Origin: Halobacteriales archaeon SW_7_65_23
Lineage (GTDB): Archaea; Halobacteriota; Halobacteria; Halobacteriales; Haloarculaceae
Direction of reading: 5' to 3'
DNA length: 58,051 nucleotides
Assembly (NCBI GenBank): GCA_003022725.1
Contig: PXSQ01000055.1
Location: 1-58,051, forward strand
Part shown: piece by piece, positions 1 to 58,051 of the stretch
Position numbering within the stretch: position 1 is the first letter of the stretch
How the letters are laid out: the number at the start of each line of letters is the position of its first letter
Program-made: the position numbers and the translations under genes
The notes under the pieces: model-generated
Seen by the model: the letters and a program-made list of their open reading frames with translations, nothing else
Databases searched by the model: none
Told to the model about the DNA's origin: nothing

Positions 1-2
1 CG

Positions 3-92
3 TTCTACGCCTCCTTCACCGGACACGATGTCGAAACCACAAACAACTGGCTGAAACAGTTCGCCTGGACGTGGAACGTCTGTCTAAGTTAA
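3..92 (+). mobile_element. 3' end of an IS6-type transposase (cut by the window edge)
   Basis: The first 29 codons are open and end at TAA. The peptide contains ETTNNWLKQFAWTWN, which resembles the C-terminal tail of haloarchaeal IS6-family DDE transposases; the element at the far end of this window has ETAQSWLKAFTVYHN at the same place. Only this tail is visible, so the family call rests on one short block. The reading frame runs towards gpdC, which is on the opposite strand and begins its stop codon 30 bases later. Confidence 0.5.
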
Positions 93-121
93 CGGTGCCC
101 CGGCTCATCCCGAAAGCACTA

Positions 122-1483
122 TCAGACGCCCCTGCCGTCGACCAGCGCCGCTTCGAGTAGTTCCAGCGGGTGACGGATGTCGTAGCCGGTGCCGTGCTCC
201 ATCTGCATCGCACAGGTTGGGCACTCGGTCATCCCGGTGTCTCCCTCGGCGTGCTCCATGTGCTCGAACATCTCCTCGCCGATCTCCATCGACTTCTCGT
301 ACTTCTCGGCCTTCCAGCCGTACGTGCCCGAGATGCCCGAACAGGACTCGCCGACGTCCTCGATGCCGACGCCGTCGACGTCGCGGAACAGCTCCAGGGC
401 CTGCCGTTCGAGCCCCTGGTTGCGGGCGTGACACGGCGCGTGGTACGCGAACTCCTCGGCGAGGTCGCCGCTGACCTCCACCTCTGCGAGCTCGCCCTGC
501 AGATCCTCGTGGATCCGGAGGTACTCCAGGGATTCGAACGTGTTGGCGGCGACGTCGTCGATCCCCGGGATGTCGAACAGCTCCGGGTACTCCTGGCGCA
601 GCGCCATCGAACAGGAGGTGCAGGACGCGATGGCGTCGTACCCCTGGTCGACGAGGTCCGACATCGAGGAGACGTTCACCTCGGCGTGCCGGCGCGCGTC
701 GTCGAGCATCCCGTTGGCAAACATCGGCGTTCCCGAACACTTCTGCTCGGGCACGACGACCTCGTAGCCGAAGTGCTCGTACACACGGACCATCGCCTTC
801 CCCACCTCCGTCGTGTTGTAGTTCGAGTAGCAGCCGTGGAAGTAGGCGACCTTCTTGTCGGCGTCCTCGGGGAGTCCACGCTCGCGGCGAGCCGCCTGGG
901 CGCGTTCTTTCGACCCCGCGGCGGCGCCGCGTTTGTCCCACCACTCGCGGAACGTCTCGGTGGCGAACTCGGGGAACTCCCGCTCTTTGGTGACGTTCAT
1001 CGCGACGTTCGCGAGCCGCGGCAGCTTGCTCGCCAGCCAGGCAGACGTCCGGTAGTTCGAGAGGATGCGGTTGCGCCAGTACTCGATCGACGTCTTGTCC
1101 ATCTGCTCGCTGACGTACTCCCCGCGGGCGGTGTTGTGCATCTGCGACAGTGGCACGCCCGCCGGGCAGGCGTTGTCACAGCGCATGCAGTTCGAACAAT
1201 CCATCACCGAGTCGTCGATCTCGTGCTCGTCGTCGCGCTGCTTGAGCCGCCACTGCTCGGGGCCCTGGAACTTCGGCCCCGGGAACTCGTCGTCGACCTC
1301 TGCGACCGGACAGTTCGTGTCGCAGGTCGAACACTTATAACAGGAGTCCGATCCCGGTCGCAGGTCGAAGTCGTCGCTGTCCGGGAACACGTCGACCGGC
1401 TCGAACTTCTCGCCCGTATTCGGTGCCGACGGATTGAACTCTCCGTCCGGATCCGTCTCAGTCGGTTGTTCTGCGTCGCTCAT
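122..1483 (-). CDS. gpdC: Anaerobic-type glycerol-3-phosphate dehydrogenase subunit C (Fe-S subunit)
   Basis: This 453-aa iron-sulfur subunit passes electrons from G3P oxidation by GpdA/B to the membrane quinone pool. Two 4Fe-4S motifs are visible: C48, C51, C54, C58 and C96, C99, C102, C106. Two CCG-type cysteine-rich domains follow, around residues 218-260 (GCYSNYN, KCSGTP) and 345-390 (APCH, SCSGISG). This matches GlpC and heterodisulfide reductase-D-like architecture. The gene is third in gpdABC and its ATG overlaps the gpdB stop by 4 nt, so the two are translationally coupled. In Haloferax volcanii the bacterial-type GpdABC is the main route of glycerol catabolism; the same role is inferred here. 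Confidence 0.93.
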   Translation of the reverse strand: MSDAEQPTETDPDGEFNPSAPNTGEKFEPVDVFPDSDDFDLRPGSDSCYKCSTCDTNCPVAEVDDEFPGPKFQGPEQWRLKQRDDEHEIDDSVMDCSNCMRCDNACPAGVPLSQMHNTARGEYVSEQMDKTSIEYWRNRILSNYRTSAWLASKLPRLANVAMNVTKEREFPEFATETFREWWDKRGAAAGSKERAQAARRERGLPEDADKKVAYFHGCYSNYNTTEVGKAMVRVYEHFGYEVVVPEQKCSGTPMFANGMLDDARRHAEVNVSSMSDLVDQGYDAIASCTSCSMALRQEYPELFDIPGIDDVAANTFESLEYLRIHEDLQGELAEVEVSGDLAEEFAYHAPCHARNQGLERQALELFRDVDGVGIEDVGESCSGISGTYGWKAEKYEKSMEIGEEMFEHMEHAEGDTGMTECPTCAMQMEHGTGYDIRHPLELLEAALVDGRGV

Positions 1484-2754
1484 ACTGCCTCCTGTGCCGC
1501 GCTCCGGCCAGCCGCATACCCAGTCGCAATCGAGACGCCGCTGCCGGATTTCTCGGCGGCCAGGTCGTAGCCGCCTAACACCGACCCCGCCGCCCGCAGG
1601 TTGGGGAACTCGACGTCACCGCCCCCGTCGAGCGGCCTGAGGTCGTTGTCCGTCTCGACCCCAAAGCGGGCGAACTCGTGGTCGCCGAACACCTCGTTCT
1701 CGAACCAGTCGTAGCGGTCCGCTGGGTGGGGGATGTGACAGTCGAAGATCGGTTCGTACACACCCTCGCGGTCGGACTGGACGCCCTTGCCCACGAGGCC
1801 GCCCGTCGCCAGGACGTACTCCTCGGCGGTGTTCGGAATCTCCGCCCCGTTTTTCTCGATGTAGACGCGCTCGATCCGGTCCTCGCCGTCGAAGTCGACG
1901 ACGGGGTTGCCCGTCTCGATGCTCGCGCCGGCCTCGTCGAGCGCCGCGAACAGGGCGTCCTCCAGTCGCAGGCCGGGCAGCGAGGGCGGGCCCATCGGTA
2001 CCTCGAACACGTCGGCGCTCAGCCGGTCGGCGAGGTCGGCTCTTACAGCCCCGGCGTGGTCGTCGCCGAGGACGGCCGGGAACCCGACGCGCTCCTCCTC
2101 GTCGAGTTCGGTGTTGACGCGTGCGGCCAGCGCCTCCCGGGCCGGCCGGTCGCGCCCTCTGACTGTGACCTCGCCGTTCGTGTCCAGCAGTTTCGCGTAC
2201 CGGGTCACCTTCGCGTCCGCGCGCAGGTCGCCCGGGAACTGGATCGTGACGCCGCGCACGTCGAAGGGGACCCCCGCGGCGTCGAGGTGCGCGGCGGCGT
2301 GTGGCGCGTCAAAGTCGGTCATCGACTCCAGGCCCACGAGCATGAGGTCGCGCGTGTCGCTGGCGAGCCCCGCGCTCGCACTCGCCGGGTACCGCGCCGT
2401 CGGCTTGATCGTCCCCCCGTGGGTCGGCAGCAAGGCGTTCGTATCGGTGTGCCCGCCCTGGTAGTTCGGGACGGCATCGTCGAACAGGTCGAGCCCCTCA
2501 CGGACCGCGTCGATCCCGACGGTCCGGTACGGGTGCGGGTCCGGCAACTCCGGGATCGTTGCGTAGGGATCGGTCACCGGTCCTTCCCCGTCGTGCGTGT
2601 ATCCGAGCACGTCGACGAGGCCGGACGCGCTCCGTAGCGTGCTCTGCTTGTACGACACCAGGCGGACGTCCGCCCCCGTCCGCGCGGCCGACAGCGCGCT
2701 CGTGAGGCCGGCGAGCCCCCCGCCGATCACCAGCACCTCCGACTCAATCGCCAT
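1480..2754 (-). CDS. gpdB: Anaerobic-type glycerol-3-phosphate dehydrogenase subunit B
   Basis: A 424-aa flavoprotein subunit. The N-terminus has a dinucleotide-binding Rossmann motif ([13 protein letters not shown], about residues 8-20), and a glycine-rich FAD block ([19 protein letters not shown]) lies near the C-terminus. In GlpABC, subunit B is thought to link the catalytic A subunit to the Fe-S subunit C. The gene overlaps gpdA by 11 nt at its start and gpdC by 4 nt at its end, so all three are one tight transcription and translation unit. Length and motifs look intact. Confidence 0.92.
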
Positions 2755-4474
2755 GCTCGGTGCCCCCGTCGGCAGCGACGCCAGCTTCCCCGGAGGACTG
2801 CGCCGGTGTCGACCCCGCGTCGAACGCGGCGAAGTCGACCGGCTCCCCGTCGGCCGGATCGTTGTCGCGGTTCTGCGTCGTCGCGTGCAGCGCGTAGTTC
2901 AACATCGCCTGGGAGAGCTGCTCGCCCCAGAGCGCGTGGCGCTGGCCCTTCCAGCGCTCGGCGAGCAGTTCGTCCCAGGCCTGGCGGGCGACCGACTCGT
3001 CGTACTCGCCGTGGAGTTCGTTCGCCATCCGGTGACAGCAGAACCCGCCCTGGCAGTTGCCCATCGACGCGCGGGTCCGGATCCGGACGGCGTTGAGGTC
3101 CGAGCCCGACTGCTCGATGGCGTCCTGGATCTCGGCGCGCGTGACCCCCTCGCAGTTGCAGACGACCGGGTTGGGGTCGGTCGTCTTCAGCACCTCGTCG
3201 GCCCGCGAGCCCAGCCGTTCGACGCTACGCCGGCCGATCGGCGAGCGGAGGCCGAACTCGTCCATGTAATCGCGGAGCACGGAGAACTTCTCGCTGCCCG
3301 GCAGCGGGACGTCGGCGGTGCGGCAGTCGGCGTCGATGCCGAACTGGTTGCAGACGTGGTCGCTGATTTCCTCGCCCATCATCCGGTAGGTGGTGAACTT
3401 CCCGCCGACGATGCTGGTCATCCCCGGCAGGTCGTCGCGGGTCTCGTGGTCCAGCAGGAAGTAGTCGCGGGTGATGTCCGTCGGATCGTCGCTGCCAACG
3501 TCCGGCGGCTCGTACAGCGGCCGCACGCCCCAGAAGGAGCGGATCGTCCGCGCCTCCTCCAGTATCGGGACCAGCTCCTTCAGCTCGTCGATCATCAGGT
3601 CGACCTCCCACTGCTCCTCGGGGTACTCCGCCGGGTCCTCGACCTCCTCGTCGGTCGTGCCGAGGATCGCGGTCGTCTCGTGGGGGACGATGATGTCCGC
3701 GTCGCCTTTCGGCCGACAGCGGTTGATCACGGTGTCGACCTGCCGGACGTTCATGATCGTCATGACGCCCTTCGAGGGTCGCACTTCGATGTCGACGTCC
3801 GCCATCTCCCCGATCCGCCCGGCCCAGGCGCCCGTGGCGTTTACTACGTAGTCGGCCCTGATCTCCTCGCGGCCCCCCTCGGTCCCGTGGACCCGTTTGC
3901 CCGATCCCGAGTCGTGCTCGACCTCCAGCCCGACGACCTCGCCGTCCTCGACGAGCAGGTCGGTCACCGTCGTGTGGGTCTCGATGCGAGCGCCGTGTTC
4001 CATCGCGCTCGCGGCGTTGGCGACCACCAGCCGGAACGGGTCGATCGCCCCGTCCGGGACGGTGATCGCCTTGTCGATGTCCTTCGCGAGGTGGGGTTCC
4101 ATCGCCCGCGCTTCCTCCCGCGAAACTACCTCTGCGGGGATCCCACACTCCTCACAGCCGGCCAGCTTCTCCTGGAAGTACTTCTCCGTGTCCTCCGGGC
4201 GCTTGACGAACAGGCCACCCGTCATCTCGACGCAGTGGCTCGCGATGTCCCTGAGGACGCGGTTCTCCTCGATGCACTCCGTCGCACTGGCCTGATCCGC
4301 GACGGCGTACCGGCCGCCGCTGTGGAGCAGGCCGTGCATCCGACCGGTCGTGCCGTGTGTGAGATTCCCCTGCTCGACGAGTGTCACGTCGAGTCCCCGC
4401 ATCGAGAGGTCCCGGGCGATGCCGATCCCGGTCGAACCGCCGCCAATGACGGCGATGTGTGGTGCGGATGCCAT
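2744..4474 (-). CDS. gpdA: Anaerobic-type glycerol-3-phosphate dehydrogenase catalytic subunit A
   Basis: A 576-aa FAD enzyme that oxidises sn-glycerol 3-phosphate to dihydroxyacetone phosphate. The N-terminal FAD fold shows [15 protein letters not shown] followed by [14 protein letters not shown]. The C-terminus carries a BFD-like [2Fe-2S] block with [11 protein letters not shown] and GNCQGGFCC, typical of GlpA. An in-frame ATG 24 nt upstream (4498) exists. The ATG at 4474 is preferred because the TATA-like box ATAAAATAAAG lies about 27-35 nt before it, which suits leaderless transcription. It is first gene of gpdABC and divergent from glpK. A truncated paralogue lies at 47837-48346. Confidence 0.93.
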
Positions 4475-4497
4475 CTTGTCCCCGTTGGGAGTCAACA

Positions 4498-4512
4498 TAC
4501 TTTATTTTATCG
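4498..4512 (-). promoter_or_regulatory. TATA-like box of gpdABC
   Basis: On the minus strand the sequence reads ATAAAATAAAG, centred about 30 nt upstream of the chosen gpdA ATG (4474). This is the spacing expected of a haloarchaeal leaderless promoter. The box overlaps the alternative upstream ATG at 4498, which argues against that start. Confidence 0.6.
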
Positions 4513-4792
4513 ACGAATACCAATCTACAGTAAAGACAGTGTAGTGACGCATGGTACTAACTGACGAACCGTTTGAACGTCCCTTGTGGATCAGTGACCT
4601 ATCAGTATAGAAGTCTCGGGTAGAAAGCGTGAGAACACCGGAGAGAGACCCTCTGGACGCGTGTCCTATCAACAGCCGCCGGGGTGCATCCGGTACCGGT
4701 TTTCTATCACGTCTGGTAATGCGCGGGTAAATATTATAAACGTCGGTAACCGATAGCTGCCGAACTACAGGATGTACCGACTGTTCAAACTG

Positions 4793-4820
4793 CTTATCGC
4801 GGGGTGTTATAAGCGATAAG
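4793..4820. repeat. Inverted repeat in the gpdA-glpK gap
   Basis: CTTATCGC (4793-4800) and GCGATAAG (4813-4820) are perfect 8-bp arms, 12 nt apart, enclosing a TATA-like GTTATAA. The flanks also hold an imperfect direct repeat, CGATAGCTGCCG (4751-4762) and CGATAGTTGCCG (about 4822-4833). It could be an operator or a relic promoter of the ugpB-like fragment downstream. No regulator gene is encoded in the window to assign it to. Confidence 0.35.
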
Positions 4821-4949
4821 TCGATAGTTGCCGTTCGGTAGTGGGGACGGTAACGACGAGGCAGCAGACGACCGAACTCGTGGAAGTGTCGACCCGCGTC
4901 ACGACGCTGTCCGAGCGGGCCGAGACGCGGAGGAGACCCTCGAACACTT

Positions 4950-5050
4950 CCGGTCCCGTTCAACGCCTCGAACCCGATCCTAGGGTACAACCGGGACGCG
5001 TTCAGGCGGGCCGGGCTCGACCCCGACCGGCCGGGTCGACAACCTTCGTC
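4950..5050 (+). pseudogene. Fragment of a UgpB-type solute-binding protein
   Basis: One reading frame around 4950-5040 gives PVPFNASNPILGYNRDAF followed by RRAGLDPDRP. This closely resembles the conserved block of UgpB-like glycerol-3-phosphate or sugar ABC binding proteins (consensus of the type PFNxSNPxLxYN...F..AGLDPD, from memory). The frame is broken on both sides and no full gene exists. In a glycerol locus such a remnant is plausible as the relic of a lost transporter operon. The rest of the 4513-5142 gap shows no other coding signal. Confidence 0.4.
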
Positions 5051-5142
5051 GCGTCCGATCAGTGAACTTTTTTCCCGTCCGACAACTTCACCCTCCCCGA
5101 TATCCGGGATCTCTTTACGCACACTCCCAGCCCCAGTAGTTA

Positions 5143-5204
5143 CTTTTATAATGATTCACTATATTGTTTACCAACACGGCGGAATAGATCGTAAACTTTC
5201 CGCC
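5143..5204 (+). promoter_or_regulatory. glpK promoter with an operator-like inverted repeat
   Basis: Two TATA-like boxes are visible, CTTTTATAAT (5143-5152) and ACTATATTG (about 5157-5165), 60-80 nt before the glpK ATG. Between them and the start codon lies the inverted repeat GGCGGAA (5178-5184) / TTCCGCC (5198-5204), 7-bp arms with 13 nt between. Its position close to or just after the transcription start suits a repressor operator, for example for a glycerol-responsive regulator. This is inference. The same repeat is not found before the second glpK. Confidence 0.4.
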
Positions 5205-5224
5205 TAACGGAGACTGGATAAACC

Positions 5225-6766
5225 ATGTCAAACACGTACGTAGGTGCAATCGATCAGGGGACGACAGGGACCCGCTTTATGGCATTCAACCACAGCGGGG
5301 AGATCGTCGCCAACGCATACAAGAAACACGAACAGATCTACCCGGAACCCGGCTGGGTCGAGCACGACCCCGAGGAGATCTGGGAGAACACGACGGAAGT
5401 CGTCAACCAGGGGCTTGACGAAGCGGGCCTCGACGCCTCCCAACTGGAAGCGCTGGGGATCACCAACCAGCGTGAGACCACGGTCGTCTGGGACGCTGAG
5501 ACTGGGAAGCCAGTATACAACGCCTTGGTCTGGCAGGACCGGCGGACCACAGACCGGGTCGAGGAGCTGGAGGCGGAGAACAAGGTCGGCTGGATCCGGG
5601 GCAAAACGGGCCTGGAAGCTGACGCGTACTTCTCGGCGACCAAGACCGAGTGGATCCTCGATAATGCGGATCCGATCAAGCTCCAGCGGATCCGCCCGGA
5701 GGACGTCCGCGACCGCGCCGAAGACGGCGAACTCCTGATGGGGACGATCGACTCATGGCTGATCTACAACCTCACCGGGAATCATATCACGGACGTCTCG
5801 AACGCCTCGCGGACGATGCTGTACAACATCCACGATCTGGAGTGGGACGAGGATCTCCTGGAGGAGTTCGGCGTCCCCGAGTCGATGCTGCCTGAAGTGC
5901 GGCCATCGTCCGACGAGGACTACTACGGCACGACCGATGCCGACGGGTTCCTGGGGGCCGAGGTGCCCGTCGCAGGGGCGCTGGGCGATCAGCAGGCGGC
6001 GATGTTCGGCCAGACGTGTTTCGACGAGGGCGACGCGAAAAACACGTACGGCACTGGCTCGTTCTACTTGATGAACACCGGCGAGGAAGCCGTCGAATCC
6101 GAACACGGCCTGCTGACGACCATCAGCTTCCAGCAGTCGGGTGAACCCGTCCAGTACGCGCTGGAAGGGGCCATCTTCATCACCGGCGCCGCCATCGAAT
6201 GGCTCGAAGACGTCAGCCTCATCGACGACGCCGCCGAGACCGCGGAGCTCGCACGCTCCGTCGATTCGACAGACGGCGTGTACATGGTTCCGGCGTTCAC
6301 GGGCCTGGGCGCGCCCCACTGGGACGGCCGCGCACGCGGCACCATCGTCGGCATGACCCGCGGCACGGAACGCGAACACCTCGTGCGTGCGACGCTGGAG
6401 TCGATCGCCTACCAGACCCGCGACGTCGCCGAAGCGATGGAAGCGGACTCGGGCGTTGAGACGACGAGTCTGCGCGTCGACGGCGGCGCAGTGAAGAACA
6501 ACTTCCTGTGTCAGCTGCAGTCCGACATCATCCAGACCGAAATCGTGCGGCCGGAAGTCGACGAGACGACGGCGCTGGGCTCGGCGTACGCCGCGGGGCT
6601 GGCGGTCGGCTACTGGGACGACCTCGACAGCCTGCGGGACAACTGGCAGGTCGACAGTGACTTCCAGCCGGAGATGGACGACGCGGACGCCGACAGCATG
6701 TACAGCCGCTGGGACGACGCTGTCGAGCGGTCACTCGACTGGGCAGTGGACGACGAGAATGAGTAA
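5225..6766 (+). CDS. glpK: Glycerol kinase 1
   Basis: A 513-aa FGGY-family kinase that phosphorylates glycerol to sn-glycerol 3-phosphate with ATP. Visible sites include the N-terminal phosphate loop DQGTTGTR (10-17), the glycerol-binding R83-E84 (TNQRET), W103 (VWQDRRT) and Y135, which fall at the same numbers as the Escherichia coli enzyme. Downstream are GALGDQQAAMFGQ (251-263) and VDGGAVKNNFLCQL near the C-terminus. Length is normal for the family. It diverges from gpdABC and is followed after 2 nt by the putative glycerol facilitator, so kinase and uptake genes probably share a transcript. In Haloferax volcanii glycerol kinase is the sole entry point for glycerol. Confidence 0.96.
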   Translation: MSNTYVGAIDQGTTGTRFMAFNHSGEIVANAYKKHEQIYPEPGWVEHDPEEIWENTTEVVNQGLDEAGLDASQLEALGITNQRETTVVWDAETGKPVYNALVWQDRRTTDRVEELEAENKVGWIRGKTGLEADAYFSATKTEWILDNADPIKLQRIRPEDVRDRAEDGELLMGTIDSWLIYNLTGNHITDVSNASRTMLYNIHDLEWDEDLLEEFGVPESMLPEVRPSSDEDYYGTTDADGFLGAEVPVAGALGDQQAAMFGQTCFDEGDAKNTYGTGSFYLMNTGEEAVESEHGLLTTISFQQSGEPVQYALEGAIFITGAAIEWLEDVSLIDDAAETAELARSVDSTDGVYMVPAFTGLGAPHWDGRARGTIVGMTRGTEREHLVRATLESIAYQTRDVAEAMEADSGVETTSLRVDGGAVKNNFLCQLQSDIIQTEIVRPEVDETTALGSAYAAGLAVGYWDDLDSLRDNWQVDSDFQPEMDDADADSMYSRWDDAVERSLDWAVDDENE

Positions 6767-6768
6767 AC

Positions 6769-7941
6769 ATGGTGCTGGAGCTCACACCCGAGACGGTCTT
6801 CGTACTGGCTGATCTGGCCGACGTGTCGGATCAGCTGCTGCAGACCGGGTACGACACGGGCGATCCCGGCGACGTTATCGACCAACTGACCCGGCCGGAA
6901 CTCTGGATCGGTGCCGCAGCGGGCGGCGCGTTCGGTGCCGCACTCGGCGCCCTGCCGGCGTTCTGTTTCACCGGGTTTCTCGTCATCGCCGGCGTTTTCG
7001 GCGGCGGCGGATTCGGTGTCGGGACCGGGTTCGGTCCGGTGTTCGGCCCACACATCAGCTTCGCAGGCGGTGCAGCAGCCACTGCCTACGCCGCCCAGGC
7101 TGGCAAAATGGAGTCAGGGTTCGACTACCATAACGGGAAAGACATCACATTCGCGTTGGGCAGTCGACCAGACATACTGGCCGTCGGTGCAGCGTTCGGG
7201 GTACTCGGTCTGACGCTCGAACAGGTTTCGCGTCAACTCCAGCTCCCGCTGGACCCGATTCCGCTGTCGATCTGTATCAGCGCAGTCATCCACCGTGCTG
7301 TGTTCGGCTACAGCATCGTCGGAACGGTCAGTGACAAGGCGAACGGCTACTTCGACATGGGGCCGTTCGAGCGCGAGGAGACGCGCGAACCCGGCGAGGT
7401 CAACGGCGACGGCGAGAAAGACAGCGAGGATCGCCTCGCCGTCGAGCCGTGGCTGCCGGAGATGTACAAGTGGTCACACGTCTCGGCGATCGGGCTGGTC
7501 ACCGGTGGCGCAGCCTCGTTCGTCGCATTCCGGCTTATCAGTAGTGGACTCGGTGTCAACGCGGCCTTCGCTGGCTTCGGGATCAGTGCAGCGTCACTGA
7601 CTTTCCTGAATCTGGGAATCGGACGGATTCCCGCCACCCACCACATGACACTGCCGGCAGCGACGGCATACATGGCAACGCACGAAGATATCATCGTGAA
7701 TGTCGGTGGTATCGACCCCGGCGGACTGTCTGTTGGGCTGGTCCCGGCGCTGATAATCGGTACGCTGTTCGGGCTCCTCGGCGCACTGATCGGCGAGGTC
7801 CACCAGCGGATCTTCTACGCCCACGGCGGCACCCACTTCGACCCGCCAGCAGCGTCCATCGTTGTCACCACGCTGATCATTGGCCTGCTCACCGCGGCCG
7901 AAGTGCTCAGCTGGGGCGTCTGGATCCCGGGCACCACGTAG
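6769..7941 (+). CDS. glpX: Putative glycerol uptake protein (haloarchaeal GlpX type)
   Basis: A 390-aa polytopic membrane protein with many small-residue-rich hydrophobic segments (for example residues 45-90, 130-165, 225-280, 315-380). A hydrophilic, acidic loop lies at about 200-235. It begins 2 nt after the glpK stop. In Haloferax volcanii the gene cotranscribed with glpK was named glpX and proposed as a glycerol facilitator. It is unrelated to the bacterial fructose-bisphosphatase also called GlpX, and no aquaporin NPA motif is seen. The transport function rests on context. Confidence 0.7.
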   Translation: MVLELTPETVFVLADLADVSDQLLQTGYDTGDPGDVIDQLTRPELWIGAAAGGAFGAALGALPAFCFTGFLVIAGVFGGGGFGVGTGFGPVFGPHISFAGGAAATAYAAQAGKMESGFDYHNGKDITFALGSRPDILAVGAAFGVLGLTLEQVSRQLQLPLDPIPLSICISAVIHRAVFGYSIVGTVSDKANGYFDMGPFEREETREPGEVNGDGEKDSEDRLAVEPWLPEMYKWSHVSAIGLVTGGAASFVAFRLISSGLGVNAAFAGFGISAASLTFLNLGIGRIPATHHMTLPAATAYMATHEDIIVNVGGIDPGGLSVGLVPALIIGTLFGLLGALIGEVHQRIFYAHGGTHFDPPAASIVVTTLIIGLLTAAEVLSWGVWIPGTT

Positions 7942-7959
7942 AACCAACCGCTTCCGATT

Positions 7960-7971
7960 CCGATTTTTTAA
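7960..7971 (+). terminator. T-rich stretch after glpX
   Basis: About 20 nt after the glpX stop the sequence reads CGATTTTTTAATG. Archaeal transcription commonly ends at such T-runs. No hairpin is visible before it, so this is only a candidate terminator for the glpK-glpX unit. Confidence 0.35.
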
Positions 7972-8071
7972 TGACCGACACTGAAAGACAGCCCGGCGAG
8001 TGCAACGGAACTCGCAGCGGCGCCTGGACAGGTACCGCGGGATTGAATAGGCCGGTGGCAAATCGATAACT

Positions 8072-8473
8072 ATGTCGGACGTACAGCTCTCAGACCGGAT
8101 GATCCGGGCCGACCGCCTGAGCAAGGTACTCGCCCTGGTCGTCGCGATGGTGTTTTTCGTGGGTAGCCTCTGGCTGACCGAGGCCCAGTACATCAGTTCC
8201 ATCGCCGCCGCGGGGGCGGGGATCGGCGCACGATTTCTGCTCCCCTATGGCGTCAGCCTCACCGTGCCCGAGGGCGAGGGCGTCTCGATCGAAGACCACC
8301 CTGGAACAGGGAACTACCATCACGGCGCGGTCGGGGCGGCGTTGCTGCTCGGCTCTCTCGTCATGGTGGGGGTACTGGCTGAAACAGGGGAGACGAACCT
8401 GACGCTGGCGCTCGGTCTGATTGCGATGGGGTTTCTGTTCGTGATCTTCTCGGAACTCCTTCCGCGCGGGTAA
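8072..8473 (+). CDS. Small four-helix membrane protein, function unknown
   Basis: A 133-aa hydrophobic protein. Hydrophobic segments lie at about residues 17-35, 42-60, 85-103 and 108-127. A hydrophilic stretch between segments two and three (EGEGVSIEDHPGTGNYHHGA) carries a His pair. I do not recognise a domain. It is separate from glpX by 130 bp that contain no gene, and convergent with the uspA gene. The start is supported by the absence of upstream coding and by the normal MSD N-terminus. Confidence 0.6.
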   Translation: MSDVQLSDRMIRADRLSKVLALVVAMVFFVGSLWLTEAQYISSIAAAGAGIGARFLLPYGVSLTVPEGEGVSIEDHPGTGNYHHGAVGAALLLGSLVMVGVLAETGETNLTLALGLIAMGFLFVIFSELLPRG

Positions 8474-8596
8474 CTGGCCCGTGCTCCACCATCGTCTCGT
8501 GGTCCCCGGTCGTCTCGTCGACCGGGGGTATCGAGGCTGCTTTGCGGTCGGTGTGGGCTGGACCGACATCGGCCGGTCGACCGGCTCCCCGTCCAC

Positions 8597-9082
8597 TCAC
8601 ACTGTCACGACCGGAACGTCGGCAGTCCGGACGACTTTCTCGGTCACACTCCCGAGGAGGTACCGGTCGAGGCCCGTTCGACCGTGGGTCCCCATCACGA
8701 TCAGGTCGATGTCCTCTGTCTCGGCGTAGTCGAGTATCGCCTCGTATGGGACGCCAGCCCGCACGGCAGTCGTCGCATCGACGTCGCCGAGTTGCTCTCT
8801 GGCCTCCTCGACGATGGACTCGCCCTGCCGTTCGAGCGTCCTCTGGACCTCCTCGGCTGTCGATCGATCACCGACCATCCCGGCAGTTCCGCCTTCGGGG
8901 TGACCAACCATCCCGGGTGCCTTCTCCTGATCCGGGTCGCTTCCGAGCCCTGCGTGAGTCGTATCGACGACGTAGAGCACGTGCACTGTCGCATCGTAGG
9001 TCTCGGCCAAGTCGCGAACGTCCTCTATCGCCGCCTCGGCGCTCTCGCTTCCGTCGGTCGGATAGAGAATGTTTGCGTACAT
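8597..9082 (-). CDS. Universal stress protein (UspA family)
   Basis: A 161-aa Usp-fold protein. It opens with MYANILYPTDGS, the usual first strand and acidic residue of the family. It ends with GTHGRTGLDRYLLGSVTEKV, which fits the ATP-binding G-x2-G-x9-G-(S/T) motif of nucleotide-binding Usp proteins. A Gly/Glu-rich loop at about 48-80 interrupts the core. Haloarchaea carry many paralogues and the stimulus cannot be read from sequence. Its 5' leader contains a perfect hairpin just ahead of a GGGGAG ribosome-binding-like sequence (see 9093-9111). Confidence 0.9.
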   Translation of the reverse strand: MYANILYPTDGSESAEAAIEDVRDLAETYDATVHVLYVVDTTHAGLGSDPDQEKAPGMVGHPEGGTAGMVGDRSTAEEVQRTLERQGESIVEEAREQLGDVDATTAVRAGVPYEAILDYAETEDIDLIVMGTHGRTGLDRYLLGSVTEKVVRTADVPVVTV

Positions 9083-9092
9083 TGTGTCTCCC

Positions 9093-9111
9093 CCCAGGGC
9101 TGTTCCCTGGG
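9093..9111 (-). promoter_or_regulatory. Hairpin in the uspA leader
   Basis: CCCAGGG (9093-9099) and CCCTGGG (9105-9111) form a perfect 7-bp stem with a 5-nt loop. On the uspA strand the 3' arm runs straight into GGGGGGAG, then ACACAATG. The stem therefore abuts and partly overlaps a Shine-Dalgarno-like purine run 5-10 nt before the start. It could mask ribosome binding or simply stabilise the leader. Confidence 0.4.
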
Positions 9112-9387
9112 TGAGATGCTAGACGCTCTGCTCAAGAAAGGGTTTCGAGAGTTCTAGACTTTTTGGAGAAGTATCGTGGGAACGTGCTCATTGCCCGCAA
9201 ATTTAGTAGTATTCATTCTCTTCTAGGGAAAAAATTCATCGTTATCATCATCAATATAGGAATACGACTCCGGGTGTCGGACGCCGAGCGTCCGGCCCGC
9301 CGCATACGCAGTGACGGATCGGATCTGCGGGGAGAACACCACTGGCAAACCACAATGCTCAAGGGATCAGCACGGACTCACCAAACT
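9112..9387. other. Intergenic region with AT-rich promoter-like DNA
   Basis: Between uspA and the next rightward gene there is an AT-rich block (about 9190-9265, including AAAAAATTCATCG and ATCATCAATATAGG) that stands out from its GC-rich surroundings. An in-frame open stretch reaches back to 9163, but its first 64 codons show no protein-like composition. I see no other gene here. Confidence 0.4.
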
Positions 9388-9588
9388 ATGTACGAACGGC
9401 TGGGGCTGGAGGAGAGCGATCTCAGGAAGGCCGGGATCGTGGTCGGCATCATGACGCTCGTGATGCTGTTCGTGATCGACGCCCCGTTGCTTGCACGGCT
9501 GGTGGCGGCTCTCATCCTCGCTACGATCAGTGCAGCTGTCTTCCTGCTGGTGACGATCGTCCTCAACACGGTCAAACCCGACCTCTGA
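9388..9588 (+). CDS. Small two-helix membrane protein, function unknown
   Basis: A 66-aa protein starting MYERLGLEESDLRKAG and containing two adjacent hydrophobic helices (about residues 16-33 and 36-58), so both ends are probably cytoplasmic. Alternative starts are ATG at 9355 (11 residues longer) and 9163. The MYERLGLEESD start is chosen because it gives an acidic, family-like N-terminus. No domain is recognised and no neighbour on the same strand explains its job. Confidence 0.5.
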   Translation: MYERLGLEESDLRKAGIVVGIMTLVMLFVIDAPLLARLVAALILATISAAVFLLVTIVLNTVKPDL

Positions 9589-9799
9589 TACTGATCGTCG
9601 TGCGTATTTTTCGAACCGCATCTCGTAGCGCCGGGTTCATCAGGGAGAGCTCGGAGCACGACGAGTCGACGGCGGGACAACAACCAGCATGAAGGCCCCA
9701 GATCCCCTCCCAGGCAGTATGTCAGTTCCTGACTACTCCCAATCGGCGACCTTTTTATTATGTAGCCGGTACCACTGATAACAAAGCCGCTGATTCCAC

Positions 9800-10975
9800 A
9801 TGGACATCGACGCCCGGATCAAACGCCGACGCCGCCAAGACGAGAGTCCCCGGCTGATTCAGGATTACGAGACGTTGTCGCCAGCAGCGCACATCGACGA
9901 GCCCTCCGACCGCGGGCCGGTGTTCGAGCGCCTGCTGGACCACCTCGACCCGGTGTTCGACAGCCGACTACCGCCGAACGCGTACGTGTACGGGCCGTTC
10001 GGGTCGGGGAAGTCGGCGATCGTCACGGCGCTGTTTACCCACCTGGAGCGGCTGTCGACCGAGCCACGGTCGGTGATCTACACGACCACCCGCGCGGGAT
10101 CGCCGACCTCGCCGGGGTTCATCTACGTCGACATGCGGGAGACCACGAGCAAGTTTACGTTCTATCACCGGGTGCTGGACGCGCTGGTCGACGAGCCGGT
10201 GCCCGAGCACGGCATCAGCACGGAGAAGCTCCAGGAACGGCTCCACGACCTGCTCGACGAGTTCACGACCGGCGTCGTCGTGGCCGTCGACCACGTCGGC
10301 GAACCGAACACGACCGACATCGACGAACTGATCGAGATGTTCGCAGGCCTGCCGAGCAACGTGAGCTGGCTGTCGATCGGGCGCAAGCCGCCCGACCAGA
10401 TCGCGCTCTCGGAGTACACGGCGACGACGATCCAGGTCAAACGCTACCAGCGACAGATGCTCGTCGACGTGCTGATGACCCGCGCGTCGGAGGGGCTATC
10501 GCGGCAGGCGCTGAACCACGAACAGGCCCGCCAGATCGCTGCCTGGGCGGACGGCAACGCCCACGACGTGCTGGCCGCACTGTTCGTCGCCGCCGACCGG
10601 GCGGACCAGGCCGGCCGCAGCCGCATCGAGAAAGCCGACGTCATCTCCGCGCTCGACGAGATCCCACAGCCCTCGGTCTCGCTCGGCCGCGTCCTGGCGC
10701 TTCCGGACAACAAACAGGCCGTCCTCCGCGAACTCGTCGACCTCGACGAGGACGAGCGCGCCTCCGTCACCGCGACGACCGAGGCGATCAGCGCGCGGCC
10801 GGACGTCGACCTCTCGCCGGGTACCGTCAAGCGCTTCCTCTACGAGATGGCCGAGATCGGGATCGTCGAGCGCGTCCAGTCGGACGTCGAGAACCGCAAG
10901 GGGCGACCCCCGAGCCGCGTCGAACTCCGGTTCCCGCCGACCGCGTTCAGCCGGCTATACAACCTCAAGCAGTAG
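9800..10975 (+). CDS. Orc1/Cdc6-like AAA+ ATPase with degenerate Walker B
   Basis: A 391-aa AAA+ protein of the Orc1/Cdc6 type (COG1474-like). Walker A is intact, YGPFGSGKSAIV, about residues 64-75. The expected Walker B sequence hhhhDE is VVVAVDHVGEP, so the catalytic Glu after Asp is His. A C-terminal winged helix is suggested by LSPGTVKRFLYEMAEIGIV (about 337-355). The 210 bp upstream contain no long ORB-like origin box, only a TATA-like CTTTTTATTATG (9749-9760). It may be one of the haloarchaeal Orc-like proteins not tied to an origin. Role in replication is unproven. Confidence 0.75.
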   Translation: MDIDARIKRRRRQDESPRLIQDYETLSPAAHIDEPSDRGPVFERLLDHLDPVFDSRLPPNAYVYGPFGSGKSAIVTALFTHLERLSTEPRSVIYTTTRAGSPTSPGFIYVDMRETTSKFTFYHRVLDALVDEPVPEHGISTEKLQERLHDLLDEFTTGVVVAVDHVGEPNTTDIDELIEMFAGLPSNVSWLSIGRKPPDQIALSEYTATTIQVKRYQRQMLVDVLMTRASEGLSRQALNHEQARQIAAWADGNAHDVLAALFVAADRADQAGRSRIEKADVISALDEIPQPSVSLGRVLALPDNKQAVLRELVDLDEDERASVTATTEAISARPDVDLSPGTVKRFLYEMAEIGIVERVQSDVENRKGRPPSRVELRFPPTAFSRLYNLKQ

Positions 10976-11000
10976 CGCCAGTCGCCGATCGACCGAAGAA

Positions 11001-11012
11001 GCTTTTTAGTTT
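11001..11012 (+). promoter_or_regulatory. TATA-like box of the FKBP gene
   Basis: GCTTTTTAGTTT lies centred about 25 nt before the GTG at 11031. This spacing supports both a leaderless transcript and the GTG start. Confidence 0.5.
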
Positions 11013-11030
11013 ACTGGTGTACGCGCGACT

Positions 11031-11498
11031 GTGAGTATAGAACCGGGCGACGAGGTTGCTCTCGCGTACGTCGGGCGGTTCGAGGACGGTGACGTGTTCA
11101 CCACCTCGAACGAAGCGGTGGCCCGCGAGCACGGACTGGCCGAGACGCGGACCGAGGGGACGTTCTCGCCGCTATCGTTCAGCGTCGGGAAGGGGGAGGT
11201 CATCGAGGGGCTTGAGGAGGCGGTGGTGGGCATGCAGGTGGGGGAGGAGCGAACCGTGACAGTCCCACCGGAGGCGGCGTACGGCGAGTACGATCCGGAT
11301 CGCGTCCGGGAGTACGATCACGAGGCGTTCGAGGCGATGGTCGGACAGGCCCCCGAAATTGGGCTCCACGTCGAGGCGCAGAACGGCCTCCACGGCGACG
11401 TCACCGCCGTCACCGACGAGGCCGTCCAGGTCGATTTCAACCACGAACTCGCGGGCAAAACCCTCGTGTTCGACATCGAGGTACTTGGGCTCCGGTAG
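11031..11498 (+). CDS. FKBP-type peptidyl-prolyl cis-trans isomerase (SlyD-like)
   Basis: A 155-aa protein that catalyses prolyl isomerisation in the cytoplasm. It starts at GTG and opens with a typical FKBP strand (EPGDEVALAYVGRFEDGDVF). The conserved block PLSFSVGKGEVIEGLEEAVVGM follows at about residues 48-68, then GEERTVTVPPEAAYGEYD. The C-terminal half (NGLHGDVTAV, DFNHELAGKTLVFDIEV) is the insert-in-flap arrangement of archaeal short FKBPs and SlyD. The fold appears complete. Confidence 0.92.
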   Translation: MSIEPGDEVALAYVGRFEDGDVFTTSNEAVAREHGLAETRTEGTFSPLSFSVGKGEVIEGLEEAVVGMQVGEERTVTVPPEAAYGEYDPDRVREYDHEAFEAMVGQAPEIGLHVEAQNGLHGDVTAVTDEAVQVDFNHELAGKTLVFDIEVLGLR

Positions 11499-11584
11499 GG
11501 CCGGCTGCGTGGACAAATTTTATCAACTGAGACTAGGTACTACCTGGAAGTATTGGCAATGATCGGGATCCGGGAGACCGTCGA

Positions 11585-13120
11585 ATGGCCATGAACGGGA
11601 CAGTGATCGGGGCGATCGATCAGGGAACTTCCGGGACCCGTGTCATGCTGTTTGACCGGGACGGGGCGGTTGTGGCGACCACGTACGACACCCACGAACA
11701 GCTCCATCCCGAGCCGGACTGGGTCGAACACGATCCCGAGGAGCTCCGGGAGACGACGAAACGCCTGCTCACTGCAGCACTCGACGAGGCGGGGCTGCCG
11801 GCGGACGAACTCGCGGCACTGGGCGTGACGAACCAGCGCGAGACGATCGTCGCCTGGGACGCGGAGACGGGCAGACCGGTACACAACGCGATCGTCTGGC
11901 AGGACCGCCGGACGACCGACCGCGTCCGGGAGCTCGCGGCTAACGGGAAGGCCGAGTGGATCCGCGAGAAAACTGGCCTGGAGACCGACGCGTACTTCTC
12001 GGCGCCGAAACTGGAGTGGATTCTCGACAACGCGTCCGACGACTGGCGCGACGCCGGCCGCGGGTCAGTGCGGGAGCGGGCGGCGGCCGGCGAGGTGCTC
12101 GCTGGTACCGTCGACTCGTGGCTGATCTACAACCTGACGGGCAACCACGCCACCGACGTCACGAACGCCTCACGGACGATGCTGTACAACATCCACGACC
12201 TGGAGTGGGACGACGAACTCCTCGCGGAGTTCGATATCCCCGGGGCGATGTTGCCGGAGGTGCGGCCGTCATCGGACGAGCGCTCCTACGGCTCGACCGA
12301 CGTCGACGGGTTCCTGGGTGCGGAGGTGCCCGTCACGGGCGCACTGGGCGACCAGCAGGCGGCGATGTTCGGCCAAGCGTGTTTCGAGGAAGGGGACGCG
12401 AAGTCGACGTACGGTGCCGGCTCGTTCTACCTGATGAACACCGGCGAACGGCCGGTCGAATCCGAACACGGCCTGTTGACGACGATCGGCTTCCAGCTCT
12501 CGGGCGAACCCGTCCAGTACGCCCTAGAGGGGTCGATCTTCATCTCGGGCGGCGCGATCGAGTGGCTCGACGACGTGGGGTTCGTCGACCACCTGGTCAG
12601 GACTGCAAAGCAGGCGAAGGCAGTCGCGTCGACCGACGGCGTCTACATGGTGCCGGCGTTCACCGGACTGGGATCGCCGCAGTGGGACCCCGACGCCCGG
12701 GGCACGATCGTCGGGATCACGCGCGGGACGCGGCGGAAACACATCGTCCGGGCGACCATCGAGTCGATCGGCTACCAGACCCGCGATGTCCTGGAGGCGA
12801 CCCCCGCCGACGCCGGGATCGAACCGCCGTCGCTGCGGGTCGACGGCGGCGCCGTCAAGAACAACTTCCTCTGTCAGCTGCTGGCGAACCTCGCCCAGAC
12901 GGAGGTTGTCCGGCCGAAAGTCGACGAGACCACTGCGCTCGGTGTCGCCTACGCGGCCGGACTCGCCGTCGACTTCTGGGATGACCTGGACGAACTCGGC
13001 TCGCACTGGGAGGTCGACACGCGGTTCGAGCCGGAGATGGACCCCGAGCAGGCCGACCGGCAGTACGAGCGGTGGACTGCGGCCGTGGAACGCTCACAGC
13101 ACTGGGAACCCGATAGCTGA
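11585..13120 (+). CDS. glpK: Glycerol kinase 2 (paralogue)
   Basis: A 511-aa FGGY kinase that aligns end to end with the first GlpK in this window. It keeps DQGTSGTR, TNQRET, VWQDRRT, GALGDQQAAMFGQ and DGGAVKNNFLCQL, so it should be active. Differences cluster on the surface, around residues 145-170 and 320-335. An ATG two codons downstream (11591) is an alternative start. A TATA-like AAATTTTATC (about 11514-11523) precedes it, but there is no facilitator gene after it and no copy of the glpK1 operator-like repeat. It is probably expressed independently. Confidence 0.94.
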   Translation: MAMNGTVIGAIDQGTSGTRVMLFDRDGAVVATTYDTHEQLHPEPDWVEHDPEELRETTKRLLTAALDEAGLPADELAALGVTNQRETIVAWDAETGRPVHNAIVWQDRRTTDRVRELAANGKAEWIREKTGLETDAYFSAPKLEWILDNASDDWRDAGRGSVRERAAAGEVLAGTVDSWLIYNLTGNHATDVTNASRTMLYNIHDLEWDDELLAEFDIPGAMLPEVRPSSDERSYGSTDVDGFLGAEVPVTGALGDQQAAMFGQACFEEGDAKSTYGAGSFYLMNTGERPVESEHGLLTTIGFQLSGEPVQYALEGSIFISGGAIEWLDDVGFVDHLVRTAKQAKAVASTDGVYMVPAFTGLGSPQWDPDARGTIVGITRGTRRKHIVRATIESIGYQTRDVLEATPADAGIEPPSLRVDGGAVKNNFLCQLLANLAQTEVVRPKVDETTALGVAYAAGLAVDFWDDLDELGSHWEVDTRFEPEMDPEQADRQYERWTAAVERSQHWEPDS

Positions 13121-13517
13121 CTCGTAGGGAGTACTCCCGCCATGGTGGACAAGACGGTTTCCCGGCTCCCGCGGAACCGGCGCTGCTTCGGTCAAGTTGT
13201 TCCGTAGTGCTTGTCTGTTCCGCCGGCTGTATAGCAGGCGCTGAAATGTACGCCCGAAACACTAACGACCGGCATCATCCCCTGGCGTCGTGCCGCGTCA
13301 GCCGGCTAACCCTCGTGCGGGCGCGTGTCTGTCGCGTGCCCGGGTTCGCCGCGCTGTCATCGCACCCGTGTGGGTCCGCTCGGGCGGGGACTGAGGCACG
13401 CGTTTCCCTGTAGGATCCAGCGCGTCAAAAGACTTCCCAGCGAACGGTCGTGCCGGCGGCCCGAGAGCCCGTCCACAGACCAGTACGTATACCTGGGTCC
13501 AGGTGGTACGCGTGGCT
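13121..13517. other. Intergenic region without recognisable gene
   Basis: Nearly 400 bp separate glpK2 from coaD. Open frames here are in GC-rich DNA of Arg/Ser-rich composition typical of shadow frames. I see no tRNA, repeat or coding motif. A TATA-like CGTATACC (about 13487-13493) near the right end probably serves coaD. Confidence 0.4.
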
Positions 13518-14060
13518 GTGAGCGAACGCGACCGCATCGCCATCCTCGGTGGCACGTTTACCCCCATCCACAACGGCCACCGGGCTCTGTTACACAAGGC
13601 GTTCCAGACGGCGAGCCACGACGGCGAGGGTGACGGCCACGTCATCGTCGGCCTCACTGCCTCGGACCTCGCCGAGCAGACCCGGTCGAACGGGGCCCAC
13701 GCGGCCCAGCTGGGGTCGTTCTCGGATCGACGGGCTGCGCTGGAATCGGAGCTGTCGAACCTCTCGACGGCGTACACTGCCTCCTTCGAGACCATTCGGC
13801 TCGAGGACACAGAGGGACCGGCAGCGACACGGCCCGACATCGACGCCCTCGTAGTGTCACCGGAGGCCAAGGCCCAGCGACGGGCCCACGACATTAACGC
13901 CCAGCGCGTCGCCGACGGCCTGCCGCGACTGGAGATCCACACGGCGCCGTTCGTGGTCGCCGAGGACGGCACGCGGATCAGCAGCACCCGCATCCGCAAC
14001 GGCGAGATCGACGAGCACGGCAGGCTCATGAGTCCCGACGGGGCGGGCGACCCCGATTAG
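13518..14060 (+). CDS. coaD: Phosphopantetheine adenylyltransferase, archaeal type
   Basis: A protein of about 180 aa in the nucleotidyltransferase superfamily. It transfers AMP from ATP to 4'-phosphopantetheine, the penultimate step of coenzyme A synthesis. The N-terminal GGTFTPIHNGHRALL contains the (T/H)xGH motif (HNGH). The C-terminal ISSTRIRNGEID is the ISSTxIR nucleotide-binding motif. Three GTG codons (13503, 13512, 13518) can start it. The last is preferred because it lies about 28 nt after the TATA-like CGTATACC and gives MSERDRIAILGG. A hairpin of IS200/IS605-like type begins about 10 nt after the stop. Confidence 0.88.
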   Translation: MSERDRIAILGGTFTPIHNGHRALLHKAFQTASHDGEGDGHVIVGLTASDLAEQTRSNGAHAAQLGSFSDRRAALESELSNLSTAYTASFETIRLEDTEGPAATRPDIDALVVSPEAKAQRRAHDINAQRVADGLPRLEIHTAPFVVAEDGTRISSTRIRNGEIDEHGRLMSPDGAGDPD

Positions 14061-14071
14061 CAGTACGGTGA

Positions 14072-14144
14072 GGGCGCTAAGCCCCCGTCCTCAAGGAGTG
14101 AACGAGCAAAGCGAGTAAGCGAGTAGGGCGGGGATACAGCGCCC
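14072..14144 (+). ncRNA. Orphan IS200/IS605-like right-end hairpin (candidate omegaRNA/sotRNA scaffold remnant)
   Basis: Nested inverted repeats are visible: GGGCGCT (14072-14078) pairs with AGCGCCC (14138-14144), and CCCCGTCCT (14083-14091) pairs with AGGGCGGGG (14125-14133) with one G-U. Between them is a purine-rich stretch of GAGC/GCGAG repeats. The CCGTCC...GGGCGGGG stem resembles, from memory, the right ends of haloarchaeal IS200/IS605 elements, where the tnpB 3' end overlaps a guide-RNA scaffold. No tnpB or tnpA is present. It could equally act as the terminator of coaD. Confidence 0.4.
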
Positions 14145-14373
14145 ACACGAGCATCAAACGTCCGGCCGTCCGCTGGTGCCATCGACTGCATGCCCGAACC
14201 GTCGTCAGCCGCACACATAGAGGTACGGGCCCGGGGTCTGTGTCGTAATACAGCCAGACGTGATTCAGTTACGCCATGCCGTCCCAACTCCCGTTGGTCG
14301 GGCCATGACACAGCCGATGGACTGTCCTGGCACTGGACGGAGTCACGACAGGGCAAAATCGCCACCCTGCCGA

Positions 14374-14763
14374 TCAGATGACGCGGTTCTGGAGGTAATC
14401 GAGGTGTTTCGCGTTGTAGACGATCTTGACCTCGTCCGTGGCGGCCGACCCGATGCAGGTCAGGCGGACGTTCTTCTCTTCGACTTCCTCGTCGGAGAGG
14501 ATCTGCTGCATGTCCATGTCGATCTCCCCTTCGACGATGATCGCGGCGCAGTTCGCACACGCGCCGGCGCGACAGGAGAACGGCCAGTCGTACCCCTGCG
14601 CTTCGGCAGCTTCGAGGATGTACTCCCCTTCGTTCACGTCCAGCGTGCCGTAGTCTTCGTCGTCGAGGCCTGCCTCGGCTGCCTGGTCGAAAACCTCATC
14701 GTCGTACATGTCCCAGCCTTTGTCGTCAACCACTTCGTAGTTGAGGTATTCTACAGTTGGCAT
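14374..14763 (-). CDS. fer: Haloarchaeal 2Fe-2S ferredoxin
   Basis: A 129-aa plant-type ferredoxin that carries electrons for 2-oxoacid:ferredoxin oxidoreductases and nitrogen or fatty-acid metabolism. Cluster ligands C64, C69, C72 and C103 lie in [10 protein letters not shown] and RLTCIG. The acidic N-terminal insertion before the core (residues 10-45) is the halophilic hallmark. The start is ATG at 14763, giving [11 protein letters not shown], the canonical N-terminus of this family; an upstream in-frame ATG at 14841 is ignored. The 230 bp between it and the coaD hairpin hold no recognisable gene. Confidence 0.96.
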
Positions 14764-14928
14764 CACCCGTGTTTTTACAGGCCATCCGGTTAGACTTTGC
14801 TGTTCTACGTGACTTTCGGGAACGATAATGAAAGATTTCATACCTCTCTCACACCTGAACTGTTGGTCGTGGACTGCCCGAAGGTGGTTCTGCCGGTCCC
14901 GTGTCGCGCGATTACTTGGGGCGCCGGT

Positions 14929-15327
14929 TCACCGGTCGACGACGTCTTTCAACGGTACCAGGCGGTGTTTCATCAGCGACTTCGTGTAGCCCGCTGACTC
15001 CTCCGTGACACCGGCGGTATCGCGAACGTAGTGGAGGGTGAACTCGTGTTCACCGGCGGTTGTGACAGCGGTGCGGGTATCGGTTCCGGCTCGTTGGTAG
15101 CGCTGGTCACCGTTGCCGTGAGCGTGTTTCTCCCCACAGAGTGCCTCGACGCGAGCGGCGTCGAGGCTCTCGCCGAGTGTTTTGAGCAGGACAGACTCAA
15201 TATTCTGTTCGGTGACGAACTCGGCGAGGGCGGCCAGCGGTATCGTTTTGTCTTCGTCGATGCGTTGCCTCGTGGGTTGGACACCAGAGGCGACCCCTTC
15301 CGCAAGGGTATCAGTTGTTACTGAACT
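14929..15327 (-). pseudogene. ISH6-like transposase N-terminal remnant
   Basis: The minus strand has an open frame of about 130 codons without a good start. It reads RIDEDKTIPLAALAEFVTEQ, then ESLDAARVEALCGEKHAHGN and RAGTDTRTAVTTAGEHEF. These blocks match, from memory, the N-terminal region of haloarchaeal ISH6-type transposases. The catalytic part is missing and the frame stops at 14929. It is a decayed, truncated copy. A MITE end lies 24 bp beyond its upstream side. Confidence 0.65.
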
Positions 15328-15350
15328 CTAGAACACTTTGCGACGGGACC

Positions 15351-15373
15351 AAAGAATTACAGCCACCAGTATG
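15351..15373 (-). mobile_element. Solo end of the 15-bp-TIR MITE
   Basis: On the minus strand this reads CATACTGGTGGCTGTAATTC followed by TTT, identical over 23 nt to the left end of the MITE at 56906. No partner end is found within 300 bp. It is therefore a truncated copy next to the ISH6-like remnant. Confidence 0.65.
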
Positions 15374-15440
15374 AACAGTCTCAAGGTGGTAGCCCGCAGC
15401 ACCAGATACGGTCGTCTCCGTCGCTAGCGAGCAACAGCGG

Positions 15441-16019
15441 TCAGTCTGCGTCGAACCCGACCTCCTCCAGGGTGGTCACCTCGCCGAACAGCCATCCGGC
15501 ATGATCGAGCGCGTACTCCCGGTCGTCCTCCTCGATAAAACCGATGGCGTCCTCGACGAGCAGGGGGCGGTAGTCCCGCAGGCCAGCGCTGCTGGCCGTG
15601 TGGAGCACGCAGACGTTCGCCAGCGTCCCGCCGAAGACGAGGTTGTCGATGTTGTGGGACTCGAGCCAGCCCTCGAGTTGCGTCCGGTAGAACGCGTCGT
15701 AGGTGTGTTTGACCACCACCAGTTCCTCGTCGCGGGGCTGGAGTTCCTCGACGAGTTCGGCCTCCCAGGAGCCCTCGAGGACGTGCTCGCCCCACCGCTC
15801 GAACTCGTCGTAGTAGTGGGCGTCCTCGAACTGCCCGGGCGGGTGGATGTCGCGTGTGTAGGCGACGCTCGCGCCGGCCTCGCGCGCCCGGTCGACCAGC
15901 GCCACGCAGCCCTCGATGGCCTCCTCGCTACCCGGCGCGTACAGGCTGCCGTCCGGATGACAGAACCCGTTTTGCATGTCCACGATCACGACTGCCGTGG
16001 ATTCTGGATCGAGTGTCAT
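15441..16019 (-). CDS. Isochorismatase-family hydrolase, probable nicotinamidase
   Basis: A 192-aa cysteine hydrolase. The catalytic triad is visible as D14 (VIVDMQNGF), K104 (VVVKHTYDAF) and C137 (GTLANVCVLH). Nicotinamidases deamidate nicotinamide to nicotinate. A nicotinate phosphoribosyltransferase gene lies 1.5 kb away, so a role in NAD salvage is likely. The family also includes other amidases and isochorismatases, so substrate is inferred from context. It diverges from the lipoprotein gene at 16205. Confidence 0.82.
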   Translation of the reverse strand: MTLDPESTAVVIVDMQNGFCHPDGSLYAPGSEEAIEGCVALVDRAREAGASVAYTRDIHPPGQFEDAHYYDEFERWGEHVLEGSWEAELVEELQPRDEELVVVKHTYDAFYRTQLEGWLESHNIDNLVFGGTLANVCVLHTASSAGLRDYRPLLVEDAIGFIEEDDREYALDHAGWLFGEVTTLEEVGFDAD

Positions 16020-16204
16020 ACGCGACAGTACGCCACAAAGCTACAAAAATCTCAATCACTGCAGGCTCGGGGGCAGGAAGCCTCCACCCGAGCCGCCCCC
16101 TTTTTGTCCGGGCGGGCCAAACCGGGGGCCGAGAATAGCGTGCAGCGTCGACAATCCTGGTGTGAACGCCGTGGAACCGGTCCACCCCGTGTGGGTGAGC
16201 GGCT

Positions 16205-17485
16205 GTGAGACGCGTCCTTCTGATCGGCGTCGTGCTCGTGCTCGCGGGCTGTGCGGCACCCCAGGCCGACACCAGCCTGGAGCCGACCATCGGCGAGGTC
16301 GACGGCGTCACTCACAACCAGAGCATCGCCGTCAGTCTCGAGGACGGGTTCACCGAGGAGGAACTCGACAGGCTGGTCAAGCGGTCGATGGCCCGCGTCG
16401 AGGTGATCAGGGGGTTGCCGTACAAGCGCATGGTCGATGTCGAGGTGATCACCCGCGAGGAGTACCGCCAGCAGCGCAGAGACAGCTCGGTCGGGGAGAC
16501 GCGCCGGCAGTTCGAGAACCAGGTCTGGGAAGGGATGTTCCTGGTCGGCGAGGACCGCGACGTGACGACCGTCCGGTCCGAGACGTTCGGCGAGTCAGTC
16601 CAGGGGTACTACCTGCCGGGCCGTAACCGGATCGTCATCGTGAGCGACGCCGAGAATCCCACGATCGGCAAGCGGACGCTGGTTCACGAACTCGTCCACG
16701 CACTACAGGACCAGCAGTTCGGCCTCCAGAACCGCCCCGACACCCAGGACGAACAGCTCGCCCGGAACGGCGTCGTCGAGGGCGAAGCGTCGCTGCTGCC
16801 GCGCGGATACCTGCAGCACTGTGGGGTCGAGTGGTCCTGCGTCCGCCCCGACACCGGGGGCGGCAGCGGCGGCGATGTCGACCGCGGCCTGTATCGGGTT
16901 ATCATCCACCCCTACACCCAGGGGCCGTCGTTCGTCGAGAGCATCAGGGCCCGCGACGGCTGGGGTGCTGTCGACGGCCTCCACGAGGAGCTCCCCGACA
17001 GCACGGAGCAGGTGATCCACCCCGAGACGTATCCCGACGAGGAACCGGTGAACGTGACCGTTCCGGACCGTTCGAGCGACGAGTGGTCGCGGCTCGATCA
17101 CGACCCCGAGAGCGAGCGGGTCGGCGAGGCGGCCATCTTCTCGATGTTCGCCGTCAACGACCAGTTCGAGGGCGTAACCTCCGGAACCTACCGGCATCCG
17201 GTTTCGGCGGGCTGGGGTGGCGACAAACTGGTCCCCTACCGCAACGACGACGAGTTCGGCTACGTCTGGGAGCTGACCTGGGACTCCCAGGACGACGCCG
17301 AACAGTTCCACGACGCGTACCGCGGCCTCCTTGCAAGCTACGATGCACAGGAGATCGGGGAGACGCGCTACGTCGTTCCTGAAGGGCCGTTCGCCGACGC
17401 GTTCCGGGTCACCCGCGACGGGCGGACCGTCCGGATCGTCAACGCGCCCGAGGTGGGAGACCTGCGGGACGTTCACGCGCCGTGA
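16205..17485 (+). CDS. Lipoprotein with HEXXH metalloprotease-like motif (Hvo_1808 type)
   Basis: A 426-aa exported protein. It starts at GTG, has a short Sec-type signal MRRVLLIGVVLVLAGC and a lipobox LAGC with the lipidated Cys at 16. The sequence VHELVHALQDQQFG (about residue 160) contains HEXXH, and NGVVEGEASLL about 20 residues later supplies a glutamate, as in gluzincins. Haloarchaeal proteins of this type are annotated as Hvo_1808-family surface proteins. Proteolytic activity is inferred only from the motif. It sits between the two NAD-salvage genes without obvious link. Confidence 0.75.
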   Translation: MRRVLLIGVVLVLAGCAAPQADTSLEPTIGEVDGVTHNQSIAVSLEDGFTEEELDRLVKRSMARVEVIRGLPYKRMVDVEVITREEYRQQRRDSSVGETRRQFENQVWEGMFLVGEDRDVTTVRSETFGESVQGYYLPGRNRIVIVSDAENPTIGKRTLVHELVHALQDQQFGLQNRPDTQDEQLARNGVVEGEASLLPRGYLQHCGVEWSCVRPDTGGGSGGDVDRGLYRVIIHPYTQGPSFVESIRARDGWGAVDGLHEELPDSTEQVIHPETYPDEEPVNVTVPDRSSDEWSRLDHDPESERVGEAAIFSMFAVNDQFEGVTSGTYRHPVSAGWGGDKLVPYRNDDEFGYVWELTWDSQDDAEQFHDAYRGLLASYDAQEIGETRYVVPEGPFADAFRVTRDGRTVRIVNAPEVGDLRDVHAP

Positions 17486-17557
17486 ACGATTCCCCGTAGA
17501 ACCGTGGTCTGTGCCGTCAACGCAATCTTTTCTTCCCCATCGGGCAAACACTCGGGC

Positions 17558-18706
17558 ATGAGCGAGTTCGACATCGTGCCGTCGGCGGCCATCGCGTCCG
17601 GTGACGCCACGGACGCCTACTTCGACCGGACGGTAGAGGCGCTGGAACACGCCGGCAAGAATCCGACGGTGGTCGCCGAGGTGACGGCCTCGCAGTTCCC
17701 GACGGGGGAGTGGCACACCCTAGCCGGGCTGAAGGACGCTGCCCACCTGCTCACCGGCCGGGACCTCGACGCCGACGCGCTCCCCGAGGGGCAGCTGTTC
17801 GACGGCGGGCCGGTGTTCCGCGTCGAGGGGCCGTACCTGGAGTTCTGCCGGCTCGAAACCGCGCTGCTGGGCTTTCTCTCGCACGCCACTGGCGTCGCAA
17901 CGGCGGCCCTGGAGACCCGCCGGGCCGCCCCAGAGTCGCTCGTGCTCTCCTTTGGCACTCGGCACGTCCACCCCTCGATCGCCGCGATGATCGAGCGCAG
18001 CGCCCTGCTCGGCGGCCTCGACGGCATCTCCAACGTCGCCGCGGGCGAGGTGATCGGCCACAAGGCCGGCGGGACGATGCCCCACGCGCTGGTCATCTGT
18101 TTCGGCAAGGGCAACCAGGAGGCAGCCTGGCAGGCGTTCGACGAGGCTGTCGGCCCGGACGTGCCGCGGGTAGCGCTGTGTGACACCTACAGCGACGAGG
18201 TCGACGAGACGCTCAGGGCCGCCGAAGCCATCGATGACCTCGACAGCGTCCGGATCGACACGACCTCCTCGCGTCGCGGGAACTTCCGGCACATCCTGCG
18301 GGAAGTCCGGTGGGAACTCGACGCCCGGGGCCACGAGGACGTCGGCATCTTCGCCAGCGGCGGGATCGGCCCGACGGCGATCCGCGACCTCCGCGACATC
18401 GCAGACGGGTTCGGCGTCGGCTCCTACGTCAGCAACGCCGACCCACTTGACTTCGCGCTCGACATCGTCGAGGTCGAGGGCGAGCCTGCGGCCAAGCGTG
18501 GCAAGCTCAGCGGCGCGAAACAGGTCTACCGGAGCCCCGACGGAAGTCACCACATCGGCCTGGCCGATCGCGAGGGCCCCGCCGATGGCGAGCCGCTGTT
18601 CGAGCCACTGATCCGGGACGGCGAACTCGTCCGGGAGTTCGACGTCGACGCGGCGAGCGAGCGGGCGCTCGCGGACGCAGAGCGGGTCGGGTTCGGCGAG
18701 GAGTGA
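17558..18706 (+). CDS. pncB: Nicotinate phosphoribosyltransferase
   Basis: A 382-aa enzyme of the type II phosphoribosyltransferase (quinolinate/nicotinate PRTase) fold. It joins nicotinate to PRPP giving nicotinate mononucleotide in the Preiss-Handler pathway. Supporting blocks are the early FDRTVEALEHAGKNP, FGTRHVHPSIAAMIERSA, GTMPHALVICFG, and the phosphate-binding IFASGGIGPTAIRDL. The ATG at 17558 (MSEFDIVPS) is chosen over an upstream in-frame ATG/GTG at 17504 because the extra 18 residues are not protein-like and the family begins close to this point. It follows the lipoprotein gene by 70 nt. Confidence 0.9.
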   Translation: MSEFDIVPSAAIASGDATDAYFDRTVEALEHAGKNPTVVAEVTASQFPTGEWHTLAGLKDAAHLLTGRDLDADALPEGQLFDGGPVFRVEGPYLEFCRLETALLGFLSHATGVATAALETRRAAPESLVLSFGTRHVHPSIAAMIERSALLGGLDGISNVAAGEVIGHKAGGTMPHALVICFGKGNQEAAWQAFDEAVGPDVPRVALCDTYSDEVDETLRAAEAIDDLDSVRIDTTSSRRGNFRHILREVRWELDARGHEDVGIFASGGIGPTAIRDLRDIADGFGVGSYVSNADPLDFALDIVEVEGEPAAKRGKLSGAKQVYRSPDGSHHIGLADREGPADGEPLFEPLIRDGELVREFDVDAASERALADAERVGFGEE

Positions 18707-18801
18707 CGCACGGAGTAGTTCGAAGCGCGACAGGAGGAGTCAACCGACCATCCCGGCGGAAAGCGCAAGACCCTTGTCGACTGATTATAAATACCAACTG
18801 A

Positions 18802-19725
18802 ATGCTTGGTCGTCTCCGCAGCCGTGCCGAGGACCTCTACGAGCAGGTGCTGACTGCGGAACTCGAGGAGACGCCGACCCACGTCGCCGTGATCCAGGAC
18901 GGCAACCGCCGCTACGCGAGTAAGCAGGGGGCCGATCCGTCGGAAGGACACCGCGCCGGTGCGGGGACGACGGAGGCGTTTCTCGACTGGTGTGACGAAC
19001 TCGGAATCCAGGAAGTGACGCTTTACACGTTCTCGACGGAGAACTTCCAGCGTTCACCGGAGGAACGGGAGGCGCTGTTCGACCTGATCGAGGAGAAACT
19101 GCGGGAGTTCGCAGACTCCGACCGCATCCACCAGGGTGAGGTCCGGATCAATGCGATCGGTCAGCTCGACCGTCTCCCCGAGCGCCTTCGGGACACGATC
19201 GCCTACGCCCACGACCGGACTGCGGAATACGACGAGATGCAGGTCAACATCGCCCTGGCGTACGGTGGCCGGGCGGAGTTGCTGGAGGCTGCACGCAAGA
19301 TCGCACGGGACGTGGACGCCGGCGAGCGTGAGCCGGCGGCCGTCGACGTCGAGGTCGTCGAGGAGGCGCTGTACGAGGGGCCGAAACACGACGTCGACCT
19401 GATCCTGCGCAGCGGCGGCGACGAGCGCACGTCGAACTTCCTGCCCTGGCGGGCCAACGGCAACGAGGCGGCGGTCTGTTTCTCGGCCCCCTACTGGCCG
19501 GAGTTCCGGAAGATCGACTTCCTGCGGGCCATCCGTACCTACGAACACCGCGAGGAGTCGCGGCGCCAGACCCGGGCGCGCCGCGCGAAGGCGCTCGTCC
19601 AGGCGCTGGGCGACACCGCCCGGTCGGCTGGCGAGGAGCACCTCGATCGCGGGGCGACCGCGGCCAACGCGGACGGCGACGACGACCGACCCGCCGACCG
19701 CACAGACGTCGATCCTGCGGACTGA
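18802..19725 (+). CDS. uppS: Polyprenyl (undecaprenyl-type) diphosphate synthase
   Basis: A 307-aa cis-prenyltransferase that builds the long-chain polyprenyl phosphate carrier for protein glycosylation. Conserved blocks are IQDGNRRYA (pyrophosphate-binding DGN-R), a GH-R region (EGHRAGAGTTEAF), TLYTFSTENFQR and the C-terminal LILRSGGDERTSNFLPWR. The C-terminal 50 residues form an acidic, low-complexity tail typical of halophiles. ATTATAAAT at about 18783-18791 is TATA-like, but only 15 nt before the ATG. Confidence 0.92.
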   Translation: MLGRLRSRAEDLYEQVLTAELEETPTHVAVIQDGNRRYASKQGADPSEGHRAGAGTTEAFLDWCDELGIQEVTLYTFSTENFQRSPEEREALFDLIEEKLREFADSDRIHQGEVRINAIGQLDRLPERLRDTIAYAHDRTAEYDEMQVNIALAYGGRAELLEAARKIARDVDAGEREPAAVDVEVVEEALYEGPKHDVDLILRSGGDERTSNFLPWRANGNEAAVCFSAPYWPEFRKIDFLRAIRTYEHREESRRQTRARRAKALVQALGDTARSAGEEHLDRGATAANADGDDDRPADRTDVDPAD

Positions 19726-19857
19726 TCCGCAGGTCACCCAGCCCCGTCGCCGTACCGCGCATCCGGTCGGGCTGGATCGTTGCCGTCACGGTACCGGTAC
19801 CAGAGCGCGACTGCCCAGAGGCGCCCGTCGGTCCGGTGACCACTCCCGGCGTTCTCG

Positions 19858-20061
19858 CTACCTCGGGTCCGTCTCCTGGCGAGTGGCAAGCCAGACCATG
19901 GCTGGGGCCACGAGCAGCCAGAAGGCGCCGACGGCCAGGAACGCAGGGTTGCTCGTCCCGACGCCGGTCCCGACTGCCGCGAGGCCGACGAACAGCGCCA
20001 GCGCCACCAGGATCTGGTAGAACCGACCGAGTTTCGCAAACCAGAGGACGTACTTCTCCAT
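19858..20061 (-). CDS. Small two-helix membrane protein
   Basis: A 67-aa protein, MEKYVLWFAKLGRF at its start, with two hydrophobic helices (about residues 14-32 and 39-58) and a short charged tail RQETDPR. It lies downstream of the RCK-type gene on the same strand, with its ATG 110 bp after that stop. It is nested in a longer overlapping open frame. The stretch after its stop, in another frame, encodes an acidic peptide rich in Arg/Asp that may be a frameshifted continuation. Function unknown. Confidence 0.6.
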   Translation of the reverse strand: MEKYVLWFAKLGRFYQILVALALFVGLAAVGTGVGTSNPAFLAVGAFWLLVAPAMVWLATRQETDPR

Positions 20062-20171
20062 GGCTGGTCGTTGGCACGCGCCGGGGTAGGTGTTTCGACG
20101 GCCGGTGCGCTCGGGCTGGCGGAGCAGCGGGTCGCTGTCGCTGGCTCGACCTGGCATCGCGACAACGGCGC

Positions 20172-20930
20172 TCACTCCGCCGAGACGAGGTGGTCGGCGA
20201 CGTCGTCGCCGCTCATGATCTCGGGGATCACGACGACGTCGGCGCCGGCGCGGCGAGCCGTCGACTCGTACATCCGGTCGCCGATCCGGACGATCAGCTC
20301 CGCTCCGGGCGCGAGCTGGTTGGCCACGATCGCGATCTGGAGGTTGACGTTCGAGTTGTCGACGGCGGCCACGACGGTTGCGGCCGACTCCACGTTCGCC
20401 CGTTCGAGCGTCGCTTCCTGCCTGGCGTCGCCGTCGACGACGAGGTGCCCCTCGCGCTCGGCAACGACGACGTTGTCCTCGTCGTGCTCGACGACGACAA
20501 TCTGCCGATCGCCCTCGAGCCGTTCTGCGATCGTCTGGCCGAACATGCCGTAGCCACAGACCACGACGTGCTCCGAGAGCGTCCCGATCGTTCGTTCCTG
20601 TTGCACGCGTTTGAGTTCCTCCGTGATCTGTCCCCCGAACAGGGCCGAGACGACCGTCTGCCCGAGCCAGAGTCCGACAACGACCAACCCTGCCCGGCTC
20701 AGCACGGCGAACGCTTTCGTCGCGGTTTCCGGGCCGGTGTTCTCCCGGAAGTGCAACCCGACGCTGGCCGGGCTGATGATCCAGTACGCCGCCTCGACGA
20801 CCCCCACTCCTGTCAGAAGCACGAAGCCGGCGACGGTCGTGAGGACGACGCCGCCGAGCGCAGCCACTGGCAGCAACGCCTGCCGCAACAGCGGGCGCCC
20901 GGCGGGCAGCGCTCGACCCGCGGCGGACAT
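20172..20930 (-). CDS. RCK/TrkA-N domain protein with a channel-like but altered pore
   Basis: A 252-aa protein. Residues 1-100 hold two membrane helices flanking a pore-like loop. Where K+ channels have TVGYG, this protein has PASVGLHF. Residues 115-250 are a TrkA-N/RCK Rossmann domain with VVCGYGMFGQTIAERL, followed by IVVVEHDEDNV and GDARQEATLERANV. The order resembles a 2-TM K+ channel with a cytoplasmic gating domain. The start at 20930 avoids overlap with the divergent DUF420 gene. Selective K+ conduction is doubtful given the filter. Confidence 0.78.
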   Translation of the reverse strand: MSAAGRALPAGRPLLRQALLPVAALGGVVLTTVAGFVLLTGVGVVEAAYWIISPASVGLHFRENTGPETATKAFAVLSRAGLVVVGLWLGQTVVSALFGGQITEELKRVQQERTIGTLSEHVVVCGYGMFGQTIAERLEGDRQIVVVEHDEDNVVVAEREGHLVVDGDARQEATLERANVESAATVVAAVDNSNVNLQIAIVANQLAPGAELIVRIGDRMYESTARRAGADVVVIPEIMSGDDVADHLVSAE

Positions 20931-21033
20931 GTGCACTGCGAGGCGTTCGACCCGGAAAAAAGCACACGCAGACAGGTCACGGGGTGCGCTCGAAAAACGT
21001 AACTGATAGGCGCGTTCGCCCCAACCCCCGCGC

Positions 21034-21588
21034 ATGGAACTGGCTCGAGAGCGCGTCCCGGAACTGACGGGGCTGTTGACTGCCGTGTCGCTGGCGCTGG
21101 TGTTTGGTGCGGTGGGTGGGTTCCTCCCGTCGTCGGCGCTCCCGCGACTCGAGCCACTCGTTGCGGCGGTGCCACACCTGAACGCACTGCTCAGCGCAGG
21201 TGCGATCGTCGCCATCCTCGTCGGCGTGCAGGCGATCCGGCGGGGGAACGTCCCGCGCCACCGGGCGGCGATGCTCACCGCGACAGCCTTGTTCGCGCTG
21301 TTTCTGCTGCTGTACCTCTACCGCGTCTCGCTCGAGGGGCCGACGGAGTTCGCCGGGCCCGCCTGGCTCAGACAGTTCGTTTACCTGCCGGTGCTGGCGG
21401 TCCACATCCTGCTGGCCATCGCCTGTATCCCGCTGGTGTACTACGCGCTGTTGCTCGCCGCGACCCACAGCGTCGCGGAACTCCCGGCGACGAACCACCC
21501 GCGGGTTGGGCGGCTCGCCGCCGTGTTCTGGCTCGTGTCGTTCTCCCTGGGCATCACTGTCTACCTCCTGTTGCACGTGCTGTTCTGA
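21034..21588 (+). CDS. DUF420-family membrane protein
   Basis: A 184-aa protein with about five hydrophobic helices (roughly residues 12-30, 45-65, 78-98, 115-140, 155-183). The block HLNALLSAGAIVAILVGVQ plus RRGNVPRHRAAMLTA matches the DUF420 (YozB-like) family, which is often linked to heme-copper oxidase genes. His residues in helices (HLNA, PRHR, VHILL, LLHVLF) might bind heme or metal. There is no oxidase gene nearby, so the job is unknown. It diverges from the RCK gene. Confidence 0.85.
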   Translation: MELARERVPELTGLLTAVSLALVFGAVGGFLPSSALPRLEPLVAAVPHLNALLSAGAIVAILVGVQAIRRGNVPRHRAAMLTATALFALFLLLYLYRVSLEGPTEFAGPAWLRQFVYLPVLAVHILLAIACIPLVYYALLLAATHSVAELPATNHPRVGRLAAVFWLVSFSLGITVYLLLHVLF

Positions 21589-21636
21589 TCCGCGGGGGCG
21601 TACTCTTATGCCGAGTGGTCTGCTACTAAAGGGGGA

Positions 21637-22098
21637 ATGGCGGAGGGACTCCGGGAGCTCCTCGTCGGCGACTGGTGGCGGTACGCCATCAGCGGCCTGG
21701 GGGCGCTGTTGCTCGCAGTCGGCGTCGGCTCGGTGCTGATCGGCGTCGGCGCCCGGGTCGCGGTCGTCGTCCGGGACAGTACGGAACTGTACGGGATCTT
21801 CGGCTGGACGAGCCTGGGCGTCACAGCCCGCGAGACTCCCGAGAGCGTCGTCATCACAGTGACGGACGAGGGCCCTGGTGTCGACGTCGATCCGGACCGC
21901 CTGTTCGAGCCCAACACCAGAGGCCGTGACAGCGAGGGCGACGGTCTCGGGCTCTTCATCGCGAAACTCCTCGTAGAACGATACGACGGGACGATCAGTT
22001 ACGTGGACAACAACGACGAGGGAGCCACCTTCGAGATCGAGATTCCAACGCAGTCCCGCCGGGAGTACGACTTTCCCCCGGGGGGAGCGCTCCAGTAA
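21637..22098 (+). pseudogene. Truncated histidine-kinase ATPase domain behind a membrane segment
   Basis: A 153-aa frame. Residues 15-45 are a membrane helix (GLGALLLAVGVGSVLIGVGA). Residues 72-140 are only the second half of a HATPase_c domain, with G1 box VTDEGPGVD and G2 box GDGLGLFIAKLL. The dimerisation/His-phospho-acceptor region and the N box (NAxxH) are absent. It reads like an internal deletion that joined an N-terminal membrane segment to the G boxes of a kinase. It could still bind nucleotide poorly, but a complete kinase it is not. Confidence 0.6.
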
Positions 22099-22220
22099 CT
22101 TCCCGTTCGGACCGATCGCTTCCGCCACCCACACTTACCAGTCAGGTATAAATGTGTCCCAGCTACAGGTCCACAGAATCACTCACAACGCGGGAGCGTG
22201 AGCAACGCATCCCGGGACGA

Positions 22221-23660
22221 TCAGTCGCCGTGACTCGTTTCGCGGCCGACACTCGGGCGCGTGACGTCCCGATCCGTCGCCTCTCCTTCGACGTCGTAGG
22301 GGTACTCGCCAGTGACACAGCCCAGACAGAGGTCGGCCCGCGTCCGGTTGAGCGCCTCGGTGATAGCGTCGATCGAGAGGTAGCTCAGGCTCTCGGCCTC
22401 GATTTCGGCCTCGATCCCGTCGATCGTCCTGTCGGCCGCGATCAGTTCCTCCCGGGAGGCCATGTCGATCCCCAGGTAGCACGGGGCGACGATCGGGGGC
22501 GAGCCCACGCGCATGTGGATCTCCTCGGCGCCGGCGTCCCGCAGCAGGCTGACCAGCTGCGTGGAGGTCGTTCCCCGGACGATGGAGTCGTCGACGATCG
22601 TCACCGACCTGCCCTCGATGGTGGATTTGATCGGGTTGAGCTTCAGCCGGACCGCCCGCTCGCGCTCGTCCTGGGTGGGCATGATAAACGTCCGCCCAAC
22701 GTAGCGGTTTTTCATCAGCCCCTCGGCGAACTCCGTCTCGGCGCCCGCCTCGTTTGCAGCCTCTGCGTATCCCGAGGCGAACGCCCGCCCGGAGTCGGGC
22801 ACCGGCATCACTACATCGGTTTCGATGCCCGACTCCTCCCAGAGCTGGCGCCCGAGTTCCCGCCGGGCGTCGTAGACGAGCTCGCCGTCGATGATTGAGT
22901 CCGGACGCGCGAAGTAGACGTGCTCGAAAAAGCAGTGTGCGGTCTGGGGCGCATCGATCAGCTGGTAGCTGTCGTAGCCGGCGCCGTCGGGGGCCAGTAC
23001 GATCAGTTCGCCCGGTTTCACCTCACGGATCAGCTCCCCGTCGAGCGTGTCGACGGCCGCCGACTCCGAGGCGAGCACGTAGCCGTCGTCGAGTTCGCCG
23101 AGGCAGAGCGGCCGGTTGCCCTGCGGGTCCCGCACACCCAGTACCGTTTCGTCGTGCATGATCGTCAGCGAGTACGAGCCGTGGATCCGGTCCATCGTGG
23201 ACTTGACCGCCCGCACAAGGTCCGCCTCCAGCAGGTTGCGCGCCAGGTCGTGGGCGATCACCTCAGTATCTCCAGCGGAAGTGAAGGCGTGTCCCAGCGC
23301 GGCGAGATCCTCGCGCACTTCGTCGGCGTTGACGAGGTTGCCGTTGTGCGCCAGGCCCAGCGACCCGCTCTTGAACGAGACCGAAAACGGCTGTGCGCAG
23401 CACTCGTTGACGCCACCTTCAGTGGGGTAGCGGACGTGGCCGATGCCCTGTGGCCCGTTCAGCGCTGCCAGGTTGTCGCTATCGAACGCGTCCCCGACGA
23501 GCCCCATCTCGACGTGTTCGTGTTGCTGGAAGCCGTCGTGGGTAACAATGCCCGCGGACTCCTGGCCACGGTGTTGCAGCGCGTACAATGAGTAGTAGAG
23601 CGGCCGTGCGGCCTCCCTGCCGTCCAGGGAGATGCCCACGACGCCGCACTTCTCGTGCAT
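22221..23660 (-). CDS. purF: Amidophosphoribosyltransferase
   Basis: A 479-aa enzyme of the first step of purine synthesis (PRPP + glutamine to phosphoribosylamine). The N-terminal nucleophile is the Cys in MHEKCGVVG (residue 5), so a short propeptide must be removed. The glutaminase block LQHRGQESAGI follows. The PRPP loop VTIVDDSIVRGTT is near residue 350. The CLG motif (DLCLGCVTGEYP) at the end may help bind an Fe-S cluster as in Bacillus. The ATG at 23660 is 1 nt after the rpl37e stop, and longer forms would overlap that gene. Confidence 0.95.
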   Translation of the reverse strand: MHEKCGVVGISLDGREAARPLYYSLYALQHRGQESAGIVTHDGFQQHEHVEMGLVGDAFDSDNLAALNGPQGIGHVRYPTEGGVNECCAQPFSVSFKSGSLGLAHNGNLVNADEVREDLAALGHAFTSAGDTEVIAHDLARNLLEADLVRAVKSTMDRIHGSYSLTIMHDETVLGVRDPQGNRPLCLGELDDGYVLASESAAVDTLDGELIREVKPGELIVLAPDGAGYDSYQLIDAPQTAHCFFEHVYFARPDSIIDGELVYDARRELGRQLWEESGIETDVVMPVPDSGRAFASGYAEAANEAGAETEFAEGLMKNRYVGRTFIMPTQDERERAVRLKLNPIKSTIEGRSVTIVDDSIVRGTTSTQLVSLLRDAGAEEIHMRVGSPPIVAPCYLGIDMASREELIAADRTIDGIEAEIEAESLSYLSIDAITEALNRTRADLCLGCVTGEYPYDVEGEATDRDVTRPSVGRETSHGD

Positions 23661-23661
23661 C

Positions 23662-23832
23662 TTATTCGCCAGCTTTGCTTTCCCAGGCGTAGTCACGGCG
23701 CTTTGCCGATTTGCCGAACCCACACGACGCACACTCCTTTTTTTTCACGTGATAAGACTTCTCGCCACAGCGTCGACACTTCACGTGCGTCGTGATGTTT
23801 TTCTTTCCTTGACTCGATGTTCCCGAGGTCAT
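23662..23832 (-). CDS. rpl37e: 50S ribosomal protein L37e
   Basis: A 56-aa zinc-ribbon ribosomal protein. The sequence shows C-x2-C pairs in [10 protein letters not shown] and [11 protein letters not shown], and the basic stretch [10 protein letters not shown] typical of L37e. Its ATG overlaps the lsm stop codon (ATGA), and purF starts 1 nt after its stop. The lsm-rpl37e overlap is conserved in Haloferax volcanii. In a halophile its basic charge stands out as expected of a ribosomal protein. Confidence 0.95.
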
Positions 23833-24023
23833 GGACGTATCGACACGACGTTGTCGCCGCGTATAATCGTTGTGTCTTCGCCTGACTCGACGACCAGATT
23901 CATGTGCTGATCGTACCCCGCCAGGACCCCCTCGTACACCTCGCCGTCCTTGAGTTGGACGGTGACTGTTGATCCGACGGACGCTTCCAGTACGTCGAGT
24001 GGACGATTCCCTGTATCGCTCAT
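23829..24023 (-). CDS. lsm: Sm-like RNA-binding protein (Lsm)
   Basis: A 64-aa protein with the Sm1 motif ([21 protein letters not shown], about residues 21-41) and Sm2 motif ([10 protein letters not shown], 53-62). Archaeal Lsm forms rings and binds small RNAs and tRNAs. It overlaps rpl37e by 4 nt and forms the head of an lsm-rpl37e-purF unit. On its strand CGTTTAAG (24048-24055) lies about 28 nt before the ATG, a likely leaderless promoter. Confidence 0.96.
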
Positions 24024-24047
24024 ACTCTAGCCGGGTAGGGACGGCCG

Positions 24048-24055
24048 CTTAAACG
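24048..24055 (-). promoter_or_regulatory. TATA-like box of lsm-rpl37e-purF
   Basis: CGTTTAAG on the minus strand, centred about 28 nt upstream of the lsm ATG. It is the only AT-rich element in the right place. Confidence 0.45.
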
Positions 24056-24253
24056 TACCGGCTCTCGGACTTCTGACAGTGGTCCCGACTGCAGTTTCAT
24101 TGGATTTCTGCCGATGAATCTTCCAGCAGTGACTACCTCCCGCTCAGCGAGAGCCGCGAGCGCGCCGAGGGCTTTCTGCGATTGCAGCTTAACGATGCCT
24201 CCTGAAACACTCCGAGCAGAAGCCTTAACGTGAATCCGGGAGGAGAGCGATCC

Positions 24254-24931
24254 ATGGGCGAGGAGATCACGGTCGCGAAACGGCGCGCGGGCAGGAGCGC
24301 CGCCGAAGCTGTCGAGGACGGCATGGTCGTCGGGCTCGGGACGGGTAGCACGGCGGCCCACGCTATCTGTCGCCTGGGCGAGCGCGTGAACGCCGGGCTC
24401 GACATCGAGGGCATTCCGACCTCCTTCCAGTCGCGCGAACTCGCACGTGAGGCGGGCATCCCGCTCACGTCTCTCGACGCCGCCAGCCCGGACGTCGCGA
24501 TCGACGGCGCCGACCAGGTCGCGGACGGCCAGCTGATCAAGGGCGGAGGGGCCGCGCACGCACGCGAGAAGGTCCTCGACACCGCTGCTGACCGGTTTCT
24601 GGTCGTCATCGACCCACGCAAGGAGGCCGACGCCCTCAACGAGGCGGTTCCGGTCGAGGTGCTGCCTTCGGCGCGCCGGCCCGTAGCCGATGCAATCACT
24701 GATCTCGGCGGCGATCCCGACCTCCGAGCTGCCGAACGCAAGGACGGGCCAGTGGTAACTGACAACGGCAACCTCGTCCTCGACTGTGCGTTCGGGGAGA
24801 TCGATGATCCCGCAGCGTTGGCCGCGTCGCTGGCCGCAGTACCGGGGGCCGTCGCACACGGGCTGTTCGTCGACTCCCCCGACGAGATCCACCTCGGAAC
24901 GGCTGACGGTGTCGAAGTCAGGTCGGTTTGA
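24254..24931 (+). CDS. rpiA: Ribose-5-phosphate isomerase A
   Basis: A 225-aa enzyme interconverting ribose 5-phosphate and ribulose 5-phosphate. Visible motifs are VVGLGTGSTAAHAI (phosphate binding), DVAIDGADQV (acid/base Asp) and LIKGGGAAHAREKVLD (substrate-binding Lys). The ATG at 24254 (MGEEITVAKRRAG) is preferred over an in-frame GTG at 24230; GGGAGGAG lies just before it as a Shine-Dalgarno-like sequence. It diverges from lsm. Ribose 5-phosphate feeds PRPP, used by the purF, purL and pncB products in this window. Confidence 0.94.
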   Translation: MGEEITVAKRRAGRSAAEAVEDGMVVGLGTGSTAAHAICRLGERVNAGLDIEGIPTSFQSRELAREAGIPLTSLDAASPDVAIDGADQVADGQLIKGGGAAHAREKVLDTAADRFLVVIDPRKEADALNEAVPVEVLPSARRPVADAITDLGGDPDLRAAERKDGPVVTDNGNLVLDCAFGEIDDPAALAASLAAVPGAVAHGLFVDSPDEIHLGTADGVEVRSV

Positions 24932-25040
24932 TTGAGTTGTATCAACGAAGAACAGCGCTGTCGCTATGGAGCGTTCTGAGGGGAACCAGTGAAGCGGTCG
25001 GAACCCTCGTCATCGACCGCCACTGGAAGAATCGACTCGT

Positions 25041-25208
25041 TTACAGGTCGCGCGGCTGGACTGTTTTGCGGTCGTTTGCCTCGGCACGTCGGGCAGCGTC
25101 TTCCAGCAGCTCTTCGACTCTGTCGTCGAGGGCGTCGTAGAAGTCCGACGCGACGTTCATGTCATCGAGCTCTTCTTTCACAGCGGCTTTGACAATCAGG
25201 TCTGCCAT
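25041..25208 (-). CDS. DUF1931-type histone-fold protein
   Basis: A 55-aa acidic protein beginning MADLIVKAAVKEEL and containing DFYDALDDRVEELLEDAARR, then a C-terminal NDRKTVQPRDL. The helix pattern and the final KTVQPRDL loop are those of a compact histone fold, as in archaeal DUF1931 proteins. DNA binding by this family is not well established. It stands alone with its own promoter and is convergent with rpiA; 109 bp between the two hold nothing recognisable. Confidence 0.82.
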   Translation of the reverse strand: MADLIVKAAVKEELDDMNVASDFYDALDDRVEELLEDAARRAEANDRKTVQPRDL

Positions 25209-25234
25209 AATACAGTCGGGACTTCCAGAGGATT

Positions 25235-25244
25235 GTTTATAAGT
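25235..25244 (-). promoter_or_regulatory. TATA-like box of the histone-fold gene
   Basis: ACTTATAAAC on the minus strand, centred about 31 nt before the ATG at 25208. It is a close match to the archaeal TTTATA-type consensus. Confidence 0.6.
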
Positions 25245-25378
25245 TTTCCCGTTTCACGGCGTGCGTCGCCCGTCTGACGGGGTTTCGCCGGGTGCGACCC
25301 CGCCGCACACGGACCGACTCGTCACGGGAAAGCTATCGGTCCGATACCGACGAGTGACTGGACGGCGACCAGCTAGAT

Positions 25379-25740
25379 ATGCGCGACATCCTGCAAGCGG
25401 TCGCAGCGGGCGAACTAAGCCCGGAGGCGGCCGAGGCGCAGCTCAGCGGGTACGCTACGGTGGACGCCGGCCGTTTCGATGCGGCCCGCCAACAGCGCAG
25501 CGGCGTCCCGGAAGCGATCCTCGCTACTGGCAAGACTCCTGCGGAGATCGTGACCCTCGCGGAAACCAGCCCCACGACCGGGCAGAGACGCTAGTCGCGT
25601 ACCGCCCTTCGTTCGATCACCCGGACCTCGACGCGTCTGTCGCCGTCGTGACTGCCGGCACCTCCGACGCGGGCTTCACTGCCGGCGTGCAGGCCGGACT
25701 GATCGCCAGACGGCTCGACGACGCCCGCGGCGATGAGTGA
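25379..25740 (+). pseudogene. Disrupted larB-like gene (nickel-pincer cofactor biosynthesis)
   Basis: The first frame (25379-25594) encodes MRDILQAVAAGELSPEAAEA and later GKTPAEIVTLAE, the N-terminal pattern of LarB. It ends early at a TAG. A second frame continues with VAVVTAGTSDAGF (about 25645-25683), which is the start of the PurE-like catalytic domain of LarB, and stops at 25738-25740 after a few more residues. The central and C-terminal parts are missing and the frames do not join. LarB carboxylates nicotinate adenine dinucleotide for the lactate racemase cofactor, so this function is lost here unless another copy exists. Confidence 0.65.
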
Positions 25741-25856
25741 CTGCTGTCCCCCCCGTTTTAGACTCCTCGCTGCATACCTTACAAGGTAGGCACTAGACGT
25801 ATTTATACACCCATCAAAAGGTATACTGCCGGCAGAGCGACGCCGGCCAACTTACG

Positions 25857-26006
25857 ATGCCAAGATGCGACCACTGTGGCGCGCACGTCTCCGACCGCTT
25901 CGCCCGAGTCTTCGCTGACAAGCTGGGACGCATCCGAGCGTGTCCGAGCTGTTCGGCGAACGCCGGAATCGCCGAAGTCGCCAAGGAGCGTGCCCGTAAC
26001 GCTTGA
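25857..26006 (+). CDS. Small zinc-finger protein (DUF7563-like)
   Basis: A 49-aa protein with MPRCDHCGAHVSDRF at the start and IRACPSCSANAG in the middle, so two C-x2-C pairs spaced for one zinc ion. Haloarchaea encode many such one-finger proteins, often near mobile DNA. A TATA-like TTTATACAC (about 25802-25810) lies upstream. Function unknown; nucleic acid binding is possible. Confidence 0.75.
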   Translation: MPRCDHCGAHVSDRFARVFADKLGRIRACPSCSANAGIAEVAKERARNA

Positions 26007-26127
26007 CTGGAACGCATCGATTCCGCGGACCCCACCCTGGCTACTTCCGCTGGGCGTCGTCCCCGTGACGCCCGCGACCCGACCGCGCGGAGCCCCCTGG
26101 TTCCTACGTGTGGCCGTCCCACCGGTC

Positions 26128-26160
26128 GCCGGTTCGAGTCCGGCGCCATGGGAGATTTTT
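26128..26160 (+). other. Orphan tRNA T-arm-like sequence followed by a T-run
   Basis: GCCGGTTCGAGTCCGGC (26128-26144) is a perfect tRNA T-arm: 5-bp stem, 7-nt loop with TTCGA. It is followed by GCCATGGGAG and seven T. I could not find a matching 5' acceptor strand, D-arm or anticodon arm upstream, with or without an intron. The region 26007-26127 holds a perfect 7-bp hairpin, GGGCGTC...GACGCCC (26052-26073). It may be a 3' tRNA fragment left by an integrated element, or coincidence with a terminator. Confidence 0.3.
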
Positions 26161-26185
26161 TGACGCGCGGAGTGCATAATCGGGC

Positions 26186-27592
26186 ATGGAAGGCGCCGAC
26201 GAGCTGGCCGAAGCCATCAGCTTCGGTACCGACGGATGGCGGGCCGAACTGTCCCTGTTCACCCCCGAGCGCGTGCGCGTCGTCGCACAGGCCGTGGCGA
26301 CGTACCTCGACGACACTGACGCCGAGGGCCCGGTAGCGATCGGCTACGACCCACGGGAGGGCTCCCGCGGGTTCGCGGAGGACATTGCGCGGGTCATCGC
26401 AGCGAATGGCCGCGACGTGACTATCGCCGAACGGGACTGCCCAACGCCGGTGCTAGCCTGGACTGTCGCGACGGGCGCGTACGCCGGCGGCCTGGCTGTG
26501 ACTGCCTCGCACAATCCGCCCGAGTACAACGGCGTCAAGTTCCTCCCGGCGGATGGCGCGCCGGCGCTACCCGGCGTGACCGACGCGATCGAGGCGCGAC
26601 TCGCAGCCCCCGACCCCGTCGCCGAGGAGAAATACGGCGCGGTTCACGAAACCGATCTCGTCGACGCGTACGCTGACAATGCCCTGGCGTTCGTCGATCG
26701 CACGCTCGACGACCTGCAGGTCGCTTACGACGCGATCCACGGGAGCGGACGGGGCGTGACTGACACCCTGCTGGAGCGCGCAGGCGCGACGGTCCAGCGC
26801 TACCGCTGTGACCGGGATCCCACGTTCGGCGGTGCCGGTCCCGAACCGAGCCCCGAGCGAGCAGCAGCGATCATCGAGGCCGTCAGCGAGGGCAACGCTG
26901 ATATCGGATTTATCAACGACGGAGACGCCGATCGCGTCGGGTTCGTAACCCCCGACCATGGCTACCTGGATCCCAACGTCGTGCTCGCGCTGCTGTACGA
27001 CTATATGCTGGAATCGGACGCGGGTGACGTGGTACGGACCGTCTCCACCAGCAGCCTCGTCGACCGGATCGCCGAGGCGCACAGGCAAGGTGTCCACGAG
27101 ACTCCGGTCGGGTTCAAGTGGGTCGCCCAGGCCATGGGTGAACACGATACCCTGGTCGGCGGCGAGGAGAGCGGTGGCTACGGCGTGACGGCACACCTGC
27201 GGAACAAGGACGGCGTACTGCTGGCGCTGCTTCTGGCCGGCGCCGAGACCGAGCGGCCGCTCGACGACCGCATCGACGACCTGTCTTCGACCCACGGCGA
27301 GATCCACCAGGACCGGATCAGCCTGGACTGTCCCGACGCGAAGAAGGCGGCCGTCCTCGACGCACTCGATGACGACCTCCCCGAGTCGTTCGCCGGCGTC
27401 GCCGTCAAAAACGTGAACACAGCCGACGGGTTCAAGCTGACGCTCGCGGACGGGACCTGGGTGCTGGTCCGGCCCTCCGGCACCGAGCCGAAACTGCGGC
27501 TCTACGCCGAGGCGACCAGCCAGGAGCGCGTCGCGGCACTGCTCGAGGCCGGCCGCGAGTTCGTCGAACCGGTCGTCGACGCTGTCACTTAG
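26186..27592 (+). CDS. Phosphoglucomutase/phosphomannomutase family protein
   Basis: A 468-aa alpha-D-phosphohexomutase. All four active-site loops are present: phosphoserine loop TASHNPPEYNG (about 113-123), metal loop DGDADR (about 244-249), sugar loop GGEESGG (about 324-330) and phosphate loop RPSGTEPKLR (about 430-439). It starts with the usual FGTDGWRA. Substrate (glucose, mannose or glucosamine phosphate) cannot be told from sequence. It stands alone between the zinc-finger gene and the convergent samp2 unit. Confidence 0.92.
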   Translation: MEGADELAEAISFGTDGWRAELSLFTPERVRVVAQAVATYLDDTDAEGPVAIGYDPREGSRGFAEDIARVIAANGRDVTIAERDCPTPVLAWTVATGAYAGGLAVTASHNPPEYNGVKFLPADGAPALPGVTDAIEARLAAPDPVAEEKYGAVHETDLVDAYADNALAFVDRTLDDLQVAYDAIHGSGRGVTDTLLERAGATVQRYRCDRDPTFGGAGPEPSPERAAAIIEAVSEGNADIGFINDGDADRVGFVTPDHGYLDPNVVLALLYDYMLESDAGDVVRTVSTSSLVDRIAEAHRQGVHETPVGFKWVAQAMGEHDTLVGGEESGGYGVTAHLRNKDGVLLALLLAGAETERPLDDRIDDLSSTHGEIHQDRISLDCPDAKKAAVLDALDDDLPESFAGVAVKNVNTADGFKLTLADGTWVLVRPSGTEPKLRLYAEATSQERVAALLEAGREFVEPVVDAVT

Positions 27593-27619
27593 CTGCCCTC
27601 CCGGAGATTACCCGAGGGA

Positions 27620-27792
27620 TCATTCTTCCAGTAGCAACTGCCGGAGGGCGTGCACGTGTCCGCTACCGACGAGACAGAGGATGCGCTCAGTGTCGCCGTC
27701 GACTTCCAGCAGGCCACCACCAGCACGTTGGAGACGGCCGGGAGTTCGTCGGTCCTCGCCGGTCTGACCGCGACCGGCGTGTCCACGCCCAC
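27620..27792 (-). pseudogene. GNAT-acetyltransferase-like remnant after samp2
   Basis: A GTG start lies 3 nt after the samp2 stop and encodes DTPVAVRPARTDELPAVSNV, the opening of a GNAT N-acetyltransferase. The frame is then broken. A second frame continues with GGLLEVDGDTERILCLVGSG, then HVHALRQLLLEE and a stop. Most of the acetyl-CoA-binding core is missing. It looks like an internal deletion with a frameshift in the second gene of the samp2 operon. Confidence 0.45.
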
Positions 27793-27795
27793 CGG

Positions 27796-27999
27796 CTACC
27801 CCCCCTTGATGAGTCGAACAACCCGAACGCGGTCGACGTCGTCGTCGATCGGCGCGTCCTCGGGCACCGGCGTCCCGTCGACGAGGATCGACACCTCGTG
27901 TCTGCTCACGTCGAACGGCGCGAGCAGGTCCGCGTAGCTGTCGCCGTCGGGGTCGACCTCCCGCGTGCCCTCGCCGACGAGTTCGACCGTGATCGCCAT
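27796..27999 (-). CDS. samp2: Ubiquitin-like small archaeal modifier protein, SAMP2 type
   Basis: A 67-aa beta-grasp protein ending in VRVVRLIKGG. The C-terminal Gly-Gly is adenylated by the E1-like UbaA and attached to target lysines or used for tRNA thiolation. The VSILVDGTPVPED stretch and length match SAMP2 (HVO_0202) of Haloferax volcanii, whose neighbour is also the RFC small subunit gene, as here (28120). The likely partner gene downstream is broken. Confidence 0.88.
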   Translation of the reverse strand: MAITVELVGEGTREVDPDGDSYADLLAPFDVSRHEVSILVDGTPVPEDAPIDDDVDRVRVVRLIKGG

Positions 28000-28119
28000 G
28001 TGTGGGGGTACGACTCGCCGGGCTTGAGGGTGTCGTTGTCCACCGTGGCGGCGACCTGACGGCCAGGATGCTGGGCCGGTGTCGGGGAGTTTATCACCTG
28101 CCGTTCCGTTCTATCGGGC

Positions 28120-29094
28120 ATGAGCGAGGCCGAACAGGCGGCGGGAGGCCGCGAGGAGATCTGGCTGGAGAAGTACCGCCCGCAGACGCTCGACGAGGTG
28201 GTCGGCCACGAGGCAATCATCGAGCGGCTGAAAAGCTACGTCGAGCGCGACGACCTGAACAACATGCTGTTCGCGGGGCCGGCCGGCGTCGGGAAGACGA
28301 CCAGCTCCATCGCGATCGCCAGGGAGCTGTACGGCGAGGACTGGGAGAGTCACTTCCTGGAGCTGAACGCCTCGGACGAACGCGGGATCGACGTCGTCCG
28401 CGAACGGGTCAAGAGCTTCGCCCGCACCTCCTTTGGCGGACCCAACTATCGCATCATCTTCCTCGACGAGGCCGACGCGCTCACGTCCGAGGCGCAGGCA
28501 GCGCTCCGACGGACGATGGAGCAGTTCTCGAACAACGTCCGCTTTATTCTCTCGTGTAACTACTCCAGCCAGATCATCGACCCGATCCAGTCCCGGTGTA
28601 CCGTGTTCCGGTTCGCGCCGCTGCCCGACGACGCCGTCGAGGAGATGGTCCGGGAGATCGCCGGCAAGGAGGACATCGAAGTTACAGACGACGGCGTCGA
28701 CGCGCTCGCCTACGTCGCGGGCGGGGACATGCGCGCGGCGATCAACGGGCTCCAGGCCGCCGCTGTCACCGGCCGCGTGGTCGACGAGGAAGCGGTGTTC
28801 GAGATCACCTCGACCGCCCGACCCGAGGACATCGAAGAGATGGTCACGCGCGCGCTCGACGGCGACTTCACCGCGGCGCGCTCACAACTCGACCGGCTGC
28901 TGACCGAGGAAGGGATCGCCGGCGGCGACATAATCGACCAGCTCCACCGCTCTGTGTGGGAGTTCGACCTCGACGACGAGGCGGCCGTCCGCCTGCTCGA
29001 CCGCATCGGTGAGGCCGACTACCGGATCACCGCCGGGGCGAACGAACGGATCCAACTCGAGGCCCTGCTCGCGTCGGTCGCGCTGGACAACTAA
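28120..29094 (+). CDS. rfcA: Replication factor C small subunit
   Basis: A 324-aa AAA+ clamp-loader subunit that opens the PCNA ring. Walker A is [12 protein letters not shown] (about 47-58), Walker B IIFLDEAD (about 110-117), sensor 1 [10 protein letters not shown] and the arginine finger SRC in [11 protein letters not shown]. The C-terminal collar helices are complete. No intein is present although haloarchaeal rfc genes often host them. It diverges from samp2. Confidence 0.96.
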
Positions 29095-29221
29095 CCCCGG
29101 CGAGCCCGGGTTACGGGGCCAGATTGTTACTCGAATCCGAATACAATATTTCCCAGACTGCGACCGGATCGGTTCGACAAAAGTAAGACATTTATCCGTA
29201 CTTGCCGCATGTCCGAGTAGA

Positions 29222-29899
29222 ATGCGTCCGATCGACGATACGCCCCTGTCACGGGACGGCAAAGTGCTGATACTCGCCTACGACCACGGGCTGGAGCACG
29301 GCCCGGTGGACTTCGAGGAAGTGCCGGAGAGCGCGGATCCGGAGCGGGTGTTCAAAGTCGCCAAGCACCCCGCAGTGACGAGCCTTGCGGTCCAGAAGGG
29401 GATCGCCGAGGCGTACTACCCGTCCTACGAGGACGAAGTGACGCTGCTGGCGAAGCTCAACGGCACCTCGAACCTCTGGATGGGCGAGCCGGACTCGTCG
29501 GTCAACTGGTCGGTCGACTACGCCGCCGAGGTGGGCTACCCGCGCGGGCAGGGACTGAAAAACGACAAGAAACCGAGCGTCATCGCCTACGCCGCACGCA
29601 AGGCGCTGGAACTGGGCGCCGACGTCGCGAAGGTGAAATACCCCGGCAGCCGCGAGGCGATGGAGCACGTCGTCGAGATGGCCGGCAAGACGAAAGTCAT
29701 CATGTCCGGCGGCTCCAAGCGCAGCGACCGGGAGTTCCTCGAAAACGTCGAGGCCGTGATCGACGCCGGCGGCGCGGGGCTGGCGGTCGGCCGCAACGTG
29801 TTCCAGCGCGAGAACCCGACCCGGATCCTCGACGCGCTCGAACAGGTCATCTACGAGGAAGCGTCGGTCGACACCGCACTCGCGGCGGCAGAACGCTGA
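29222..29899 (+). CDS. fba: Archaeal class I fructose-bisphosphate aldolase with an internal gap
   Basis: A 225-aa DhnA-type aldolase. It keeps ILAYDHGLEHGP (Asp of the active site), GTSNLWMGEPDSSVNW and the Schiff-base lysine in VAKVKYPGS, plus MSGGSKRSDREF and GLAVGRNVFQRENP. Between DYAAEVG and YPRGQGLKN about 40 residues found in relatives are missing (the strand with G-x-x-x-YxGS, the next helix, and the Trp of the WSYPRG block). The gap is in frame. Without it the TIM barrel lacks about one beta-alpha unit, so activity is doubtful. The ATG at 29222 gives the family N-terminus. fbp follows after 6 nt. Confidence 0.85.
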   Translation: MRPIDDTPLSRDGKVLILAYDHGLEHGPVDFEEVPESADPERVFKVAKHPAVTSLAVQKGIAEAYYPSYEDEVTLLAKLNGTSNLWMGEPDSSVNWSVDYAAEVGYPRGQGLKNDKKPSVIAYAARKALELGADVAKVKYPGSREAMEHVVEMAGKTKVIMSGGSKRSDREFLENVEAVIDAGGAGLAVGRNVFQRENPTRILDALEQVIYEEASVDTALAAAER

Positions 29900-29905
29900 C
29901 CAGCG

Positions 29906-30787
29906 ATGGCAGGATCGATCGACACGATCCTCGAGACGATCGCCGAGACAGCGGGCGCCGTCCAGGACGGGCTCGCGAGCCGGCGTACCTACAGCGAGGC
30001 GGAGAACCCGAGCGGCGAAGTTCAGATCGAAGCGGACGTCTACGCGGACGAACTGCTGGAGGAGCGGCTGCTCGCGATGGACGCCGTTGCCTCCTACGCC
30101 AGCGAGGAGCGCGAGGGTGTCCTAACAGGTGACCAGTCCGCGCCCGATGCGTCGAGCGGCAGCGGGGACAGTCCCTATCACGTCACCTGCGACCCGCTGG
30201 ATGGCTCCTCGAACCTGAAGTCGAACAACGGCATGGGGACGATCGTCGGCGTCTACGACCAGCAGCCGCCGGCGCCCGGCGAGTCGATCGTCGCCGCCGC
30301 CTACGTCCTCTACGGCCCGATCACGACAATGGTGACGGCCGTCGACGGCACCGTATCGGAGTACCTCGTCGAGTCGGGCTCGCGTGAACTGCTAAATGAG
30401 GACATCGAACTCCCCGATAATCCGGTCGTGTACGGTTTCGGCGGCCGCGTCCCCGACTGGATCCCGTCGTTCAGCGAGTACGTCGACCAGGTCGAGTGTG
30501 AGCGGCTGAAGCTGCGCTACGGCGGCGCGATGGTTGCCGACCTGAACCAGGTACTCACCTACGGCGGCGTGTTCGGCTACCCGATGCTCCAGGGCAGCCC
30601 CGAGGGGAAGCTCCGCCTCCAGTTCGAGGGGATCCCGATGGCGAAGGTGTTCGCCGACGCCGGCGGCGCATCCAGCGACGGCTCGCGGTCGCTGCTGTCG
30701 AAGACGCCCGGACGGCTCCACGAACGCTCGCCGGTGTTCGTCGGCAACGAGTCGCTCATCACCGACCTCGAAGCGACTGTCGAGTAG
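29906..30787 (+). CDS. fbp: Fructose-1,6-bisphosphatase, class I
   Basis: A 293-aa gluconeogenic phosphatase that hydrolyses fructose 1,6-bisphosphate. The metal site DPLDGSSNLKSNNGMGT (about 96-112) and the substrate block LRYGGAMVADLNQVLTYGG (about 203-221) are intact, with KLRLQFEGIPMAKV later. It follows fba by 6 nt, so the two last steps from triose phosphate to fructose 6-phosphate share a transcript. This suits growth on glycerol, which the first part of the window encodes. Confidence 0.94.
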   Translation: MAGSIDTILETIAETAGAVQDGLASRRTYSEAENPSGEVQIEADVYADELLEERLLAMDAVASYASEEREGVLTGDQSAPDASSGSGDSPYHVTCDPLDGSSNLKSNNGMGTIVGVYDQQPPAPGESIVAAAYVLYGPITTMVTAVDGTVSEYLVESGSRELLNEDIELPDNPVVYGFGGRVPDWIPSFSEYVDQVECERLKLRYGGAMVADLNQVLTYGGVFGYPMLQGSPEGKLRLQFEGIPMAKVFADAGGASSDGSRSLLSKTPGRLHERSPVFVGNESLITDLEATVE

Positions 30788-30891
30788 CCGGTACAACCGG
30801 CCGTTCGTACCCCGCGTTCCTCTCGCTCATACGGTCGTGCATGATAGTTCGGCTACCCCGATTTCGCGCGTTCCAGCGACGGCGGGTCGGT

Positions 30892-31341
30892 TCACTCCGG
30901 TTTTTTCAGCGAGAGGACCGTCCGGTCGAAGCTGCAGACGAGTTCGTCGTCCTGGTTGAACACCTCGACATTCATCGTGACGACGCCGCGTTCGCCGTCG
31001 CTGGTCTCCCGCTTCTCTGTGACCGTCGACTGGACTCTGATCGTGTCACCGTGGTACACCGGCGCGGGGTGCTCGACGGTATCGTAGCTGAGATTTGCGA
31101 CGACAGTACCGTCGGTCATGTCGGGGATCGTGATGCCGACGGCCAGCGCCATGGTGTAGATCCCGTTGACGATGCGCTCGCCGAACTGGGTGTCGGCGGC
31201 GAACTCCTCGTCGAGGTGCAGCGGCTGCTGGTTCATCGTCATGTCGCAGAACTGCTGGTTGTCGGCTTCGCTGATCGTCCGCCGGGTGTCGTGTTCGACC
31301 GTCTCCCCGACGGTGAACTCCTCGTAGTACAGTCCCGTCAT
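30892..31341 (-). CDS. MaoC-family hot-dog dehydratase
   Basis: A 149-aa hot-dog protein. The catalytic pattern of (R)-specific enoyl-CoA hydratases is visible as an Asp/His block (NQQPLHLDEEFAAD) with FGERIVNGIYTMALAVG after it. Haloarchaea use such enzymes in fatty acid, PHA and methylaspartate-cycle metabolism; substrate is open. The ATG at 31341 (MTGLYYEEFTVGE) is chosen over an upstream in-frame start at 31407 that adds a Pro-rich, unlikely leader. Confidence 0.88.
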   Translation of the reverse strand: MTGLYYEEFTVGETVEHDTRRTISEADNQQFCDMTMNQQPLHLDEEFAADTQFGERIVNGIYTMALAVGITIPDMTDGTVVANLSYDTVEHPAPVYHGDTIRVQSTVTEKRETSDGERGVVTMNVEVFNQDDELVCSFDRTVLSLKKPE

Positions 31342-31472
31342 GAGCGGGGGTGACGGCGGCGGACGGCAAATAGCCATCGGGAGCACTGCCCGCGGGGTGG
31401 GCCGCACTCGGCGCAGTTTCCCAGGGGATCCAGGCTGTAAAGATTAAATACGGCGAGTCAGCTAGGGGGTGC

Positions 31473-31964
31473 ATGGCCAAATATTCGACAGGGGATACCG
31501 GGTCTGAGTCCAGCGACAGCTGCGAACTCTGTGGCGCGTCCGGCGTCGACACGCAGTCAGTCAACGTGGCCGGGGCACAGCTCGAGGTCTGTTCGGACTG
31601 CGCACAGCACGACGACCGGAGCAAGACCACTGACGGGTCCGCCGACGGCCGCAACAGGAAGAAACGCGCCGCCCAGAACACCGCGCGGATGCACGACGCG
31701 GCACAGGGCGACTCCTCACACTGGGAGGACGGCGCGGACTACGACGACGACCAGCTCCCGTACCTGAAGCGGGACTACGACGAGCTGCTGACGGACGCCC
31801 GACAGGCGGCGGGCTACCAGCTCGAGGAGCTGGCCGACGAGCTGGGCGTCGACGAGTCCGACCTGCTCGCGCTCGAACAGGGGCGGGCGACACAGGCAGG
31901 CGTCGGCGGCAGCGTCGTCCGGGCCGCCGAGGGGTTCCTGGACGTCTCGCTCGTCGAGGAGTAA
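31473..31964 (+). CDS. MBF1-like transcription factor (zinc ribbon plus HTH)
   Basis: A 163-aa protein. The N-terminal zinc ribbon has CELCGASG (about 17-24) and VCSDCAQHD (about 39-47). An acidic linker follows. The C-terminal half is a Cro/C1-type helix-turn-helix (YQLEELADELGVDESDLLAL, about 116-135). This is the architecture of archaeal multiprotein bridging factor MBF1, thought to connect regulators with TBP. It begins with its own TATA-like AGATTAAATA (about 31441-31450), some 25 nt upstream. Confidence 0.85.
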   Translation: MAKYSTGDTGSESSDSCELCGASGVDTQSVNVAGAQLEVCSDCAQHDDRSKTTDGSADGRNRKKRAAQNTARMHDAAQGDSSHWEDGADYDDDQLPYLKRDYDELLTDARQAAGYQLEELADELGVDESDLLALEQGRATQAGVGGSVVRAAEGFLDVSLVEE

Positions 31965-32012
31965 CTACCGGGGAGCGATTCCCTTTTTTCCGCCGGCGAG
32001 AAACGGGGAGGC

Positions 32013-33212
32013 ATGCACTCGCGCGCACCAGCCGAGCCGTACCGCCACAGCTTCGAGAGTACCGTCGATCGCGTCGACGGCCGACAGGTCGTGCTCTCGG
32101 AGACGTTCTTCTACCCCGAGGGCGGCGGCCAGCCGGCCGACCGCGGCCTGCTCGGCGACACTGAGGTCGTCGACGTCCGCGACGATGACGGGAAGGTCGT
32201 CCACGAACTGGCCGGCGAACCGGCGTTCGCGGCCGGTGACACCGTCCACGGCAGCGTCGACAGCGAGTACCGGACGTACCTGATGGGCGCCCACACGGCA
32301 AGTCACGCGCTGTACGGTGCCGGACGGCGGCTGCTCGATGACCTCGGCTACGGCGGGTTCGGGATCAGCGACGAGAAAGTCCGCGTCGACTTCACCACGC
32401 CGACGGACATCGGCGACGAGACGCTCGCGGAGCTGGAGCGGCTCACCAACCGGGCGGTCTGGGAGTCCCGGGAGGTGACCTGGGAGCAACTGCCCCGCGA
32501 GGAGGCGCTCGCGCGCGACGACGTCGCGTTCAACACCAAAACCGAGGAGGGGGTCACCGGAGAGACCGTCCGCATCGTGGAAATCGACGGCTGGGACGTC
32601 GCGGCCTGCGGCGGCACGCACGTCGGCAACACCCGGGAGATCGGTCCCGTCACGGTGCTGTCTCGCTCGAACCCCGGCGAAGGACTCACCCGCGTCGAGT
32701 TCGCGGTCGGCCCGACAGGGATCGACCGGCGGACCCGGGAAATGGTCGCCGCTCGCGACGCTGCGCGGGCGCTGGACACCCAGGTCGACTCGCTGCCGGA
32801 CGCAGTCGAGCGACTGCTGGAGGAACGCGAGCAGCAGACCGAGCAGATCCGGGACCTCCGCGAGCAGGTGATCCAGGCGCGGCTCGCGGACCTTCGGGAC
32901 GCGACGGTCACCCGGGACGGGAGGGAGTGGCTCGCGGGCTCGGTGCCCAGCGACGACGCCAACGCCCTCGCGGAGTTCGCACAGGAACTGGTCGACGGGA
33001 CGGGCGCCGTCGTCGCGCTCGTCGGCGAGTCCGGCAACTACCTGGCGGTCGCCACGGACGGCTCGGTGAACGCCGGGGCGGTCGTCGACGCCGTGACCGC
33101 GGAGTTCGGCGGCGGCGGTGGCGGGGACGACACCCTCGCGCAGGCGGGTGGCCTCGGCGCCGCACCCGAGGAGGTCGTCGCCTTCCTCCGCGAGGGCGAA
33201 TTCGAGCTGTGA
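32013..33212 (+). CDS. alaX: Alanyl-tRNA editing protein AlaX, long form
   Basis: A 399-aa trans-editing enzyme that removes serine or glycine wrongly charged on tRNA-Ala. Zinc-binding motifs are HTASH (HxxxH, about 93-97) and CGGTH (CxxxH, about 199-203), with the early FYPEGGGQPADRG block. A coiled region (about 265-295, EREQQTEQIRDLREQV) leads to a DHHA1-like C-terminal domain with GGGGGGDDTLAQAGGLG. The gene is intact. A MITE lies 22 bp after its stop. Confidence 0.92.
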   Translation: MHSRAPAEPYRHSFESTVDRVDGRQVVLSETFFYPEGGGQPADRGLLGDTEVVDVRDDDGKVVHELAGEPAFAAGDTVHGSVDSEYRTYLMGAHTASHALYGAGRRLLDDLGYGGFGISDEKVRVDFTTPTDIGDETLAELERLTNRAVWESREVTWEQLPREEALARDDVAFNTKTEEGVTGETVRIVEIDGWDVAACGGTHVGNTREIGPVTVLSRSNPGEGLTRVEFAVGPTGIDRRTREMVAARDAARALDTQVDSLPDAVERLLEEREQQTEQIRDLREQVIQARLADLRDATVTRDGREWLAGSVPSDDANALAEFAQELVDGTGAVVALVGESGNYLAVATDGSVNAGAVVDAVTAEFGGGGGGDDTLAQAGGLGAAPEEVVAFLREGEFEL

Positions 33213-33234
33213 ACTGTGAGATGACAGTGTCGTC

Positions 33235-33379
33235 ATACTGGTGGCTGTACTTCTTTTACTCATACTGTCGGACGTAACTCTGTGTCACATCGTGACACTC
33301 TCCTGGCTGTATTCGCACGGGTGAACGGCTGAACGTGACGCGTGACTCCGAGTGTTCACGTACGTACAGCCACCAGTAT
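33235..33379. mobile_element. MITE copy with 15-bp perfect terminal inverted repeats (145 bp)
   Basis: ATACTGGTGGCTGTA (33235-33249) and TACAGCCACCAGTAT (33365-33379) are perfect inverted ends. The subterminal TTCTTTTACTCA on the left and TTCACGTACG on the right are shared with the copy at 56906. The interior codes for nothing recognisable. It sits between alaX and rpoF, 120 bp before the rpoF ATG. No clear target duplication is seen. Confidence 0.85.
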
Positions 33380-33500
33380 CAAGCGGGTCGGGAGGCGCGC
33401 TCGCGCGCGGCGAGCGGCTCAGAGCCACGATTCGAAGGTGTTTTTTGATCCCTATGCGAAGCGAAACCAGCAACCGGCAACTCGGGGTACGGAGTCATCC

Positions 33501-33857
33501 ATGACAATCTTCAAAGAGAAAATCAGTGAGGAGTATCTCACAGTCGCGGAGACAAAAGAGATACTCGAGGACATCGAGGGGGAGCGCGCCGCCGACGAGG
33601 AGCGGGAGATGCGCTACGAACTCTCGCGGGCGATCGAACACGTCAACCGGTTCGCGGTACTTGATCCCGAGGAGGCCATCGAGTTCGTCGACAAACTGCT
33701 GGAACTGGAGAAAGTGGACGAGAAGACGGCGTACAAGATCGCCGACCTCAGGCCGCGGGACCGCGACGAGCTTCGCGCGGTGTACGCCCAGGAGCGGTAC
33801 TCCCTTTCGGGCGACGAACTCGACGAGATTCTCAACGTCGTCGAGCAGTACGCCTGA
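33501..33857 (+). CDS. rpoF: RNA polymerase subunit F (Rpb4 homologue)
   Basis: A 118-aa protein that forms the polymerase stalk with RpoE. Opening MTIFKEKISEEYLTVAETKE and the helical C-terminus (DLRPRDRDELRAVYAQERYS) are those of archaeal Rpb4/RpoF with its HRDC-like fold. The ATG at 33501 gives the family N-terminus; an in-frame upstream codon inside the MITE is ignored. In many haloarchaea rpl21e precedes rpoF; here a MITE and about 120 bp of non-coding DNA do. DUF655, rsmA and a methyltransferase follow. Confidence 0.93.
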   Translation: MTIFKEKISEEYLTVAETKEILEDIEGERAADEEREMRYELSRAIEHVNRFAVLDPEEAIEFVDKLLELEKVDEKTAYKIADLRPRDRDELRAVYAQERYSLSGDELDEILNVVEQYA

Positions 33858-33957
33858 TTCAGATCGGAATTACCGTTCGACCAACCCACGGGTCCGCGCG
33901 TCAGCGTTCGGGCCGGGGGTTGCAAGTTTAAGTGAGGGCTCGACGTAGCTTGGAAGT

Positions 33958-34536
33958 ATGAGCGACGACGAACGCGACGACACGGCAGGCGAGCCGACGG
34001 CTGTGGTGCTCGACGTGCTCCCACACGGACGGACAGAGGACGACCGGCCGCAGTACCAGAAGGAGCCACTGGCCTACGCGGTCGACGTCGAGAATTTCCG
34101 ACTGTACGAACTCGTACTCGACGAGAACGCGGACATCTCGTTCGGCGACGACATCGACCTCGAGGGTGCCGGGGGACTTCAGCGCGTCAACCACATTGAG
34201 TACGACGACCTGCCGAGCGGCGCGAGCGCGGAACTCGACTACGCGATCGAGGACATTGTCGAGGCGGACGAACGTCGCTTCGTCGACTTCTATAACGACG
34301 CCCAGCCGATCACCCTCCGCCTCCACCAGCTGAACCTCCTCCCCGGGATCGGCAAGAAGCTCCGCAACAACATCCTGGACGAGCGCAAGCGGGCTCCCTT
34401 CGAGAGTTTCGACGACATCGAGGAGCGCATCAGCGGCCTCCACAACCCCGAGGAGGTGCTCGTCGAGCGGATCATGGAGGAGATCCGCGAGGAGGATCTC
34501 AAGTACCGGATCTTCGCCCGCCACGACGAGGAATGA
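33958..34536 (+). CDS. DUF655 putative RNA-binding protein
   Basis: A 192-aa protein with an N-terminal OB-like part (LAYAVDVENFRLYELVL) and a helix-hairpin-helix at LNLLPGIGKKLRNNILDE (about 122-140). This is the DUF655 family, almost always next to rsmA in Archaea and suspected to act in ribosome or RNA metabolism. Its stop overlaps the rsmA ATG by 4 nt. TTTAAGTGAGG about 27 nt before the ATG is a possible promoter. Confidence 0.92.
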   Translation: MSDDERDDTAGEPTAVVLDVLPHGRTEDDRPQYQKEPLAYAVDVENFRLYELVLDENADISFGDDIDLEGAGGLQRVNHIEYDDLPSGASAELDYAIEDIVEADERRFVDFYNDAQPITLRLHQLNLLPGIGKKLRNNILDERKRAPFESFDDIEERISGLHNPEEVLVERIMEEIREEDLKYRIFARHDEE

Positions 34537-35387
34537 CCGACGAGGGGTTCCGGGATCCGGACGCGCTCCGGGCCCGGGCGGGCGTCGCCGGCGACCCGAA
34601 CGCCGACCAGCACTTCCTGGTCGACAACCGCGTCCTCGATCGGCTGCCGGGATACGTCACTGAAGCAGGATTTGACACCGCAGATGTCCTCGAAATCGGC
34701 GGCGGGACGGGCGCGCTGACCGACCGGCTACTCGCGGTGGCAAAGCGGGTCACCGTGATCGAGCGCGACCCGCGGCTGGCGGCGTTTCTCCGCGAGGAGT
34801 TCGCCGACGACTGTGAGGCCGGGCGACTCGATGTCGTCGAGGGCGACGCCCTGGAGGTCCCGCTGCCCGGGTTCACGACCTCGGTGTCGAACCTGCCGTA
34901 CGGCGTCTCCAGCGAGATCACGTTCCGCTTGCTGCCCCGCGGGAAGCCGCTGGTGCTCACGTTCCAGCGGGAGTTCGCCGAACGGATGGCTGCCGAACCC
35001 GGCACGCCGGAGTACGGACGGCTCTCGGTGACGGCGGGCCACTACGCCGAGGTCGAGATCGTCGAAACGATCCCGAAGGAGGCGTTCGATCCGCAGCCGG
35101 CTGTCGAGAGCGCTGTCGTGCGGACACGGCCGCGGAAGCCGGCCTACAGCGCCCCGGACGACGACTTCTTCATGGACTTCCTGCGGGCCGTGTTCACCCA
35201 GCGCCGCAAGACGATGCGCAACGCGATCCGCAACACCGCTCACATTTCCGGACTCGGCGACCCGGACGCCGTCGTCGCGGCCGCCGACGAGGAGTTGCTG
35301 AGCCAGCGGGCTGGCAACCTCTCGCCGGCCGCGTTCGCCCACCTCGCAACCGTCGCCTGGGAGAGGGGTGACCCCGACCCGGAGTGA
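34533..35387 (+). CDS. rsmA: 16S rRNA (adenine-N6,N6)-dimethyltransferase
   Basis: A 284-aa KsgA/Dim1 enzyme that dimethylates two adjacent adenines near the 3' end of 16S rRNA. Visible motifs are QHFLVDNRVLDRL, the SAM-binding VLEIGGGTGALTDRLL (about 50-65), VIERDPRLAAFL and the catalytic SNLPYGVSSE (motif IV NLPY). The C-terminal RNA-binding domain (FTQRRKTMRNAIRN) is complete. It overlaps DUF655 and the next gene by 4 nt each. Confidence 0.95.
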   Translation: MTDEGFRDPDALRARAGVAGDPNADQHFLVDNRVLDRLPGYVTEAGFDTADVLEIGGGTGALTDRLLAVAKRVTVIERDPRLAAFLREEFADDCEAGRLDVVEGDALEVPLPGFTTSVSNLPYGVSSEITFRLLPRGKPLVLTFQREFAERMAAEPGTPEYGRLSVTAGHYAEVEIVETIPKEAFDPQPAVESAVVRTRPRKPAYSAPDDDFFMDFLRAVFTQRRKTMRNAIRNTAHISGLGDPDAVVAAADEELLSQRAGNLSPAAFAHLATVAWERGDPDPE

Positions 35388-36022
35388 GTGTCGTGCCGGA
35401 CCGGGACGAAAAGTCGAACGAGGATGGGGAGAGCGACAATCAACAACCGCGCCTGGCTGAACTGCGCGAGGTCGAGACGGTGTACGGGCCGGCGGAGGAT
35501 TCGCGCCTGCTCGCAGAGGCGGTCCTTGAACACGTTTCGGCTGAGGACGCCGTGCTCGACGTCGGCACTGGCTCCGGATACGTCGGCGTCCGCCTGCAGT
35601 CCGAGGCCGGTGTGTTCGTCGTCGGATCGGACCTGAATCCAGACGCCTGCCAACAGGCCGCCGACAGCGGACTCCGGGTCGTCCGGGCGGACATGTTCGA
35701 GCCGTTCCGGGACGGAAGCTTCGACGTGGTATGTTGCAACCCGCCGTACCTGCCGACGCCGCCCGAACGGGAGTGGGACGACCCCATGGAGCGGGCGCTG
35801 TCGGGCGGCCCGGACGGTCGCGCGGTCGTCGATCCGTTCCTGGCCGGCGTCAGCCGGGTGCTGAAACCCGACGGCGAGGGGTTCCTGCTGATCTCGACGC
35901 TGACTGGTCCCGACGAGGTACGGGAAACAGCCACAGCCCACGGGCTTGAGACGAACGTGGTCGCCGAGGAATCGCACCCCTTCGAGCGGTTGCTCGTGTT
36001 GCGGCTGCAGCAGTGTGGTTGA
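35384..36022 (+). CDS. HemK2-type N5-glutamine methyltransferase
   Basis: A 212-aa SAM-dependent methyltransferase with VYGPAEDSRLLAEAV, SAM motif LDVGTGSGYVGVRL (about 64-77), and the glutamine-methylating signature CCNPPYLPTP (about 118-127). Archaeal/eukaryal HemK2 proteins methylate the GGQ glutamine of release factor aRF1. It starts at GTG overlapping the rsmA stop (GTGA). The unit rpoF-DUF655-rsmA-hemK2 is a common haloarchaeal arrangement. Confidence 0.9.
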   Translation: MSVVPDRDEKSNEDGESDNQQPRLAELREVETVYGPAEDSRLLAEAVLEHVSAEDAVLDVGTGSGYVGVRLQSEAGVFVVGSDLNPDACQQAADSGLRVVRADMFEPFRDGSFDVVCCNPPYLPTPPEREWDDPMERALSGGPDGRAVVDPFLAGVSRVLKPDGEGFLLISTLTGPDEVRETATAHGLETNVVAEESHPFERLLVLRLQQCG

Positions 36023-36234
36023 GCGCACCGAATGATCGGAGAAACCTCCGGTTACTCGATCCTCCGATTCGGATGGGTCGGCGTACCTCGTGACCGCGCT
36101 TTACGACCAGGACTTCGGGAAAGGCAAGGTGCGGCTACTTACGCAGCCGAGGTTGAAGGGGATTTATTACAATACAGATAGGCCTGAAAGTGATTGACGG
36201 GTATCCGTAGCGACTCGTGGACCCAAGTTCAATT

Positions 36235-37233
36235 ATGGTTCGAGATCAACAGTACTCACCAGGACGGCAGGACCAGCGGAACGAATCACGACAGCAGTTC
36301 GGCCAGCAGGACGCCGGCTACGGCCAGCAGGCCCGCGGGGATAGACTCGGCCAGCAGGGCCACGAGCAGGGCCACGCGAGCAATCAGAGCCGGCAGGGCT
36401 ACCAGCAGGGCGGCAGCCTGGGCGAACGGGGCCGCGAGCAGGGACAACAGAGCCAGCACGGCAGCAGCGGCCAGCGCCAGTTCGGCATGCAGGGCGAACA
36501 TGGCCAGCGGGGTGGACGAGGCAGTCGTGGCCAGCAGGGACAGCAGGGGCATCTGGGCCAGTCACAGGGCCGGACCGGCCAGGCTCACGGCCAGCAGTAC
36601 AGCCAGCAACGGGACCAACAGCGCGACCAGGGCCGTGGTCGGTACGGCCGCAGCGGCCAGCACGGACAGAGGAACCGTGGCCGCCAGCAGTACAGCCAGC
36701 AGCGCCAGCACAGCGACGACGGGGGAATCACCGACAAGGTGCGCAGGGCAATCCCAGGGATGGGAGGCGACCAGAACCAGGGTCGCCAGCGCGGCAACCA
36801 AAGCCGCCAGCACGGCCGCAACCAGGGTCGTCAGCACGGCGGTCGGCAGGCCGGCCACCGCCAACGCAACAGGCAGGACCAGGCGCATGGGCTCCAGCGG
36901 GGTCCTAGCCAGCAAGGCCACGGGCACGGTCTCCAGAGCGGTCACCAGCAGGGGCAACACCAGCAGGGCCTGACCCGGGGTCGCAGCGACCTCCAGGGTC
37001 GGCACGACCGGAGCGGCCAGCAGCAGGGTCAGCACGTCCAGCGCGGCGAGCAGCACCGGTCCGGCAGTCGGAGCGGCATCTCCGGTGGGCAGCAGGCGAC
37101 GCGGAGCCCGCAGCACGGCCAGAGCACCCAGCAGGGGAGCCAGCGGAGTCAGCGGTCCCAGGAGCGCACTCCTCAGCGGCGCCAGTCCAGTCAGAACCGC
37201 GACGACGAGTACACCCCCTCCTGGCAGATCTAG
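36235..37233 (+). CDS. Gln/Gly/Arg-rich low-complexity protein with a dehydrin-like K-segment
   Basis: A 332-aa protein made mainly of Gln, Gly, Arg, His and Ser, with repeats such as GQQ, GQHG, RGQ and QQYSQQR. It has very few acidic residues and is strongly basic, opposite to the rest of this proteome. One ordered-looking motif stands out: GGITDKVRRAIPG (163-175), flanked by DD and MGGD. It resembles the K-segment of plant dehydrins (KKGIMDKIKEKLPG). The C-terminus ends DDEYTPSWQI. GTG at 36217 is an alternative start. TATA-like GATTTATTAC (36161-36170) lies upstream. Role unknown; a desiccation- or condensate-related role is a guess. Confidence 0.7.
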   Translation: MVRDQQYSPGRQDQRNESRQQFGQQDAGYGQQARGDRLGQQGHEQGHASNQSRQGYQQGGSLGERGREQGQQSQHGSSGQRQFGMQGEHGQRGGRGSRGQQGQQGHLGQSQGRTGQAHGQQYSQQRDQQRDQGRGRYGRSGQHGQRNRGRQQYSQQRQHSDDGGITDKVRRAIPGMGGDQNQGRQRGNQSRQHGRNQGRQHGGRQAGHRQRNRQDQAHGLQRGPSQQGHGHGLQSGHQQGQHQQGLTRGRSDLQGRHDRSGQQQGQHVQRGEQHRSGSRSGISGGQQATRSPQHGQSTQQGSQRSQRSQERTPQRRQSSQNRDDEYTPSWQI

Positions 37234-37369
37234 CGGCTCGACGCGAACCGGTGACTGGTCCCCGCTGCTCTCTCCAGAAGCAACACGACCGGAGCTGACG
37301 CCGCGCAACGAGTGTGCTGCAGCGCACAAAACGCAGGGCTCATGCTGGTCCACCCGCTACAGGGCGCCA

Positions 37370-38424
37370 ATGAGCAAACCCGATCCCGAGGTGTACGAGC
37401 AGGGGCGGGGGATGGACGCCCACAACCAGGCGATGCGGGAGATCCGGGCGCGCAACGACGCGAGCTACGATCCCCGGGAGCCGACCCGCGCGGCTGCCGG
37501 TGGGCCCGCGCCGGCGGCTGTACGATGTGTGGCTACGTCGCAGAGAGCGTCGAGGGTGGGTCGGTCGCCCACGAGGACCTGCTGGCACAGATCGACGCCT
37601 GCCTCGATCACGAGGCCGAGAACATCGGTGAGCAAAGCTCACCGGGCAGTCGGACACAGTCCAACGACGCCGAGGAGCGGGCGGGCCAGGTGAAGATCTA
37701 CACCTCCGGCTCCTTCCTCGACGAGCGCGAGATTCCGCCGAAGACCCGGGCGGCGATCGCCGCGAGGTTCGCAGACCGCGACCGGATCGTCGTCGAATCG
37801 CTCCCGGACTTCGTCGCCGAGGGGAAGATCGCGGATTTCACAGAGCAGGGCATCGAGACCGACATCGCCGTGGGGCTGGAGACTGCCACCGACCGGATCC
37901 GCCACGACTGCGTCAACAAGTACTTCGACTTTGCCGAGTTCGAGCGCGCGGCCGCTGACGCGGAGGCGGCTGGCGCCGGCGTGAAGGCGTACCTCCTGTT
38001 GAAGCCGCCGTTCCTCTCGGAGTCGGAGGCCATCGACGACATGCAGCGCTCCGTCCGGCGCTGCAGCGGCGTCGACGGCTGTCACACCGTCTCGATGAAC
38101 CCCACCAACGTCCAGAAGTACACGATGGTCGAGGAGCTGTACTACAACGATGGCTACCGCCCGCCGTGGCTCTGGAGCGTCGCCGAGGTGCTGGACTCGA
38201 CTGCCGACAGGGACGTCATCGTCGTCTCTGATCCCGTCGGCCACGGCAGCGACCGCGGCCCCCACAACTGCGGCGAGTGCGACGACCGCGTCCAGCGCGC
38301 GATAAAGGACTTCAATCTCCGGCAGGACCCGTCGGTGTTCGAGCAGGTGTCCTGCGACTGTGAACTCACCTGGGAGACCGTCGTCGAGCGCGAACGGAGT
38401 TTCTCGATGCCGCTGGTGCAGTGA
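37370..38424 (+). pseudogene. Disrupted archaeosine biosynthesis radical SAM gene (RaSEA-like)
   Basis: The first frame starts at ATG 37370 and reads MSKPDPEVYEQGRGMDAHNQ through PREPTRA, the RaSEA N-terminus. At about 37488 the frame changes. From 37492 another frame continues GCRWARAGGCTMCGYVAES, containing the Fe-S cysteines, and runs to the stop at 38424. About 20 residues normally between PTRAW and NTGGCRW seem missing, with a net frameshift. The rest (KIYTSGSFLDERE, KAYLLLKPPFLSE, VSMNPTNVQKYT) is intact. RaSEA acts with ArcS to make archaeosine at tRNA position 15. A recent lesion or an assembly error is equally possible. Confidence 0.75.
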
Positions 38425-38478
38425 TTATTGGTGACTGAACCGGTCACAAAATCTCCTATACTGACTGCTCTCCGAACG

Positions 38479-38486
38479 CTTTATTA
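38479..38486 (+). promoter_or_regulatory. TATA-like box of the HTH/MazF module
   Basis: CTTTATTA lies centred about 28 nt before the ATG at 38510 in an otherwise very AT-rich leader (ACATTCTATAACATATTATTACAC). The AT-richness contrasts with neighbouring DNA and suits an autoregulated toxin-antitoxin promoter. Confidence 0.55.
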
Positions 38487-38509
38487 CATTCTATAACATA
38501 TTATTACAC

Positions 38510-38833
38510 ATGCCAATCAACATCGACCGGTTTGAGGACGAGCCGACAGACGCCCTCGATATCAAAGAGGGGACACAGCCCCATACGATTCTCACCTTTT
38601 TGGCGACCAACGACGAGCAGGCGTTCACACAGACCGAGATTCACGAAGCGACGGAGATCACTCGGGGAAGCGTCGGTGTTGTCTTGTCACGGTTGGAGGA
38701 ACGAGGACTGGTGCGACATCGGGGACGCTACTGGGCGATTGCGGAGGACGAACGGCTCGCCTCGTATGCGGCACAGCAGGCTGCAAGCTCCTCGTCAACG
38801 ACAGATAACTACTACGGTGAGACGGACGAATGA
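38510..38833 (+). CDS. Winged-helix regulator, probable antitoxin
   Basis: A 107-aa protein with a winged helix-turn-helix: HTILTFLATNDEQAFTQTE, then IHEATEITRGSVGVVLSRLEERGLV (about residues 48-72) and a wing with HRGRYWAI. The C-terminus is Ser/Thr-rich. Its stop overlaps the start of the MazF-like gene by 4 nt. HTH protein plus PemK/MazF-like protein is a frequent haloarchaeal toxin-antitoxin-like pair; here the HTH protein would be antitoxin and autorepressor. This is inferred from order and domain. Confidence 0.8.
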   Translation: MPINIDRFEDEPTDALDIKEGTQPHTILTFLATNDEQAFTQTEIHEATEITRGSVGVVLSRLEERGLVRHRGRYWAIAEDERLASYAAQQAASSSSTTDNYYGETDE

Positions 38834-39069
38834 CCGACCAGCCATACGCCCGGGGAACTGTCGTAAAAGGGCCGGATCTCCTGGGGCCACACAACCATCG
38901 ACCATACGTCTGTCTGAGTACACAGAAACCCCCGTTTCGTGACGAAGAGGCCGTCTATGCGGCCATCACAACGACACGTCGCTCGCAAGCGATCCCACTC
39001 GCTGGGGCAGACTTCAGGAGTGGCGGACTTCCCCGTGAGAGTTACGTCCATATCGGAGCATTGGACTGA
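38830..39069 (+). CDS. PemK/MazF-like protein, C-terminally truncated
   Basis: A 79-aa protein with RGTVVKGPDLLGPHNHRPYV, VYAAITTTRRSQAIPL and GGLPRESYV, the SH3-like core of haloarchaeal PemK/MazF-family toxins (RNA endonucleases). Relatives continue after SYV with a further 30-40 residues (NPW..T.. region, from memory). Here six unrelated residues, HIGALD, lead to a stop. The last strands and helix are therefore missing and RNase activity is doubtful. An inverted-repeat element lies 90 bp downstream. Confidence 0.7.
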   Translation: MTDQPYARGTVVKGPDLLGPHNHRPYVCLSTQKPPFRDEEAVYAAITTTRRSQAIPLAGADFRSGGLPRESYVHIGALD

Positions 39070-39158
39070 TACCGTGACTCGGTCACTTTGTGCCCTGTAT
39101 CGACCGATCCCTGGGACAGAGCCGCACCGAGGGGGTCCTGTGTCAAGCCAGCAGTACC

Positions 39159-39271
39159 TATATCGTCCGACGTGACTTTGTTACATGGCACGGAACAGTA
39201 TCGAGGGGTTCAGCGTGTTTATCACCAGATATGTCACGCTCAGTCTTCAGTGAATCACGTCGGACGATATA
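39159..39271. mobile_element. 113-bp element with perfect 17-bp inverted ends
   Basis: TATATCGTCCGACGTGA (39159-39175) and TCACGTCGGACGATATA (39255-39271) are perfect inverted repeats around 79 bp of non-coding DNA. The ends differ from the MITE family elsewhere in the window. Size and structure suggest a small non-autonomous element or an IS internal-deletion derivative. It lies between the truncated mazF and mutS, so it may contribute to the mutS promoter (its right end is 58 bp before the mutS ATG). Confidence 0.65.
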
Positions 39272-39329
39272 CGCTACTCCAGCAATCTGAAGCGAGCGAT
39301 ATATTGGGCCGGCGAACGGGTAGACAGCT

Positions 39330-42071
39330 ATGGACGCAGCGCTGGGGCCACCGGAGAAGATGGAGGAGCGGGCCGAGGACCTGACGCCCATGATGGCCCA
39401 GTACTTCGACCTCTGCCGCGAGTACGACGAGGAACTCCTCCTGTTCCAGGTCGGCGACTTCTACGAGGCCTTTTGCGAGGCGGCCGAGACCGTCGCGCGT
39501 AAGTGCGAGATTACGCTCACCAAGCGCGAGGATTCCACCGGGAAATATGCGATGGCGGGCATCCCCATCGACAACGCCGAATCCTACGTCGATCGACTGC
39601 TCGACGCGGGCTACCGCGTCGCTATCGCCGACCAGGTCGAAGACCCCGAGGAGACGAGTGGCGTGGTCGAGCGAGCGGTCACGCGAGTCATCACCCCCGG
39701 GACGCTCACCGAGGACGAACTCCTCGAAACTGACCGGAACAACTACGTCGCCGCGCTGGCGGCCGACGAAACGGTCGGCCTCGCAGTGCTCGACGTCTCG
39801 ACTGGCGACTTCTACGCGACCAGCGCCCCCTCGCTCGCGACGATCGAGGACGAACTCGGGCGGTTCGACCCGGCGGAGGCGATCGTCGGCCCGGACCTCC
39901 CCGAGTCCGCCGTCGAGTCGACCCTCGTCGATGAGGCGGACGGACCAGGCGCACCCGACTCGGTGCTCACGGACGGCTGCGTCGTCAGCCCGTTCGACGC
40001 CGAAGCGTTCAAGCTGGATCGGGCCCGGGAGGTGCTGGCCGGCTACTTCGGCCCGCCGGACCGCCTGCTGGCGACCGACAGCGAGGTCCGGGCCTGCGGG
40101 GCCTTGCTCGCGTACGCCGAGTACGCGCGAGCGGGCGAGCACGACCGCCTGGAGTACCTGAACCATCTCACGCGCTACGACCCGCGGGAGTACATGCTGC
40201 TGGACGCGGTCGCGCTGGAGAGCCTGGAGCTGTTCGAACGCCGCGCCGTCCAGGGACGCCAGGGCGCAACGCTCGTCGGCGTGCTCGACGAAACCGCGTC
40301 GGCGCTCGGCCGGCGGGAACTGGACGACTGGCTGCGCCGCCCGCTGATCGACCGCGACGAGATCGCCGCCCGCCACGACGCCGTCGGCGAACTCCGCCGG
40401 TGCGTGAAACTCCGCGAGGCGCTGCACGACCACCTGCGGGACGTCTACGACATCGAACGGCTCATCTCCCGGATCGCCCGCCGCCGCGCCAACGCGCGGG
40501 ACCTCCGCTCGCTGGCAGCGACGCTCACTGTTGTCGGACGGCTCCGGGAGACGCTATCCGACGCCGAGTGTGCGAAGCTCCGGTCGATCCGCGACGCGCT
40601 GGACCCCCTCGAAGGGACCCGGACGCTGATCGACGACGCGATCCAGTCGGATCCGGCCCGCGAGATTACTGAGGGCGGCATCATCAACCCCACATACGAC
40701 GAGGAGCTCGCCGACCTGCGCGAGACCGAGCGCGAGGGGAAAGCCTGGATCGACGAACTGGAGCAGACCGAGCGCGAGGAGACCGGCATTGACTCGCTGA
40801 AAGTCGGGCACAACGCCGTCCACGGCTACTACGTCGAGGTGACCGACGCGAATCTCGACAGGGTGCCCGACCGTTACGAACGCCGACAGACGCTGAAAAA
40901 CGCCGAACGCTACTACACGCCGGCGCTGAAAGAGCGGGAGGACGAGATCCTGCGCGCCGAGCGCCGGGCTGACGACCTGGAGTACGAGCTGTTCTGCGAG
41001 GTGCGCCGGCGGGTCGCCGAGGAGTCCGAGCGCGTCCAGGCACTCGCGGAGACGCTCGCGGAACTCGACGTACTGGTCTCCTTTGGGACCGTCGCTGCCG
41101 AGCACGGCTACACCCGCCCAGTGGTCGCCGACTCTGAGGCTGATGAGCGACCGAGTGTCGATGGCATCCATGTCGAGGGCGGTCGCCACCCGGTGGTCGA
41201 GCGCACCGAAACCGCCTTCATCCCCAACGACACGCACCTCGACTCCGGCCGTCACGTCGCGGTGATCACCGGCCCCAACATGAGCGGGAAGTCCACCTAC
41301 ATGCGCCAGGTCGCGCTGATCGTCGTGCTCGCGCAGGCGGGGAGTTTCGTCCCCGCGGCGGAGGCGCGCGTCCAGCTGGTCGACCGGATCTTCACCCGCG
41401 TCGGCGCCAGCGACGACATCGCCGGCGGGCGGTCGACGTTCATGGTCGAGATGACCGAACTCGCGACGATCCTGGAGGGGGCGACCGACAGCTCGCTGGT
41501 GCTGCTCGACGAGGTCGGCCGTGGAACCAGCACCGCGGACGGCCAGGCGATCGCGCAAGCGGTCACCGAGTACCTCCACGACGAGGTCCGCGCGATGACG
41601 CTGTTTGCAACCCATCATCACGATCTGACCGGGGTTGCTGCGGCGCTCGACCGGGCCCAGAACCTCTATTTCAAAACCCGCCGGACTGACGACAGCGTGG
41701 TGTTCGAGCACGAAATCGAACCAGGCACTGCAGACGCCTCCTACGGCGTAGAGGTCGCTGCGACCGCGGGGATCGAGGACGCTGTCGTCGACCGCGCGCG
41801 GTCGCTGCTCGACACCGGGGCGGACGGGGTCGGAGAATCCGACTCCGACAGCGAGACGCCGCCCCAAAACTGGAACGGTGACGTCGCCGCGAACGGCTCC
41901 GGATCGGCAGCGGTCGAGAGCGAGGGTACGAATGAGGCGACGAACGAAGAAGCGGCGGTGCCGGTCGACGTCCGCGAGCGGCTCCAAGGACTCGATGTCG
42001 CGACGACGACTCCGCTGGAAGCGCTGGAGACGCTTGCGGAACTGAAGCGACAGCTCGACGACGGCGGGTAG
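39330..42071 (+). CDS. mutS: DNA mismatch repair protein MutS
   Basis: A 913-aa MutS1. The mismatch-binding domain has [13 protein letters not shown] (F-x-E motif as FYE, about 39-51). The ATPase has Walker [15 protein letters not shown] (about 648-661), Walker [19 protein letters not shown] (about 724-741) and the [12 protein letters not shown] switch. An acidic, Ser/Asn-rich linker (about 830-870) precedes a C-terminal helix. It is complete, in contrast to the second mutS at 48506. No mutL is in the window. Confidence 0.96.
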
Positions 42072-42137
42072 CTCCCCCTGTCTTTTTGCTGATCCGGTCC
42101 GAGACGGGGGACGATTAACGAATCACGCACGACCGTA

Positions 42138-42872
42138 TCACGCCTCGGGGACGGGCGACAGCGACACGAATTCCAGGTCGCGACGCTCCAGCAGTCGGCC
42201 GGCGCGGTCAGTGACAGAGGGGGCAACGAGGATTCCCCGGACAGTCGCGTCCGCGTGCAGGTCGCGGCGGAGTGCCTCAACGTAGCGGTTGAGCTGGCCC
42301 ACCGCGTCCGGGCCGACCCGCCGGCGTTTGAGTTCGACCACGACGGCGTTGCCGTCGGCGTCCTCGCCGAAAATGTCGACGGCGCCCGCGTGAGTGTCCC
42401 GCTCGGTCGCGCGCGGCTCGAATCCGTCTTCGAGGAGCGAGGGGTCGTCGAGAATCCGGTCGCGCAGATCCGCCTCCGTCCCGCTGAGCGCGAGGTCCTC
42501 CGGGTCGGTCGCGTCGTAGGCGGCGACGTGGCGCACCGACTCGAAGCGCACCAGCAGCTCCTCGTCGGGCGTCGTCCGCTGGCTCTCGACGACGAACGTG
42601 CCGTCGTCGACGCGGGCCTCGTGGGTGCAGCCCGGCGGCTGCCAGTTGACCGGCTGCTGGCCCTCGTCGGTGTGGACCAGCGCGCTGCCGTCCGGTTTGA
42701 GGACGACCAGCCGGTCGCCGACGTCAAGCGTGCTCGACGCGCGGCCCTCGTACTCGACGCGACACGGGCCGAACAGCGTGACCAGTCGCTCGCGCTCGAT
42801 GCTCTCGCGCACGACGTCGAGCGCTTGCTCGGGCGTGGGCTCGACGGCAGTCGACGGAGCCTCCCTACTCAC
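42138..42872 (-). CDS. nucS: Mismatch-specific endonuclease NucS/EndoMS
   Basis: A protein of about 244 aa. The N-terminal half is the dimerisation/DNA-binding domain (RLVVLKPDGSALVHTDEG, QPVNWQPPGC). The C-terminal half is a RecB-like PD-(D/E)xK nuclease with GAVDIFGEDADGN, VVVELKRRRVGPDAVGQLNRY. EndoMS cleaves both strands at mismatches and provides MutS-independent repair. GTG at 42872 is preferred because a TATA-like GCGTTTTTGT lies 25-33 nt upstream; the open frame extends to 42932. It is convergent with mutS, so both mismatch systems are neighbours. Confidence 0.92.
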   Translation of the reverse strand: MSREAPSTAVEPTPEQALDVVRESIERERLVTLFGPCRVEYEGRASSTLDVGDRLVVLKPDGSALVHTDEGQQPVNWQPPGCTHEARVDDGTFVVESQRTTPDEELLVRFESVRHVAAYDATDPEDLALSGTEADLRDRILDDPSLLEDGFEPRATERDTHAGAVDIFGEDADGNAVVVELKRRRVGPDAVGQLNRYVEALRRDLHADATVRGILVAPSVTDRAGRLLERRDLEFVSLSPVPEA

Positions 42873-42974
42873 GGCCACCGGTAGCCGCCGGGTCCACAAA
42901 AACGCATCCTTCCGGCCGATGGGGAGATCCACTTACGTGACCCTCCCGGCGGTACGGTGCAGCGCCGGTGACGA

Positions 42975-43511
42975 TCACCGCGCCGTGCCCTCCGGATTCC
43001 GGCCGTCCTCCAGCCACGCGGCGACCGCCGGCGGCACGTCCCGCGGTCGCGGCAGGAGAAACAGCACCAGCAGTCGGACGGCCTGCGGGACCGACAGCAG
43101 TCCCGTCTCGACTGCCCGGCCGGCGGCCGCCTTCAGCCAGCGGCATCCGAGCCGGGTGCGGATCGTGTCGTGTACGTCATTCACCGGGACAAGCACGCCG
43201 AACTCGACCGGCAACTGCTCACTTTCGACCGCCAGGGCGTCGAGGCCGAGCCACACCGGAACCGAGACCCGAACCCCTTCGGGCGACAGTTCGTAGACCG
43301 CCGCTGTCGAGAGGTAATCGAGGCCGGCGAGGAGTGCGGCCCGCGGTCCGGCGTCGCGCCGCTCCCAGTGGTAGCGGTCCAGCACTGCCGGGTGGGTGCC
43401 ATCGCTCGCCAGTACGGCCGCTATCGCCGCCCACTCGCCGGCCCATTGCGAGGCGAAGACGTCGTAACGGCCGTCCGGCCGCTCGTATAGAGCGAGCGCT
43501 CGCTCACCCAC
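42975..43511 (-). CDS. Conserved haloarchaeal protein (DUF6735-like)
   Basis: A protein of about 178 aa starting GTG and reading MGERALALYERPDGRYDVF, which resembles the haloarchaeal DUF6735 N-terminus. WAGEWAAIAAVLASDGTHPA and the mid-part VWLGLDALAVESEQLPVEFG follow. An ATG 12 nt upstream (43523) and further starts up to 43589 are possible. GCTTTTTCG, about 25 nt before the GTG, supports it. Function unknown. It lies 100 bp upstream of nucS on the same strand. Confidence 0.7.
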   Translation of the reverse strand: MGERALALYERPDGRYDVFASQWAGEWAAIAAVLASDGTHPAVLDRYHWERRDAGPRAALLAGLDYLSTAAVYELSPEGVRVSVPVWLGLDALAVESEQLPVEFGVLVPVNDVHDTIRTRLGCRWLKAAAGRAVETGLLSVPQAVRLLVLFLLPRPRDVPPAVAAWLEDGRNPEGTAR

Positions 43512-43683
43512 GGCGACCACCATCGAAAAAGCGACCGCTGTGTCGACTGTCCATCGAGGCCGTCTGGTCGGTTTATCACTGAAAAACATCGGGAATGAAC
43601 GGGTTCCTCAGAGCGCAGCCGGTGGAGAACCGTCGCCAGGAAGCACCGTATTGACCGACTGATCCGGCGGCAGGAACGTCAGC

Positions 43684-43860
43684 CTACGCCTGGTCGGCCG
43701 GGTCCTTCTCGCCGCGGATCGCGCCGATGAGTTTCACCAGGAGGTACAGCGGGAGCAGCGGCAACAACAGCAGTGCGATCGGGATCGCGATCATCCACCC
43801 GACGAGGTTCATTCCGCTCTTGCTCCCGAACTCCCGCGGTGGAGTCACTGTATCCGTCAT
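43684..43860 (-). CDS. Small membrane protein (58 aa)
   Basis: MTDTVTPPREFGSKSGMNLV is followed by one long hydrophobic stretch (about residues 20-47, probably one long or two short helices) and a charged tail RGEKDPADQA. The TVTP...MNL pattern recurs in small haloarchaeal membrane proteins of the DUF7535 type, from memory. Upstream on its strand is AT-rich CCTATTTTTGTTGC (about 43880-43893), a likely promoter. Function unknown. Confidence 0.65.
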   Translation of the reverse strand: MTDTVTPPREFGSKSGMNLVGWMIAIPIALLLLPLLPLYLLVKLIGAIRGEKDPADQA

Positions 43861-43917
43861 ATCTGTACGTAGCGTGACGCAACAAAAATAGGTTGTCGTC
43901 TCGACGCCGGGGACCAG

Positions 43918-44511
43918 CTAGATCCCGAGGATGTCGCGCGCCTCGTCGTTCAGACTCCTGATCTCCTGAGCAGCGAACGGTTCGAACTCCTCGCCGGGCT
44001 CCTGAAGGCCAGGTTGGTTGGGATCGTCGTTCCCGGCGACGATGATTGATCCGATCATTTGTTCAGGATGCTCTTGACAGAAGTAGTCGTAGACGCCCGG
44101 TTCCTCGAAGGTGAACTCGTAGAACTCCGACCCGGGATTGATGTCCTCGTCGACAGCCTCGACGCCTTCGGGGACGCGTTGCTGTCGCTCGTTATCCTCG
44201 TGGTAGAACGTCACCGTGTGAGTGCCACCCCGATGTTCCCACCGGACTGTCGTTCCCGGTTCTAGCTCCATGATCTGCGGGTTGAAGTTGTTCGCTTCGA
44301 CGTTGACCTCCTCGGCATCCTCGGTTCGGTCGTCCTCCATCCCGTTGTCGCCGTTCTCGTCGCCGTTGCTTCCGTCCCCGTTGCCGTTTCCATTGCCGTT
44401 TCCGTTCCCGCCGCCGTCGCCGCTGCTGCAGCCTGCAAGCCCCGCAACGAGTGCCGCTCCGGTCCCTGCGAGGATCTGCCGGCGGCTCCGTCTGACCCGA
44501 TTCCCTGTCAT
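43918..44511 (-). CDS. Halocyanin-like blue-copper lipoprotein
   Basis: A 197-aa exported cupredoxin. The N-terminus has a twin-arginine signal (RRSRRQILAGTGAALVAGLAG) with lipobox LAGC. A Gly/Asn/Asp-rich linker follows (about 30-62). The copper ligands are visible as His in GGTHTVTFYH and Cys-His-Met in YFCQEHPEQMIG. It probably shuttles electrons on the outer face of the membrane. The ATG at 44511 is chosen because it begins the Tat signal; upstream codons in frame belong to the divergent region. Confidence 0.9.
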   Translation of the reverse strand: MTGNRVRRSRRQILAGTGAALVAGLAGCSSGDGGGNGNGNGNGNGDGSNGDENGDNGMEDDRTEDAEEVNVEANNFNPQIMELEPGTTVRWEHRGGTHTVTFYHEDNERQQRVPEGVEAVDEDINPGSEFYEFTFEEPGVYDYFCQEHPEQMIGSIIVAGNDDPNQPGLQEPGEEFEPFAAQEIRSLNDEARDILGI

Positions 44512-44652
44512 GCTTCCCCGTAACAGGTGGCCGTTAGTTAAATCAATTGGTCCCTGCCGCTCTGCGGCGTGCTGACGCGGCGGGACTCGAATGGATGCGC
44601 CATCGGTCTGTTCCCGCTGGAAACTCACACCTCAGGCGTCGATTCCACCACT

Positions 44653-44663
44653 CCTTTATATAA
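44653..44663 (+). promoter_or_regulatory. TATA-like box of thiDN
   Basis: CCTTTATATAA lies centred about 25 nt before the ATG at 44683, a near-perfect archaeal TATA box. No TPP riboswitch-like structure fits in so short a leader. Confidence 0.6.
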
Positions 44664-44682
44664 CCAGGTTGTAGCCTCGGAT

Positions 44683-46041
44683 ATGACACGGACACGCGCA
44701 GCGGACTCACCGCCGGTCGTGCTGACGATTGCGGGCAGCGATTCAGGGGGCGGCGCCGGCATCCAGTCTGATCTGAAGACGATCGAAGCGTGTGGCGGGT
44801 TCGGGACGAGCGCGATCACCAGCGTCACTGCACAACACACCCGCGGCGTCGAGAGTACGCACCTCCTCCCGCGGGGTGAGATCGACGCCCAGATCGGCGC
44901 CGTGTTCGGTGACTTCGCGGTGGATGCGCTCAAAACAGGGATGCTCGCGACGGGTGAGATCGTCGACCTCGTGACCGACCGGGTCGCCGAGCAGCCCGTA
45001 CCGGCGGTCGTGGACCCGGTGATGGTCGCCGCCTCGGGCGATCGCCTCCTCGAACACGACGCCGAGGAAGCGTACGAGGCGCTCGTCGCCGAGTCGACAC
45101 TGGTGACACCCAACGCCGACGAGGCTGAGATCCTCACGGGCGTTGAGGTGACAAACGCCGAGCGCGCCAGGGAAGCGGGCGAGCGTCTCCTCGAGATGGG
45201 CACCGACGCCGCGCTCGTCAAGGGCGGCCACGTCCCTGGCGAGGAGGTCGTCGACGTCCTCGTGACCGACGGCGGCGTCGAGCGCATCACCCACTCCCGG
45301 GTCGAGACCGACGCAACGCACGGATCGGGCTGCATGCTCTCCTCGGCGATCGCAACGCGACTCGCCCACGGTGACCCGATCGCGGTGGCAGTTCGGTCCG
45401 GCGTCGATCTGCTCGCGCGGGCAGTCCGCTACGGCCTCGATGTCGGGCAAGGACCGGGATCGGTCCACCACGTGGTCGAGGTCCGAAACGAGGCAGCGCG
45501 CGAACCCACCGCCGAGGCCGTCGAGGGGGTCGTCGAACAGTTCGCGGACGCGGACGTCTCCCGCCTCGTTCCGGAGGTCGGCATGAACGTTGTCGGTGCG
45601 ACACCGTACGCCGAAACACCGGAGGAGTGTGCTGCCGTTGAGGGGCGGATCACCCGGACGCTGTCGGGGGTCAATCCGAACCGGGGCGTCCGGTTCGGCG
45701 CGTCGAGCCACGTCGCCAGGTTCCTGCTTGCGTCCCGCGAGTTCGACCCCGACCTCCGGTTCGCCGTGAACTGCCGGTACGACGACACCATCCAGCAGGC
45801 ACTCGACGACCTCGACTGGCCGGTCACAGAGTACGACCGGGCGGCGGAACCGGAGCCGGTCAAAGCCGAAGAGGGGAGCACGATGCAGTGGGGCGCCCGG
45901 CAGGCGTTCGAGGCCGCCGGGGAAACGCCGGTCGCAGTCGCCGATCCCGGCGACCTTGGCAAGGAGGCAATCGTCAAACTGCTCGCCCCCGACGCTGAAA
46001 CGCTCGCTGACCGGACGCTCGAACTACTGGATGTGGTATGA
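44683..46041 (+). CDS. thiDN: Bifunctional HMP(-P) kinase / ThiN-type thiamine-phosphate synthase
   Basis: A 452-aa fusion. Residues 10-270 are ThiD, which phosphorylates hydroxymethylpyrimidine twice ([53 protein letters not shown]). Residues 290-450 are a ThiN domain that couples HMP-PP with the thiazole phosphate ([34 protein letters not shown]). The stop TGA falls within the 39-bp segment duplicated from the mutS2 start, so the last codons may have been altered by that rearrangement. Confidence 0.92.
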
Positions 46042-46070
46042 CAGAGGCAGGGGGGGATCGTCGGCGAGTT
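46032..46070 (+). repeat. Direct repeat copy 1: duplicated mutS2 start region
   Basis: TGTGGTATGACAGAGGCAGG followed by GGGGGATCGTCGGCGAGTT is the same as 48500-48537 except for one extra G in the G-run. The later copy is the authentic start of mutS2 (MTEAGGIVGE). Here it is fused on the left to the end of thiDN and on the right to a gfcR fragment. Confidence 0.85.
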
Positions 46071-46332
46071 GAACGTCAGCCGGGAGACAGCGCGCTGGCT
46101 GGTCGAACGCAGCGGGACCCCCAGGCAACCGAAACACACCGAGTCGGCGCGACCCACAGACATCCACGTCGACTGGAGCGCGATCGACCGGGACTCGATC
46201 CGACTCACGCACATCGGACGGGCGCTCGCGGATCTGCTGAAAAAACACGGGAAGAACGTCGATCTGACGGTCGGCATCGAGAAGGCCGGTGTGCCGATTG
46301 CCACGGTGGTTTCCACGCTGTTACCGCTGTGA
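46057..46332 (+). pseudogene. Fragment of gfcR-like transcriptional regulator
   Basis: An open frame encodes IVGELNVSRETARWLVERSG, then IHVDWSAIDRDSIRLTHIGR, ADLLKKHGKNVDLTVGIEKA and GVPIATVV. This is the centre of GfcR, the PRTase-like regulator of sugar metabolism in haloarchaea. Its first about 25 residues are replaced by the duplicated mutS2 start, and the PRTase domain is cut after VSTLLPL. The fused ATG (46038) is out of frame because of the extra G. It is not a functional gene. Confidence 0.7.
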
Positions 46333-46382
46333 TTGCCGTCGAGAACGAGTAACGCCGGATCGAGCCGAACCTCGTCCCCTGT

Positions 46383-47671
46383 CTAGTCCAGTCCGGCGAG
46401 GCGGTTCAGCGCAAACGCAGTCCGGAGCATCTCGGCGACGTCGCCCCGGTCGTACACGAGTTCGTCGGTGTCGAGGATGTGGTCGAGAACGTCACCCGAC
46501 GCGTGGTTCGGTGCTGCTGCGATCCCGCTGTCGTTGTCGTCCACCCATTTCATCACGCGGAGGTCGGTTTTGGAGTCCCCCATGACGAGCGCGAAGGGGT
46601 CCTCGATGTCGAGCACGTCGAAGGCAGCCTCGACGCCGACGACCTTGTTGAGCTCCAGCGAGCCGACCTCGGCGGCGTCTGCCTCGTAGTAGGCCGGATC
46701 GATGAGGTCGAAGGTCTCCGCGAACTCCTCGGGCACCTCCTCGGCACCCGTCGTCGGCTGCTCGTCCAGCTGTTCGAGCACCCTGCGGATCTCCGGATCT
46801 GACGCCGAGTAGTACGCGCGCGCCCAGTCCCCGCTGGAGTCCCTGCCGGAGTCCCCGCTGGAGTCCCTGCCGGAGTCCCCGCTGGAGTCCCTGCCGGAGT
46901 CCCCGCTGGAGTCCCTGCCGGAGTCCCCATGAGGTACACAATTCCGAGGTCGATGACCTCGCGTGCACGGTCGCTCCCGGTCTCGAAGTTCGGCTTCAGC
47001 GTGATGTTGAACTCGTTACCCTGGAGGTGAGCCCCCTGCCGCACTTTCTCCGGGGCCTCCGACAGGACGCGCGAGCGCACCAGCCTGAACACCTCCTGTG
47101 TGTCGTCGTCGAGTCTCTCGTAGAGCAGTTGCTTGGTGTCCGGACCGTGACCCGGTGTGAACACGCCCGTTCCGGTCTCGTACACGATGCTGACGTCCCC
47201 AGAGTGAACGATCTCGTTGCCCAGCCCCTGGATGAGAAAACCCTTGACGTTCTCCAGCGTCTGCCCCGTACAGATCACAATCGGTGTGCCGTCCTCGTGA
47301 AAGCGCGTCAGGAGGTGGAGCGTCTCCCGTGTGATCTCGTTGTCGGTGTTGCCGGCCGACCGCAGCGTCTCGTCCACGTCGAGGACGAACACGTTGATAC
47401 CGCGGCCGTACTTCGTGTAGAGATCCAGCGCCCCGAAGGCCTGATCCCGGGTCGCGTGGCTCGCCAGCGTGGCAAACGTCTCTCCGACCTGCGGAAACCC
47501 GGAACGGACCGTCTCCCTGCGCCCCTCGAGCTCCGTTTTGGCGTGCTGCCACTGTTCGAGCGCGACCCGGGAGTTGACCGGGGGAAATAGATCAACAAAC
47601 TCCTGGTACGCCCGGAGCGTCTCTGTGTCGAACTCCTCGTACAGCCGGTAGAGCTGGTCGTAACGTTCCAT
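46383..47671 (-). pseudogene. HAD-superfamily phosphatase gene split by a tandem repeat and frameshift
   Basis: The first 250 residues form a HAD domain: DxDxT in FVLDVDETLRSAG (D98, D100), motif II VICTGQT and GNEIVHSGDVSIVYETGTG. At VIDLGIVYLM the frame enters eight (Gly-Thr-Pro-Ala) units encoded by the 96-bp repeat. After it the original frame would need GDWARAYYSASDPEI, which is now a different frame (46783-46830) and continues to the stop at 46383 with the motif IV region LVMGDSKTDLRVMKWV. As written, the long frame runs into Arg/Ser-rich nonsense. Substrate unknown. Confidence 0.75.
46829..46924 (-). repeat. Tandem repeat: 4 x 24 bp (8 x 12 bp)
   Basis: Alternating CCCCGCTGGAGT and CCCTGCCGGAGT units, four of each, with no mismatch. 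On the coding strand they read GTPA per 12 bp. All units are multiples of 3, so copy-number change alone would not shift the frame; the frameshift lies at a repeat border. Perfect identity of the units suggests recent expansion. Confidence 0.95.
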
Positions 47672-47836
47672 GGGTGTGTGGAGCAGTGGCGTCCGCTGCT
47701 GACCGCCGTGGTGCTCTTTCCCGGCTCTTCGACCAGAACCGGTAAATATTTTTCTGTTGGAATGGAACTGTAATTTATGAAAACGTAGACGACATCATCA
47801 CCAGCAGCACGACGATGTCCGAGGCTATCAGGGCGA

Positions 47837-48346
47837 TCAGGGAGCGTGGGGGTGGATTGTCGCGCCGCGGGCTTCGGCATCGGCCGCGTTCGCCGCGACC
47901 AGGCGCGAGGGATAGATGACCGCGTCCGGAACGCTGATCGCCCGCTCGACGTCATCCGAGATGCCACTCACCCGTCCGGAGACGGTCTCGCCGTCGAGCA
48001 GTTCTGTCTCGATACCGACCGACTCGCAGGCCTCGCGTTTCTCTTCGAAGTACGCCGTATCGTCCTCGGCGAGTTGCAGGAACAGCCCGCCCGTCTCCCG
48101 GATACACTCCCCGGCGATTCTGCGGAGTATCCGGTTTTCCTCGATACACTCCTCCGCACCGGTCGGATCGGACTCGGCGTACCGCGCGCCGCTGTGCAAG
48201 AGTCCGTGCGAGCGACCGGATGTCCCACTGGCGAGGCCGTTCTGCTCCGCGAGAGTGACGTCCACTCCGCGGAGGGCAAGGTCGCGGGCGACGCCGACTC
48301 CGGTCGCGCCACCCCCGACAACGAGTACGTTGTCAGAATGTGCCAT
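47837..48346 (-). pseudogene. Truncated gpdA paralogue (N-terminal third)
   Basis: A 169-aa frame starting MAHSDNVLVVGGGATGVGVA, with GRSHGLLHSGARYA, EECIEENRILRRIAGECI and ISVPDAVIYPSRLVAANA, aligns with residues 1-170 of GpdA in this window. It stops after ATIHPHAP. The FAD domain is incomplete and the catalytic and Fe-S parts are missing. The DNA just beyond encodes, in another frame, a hydrophobic peptide (LIALIASDIVVLLVMM) ending at 47775, apparently from an unrelated membrane protein gene. So two gene fragments were joined here. Confidence 0.8.
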
Positions 48347-48499
48347 ACCGAGTCCTATGTCCCCACACAGATGGGTCTACCGGCATTGGCACGAACCTCA
48401 GACTCCTGACCCCCCCCCTCGGAGGGGTCTCGACGTAGTACCGGATCGACAAACTCCCCGTCGAGACCCGCAGTGTTTTAAGCGATGCCGTACAGAGGG

Positions 48500-48537
48500 T
48501 GTGGTATGACAGAGGCAGGGGGGATCGTCGGCGAGTT
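48500..48537 (+). repeat. Direct repeat copy 2: start of mutS2
   Basis: The 38-bp match to 46032-46070 (6 instead of 7 G in the G-run). It includes the ATG and first ten codons of mutS2 but not its TATA-like box GTTTTAAGC (48474-48482). Confidence 0.85.
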
Positions 48538-51044
48538 CCTGGACCTCAAATCGGAAACGGACGCCGACCTGCTGGCGATGCAGTGTGGCGACTTCTACGA
48601 GTTCTTCGCAGAGGACGCCGAGACGGTCGCCGAAGAACTTGATCTGAAAGTCTCACAGAAGTCCTCCCACGGCTCCTCGTACCCGATGGCCGGCGTGCCG
48701 GTCGACGACCTCACCCCGTATCTAACGGCGCTGGTCGAGCGCGGCTACCGGGTTGCTGTCGCCGACCAGTACGAGACCGGTGGCGGGCACGCACGCGAGA
48801 TCGCTCGGGTCGTGACGCCCGGCACTCACCTCGAAACGACGGACGCGAACGCCCAGTATCTCGCCGCCGTCGTCGAAGACGAGGGGACCTACGGCCTCGC
48901 CTTTGCCGACGTGACCACGGGCCAGTTCCACGTCACTGCGGTCGACGGGGCGGATGCCGAGGAGGCCCTGCTGACCGAGCTGTACCGGTTCGATCCGGCG
49001 GAGATCCTGCCCGGACCGACGCTGCGGACCGACGACCGGCTGCTCGACCGGCTCCGGGACCGGACCGACGCGACGTTCACGCTGCACGGGACGGACGCGT
49101 TCGCCCCCGGACGGGCGCGCCATCGCGTACGCGAGCAGTTCGGCGCCGAAACCGTCGAGAGCGTCGGCATCGCCGACAGGGAGGCCGCAGTTCGGGCCGC
49201 GGGAGCGGCGCTATCCTACGTCGAGGAGACGGGCGCGGGACTGCTCGCGTCGATCACGCGGCTGCAGACCCACACCGCCGACGACCACGTCGAACTCGAC
49301 GCTACCACCCAGCGCAACCTCGAGCTGACGGAGACGATGAGCGGCGAGCGGTCGGGCAGCCTGCTGGCGACGGTCGACCACACCGTCACGAGCGCCGGCC
49401 GCCGGCTGCTTGCAGAGTGGCTGACCCGCCCGAGCGGCGACCCCGGGACGATCGAGCGCCGCCAGGCGGCCGTCGCCGCCCTCACGGAGGCCGCGATGGC
49501 ACGGGAACGGCTCAGGGCGACGCTGGACGGCGCCTACGACCTCGAGCGGCTGGTCTCCCGTGCTGCGTCGGGGACTGCCGACGCCCGCGACCTCCGTGCT
49601 GCCGCCGACACGCTCGGACTGCTCGCGGACCTGCGGGCCTGCGTGGCCGAGACTGATCGGCTCGCTGCCTCGCCGCTCGCGGCCATTCTCGACCGGCCGG
49701 ACGCCGAGCGCTCGGCCGACCTCGCGAGCGAACTCGACGCTGCGATCGTCCCGGATCCGCCGGGAGCGATCAGCCAGGGCGGCATCATCCGCCGGGGGTA
49801 CGACGCCGACCTTGAGGAGGTCATCGAGGACCACGAGGCGGCACTGGAATGGATCGAAACCCTCGACGAGCGCGTCAAGCGCGAGCACGGACTCACCCAC
49901 GTTACCGTCGATCGGAACAAGACCGACGGTTACTATATCCAGGTCGGCAACAGCGAGGCCGACGGGGTGCCCGACCGCTTCGAGAACATCAAGTCGCTGA
50001 AAAACAGCGAGCGGTTCACCACGCCCGAACTCGACGAGCGCGAGCGGGAAATCCTTCGCTTGGAGGAGCGGCGCCACGACCTGGAACGGGAGCTGTTCGA
50101 GGCGCTGCGCGAGCGGGTCGCCGACCACGCCGAACTGCTGCAGTCAGTCGGACGGACGCTCGCGGAGACCGACGTGCTGGCGAGTTTCGCGGTCCACGCC
50201 GTGAACAACGACTGGACACAGCCGGCGGTTCACGGGGGCCAGGAGCTTGAGGTGGAGGCCGGACGGCACCCGGTCGTCGAACAGACCACCGAGTTCGTCC
50301 CCAACGATCTGTGGCTCGACGAGGAGCGACAGTTCCTGATCGTGACCGGCCCCAACATGAGCGGGAAGTCTACCTACATGCGCCAGGCGGCCCTGATCAC
50401 GCTCCTGGCGCAGGTGGGGAGTTTCGTCCCCGCGCGGCGCGCCCGCGTCGGCCTGGTGGACGGCATCTACACCCGGGTCGGCGCGCTGGACGAACTCGCT
50501 CAGGGCCGCTCGACGTTTATGGTCGAGATGCAGGAGCTGTCGAACATCCTCCACTCGGCGACCGAGGAGTCGCTGGTGATCCTCGATGAGGTCGGCCGCC
50601 GACGGCGAGGTGACGTTTTTGCGGACGGTCAGGGATGGGCCGACCGACAGGAGCTACGGCATCCACGTCGCGGACCTCGCGGGCGTCCCGGAGCCCGTCG
50701 TCGAGCGCTCGCGGGACGTGCTCGACCGGCTCCGCGAGGAGAAAGCCATCGAGGCGAAAGGTGGCGGCGGCGAACCCGTCCAGTCGGTGTTCGACCTCGG
50801 CAGCGGGGAGTTCCGCACGGAAGGGGCTACCCCGGAAACTGCGGACGGAGCCCGCGGCGAGGCGGCCGCAGCGGACGGCAGCGGCCAGGGGCAGCCAGCG
50901 GACCCCCTGCGGAGTCAGTACGGCGAGGAAGCGGGGGACGTGCTCGACGCGCTCGCGGACGTCGACGTCAACGGGACGCCGCCGGTCGAACTGCTTTCGA
51001 AAGTCCAGCAGTGGCAGGAGCGCATCGACGAGTCGTCCGACTAA
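48506..51044 (+). pseudogene. Second mutS gene with Walker B region deleted and frameshifted
   Basis: A MutS1 paralogue starting MTEAGGIVGEFLDLKSE, with QCGDFYEFFAEDA, the clamp and lever domains, and Walker [15 protein letters not shown]. After [10 protein letters not shown] (about 50595) the frame is broken. The expected GT-T-DG..., the ATHYHEL switch and about 60 further residues are absent, and the tail resumes in another frame at [14 protein letters not shown], then [20 protein letters not shown], ending at 51044. TATA-like GTTTTAAGC (48474-48482) is about 28 nt before the ATG. Without this part ATP hydrolysis should fail. Confidence 0.85.
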
Positions 51045-51140
51045 CGTGTCATCAAAACAGGATATCGGTGTTTTTGAACACCCTGCCGGCTATTGCTGAA
51101 CACCGTCTCAACGCGTGCTGAGTAGACACCAAGTATGTGG

Positions 51141-51153
51141 CATATAATATAAA
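51141..51153 (+). promoter_or_regulatory. TATA-like box of the 1090-aa exported protein
   Basis: CATATAATATAAA lies centred about 33 nt before the ATG at 51181, in a leader that is clearly AT-rich. Confidence 0.55.
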
Positions 51154-51180
51154 GTAGGTGGACGTAATTGGTAAGAACGC

Positions 51181-54100
51181 ATGAGACGATCAAACAAGAA
51201 GCTACCAGTAGGCAGGCGAAGCCTGCTGAAAGCGGCGGGCGCTGGTGTGCTTGGGAGCACACTGGGTATCGGAGCGAGCGGACAGGAGGAGAAAGACGGA
51301 GTTGGGGCTGCGAGTAGCCACGAGTTCCGGCTGGAGAACGCAGAACTTTACATGGACGTGTCGACGAACACGGGGCAGTTCCGGCTGTGGACGGCCGACG
51401 ACCAGGCCCTGTTGTATCCGACAGGGTACACTTCGTACATGACCGTCCGGGTGGACGGGGAGCTGTACGACACTAACGGTCAGTCGGCGAACTTCATGGG
51501 GGACTACTTCTCGTCGGGCCCCACCAAAACCGGTTCGGCATCGAGCGAGACATCGTGGAATCTCCCGGAGCTAGCGGTCGACCGGGAGATCTCCCTCGAC
51601 GGGGAAGCGGCTCGGTTCACCGTGACGGTCACCAACGACGACGACACGGCCCACGACGTCGACATGCGGTACCTGTTCGACTACCAGGTGGCCAATCAGG
51701 ACGGCGCGCCGGTGTTCGTCCAGGGCAACGTGTACACGAACGAACGGCGCTTCGAGTCGCCGTCGTTCACCCAGAACCTCACGTACGACCAGATTCCGGA
51801 TCCGAACCTGGTCGGCGTGATGACCAACAGCGGCCAGGAGACGTACATCGACTTCGTCTACTGGCAGAACGCGTTCAACGAGCCCTACGGGTACACGCCG
51901 GATCCAAGCGTGGAGTTCCACGAGCCCGGATCGACATCGTACCCGGCGAGCGACAGCGCCGGCGTGCTGACGTGGGAGTTCGGACAGCTCGATCCCGGGG
52001 AGGAACGCACCGTGACCGTCTTCTACGGGATCGGCGAACCCGAACAGACGCGGATCGACGACCTCGACAGCGCGCTACAGGGGTTCAGGCGGGCGGTCAC
52101 GAACCTCCTGTCGTCGAACGTGGAGACGCGGGCGCAGGCCCACGCCGAACTGTACGCGGAACTGGGTGAGGAGTACGCCGACAACCTCATCAATTACTTC
52201 GGGAACGACGCGGGTATCTCGGGGATCGGTCCCGACGACGTCGACCCCGAACTGCTGAACCAGCTGAGGACGTTGACGGACGACCTCGCCACCCCGGAGT
52301 CGGCAGCGCTGTACGAGTTCTTCGACGAGATGTTCGGCGCGGCGTCGCCCGACGACCCGGTGTCAGAGATCCAGTCGACGTTCGAGTCGTACCTCCGCGG
52401 CACTGCATCCGGACAGTCCGCAGAGCTCCGGATCAACGGCCGGACGATCGCGGAGCTCGAATCGGCGTTCGTCAGCGACTTCGAAACCCGCAGGGCGGAC
52501 GCGATTTCGACGCTTCGCTCCGAGAACCCACCGGAGGACGTGGTCGGCGATCTCATCGACCTGGTCAACGAGAAAACGGATCGGATCCGGTCCCGCCAGA
52601 GCGGGCTGACCCGCCAGCTCGGTGACGCAGTGTCGGCGATCACGAACGGCGACGAGATCCGTGTACTGGGTGGGCAACTCCAGGCCCAGGACCCCGACGG
52701 TGATGCGCTCACTTTCCTGAACGCCGGGCTTATCGGCGAAGGGTTCGCGGAAACGTCGGGAATCAGCGGCACTGCCCTGCTGAGCGGTGGGGCGGAGGTC
52801 GACTCGCTCGTGTCGACCCACGGGATCTACTCGGGGGATACTGAGACGTGCGCCTTGGGCTGGCTCCAGTACAGTGCGATGTACTGGACGACCGCGGCGA
52901 CCTGGGGCGAGACGGGGCCGGCGGCCAACAACATCGTCCAGGCAGCCATTTCCGAGGGCATGGAGGCGCTCGGGCTCTCGGCGGACGCGATCCTCAACGA
53001 CTTCACCGGGATCGAGATCGAGCTGCTGACCGGCCTCGGCAACGTGCCCGTCACCCTGATCGAGTTCCTGCTGGAGGACCCGGTCGGGAGCGTAGACGAC
53101 TTCGGACAGGCCGTGACCATACCCAGCGTCTCGGACGTCGAGATCAGCGAGGACGACATCGAATCGGGCGTGGCGGAGGGAACGACGACAGTGACGATCG
53201 AGAACCAGTCGGACGACCCGGTGACGCCGTCGCTGAACCGTGACCAGACGACGCTCCGGACCAACGGCTTCCGGTCGGTCGGCGGCGCGACGCCCGACGT
53301 TGGGAGCGTCCTCGCGCCCACCGAGCCGATACCGACGATACCCCCTGATGAGAGCCGGGACGTGGACGTTCGGTTCTGGATCCCGGCCGATGGGGGCGGT
53401 CCGCGGATCATCGGCGTCAACGAACTCGAGGTCGCCGCCTCCTCGTCACCCTATCAGGTCGGCGGGAGTGGCGCGATCGGTGAATACGACTTCGAGGATA
53501 CCCGCTTCCCGGATATCCTGTCACAGGACGTGCTCGCCGATCTGATCGCATCGGGCGAGTCGGTCACGGAAACGGTAACAATCGACGGCGATCCCGACAG
53601 GGTCATCTTCAACCTGTCATACGGCGCCGGCGACCTCGACCTGCACCTGTATGACAGCCAGGGCAACCACGTCGGTCGGAACTACGAGTCCGGCGAGTTC
53701 GATAACGATATTCCCGGTGCAGTCCCGTCCGGCCCCGACGGGGCGGGCAGGAGCTACGAACAGGTTCGCATCGATGACCCGGACGACGAGTACGAGGTCG
53801 AAGTCGTCGGCCTGGAGACGAGCGGTTCCGGATCGAACTTCTCGTCCCGTGCCAGCGAACTGTCGGGCGTGGATGCGATCCTCAATGTCAGCCCGGGATC
53901 GATCCAGGCCGATCCCAACACCGGTGTCGAGCGGCGGGTGACCGTCGAGGAGGCGGCGGACGCCGGATCGCTGAGCAACGTGACGTTCTCGACAGAGGCG
54001 CTGACTTCGCCGGACTCGACGGACGAGGTTCCGGCCGGGAACGTCTCCGTGAGCGACAACAACTTCGACGTCGGCGCCGGCGAAACAGAGGCGGTCACGC

Positions 54101-54453
54101 TCTCGATGGACGTCCCGGACGACCTCGAACCGGGGACGTTCACCGGCGACGTCACCGTCGAGAGCGGCCACCAGGAGGCGACGATCGGCCTCTCGGTCAC
54201 CGTTCGCACGGGGCCGCCGCCGGTGGTCGGAAGCTCCCCGCCGCAGGACCTCGACGGTGACGGGCTGTTCCGGGACATCGACGGGGACGGCCAAGTCACC
54301 ATCGCCGACGTCCAGATCTTCTTCCAGAACCGCAACTCGGCCGTCGTCCAGAACAACGCCGAGTTCTTCAACTTCGACGGCAGCGAGCCGGCCGACGTCA
54401 CCATCGCCGACGTGCAAGCACTGTTCCAGGACTTCATCGAGCGGACCGAGTGA
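51181..54453 (+). CDS. Tat-exported protein with PPC-like and dockerin-like domains
   Basis: A 1090-aa protein. A twin-arginine signal is at the N-terminus (GRRSLLKAAGAGVLGSTLG). Residues 40-300 look like a beta-sandwich with repeated Thr/Val strands. 300-620 is helical and acidic. About 660-780 contains beta-rich Ig-like repeats. Residues 790-885 fit a PPC-type domain (GAGDLDLHLYDSQGNHVG). The C-terminus (1022-1088) has two Ca-binding loops, DIDGDGQVTIADVQIFFQ and FNFDGSEPADVTIADVQALF, typical of a dockerin/EF-hand pair. No protease or hydrolase motif and no membrane anchor is visible. Probably a secreted or complex-forming surface protein. Confidence 0.8.
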   Translation: MRRSNKKLPVGRRSLLKAAGAGVLGSTLGIGASGQEEKDGVGAASSHEFRLENAELYMDVSTNTGQFRLWTADDQALLYPTGYTSYMTVRVDGELYDTNGQSANFMGDYFSSGPTKTGSASSETSWNLPELAVDREISLDGEAARFTVTVTNDDDTAHDVDMRYLFDYQVANQDGAPVFVQGNVYTNERRFESPSFTQNLTYDQIPDPNLVGVMTNSGQETYIDFVYWQNAFNEPYGYTPDPSVEFHEPGSTSYPASDSAGVLTWEFGQLDPGEERTVTVFYGIGEPEQTRIDDLDSALQGFRRAVTNLLSSNVETRAQAHAELYAELGEEYADNLINYFGNDAGISGIGPDDVDPELLNQLRTLTDDLATPESAALYEFFDEMFGAASPDDPVSEIQSTFESYLRGTASGQSAELRINGRTIAELESAFVSDFETRRADAISTLRSENPPEDVVGDLIDLVNEKTDRIRSRQSGLTRQLGDAVSAITNGDEIRVLGGQLQAQDPDGDALTFLNAGLIGEGFAETSGISGTALLSGGAEVDSLVSTHGIYSGDTETCALGWLQYSAMYWTTAATWGETGPAANNIVQAAISEGMEALGLSADAILNDFTGIEIELLTGLGNVPVTLIEFLLEDPVGSVDDFGQAVTIPSVSDVEISEDDIESGVAEGTTTVTIENQSDDPVTPSLNRDQTTLRTNGFRSVGGATPDVGSVLAPTEPIPTIPPDESRDVDVRFWIPADGGGPRIIGVNELEVAASSSPYQVGGSGAIGEYDFEDTRFPDILSQDVLADLIASGESVTETVTIDGDPDRVIFNLSYGAGDLDLHLYDSQGNHVGRNYESGEFDNDIPGAVPSGPDGAGRSYEQVRIDDPDDEYEVEVVGLETSGSGSNFSSRASELSGVDAILNVSPGSIQADPNTGVERRVTVEEAADAGSLSNVTFSTEALTSPDSTDEVPAGNVSVSDNNFDVGAGETEAVTLSMDVPDDLEPGTFTGDVTVESGHQEATIGLSVTVRTGPPPVVGSSPPQDLDGDGLFRDIDGDGQVTIADVQIFFQNRNSAVVQNNAEFFNFDGSEPADVTIADVQALFQDFIERTE

Positions 54454-54468
54454 GCAGAAGCGAGGCCG

Positions 54469-56622
54469 CTACGCCAGCGCCTCGTCGATCACGTCGCGGT
54501 GTGCGGCGATCGTTTCCGCGTCGAGTCGCAGCGACGCGTCCCCGGCCTCGACCGAGAGCGTCCCGGAGCCGTCGGCGCTCCCCAGCGTCGTGACGGGCGC
54601 GACGCCGTCGAACGCCTCCCTGACAGCCGCCGGATCGGTCGTCTCGACCACGACGCGCCCGGGCTGTTCGTGGAACAGCGCCGCGACCGGATCGTCGGTG
54701 TCGAACGACACCGTCGCCCCTGCGTTCCCGTCGACCATCTCCGCGAGCGTTACGGCGAGGCCGCCGTGGCTGACGTCGTGAGTCGTAAGCGTCGCCTCGT
54801 GGTCGGCGACGGCGGCGAGCGTTTCGATCAGTGCCGCCGGGTCCGCCGGCAGGGTCGGGAACCGGTCGCTGCCGCCGGCCTGCGCGAGCAGCTCCGAGCC
54901 GCCCAGGCGAGGCTCGGCCTCGCCCGCGAGCGGCAGGTCGCCGACGACGAGCAGTTCGCCCTCCCCCACCAGGGTGAGCGTCGGGGCGTCGTACCCCTCC
55001 TTCGTGCCGACGAGCGCGAGCGTTGGCGTCGGCGGGATCGGACCGGCGGGCGAATCGTTGTACAGCGAGACGTTGCCGCCGACCACGGGGACGTCCAGCG
55101 TCGCACACATGTCCGCGAGGCCGTCGATGACGGCGGCAAAGCCGCCGTACACCTCGGGTTTCTCGGGGTTGCCGCCGTTGAGACAGTCGACGCCCGCAAG
55201 CGGCGTCGCGCCCTTGGCCGCGAGGTTCGACGCGTTCTCCAGGGCGACCGCCCGCGCTCCGTCGTACGGTGCGGCGTCGGTCCAGTTGGGGTCGGCGCCG
55301 GCGGCGAACGCCAGCCCGACGCCGGCCTCGCGGACGGCGAGCAGCGCGGCGTCGTCGCCCGGCCGCAGCGCCGTCCGGACCTGGACCTCGTGGTCGTACT
55401 GGCGGTACACCCAGTGCTTCGAGGCAGTGTTCGGGCTCGACAGCACGGCCTCGGCTGCCGCGTCGACGCCGACGGCCGGCCTGTCGACGTCGGGTTCCGG
55501 CGGATCGTCCATCGGGAGGTCGTTCATCGGCGCGCCCTCGCCGAGGAACTCCGCGTCGACGTCGACGACTGTCTCGCCCTCGAACGTACAGACGTAGTTC
55601 CCGTCGGTCACCTCGCCGATGATCGAACAGCCGAGGTCGTACCGGTCGGCGACCGTCCGGACGCTGTCGACGTCGCCCGGCCGGACCTCGTAACACATCC
55701 GTTCCTGGGACTCCGAGAGGAGGATTTCCAGGGCGTTCATCCCGGGTTCGCGCTGGTGGACGGCGTCGAGTTCGATGCTCGCGCCCAGGCCGCCCTTGGC
55801 GACCATCTCGCTGCTGGCGCCGCCGAGACCGGCCGCGCCGAGGTCCCGCGCCGACTCGATCAGGCCCTCGTCGAGCAGCTGTTCGTTGGCCTCGATCAGC
55901 AGCTTCTCCGTGTAGGGGTCGCCGACCTGTACCGCCGGGCGGTCCTCGGTTTCGGCGTCCTCCGAGAGGTCCTCGCTAGCGAAGGAGGCGCCGCCGAGGC
56001 CGTCGCGGCCGGTCGCATTGCCCACCAGGACGAGCGTGTTGCCCGGCTCCTGTGCGGTTGCGGTCACCAGCCGGTCGGGGTCGTCGATCAGGCCGATGCA
56101 GGCAACGTTCACCAGCGGGTTGCCCTCGTAGTCGTCGTGGAAGGCGACGCTGCCGGTCACCGTCGGGACGCCGATGCAGTTGCCGTAGTGGCTGATCCCC
56201 TCGACGACGCCCTCGAAGAGGTACCGGGACTGGTCACGATCGAAGTCGCCGAAGTGCAGCGAATCCCCGAGGGCGATCGGGTACGCGCCCATCGAGAGCG
56301 TGTCCCTGACGATACCGCCGACGCCCGTGGCGGCACCGTCGAACGGGTCCACGTAGGATGGGTGGTTGTGGCTTTCGATCCCCATCGTGATGTACGCCTC
56401 CGACTCCCCGTCGGCGGCCGGCAGCGAGACGACAGCGGCGTCGTCGCCGGGGCCGACGACCACCTGCTCGCCCTCGGAATCGAAGGCGCTCAGCAGCGGC
56501 CACGAGGATCGGTAGGCACAGTGCTCGCTCCAGAGGTTCTCGAAGAGGGCGGCCTCCGCGGCCGTGGGCTCCCGGCCCAGTTCCTCGACGACGAGTGTCC
56601 GGTCCGAGTCGGCAAGCGTCAT
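54469..56622 (-). CDS. purL: Phosphoribosylformylglycinamidine synthase subunit II
   Basis: A 717-aa ATP-dependent synthase of purine biosynthesis (FGAR to FGAM), working with PurQ and PurS. Blocks visible are the early [51 protein letters not shown] (ATP/substrate), [11 protein letters not shown] and the C-terminal [15 protein letters not shown]. The small form lacks the glutaminase domain, as usual in Archaea. Its ATG overlaps the stop of a lipoprotein stub by 4 nt. It is convergent with the exported-protein gene. Confidence 0.95.
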
Positions 56623-56852
56623 TTGGGCAACCTTGCGCGAGGGCGGCTAAAATAGTCACGAACGACCGTGTCATGTTTGGATCGTCCGCCGGGATCCGCG
56701 AGAGCGGGTTGCCCGGCCCGACGAGCACTGGCCAGTGGTCTCTGATCGTTACTGCCGTCGTTGTCCCCGCCGACGCAGCCGGCGAGGGCGATGGCCCCTC
56801 CTGCGCCGAGCGTTCCCAGGAGCCGCCGTCGGGACACCGTTCCGGGAGCCAT
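56619..56852 (-). pseudogene. Lipoprotein signal-peptide stub
   Basis: A 77-aa frame that begins with a complete Tat/lipobox signal, SRRRLLGTLGAGGAIALAGC, and an acidic linker VGGDNDGSND. After about 40 residues it becomes Arg-rich and non-protein-like and ends at the purL start. It looks like the 5' end of a secreted lipoprotein gene whose mature part was deleted up to purL. The MITE at 56906-57015 lies immediately upstream and may separate it from its promoter. Confidence 0.6.
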
Positions 56853-56905
56853 GTGTCTGTACTGTGCGATTACCGTATATGAATGTTTTTCTTGATACTG
56901 AGTTC

Positions 56906-57015
56906 ATACTGGTGGCTGTAATTCTTTTACTCACCAGTCTCTGCTATCTGCGGAGACAGACCCGTTCCGCCTGGATTCTCAATTCGAGTTTTCACGTACG
57001 TACAGCCACCAGTAT
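56906..57015. mobile_element. MITE copy with 15-bp perfect terminal inverted repeats (110 bp)
   Basis: ATACTGGTGGCTGTA (56906-56920) and TACAGCCACCAGTAT (57001-57015) are the same ends as at 33235-33379. The 28 bp at the left and about 30 bp at the right match that copy with one or two differences. The middle is unrelated and shorter. An extra GATACTG lies just outside each end (56894-56900 and inverted at 57014-57020). It sits between the lipoprotein stub and the IS6-type element. Confidence 0.85.
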
Positions 57016-57043
57016 CAGTATCTGTTGTTTCGAGCGTTTGTAC

Positions 57044-57739
57044 TTAGGTCGCGTTAATTTAGAGGATGAGGCGGACGAGTTCTACGTGTCTATGCCAGAA
57101 TTCGACCGCCTCAACGGACGTATCGTGTGGATAGACGTGTCGTTTGTGGAGCGCCAGCGGACTCCCGAGTGGGCGATTCAAGTTGGTATCCGGTGTAACT
57201 TTACAATCATATCAATATAGAACACTAGTCATATATCGAATAATTGGGAGTCGACAGGAGTCCTGTCGCTATTCATAACTGGGTCCACAACGCCGAGTTA
57301 CAGCCAATATCGACAGTGACCGCGGATCAGATCGCGGTTGACGAAACGATGATCCGTGTCACTGGTCACGAGCACTGGCTGTACGGCGTTGTCGATCACT
57401 CTACCAACGAGATCATCCACGTCAGCCTCTTTCCGGCGACGACGAAACAGACGACACGGTGGTTTCTCGCCGAGCTACATCGTCGATGCCAACTCGACGA
57501 CCCTGTGTTTCTCGTCGACGGCGCGAGCTATCTCGGCACTGTCCTCGACGAAGATGGATATCGATTCCAGGTGATTTCTCACGGGAATCGAAACGCTGTC
57601 GAACGTGTCTTCTGCGAAATAGAACGACGAACATCATCGTTCGCCAATAGTTTTAGCCATGTCACGCTTGAGACAGCACAATCCTGGCTCAAAGCCTTCA
57701 CAGTCTATCACAATGCACGCCAAAACTAACGCGACCTAA
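57044..57739 (+). mobile_element. IS6-type insertion sequence with 13-bp terminal inverted repeats
   Basis: TTAGGTCGCGTTA (57044-57056) and TAACGCGACCTAA (57727-57739) are perfect inverted ends. The about 700-bp element contains one transposase gene on the plus strand. Size and transposase match haloarchaeal IS6 (ISH15-like) elements. No 8-bp target duplication is seen: the flanks GTTTGTAC and TCTGATAA differ, so the element may have been rearranged since insertion. Confidence 0.8.
57092..57729 (+). pseudogene. Frameshifted IS6-family transposase
   Basis: The first frame reads MPEFDRLNGRIVWIDVSFVE and ERQRTPEWAIQVGIR, the start of ISH15-like transposases, and then stops after IISI at 57220. 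A second frame from 57244 carries the rest: VHNAELQPIS, first Asp in IAVDETMIRV, second Asp in FLVDGASYL and the Glu in NAVERVFCEIERRTSSF, so the DDE triad is present. About 20 residues of the HTH region between the two parts are garbled. This copy should be unable to transpose without help. Confidence 0.8.
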
Positions 57740-57932
57740 TCTGATAAACCTATCATCGCTCAGTGGCTCTGGAGTCTGTGAACGAAAAACCAGAGCCAGG
57801 TATTATTTTATCCCTGAGCGGCCAAGAGACACGTATGAACCCCGATCTCGTCGGCGTCGTAACGGTCGCCCTCTTCCGACGGGAGTCATATGAGTCACGG
57901 TCGCCGTCGACACACTCGGCGAGGTGGTTCTG

Positions 57933-58051
57933 ATGGGTGATAGTTCGGCACGTACCTGCTGTAAAATCGGTCGAGACTGCGCGAAGTACGACCTCTCGGG
58001 ACTGGATGAGAATCTGTGTCGCCGCCGAGCAGACGGGGCGAGTCTCCGCGA
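57933..58051 (+). CDS. Rod-determining factor RdfA-like protein (5' part)
   Basis: The frame is open from ATG 57933 to the window edge (39 codons): MGDSSARTCCKIGRDCAKYD, then LSGLDENLCRRRADGASLR. The pattern (K-x-G/A-R, Y-L-GLD-EL, RR..G-SLR) matches the start of haloarchaeal RdfA, a regulator of rod versus plate cell shape. Only this N-terminal part is visible. The 190 bp upstream hold a short acidic-free frame from 57837 (MNPDLVGVVTVAL) that may be a broken small membrane gene. Confidence 0.5.
   Translation, partial: MGDSSARTCCKIGRDCAKYDLSGLDENLCRRRADGASLR

Follow-up and report, generated by a model that had tools for sequence, protein, structure and literature searches.

The proteins of salt-in haloarchaea are expected to be acidic, and a gene for a strongly basic protein in such an organism raises the question of what that protein is and what it could do there. 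The window analysed here is a stretch of 58,051 nucleotides of contig PXSQ01000055.1 from Halobacteriales archaeon SW_7_65_23 (assembly GCA_003022725.1). On its forward strand, positions 36235–37233 hold 332 open codons followed by a stop, and the translation is rich in Gln, Gly, Arg, Ser and His (25.9, 19.9, 14.8, 9.3 and 6.0 per cent, respectively), with a pI of 11.8, a GRAVY of −2.08 and no Cys. A previous reading of the letters alone (hereafter, the sequence-only reading) had singled out this gene for its basic composition amid acidic surroundings, and both observations hold: six other window proteins that were tested (RaSEA in part only) have pI values of 4.25–4.71 and 1.8–3.7 per cent Gln. 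The contrast in pI with the surroundings is real, and the window protein is an exception among acidic neighbours. The remark that it has hardly any Asp or Glu was overstated, as these make up 23 of the 332 residues (6.9 per cent), against 50 Lys and Arg, for a net charge of +27. A conserved and probably disordered protein that is as basic as this, and so rich in Gln, Gly, His and Arg, departs from the acidic proteins of halophiles and calls for a reason.

The gene is present in two other species of the genus, the MAG Halobacteriales archaeon QS_4_66_20 (genome G006, locus L012) and SW_10_66_29 (genome G007, locus L013), where it is flanked, as in the window, by genes for a HemK-like methyltransferase and the archaeosine enzyme RaSEA (family names of flanking genes are those of NCBIfam). 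The three proteins are 332 (window), 371 (G006) and 319 (G007) residues long, and in DNA alignments of the three species made without codon forcing, the gap runs are all multiples of three (117; 99, 93 and 45; and 93, 45 and 18 nt). Because the frame is open in two other species, the gaps keep it, and a motif of the protein recurs in three further genomes (see below), the ORF is, on comparative evidence, a real gene. Residues 121–151, within the polar N-terminal arm (residues 1–162; 36235–36720, plus strand), are missing from the G007 relative. The polar C-terminal arm (residues 183–332; 36781–37230, plus strand), which ends in DDEYTPSWQI, lacks a 39-residue stretch of G006, of which G007 has 33 residues.

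Between the arms lies the K-segment-like stretch that the sequence-only reading had reported in the middle of the protein: GGITDKVRRAIPG occupies residues 163–175, and its K is the sole lysine of the protein. The longer unit GGITDKVRRAIPGMGGDQNQ (residues 163–182; 36721–36780, plus strand) is the one that relatives repeat, with three copies in one of them and two each in two others.

By whole-protein search alone, the window protein is an orphan beyond G006 and G007. When it was searched against 59 near genomes, eight gave matches at E ≤ 1, and only those of the window's own genome, G006 and G007 were real. A whole-protein profile (A1) matched 6 of 146 genomes of the taxonomic family at E ≤ 0.1, with the same three real, and 8 of 391 genomes of the class, where G000 and G006 were real and no new relative appeared. 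Weak whole-protein matches look like other genes or frames, either from their sequences (L067, L069, L071 and L072) or from a scan for Gln and the motif (L004–L008); L068 and L073–L075 were left out of this reading. A search with a fragment gave matches in 7 of the 18 genomes of the genus at E ≤ 10, of which three were real, and two of the weak ones were read. Two betaproteobacterial matches (L014 and L015, 30 per cent identity) were set aside as low-complexity likeness. In 282 kb of loci, window included, no other ORF reaches 12 Gln per 50 residues, except for one frame in L014.

The motif itself reaches further. A profile of 28 residues around it, built from three rows (A3), matched a single 300-aa open frame of G117, a genome of another genus in the same taxonomic family, three times (E = 3.9e-7, 1.0e-4 and 1.1e-3). 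The protein encoded there is 280 aa long and Gln/His-rich, and carries three copies of the motif, KLTERVEDAVPGLGSDQNQ, NVTDQVQGAIPGLGDDQNQ and SITDRVQDAVPGMGGDQNQ; its genome is 99 per cent complete in 6 contigs and may be that of a cultured strain. Once the profile had been extended by the G117 copies (A4), it matched G146 (one match, E = 2.8e-8) and G140 (E = 6.1e-7 and 0.0028), genomes of a third genus whose proteins have, on reading, two motif copies each. Homologues that keep the motif, for which the sequence-only reading had proposed a search, thus exist in G006, G007, G117, G140 and G146. In the 146 genomes of the taxonomic family, A4 gave matches in nine at E ≤ 0.01. Six were kept; G001 was dropped as HisG-like, and G150 and G062 were dropped since they are not Gln-rich and have no GxDQxQ tail on reading. 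The remaining A4 matches, with E values of 8.5e-4 or higher, belong to unrelated frames or resemble HisG, and loci L079, L080, L092, L101 and L102 were dropped after reading.

A profile of nine motif copies (A5) revealed no new carrier among 391 class genomes, where 58 had matches at E ≤ 0.003 and all of these except G000, G006 and G117 were short HisG-type matches, or among 392 phylum genomes, where the one match at E ≤ 1e-4 was the window's own; both sets are even samples of larger groups, with some genomes in common, and any true member that scores below the HisG background would have escaped the search. Within its taxonomic family, the protein family therefore occurs in 6 of 146 genomes, with 140 having no detectable copy (incomplete MAGs may hide some), and no carrier was found outside this taxonomic family among the sampled genomes of the class (391) and phylum (392). 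This patchy occurrence suggests gain and loss.

Chance matches to the motif profiles most often fall in the C-terminal domain of HisG (PF08029), whose haloarchaeal sequence xxVRxVIPGMGG comes close to the motif core. In contrast to the family, it is a folded enzyme domain with neither the GxDQxQ tail nor polar arms. At E ≤ 1, A3 had matches in at least 288 of the 391 class genomes, among the matches listed, and the A5 matches listed outside G000, G006 and G117 all span model positions 7–18 (two span 6–18 and one 8–19). All 22 A3 loci of this kind that were read and 20 of 20 new A5 loci outside the family show the same HisG-like sequence on reading, one locus that was tested is HisG_C, and the remaining A5 matches without a locus were also dropped as HisG-type. 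Loci with such a motif-like core include L081–L091 and L124–L143. We treat the likeness as a coincidence.

No relative was found in viral contigs, plasmids, PDB sequences, NCBIfam, PHROGs or PADLOC, and no Pfam family matched the window protein (E up to 1) or the proteins of G117, G140 and G146 (E up to 0.1); the low-complexity filters of BLAST and HMMER may conceal Gln-rich relatives. Among the matches listed, the open-licence literature describes no dehydrin, hydrophilin or LEA protein in haloarchaea. The six proteins form a small, patchy protein family that is apparently undescribed so far. What is new here is this family, with its one to three motif copies; its function we infer.

The six members are 279–371 aa long, with pI values of 11.2–11.8, GRAVY values of −1.96 to −2.33, 12.5–20.4 per cent Gly and no Cys, and those of G117, G140 and G146 are Gln/His/Gly/Arg-rich. 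They contain 10 motif copies (1, 1, 1, 3, 2 and 2), which follow the pattern GG[ILV]x[DE]xVxxxxPG[ML]GxDQxQ, although single copies deviate from it in places. In nine aligned copies, V9, P14, G15, D19 and Q22 of the 23 columns are invariant. The motif lysine is K in the window clade and R, Q or A elsewhere, and the charge of the motif ranges from +1 to −3. Of all Ile, Leu, Val, Met and Phe residues, 12 of 15 fall inside motifs in G117, where the three motifs make up 14 per cent of the protein length, as do 9 of 18 in G140, 10 of 18 in G146 and 4 of 19 in the window clade. The helical hydrophobic moment is 0.45–0.86 in the motifs versus a mean of 0.26–0.34 for all 9-mers, and every copy lies above the mean of its own protein.

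Shuffle controls separate the members unequally. The best ungapped 20-residue match between the window and G117 proteins is the motif, with a score of 85 where 300 shuffles reach at most 68, and that between G140 and G146 is again the motif (84 versus a shuffle maximum of 72). Ungapped 20-residue scores of the window protein with G140 and G146 (72 and 71) fall within those of 300 shuffles (maxima of 73 and 72), and for G117 with G140 and with G146 the best match is a Gln/His linker, not the motif, and lies inside the shuffle range. Because these controls failed, the membership of G140 and G146 rests on profile E-values, composition and the GxDQxQ tail.

Copies of the motif within one protein have a nucleotide identity of 0.68–0.84, a likeness compatible with internal duplication. 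Between genomes, identical motif residues are often encoded by different codons (6 of 14 for the window versus copy 3 of G117, and 8 of 12 versus copy 1 of G140), so the likeness of the motif lies at the protein level. In G140 versus G146, 21 of 40 motif residues are identical, a share hardly above that outside the motif (100 of 220), a small gap that is partly due to the low complexity of the outside. Distant relatives retain the segment two or three times, and the remainder aligns poorly. The motif is the unit by which family members are recognised, and it is repeatable.

In an AF2 model of the whole window protein (alignment of three rows), there is no secondary structure and the mean pLDDT is 44, an outcome that either disorder or the shallow alignment could produce. 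In a model of residues 151–190 (40 aa, single sequence, run without a control peptide), one helix is predicted, GITDKVRRA (residues 164–172; 36724–36750, plus strand), and the two ten-residue blocks that hold it have mean pLDDT values of 79 and 70. The GxDQxQ tail falls outside the modelled helix. The window protein, like the others of its family, is probably intrinsically disordered.

How far does the family resemble dehydrins? The literature gives the plant dehydrin K-segment as EKKGIMDKIKEKLPG (PMC8615533) and the PROSITE K-segment as [KR]-[LIM]-K-[DE]-K-[LIM]-P-G (PMC1550403). The haloarchaeal proteins share with plant dehydrins (group II LEA proteins) a hydrophilic, Gly-rich composition without Cys, and a layout in which one or several copies of a short amphipathic segment with a Pro-Gly end are set among poorly conserved polar linkers. 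Unlike in plant dehydrins, the PROSITE K-segment has no match in the six proteins (each of the 10 copies agrees at 3–4 of 8 positions), most motif copies have no lysine, the linkers are Gln/His/Arg-rich and there is an extra conserved GxDQxQ tail. The six proteins also have no Y-segment ([TV]D[EQ]YGNP) and no run of five or more Ser, features that are not found in all dehydrins, and the window, G117, G140 and G146 proteins have no Pfam match, that to the dehydrin profile PF00257 included. The sequence-only reading was right to single out the gene and partly right on its nature. Its plant K-segment survives as a short amphipathic segment with Pro-Gly and fails on the unconserved lysine, the variable charge and the few PROSITE positions. 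The dehydrin or hydrophilin layout that it proposed gains from a segment kept and repeated in distant relatives and from the helix modelled in the fragment. The more specific likeness to plant dehydrins is weakened by the lack of a Pfam family or PROSITE match. Compared in this way, the haloarchaeal family is an analogue of plant dehydrins in layout, not a member.

Two other groups offer parallels. Hydrophilins are defined by Gly above 6 per cent, GRAVY below −1 and a mean hydrophilicity above 1 (PMC4190154). All six haloarchaeal proteins lie inside the first two limits by the Gly and GRAVY ranges given above; their mean Hopp-Woods hydrophilicity is 0.32–0.66 (the scale of the definition may differ), and the literature hydrophilins of pool 3 themselves lie between −0.3 and 1 in the same paper (PMC4190154). 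Unlike hydrophilins, the haloarchaeal proteins have a specific repeated motif. The dehydrin-like proteins of fungi (Tuber borchii and others) carry a signature of their own, repeated one to nine times, and no plant segments (PMC1550403), and a dehydrin-like group that has evolved around a repeat of its own therefore has a precedent. By inspection, that signature, [GRK]-[PV]-H-x-[ST]-xxx-N-nonpolar-nonpolar-D-P-[RTP]-V-D-[SN], is unrelated to the haloarchaeal motif.

The best explanation of the family, in our view tentative and somewhat short of likely, is an action like that of dehydrins or hydrophilins. On water loss or dilution of the brine, the motif would become a short helix, terminated by Pro-Gly, whose Ile/Val/Ala face would rest against a membrane or a protein that is partly unfolded. 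The long polar arms would hold water and keep neighbours apart, and, being basic, may in addition tether the protein to acidic proteins, lipids or nucleic acid. This dehydrin-like reading is put forward because of the layout, the variable repeat number, the predicted disorder, the richness in Gly and Gln and the way hydrophobic residues cluster in the motifs, a clustering that is clearest in G117 and weak in the window clade. Counting against it, the charge of the motif is not conserved, unlike that of the lysine-rich plant segment, which reportedly binds anionic phospholipid (Koag 2009). The 140 of 146 genomes in which no copy was detected also speak against it. A weak hint of a stress role comes from G117, where a ferritin/DPS-like gene (L106, 6907–7389, minus strand) lies 217 nt upstream of the three-motif gene on the same strand; it scores below the NCBIfam cut-offs for DPS, and adjoins the family gene only in G117 among the stretches tested.

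A bolder version, which we consider doubtful, is that archaea invented dehydrins of their own: an amphipathic repeat distinct from the plant K-segment, and of separate origin, would be set one to three times in basic disordered arms and protect membranes or acidic halophilic proteins on drying or dilution. Protection of an acidic salt-in cytoplasm by a strongly basic disordered protein would be a chemistry not known to us from any other organism. If true, a separate archaeal version would amount to a natural experiment in what a dehydrin needs (a hydrophobic face and a Pro-Gly end) and what it can do without (lysines and net charge).

In the strongest rival to the dehydrin-like reading, a single folded partner would dock on the motif as a short linear site, and the protein would serve as a flexible scaffold or tether, with its one to three motif copies setting the valency and its arms acting as spacers or condensate-forming stickers. 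We regard this as possible, if on the doubtful side. Its best argument is the GxDQxQ tail, which is conserved to the same degree as the helix, lies outside the helix as modelled and would be unneeded in a dehydrin-type model. The five invariant columns amount to a directional signature beyond amphipathicity, the charge varies freely while they do not, and the copy number ranges from 1 to 3. The shuffle controls also slightly lower the odds of the dehydrin-like reading and raise those of a docking site as little. However, no partner gene is seen travelling with the family across its three neighbourhoods, and there are few aromatic residues for homotypic condensation (0.4–2.1 per cent Tyr).

It is unlikely that the family serves to bind or condense nucleic acid, with the Arg/His/Gly-rich arms on DNA or RNA and the motif as a dimer or membrane contact. 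The net charge of +27 beside acidic neighbours and the pI above 11 in all six members would suit such a role. Against this, the unit common to the genera is the hydrophobic motif and not the basic arms, the high KCl of the haloarchaeal cytoplasm weakens charge-based binding, and no family was matched in Pfam, NCBIfam, PHROGs or PADLOC. RGG-box RNA-binding proteins have, by definition, several RGG repeats, a description that the family does not fit: there is a single RGG in the window protein, three each in G006, G007 and G146, and none in G117 or G140. The RGG protein that the sequence-only reading had named as its alternative is weakened by the single RGG of the window protein.

The gene lies in three unrelated settings: between the HemK-like and RaSEA genes, next to DUF5828 and the ferritin/DPS-like gene (G117), and in a biotin-synthase (bioB) region (G140 and G146). 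In the 18 genomes of the genus, the window's own included, RaSEA and the HemK-like gene were each found in 17. Such varied neighbourhoods and the presence in only 6 of 146 genomes could mean that the gene is accessory, either mobile or subject to rapid gain and loss, and has no single conserved cell function, being tied, for example, to mobile elements. Six congeners of G117 have DUF5828 and no family gene within the fetched 1.5 kb, and an IS6-type transposase sequence lies less than 2 kb from the gene in G117 and in G146 (the latter below the NCBIfam cut-off). Yet IS elements are common in haloarchaea, the nearest window match to the two IS6 queries (IS6 being the only type searched) is 19.8 kb away, and viral contigs, plasmids and PHROGs held no relative; we judge this explanation highly improbable. 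The IS6-type transposase-like sequence of the window, at 57074–57717 and about 20 kb from the gene, is 51–53 per cent identical to that of G117.

Selection on the reading frame was assessed from synonymous changes, which were compared with a simulation preserving base and substitution types. This is a codon-substitution check of the sort proposed by the sequence-only reading, and two of three pairs bear it out: the sense frame has an excess of synonymous changes in window/G006 (16 versus 9.8 expected; P = 0.014) and window/G007 (9 versus 4.5; P = 0.012), and none in G006/G007 (5 versus 3.7; P = 0.32). Reverse frame 1 has an excess too in window/G007 (8 versus 3.8; P = 0.0115), yet has 11–13 stops inside. 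The dN/dS of the gene, from few changes, is 0.18–0.63, compared to 0.19–0.47 for the HemK-like gene, 0.14 for KsgA and 0.03–0.06 for RaSEA. By these counts, selection on the frame is present but loose, matching the expectation for disordered arms. Differences between G140 and G146 by codon position (76/82/138) have a coding pattern. That the ORF is spurious, in low-complexity DNA where an antisense Leu/Ala-rich or other frame would be equally good, draws on the several frames open across long stretches, the excess in one reverse frame of one pair and the lack of one in the sense frame of G006/G007, and is already disfavoured, to the point of being hardly credible, by unforced DNA alignments in which every gap run is divisible by three, the sense-frame excess in two pairs, the G140/G146 codon pattern and a protein motif common to different genera with different codons. 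Two long minus-strand ORFs rich in Leu and Ala (36286–36552 and 36562–37353) lie antisense to the gene; they are not singled out by the frame tests and are probably by-products of CAG and GGC codons, which read CTG and GCC on the opposite strand.

The sequence-only reading had also given the gene its own TATA-like promoter and no operon partners. A TATA-like box, TTTATTA (36163–36169, plus strand), does form the first 7 nt of a 41-nt block (to 36203) that is identical in the three species, and it provides only modest evidence for a promoter, because the entire upstream region is 94–96 per cent identical among them. The absence of operon partners is partly right, as RaSEA starts some 137 nt further downstream, with its ATG at 37370 of the same strand, and read-through into it is possible. 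The RaSEA gene of the window (37370–38424) is missing 67 nt of G006 and G007 at a junction at about 37489/37490, and its frame is broken near the start, which may be a real lesion or an assembly error of this MAG. Upstream, the synonymous divergence between the window and G006 is 0.43 in KsgA, 0.08 in the HemK-like gene and about 0.07 in two following genes (34533–36019 versus L012), a step that looks as if there were a recombination boundary between KsgA and HemK.
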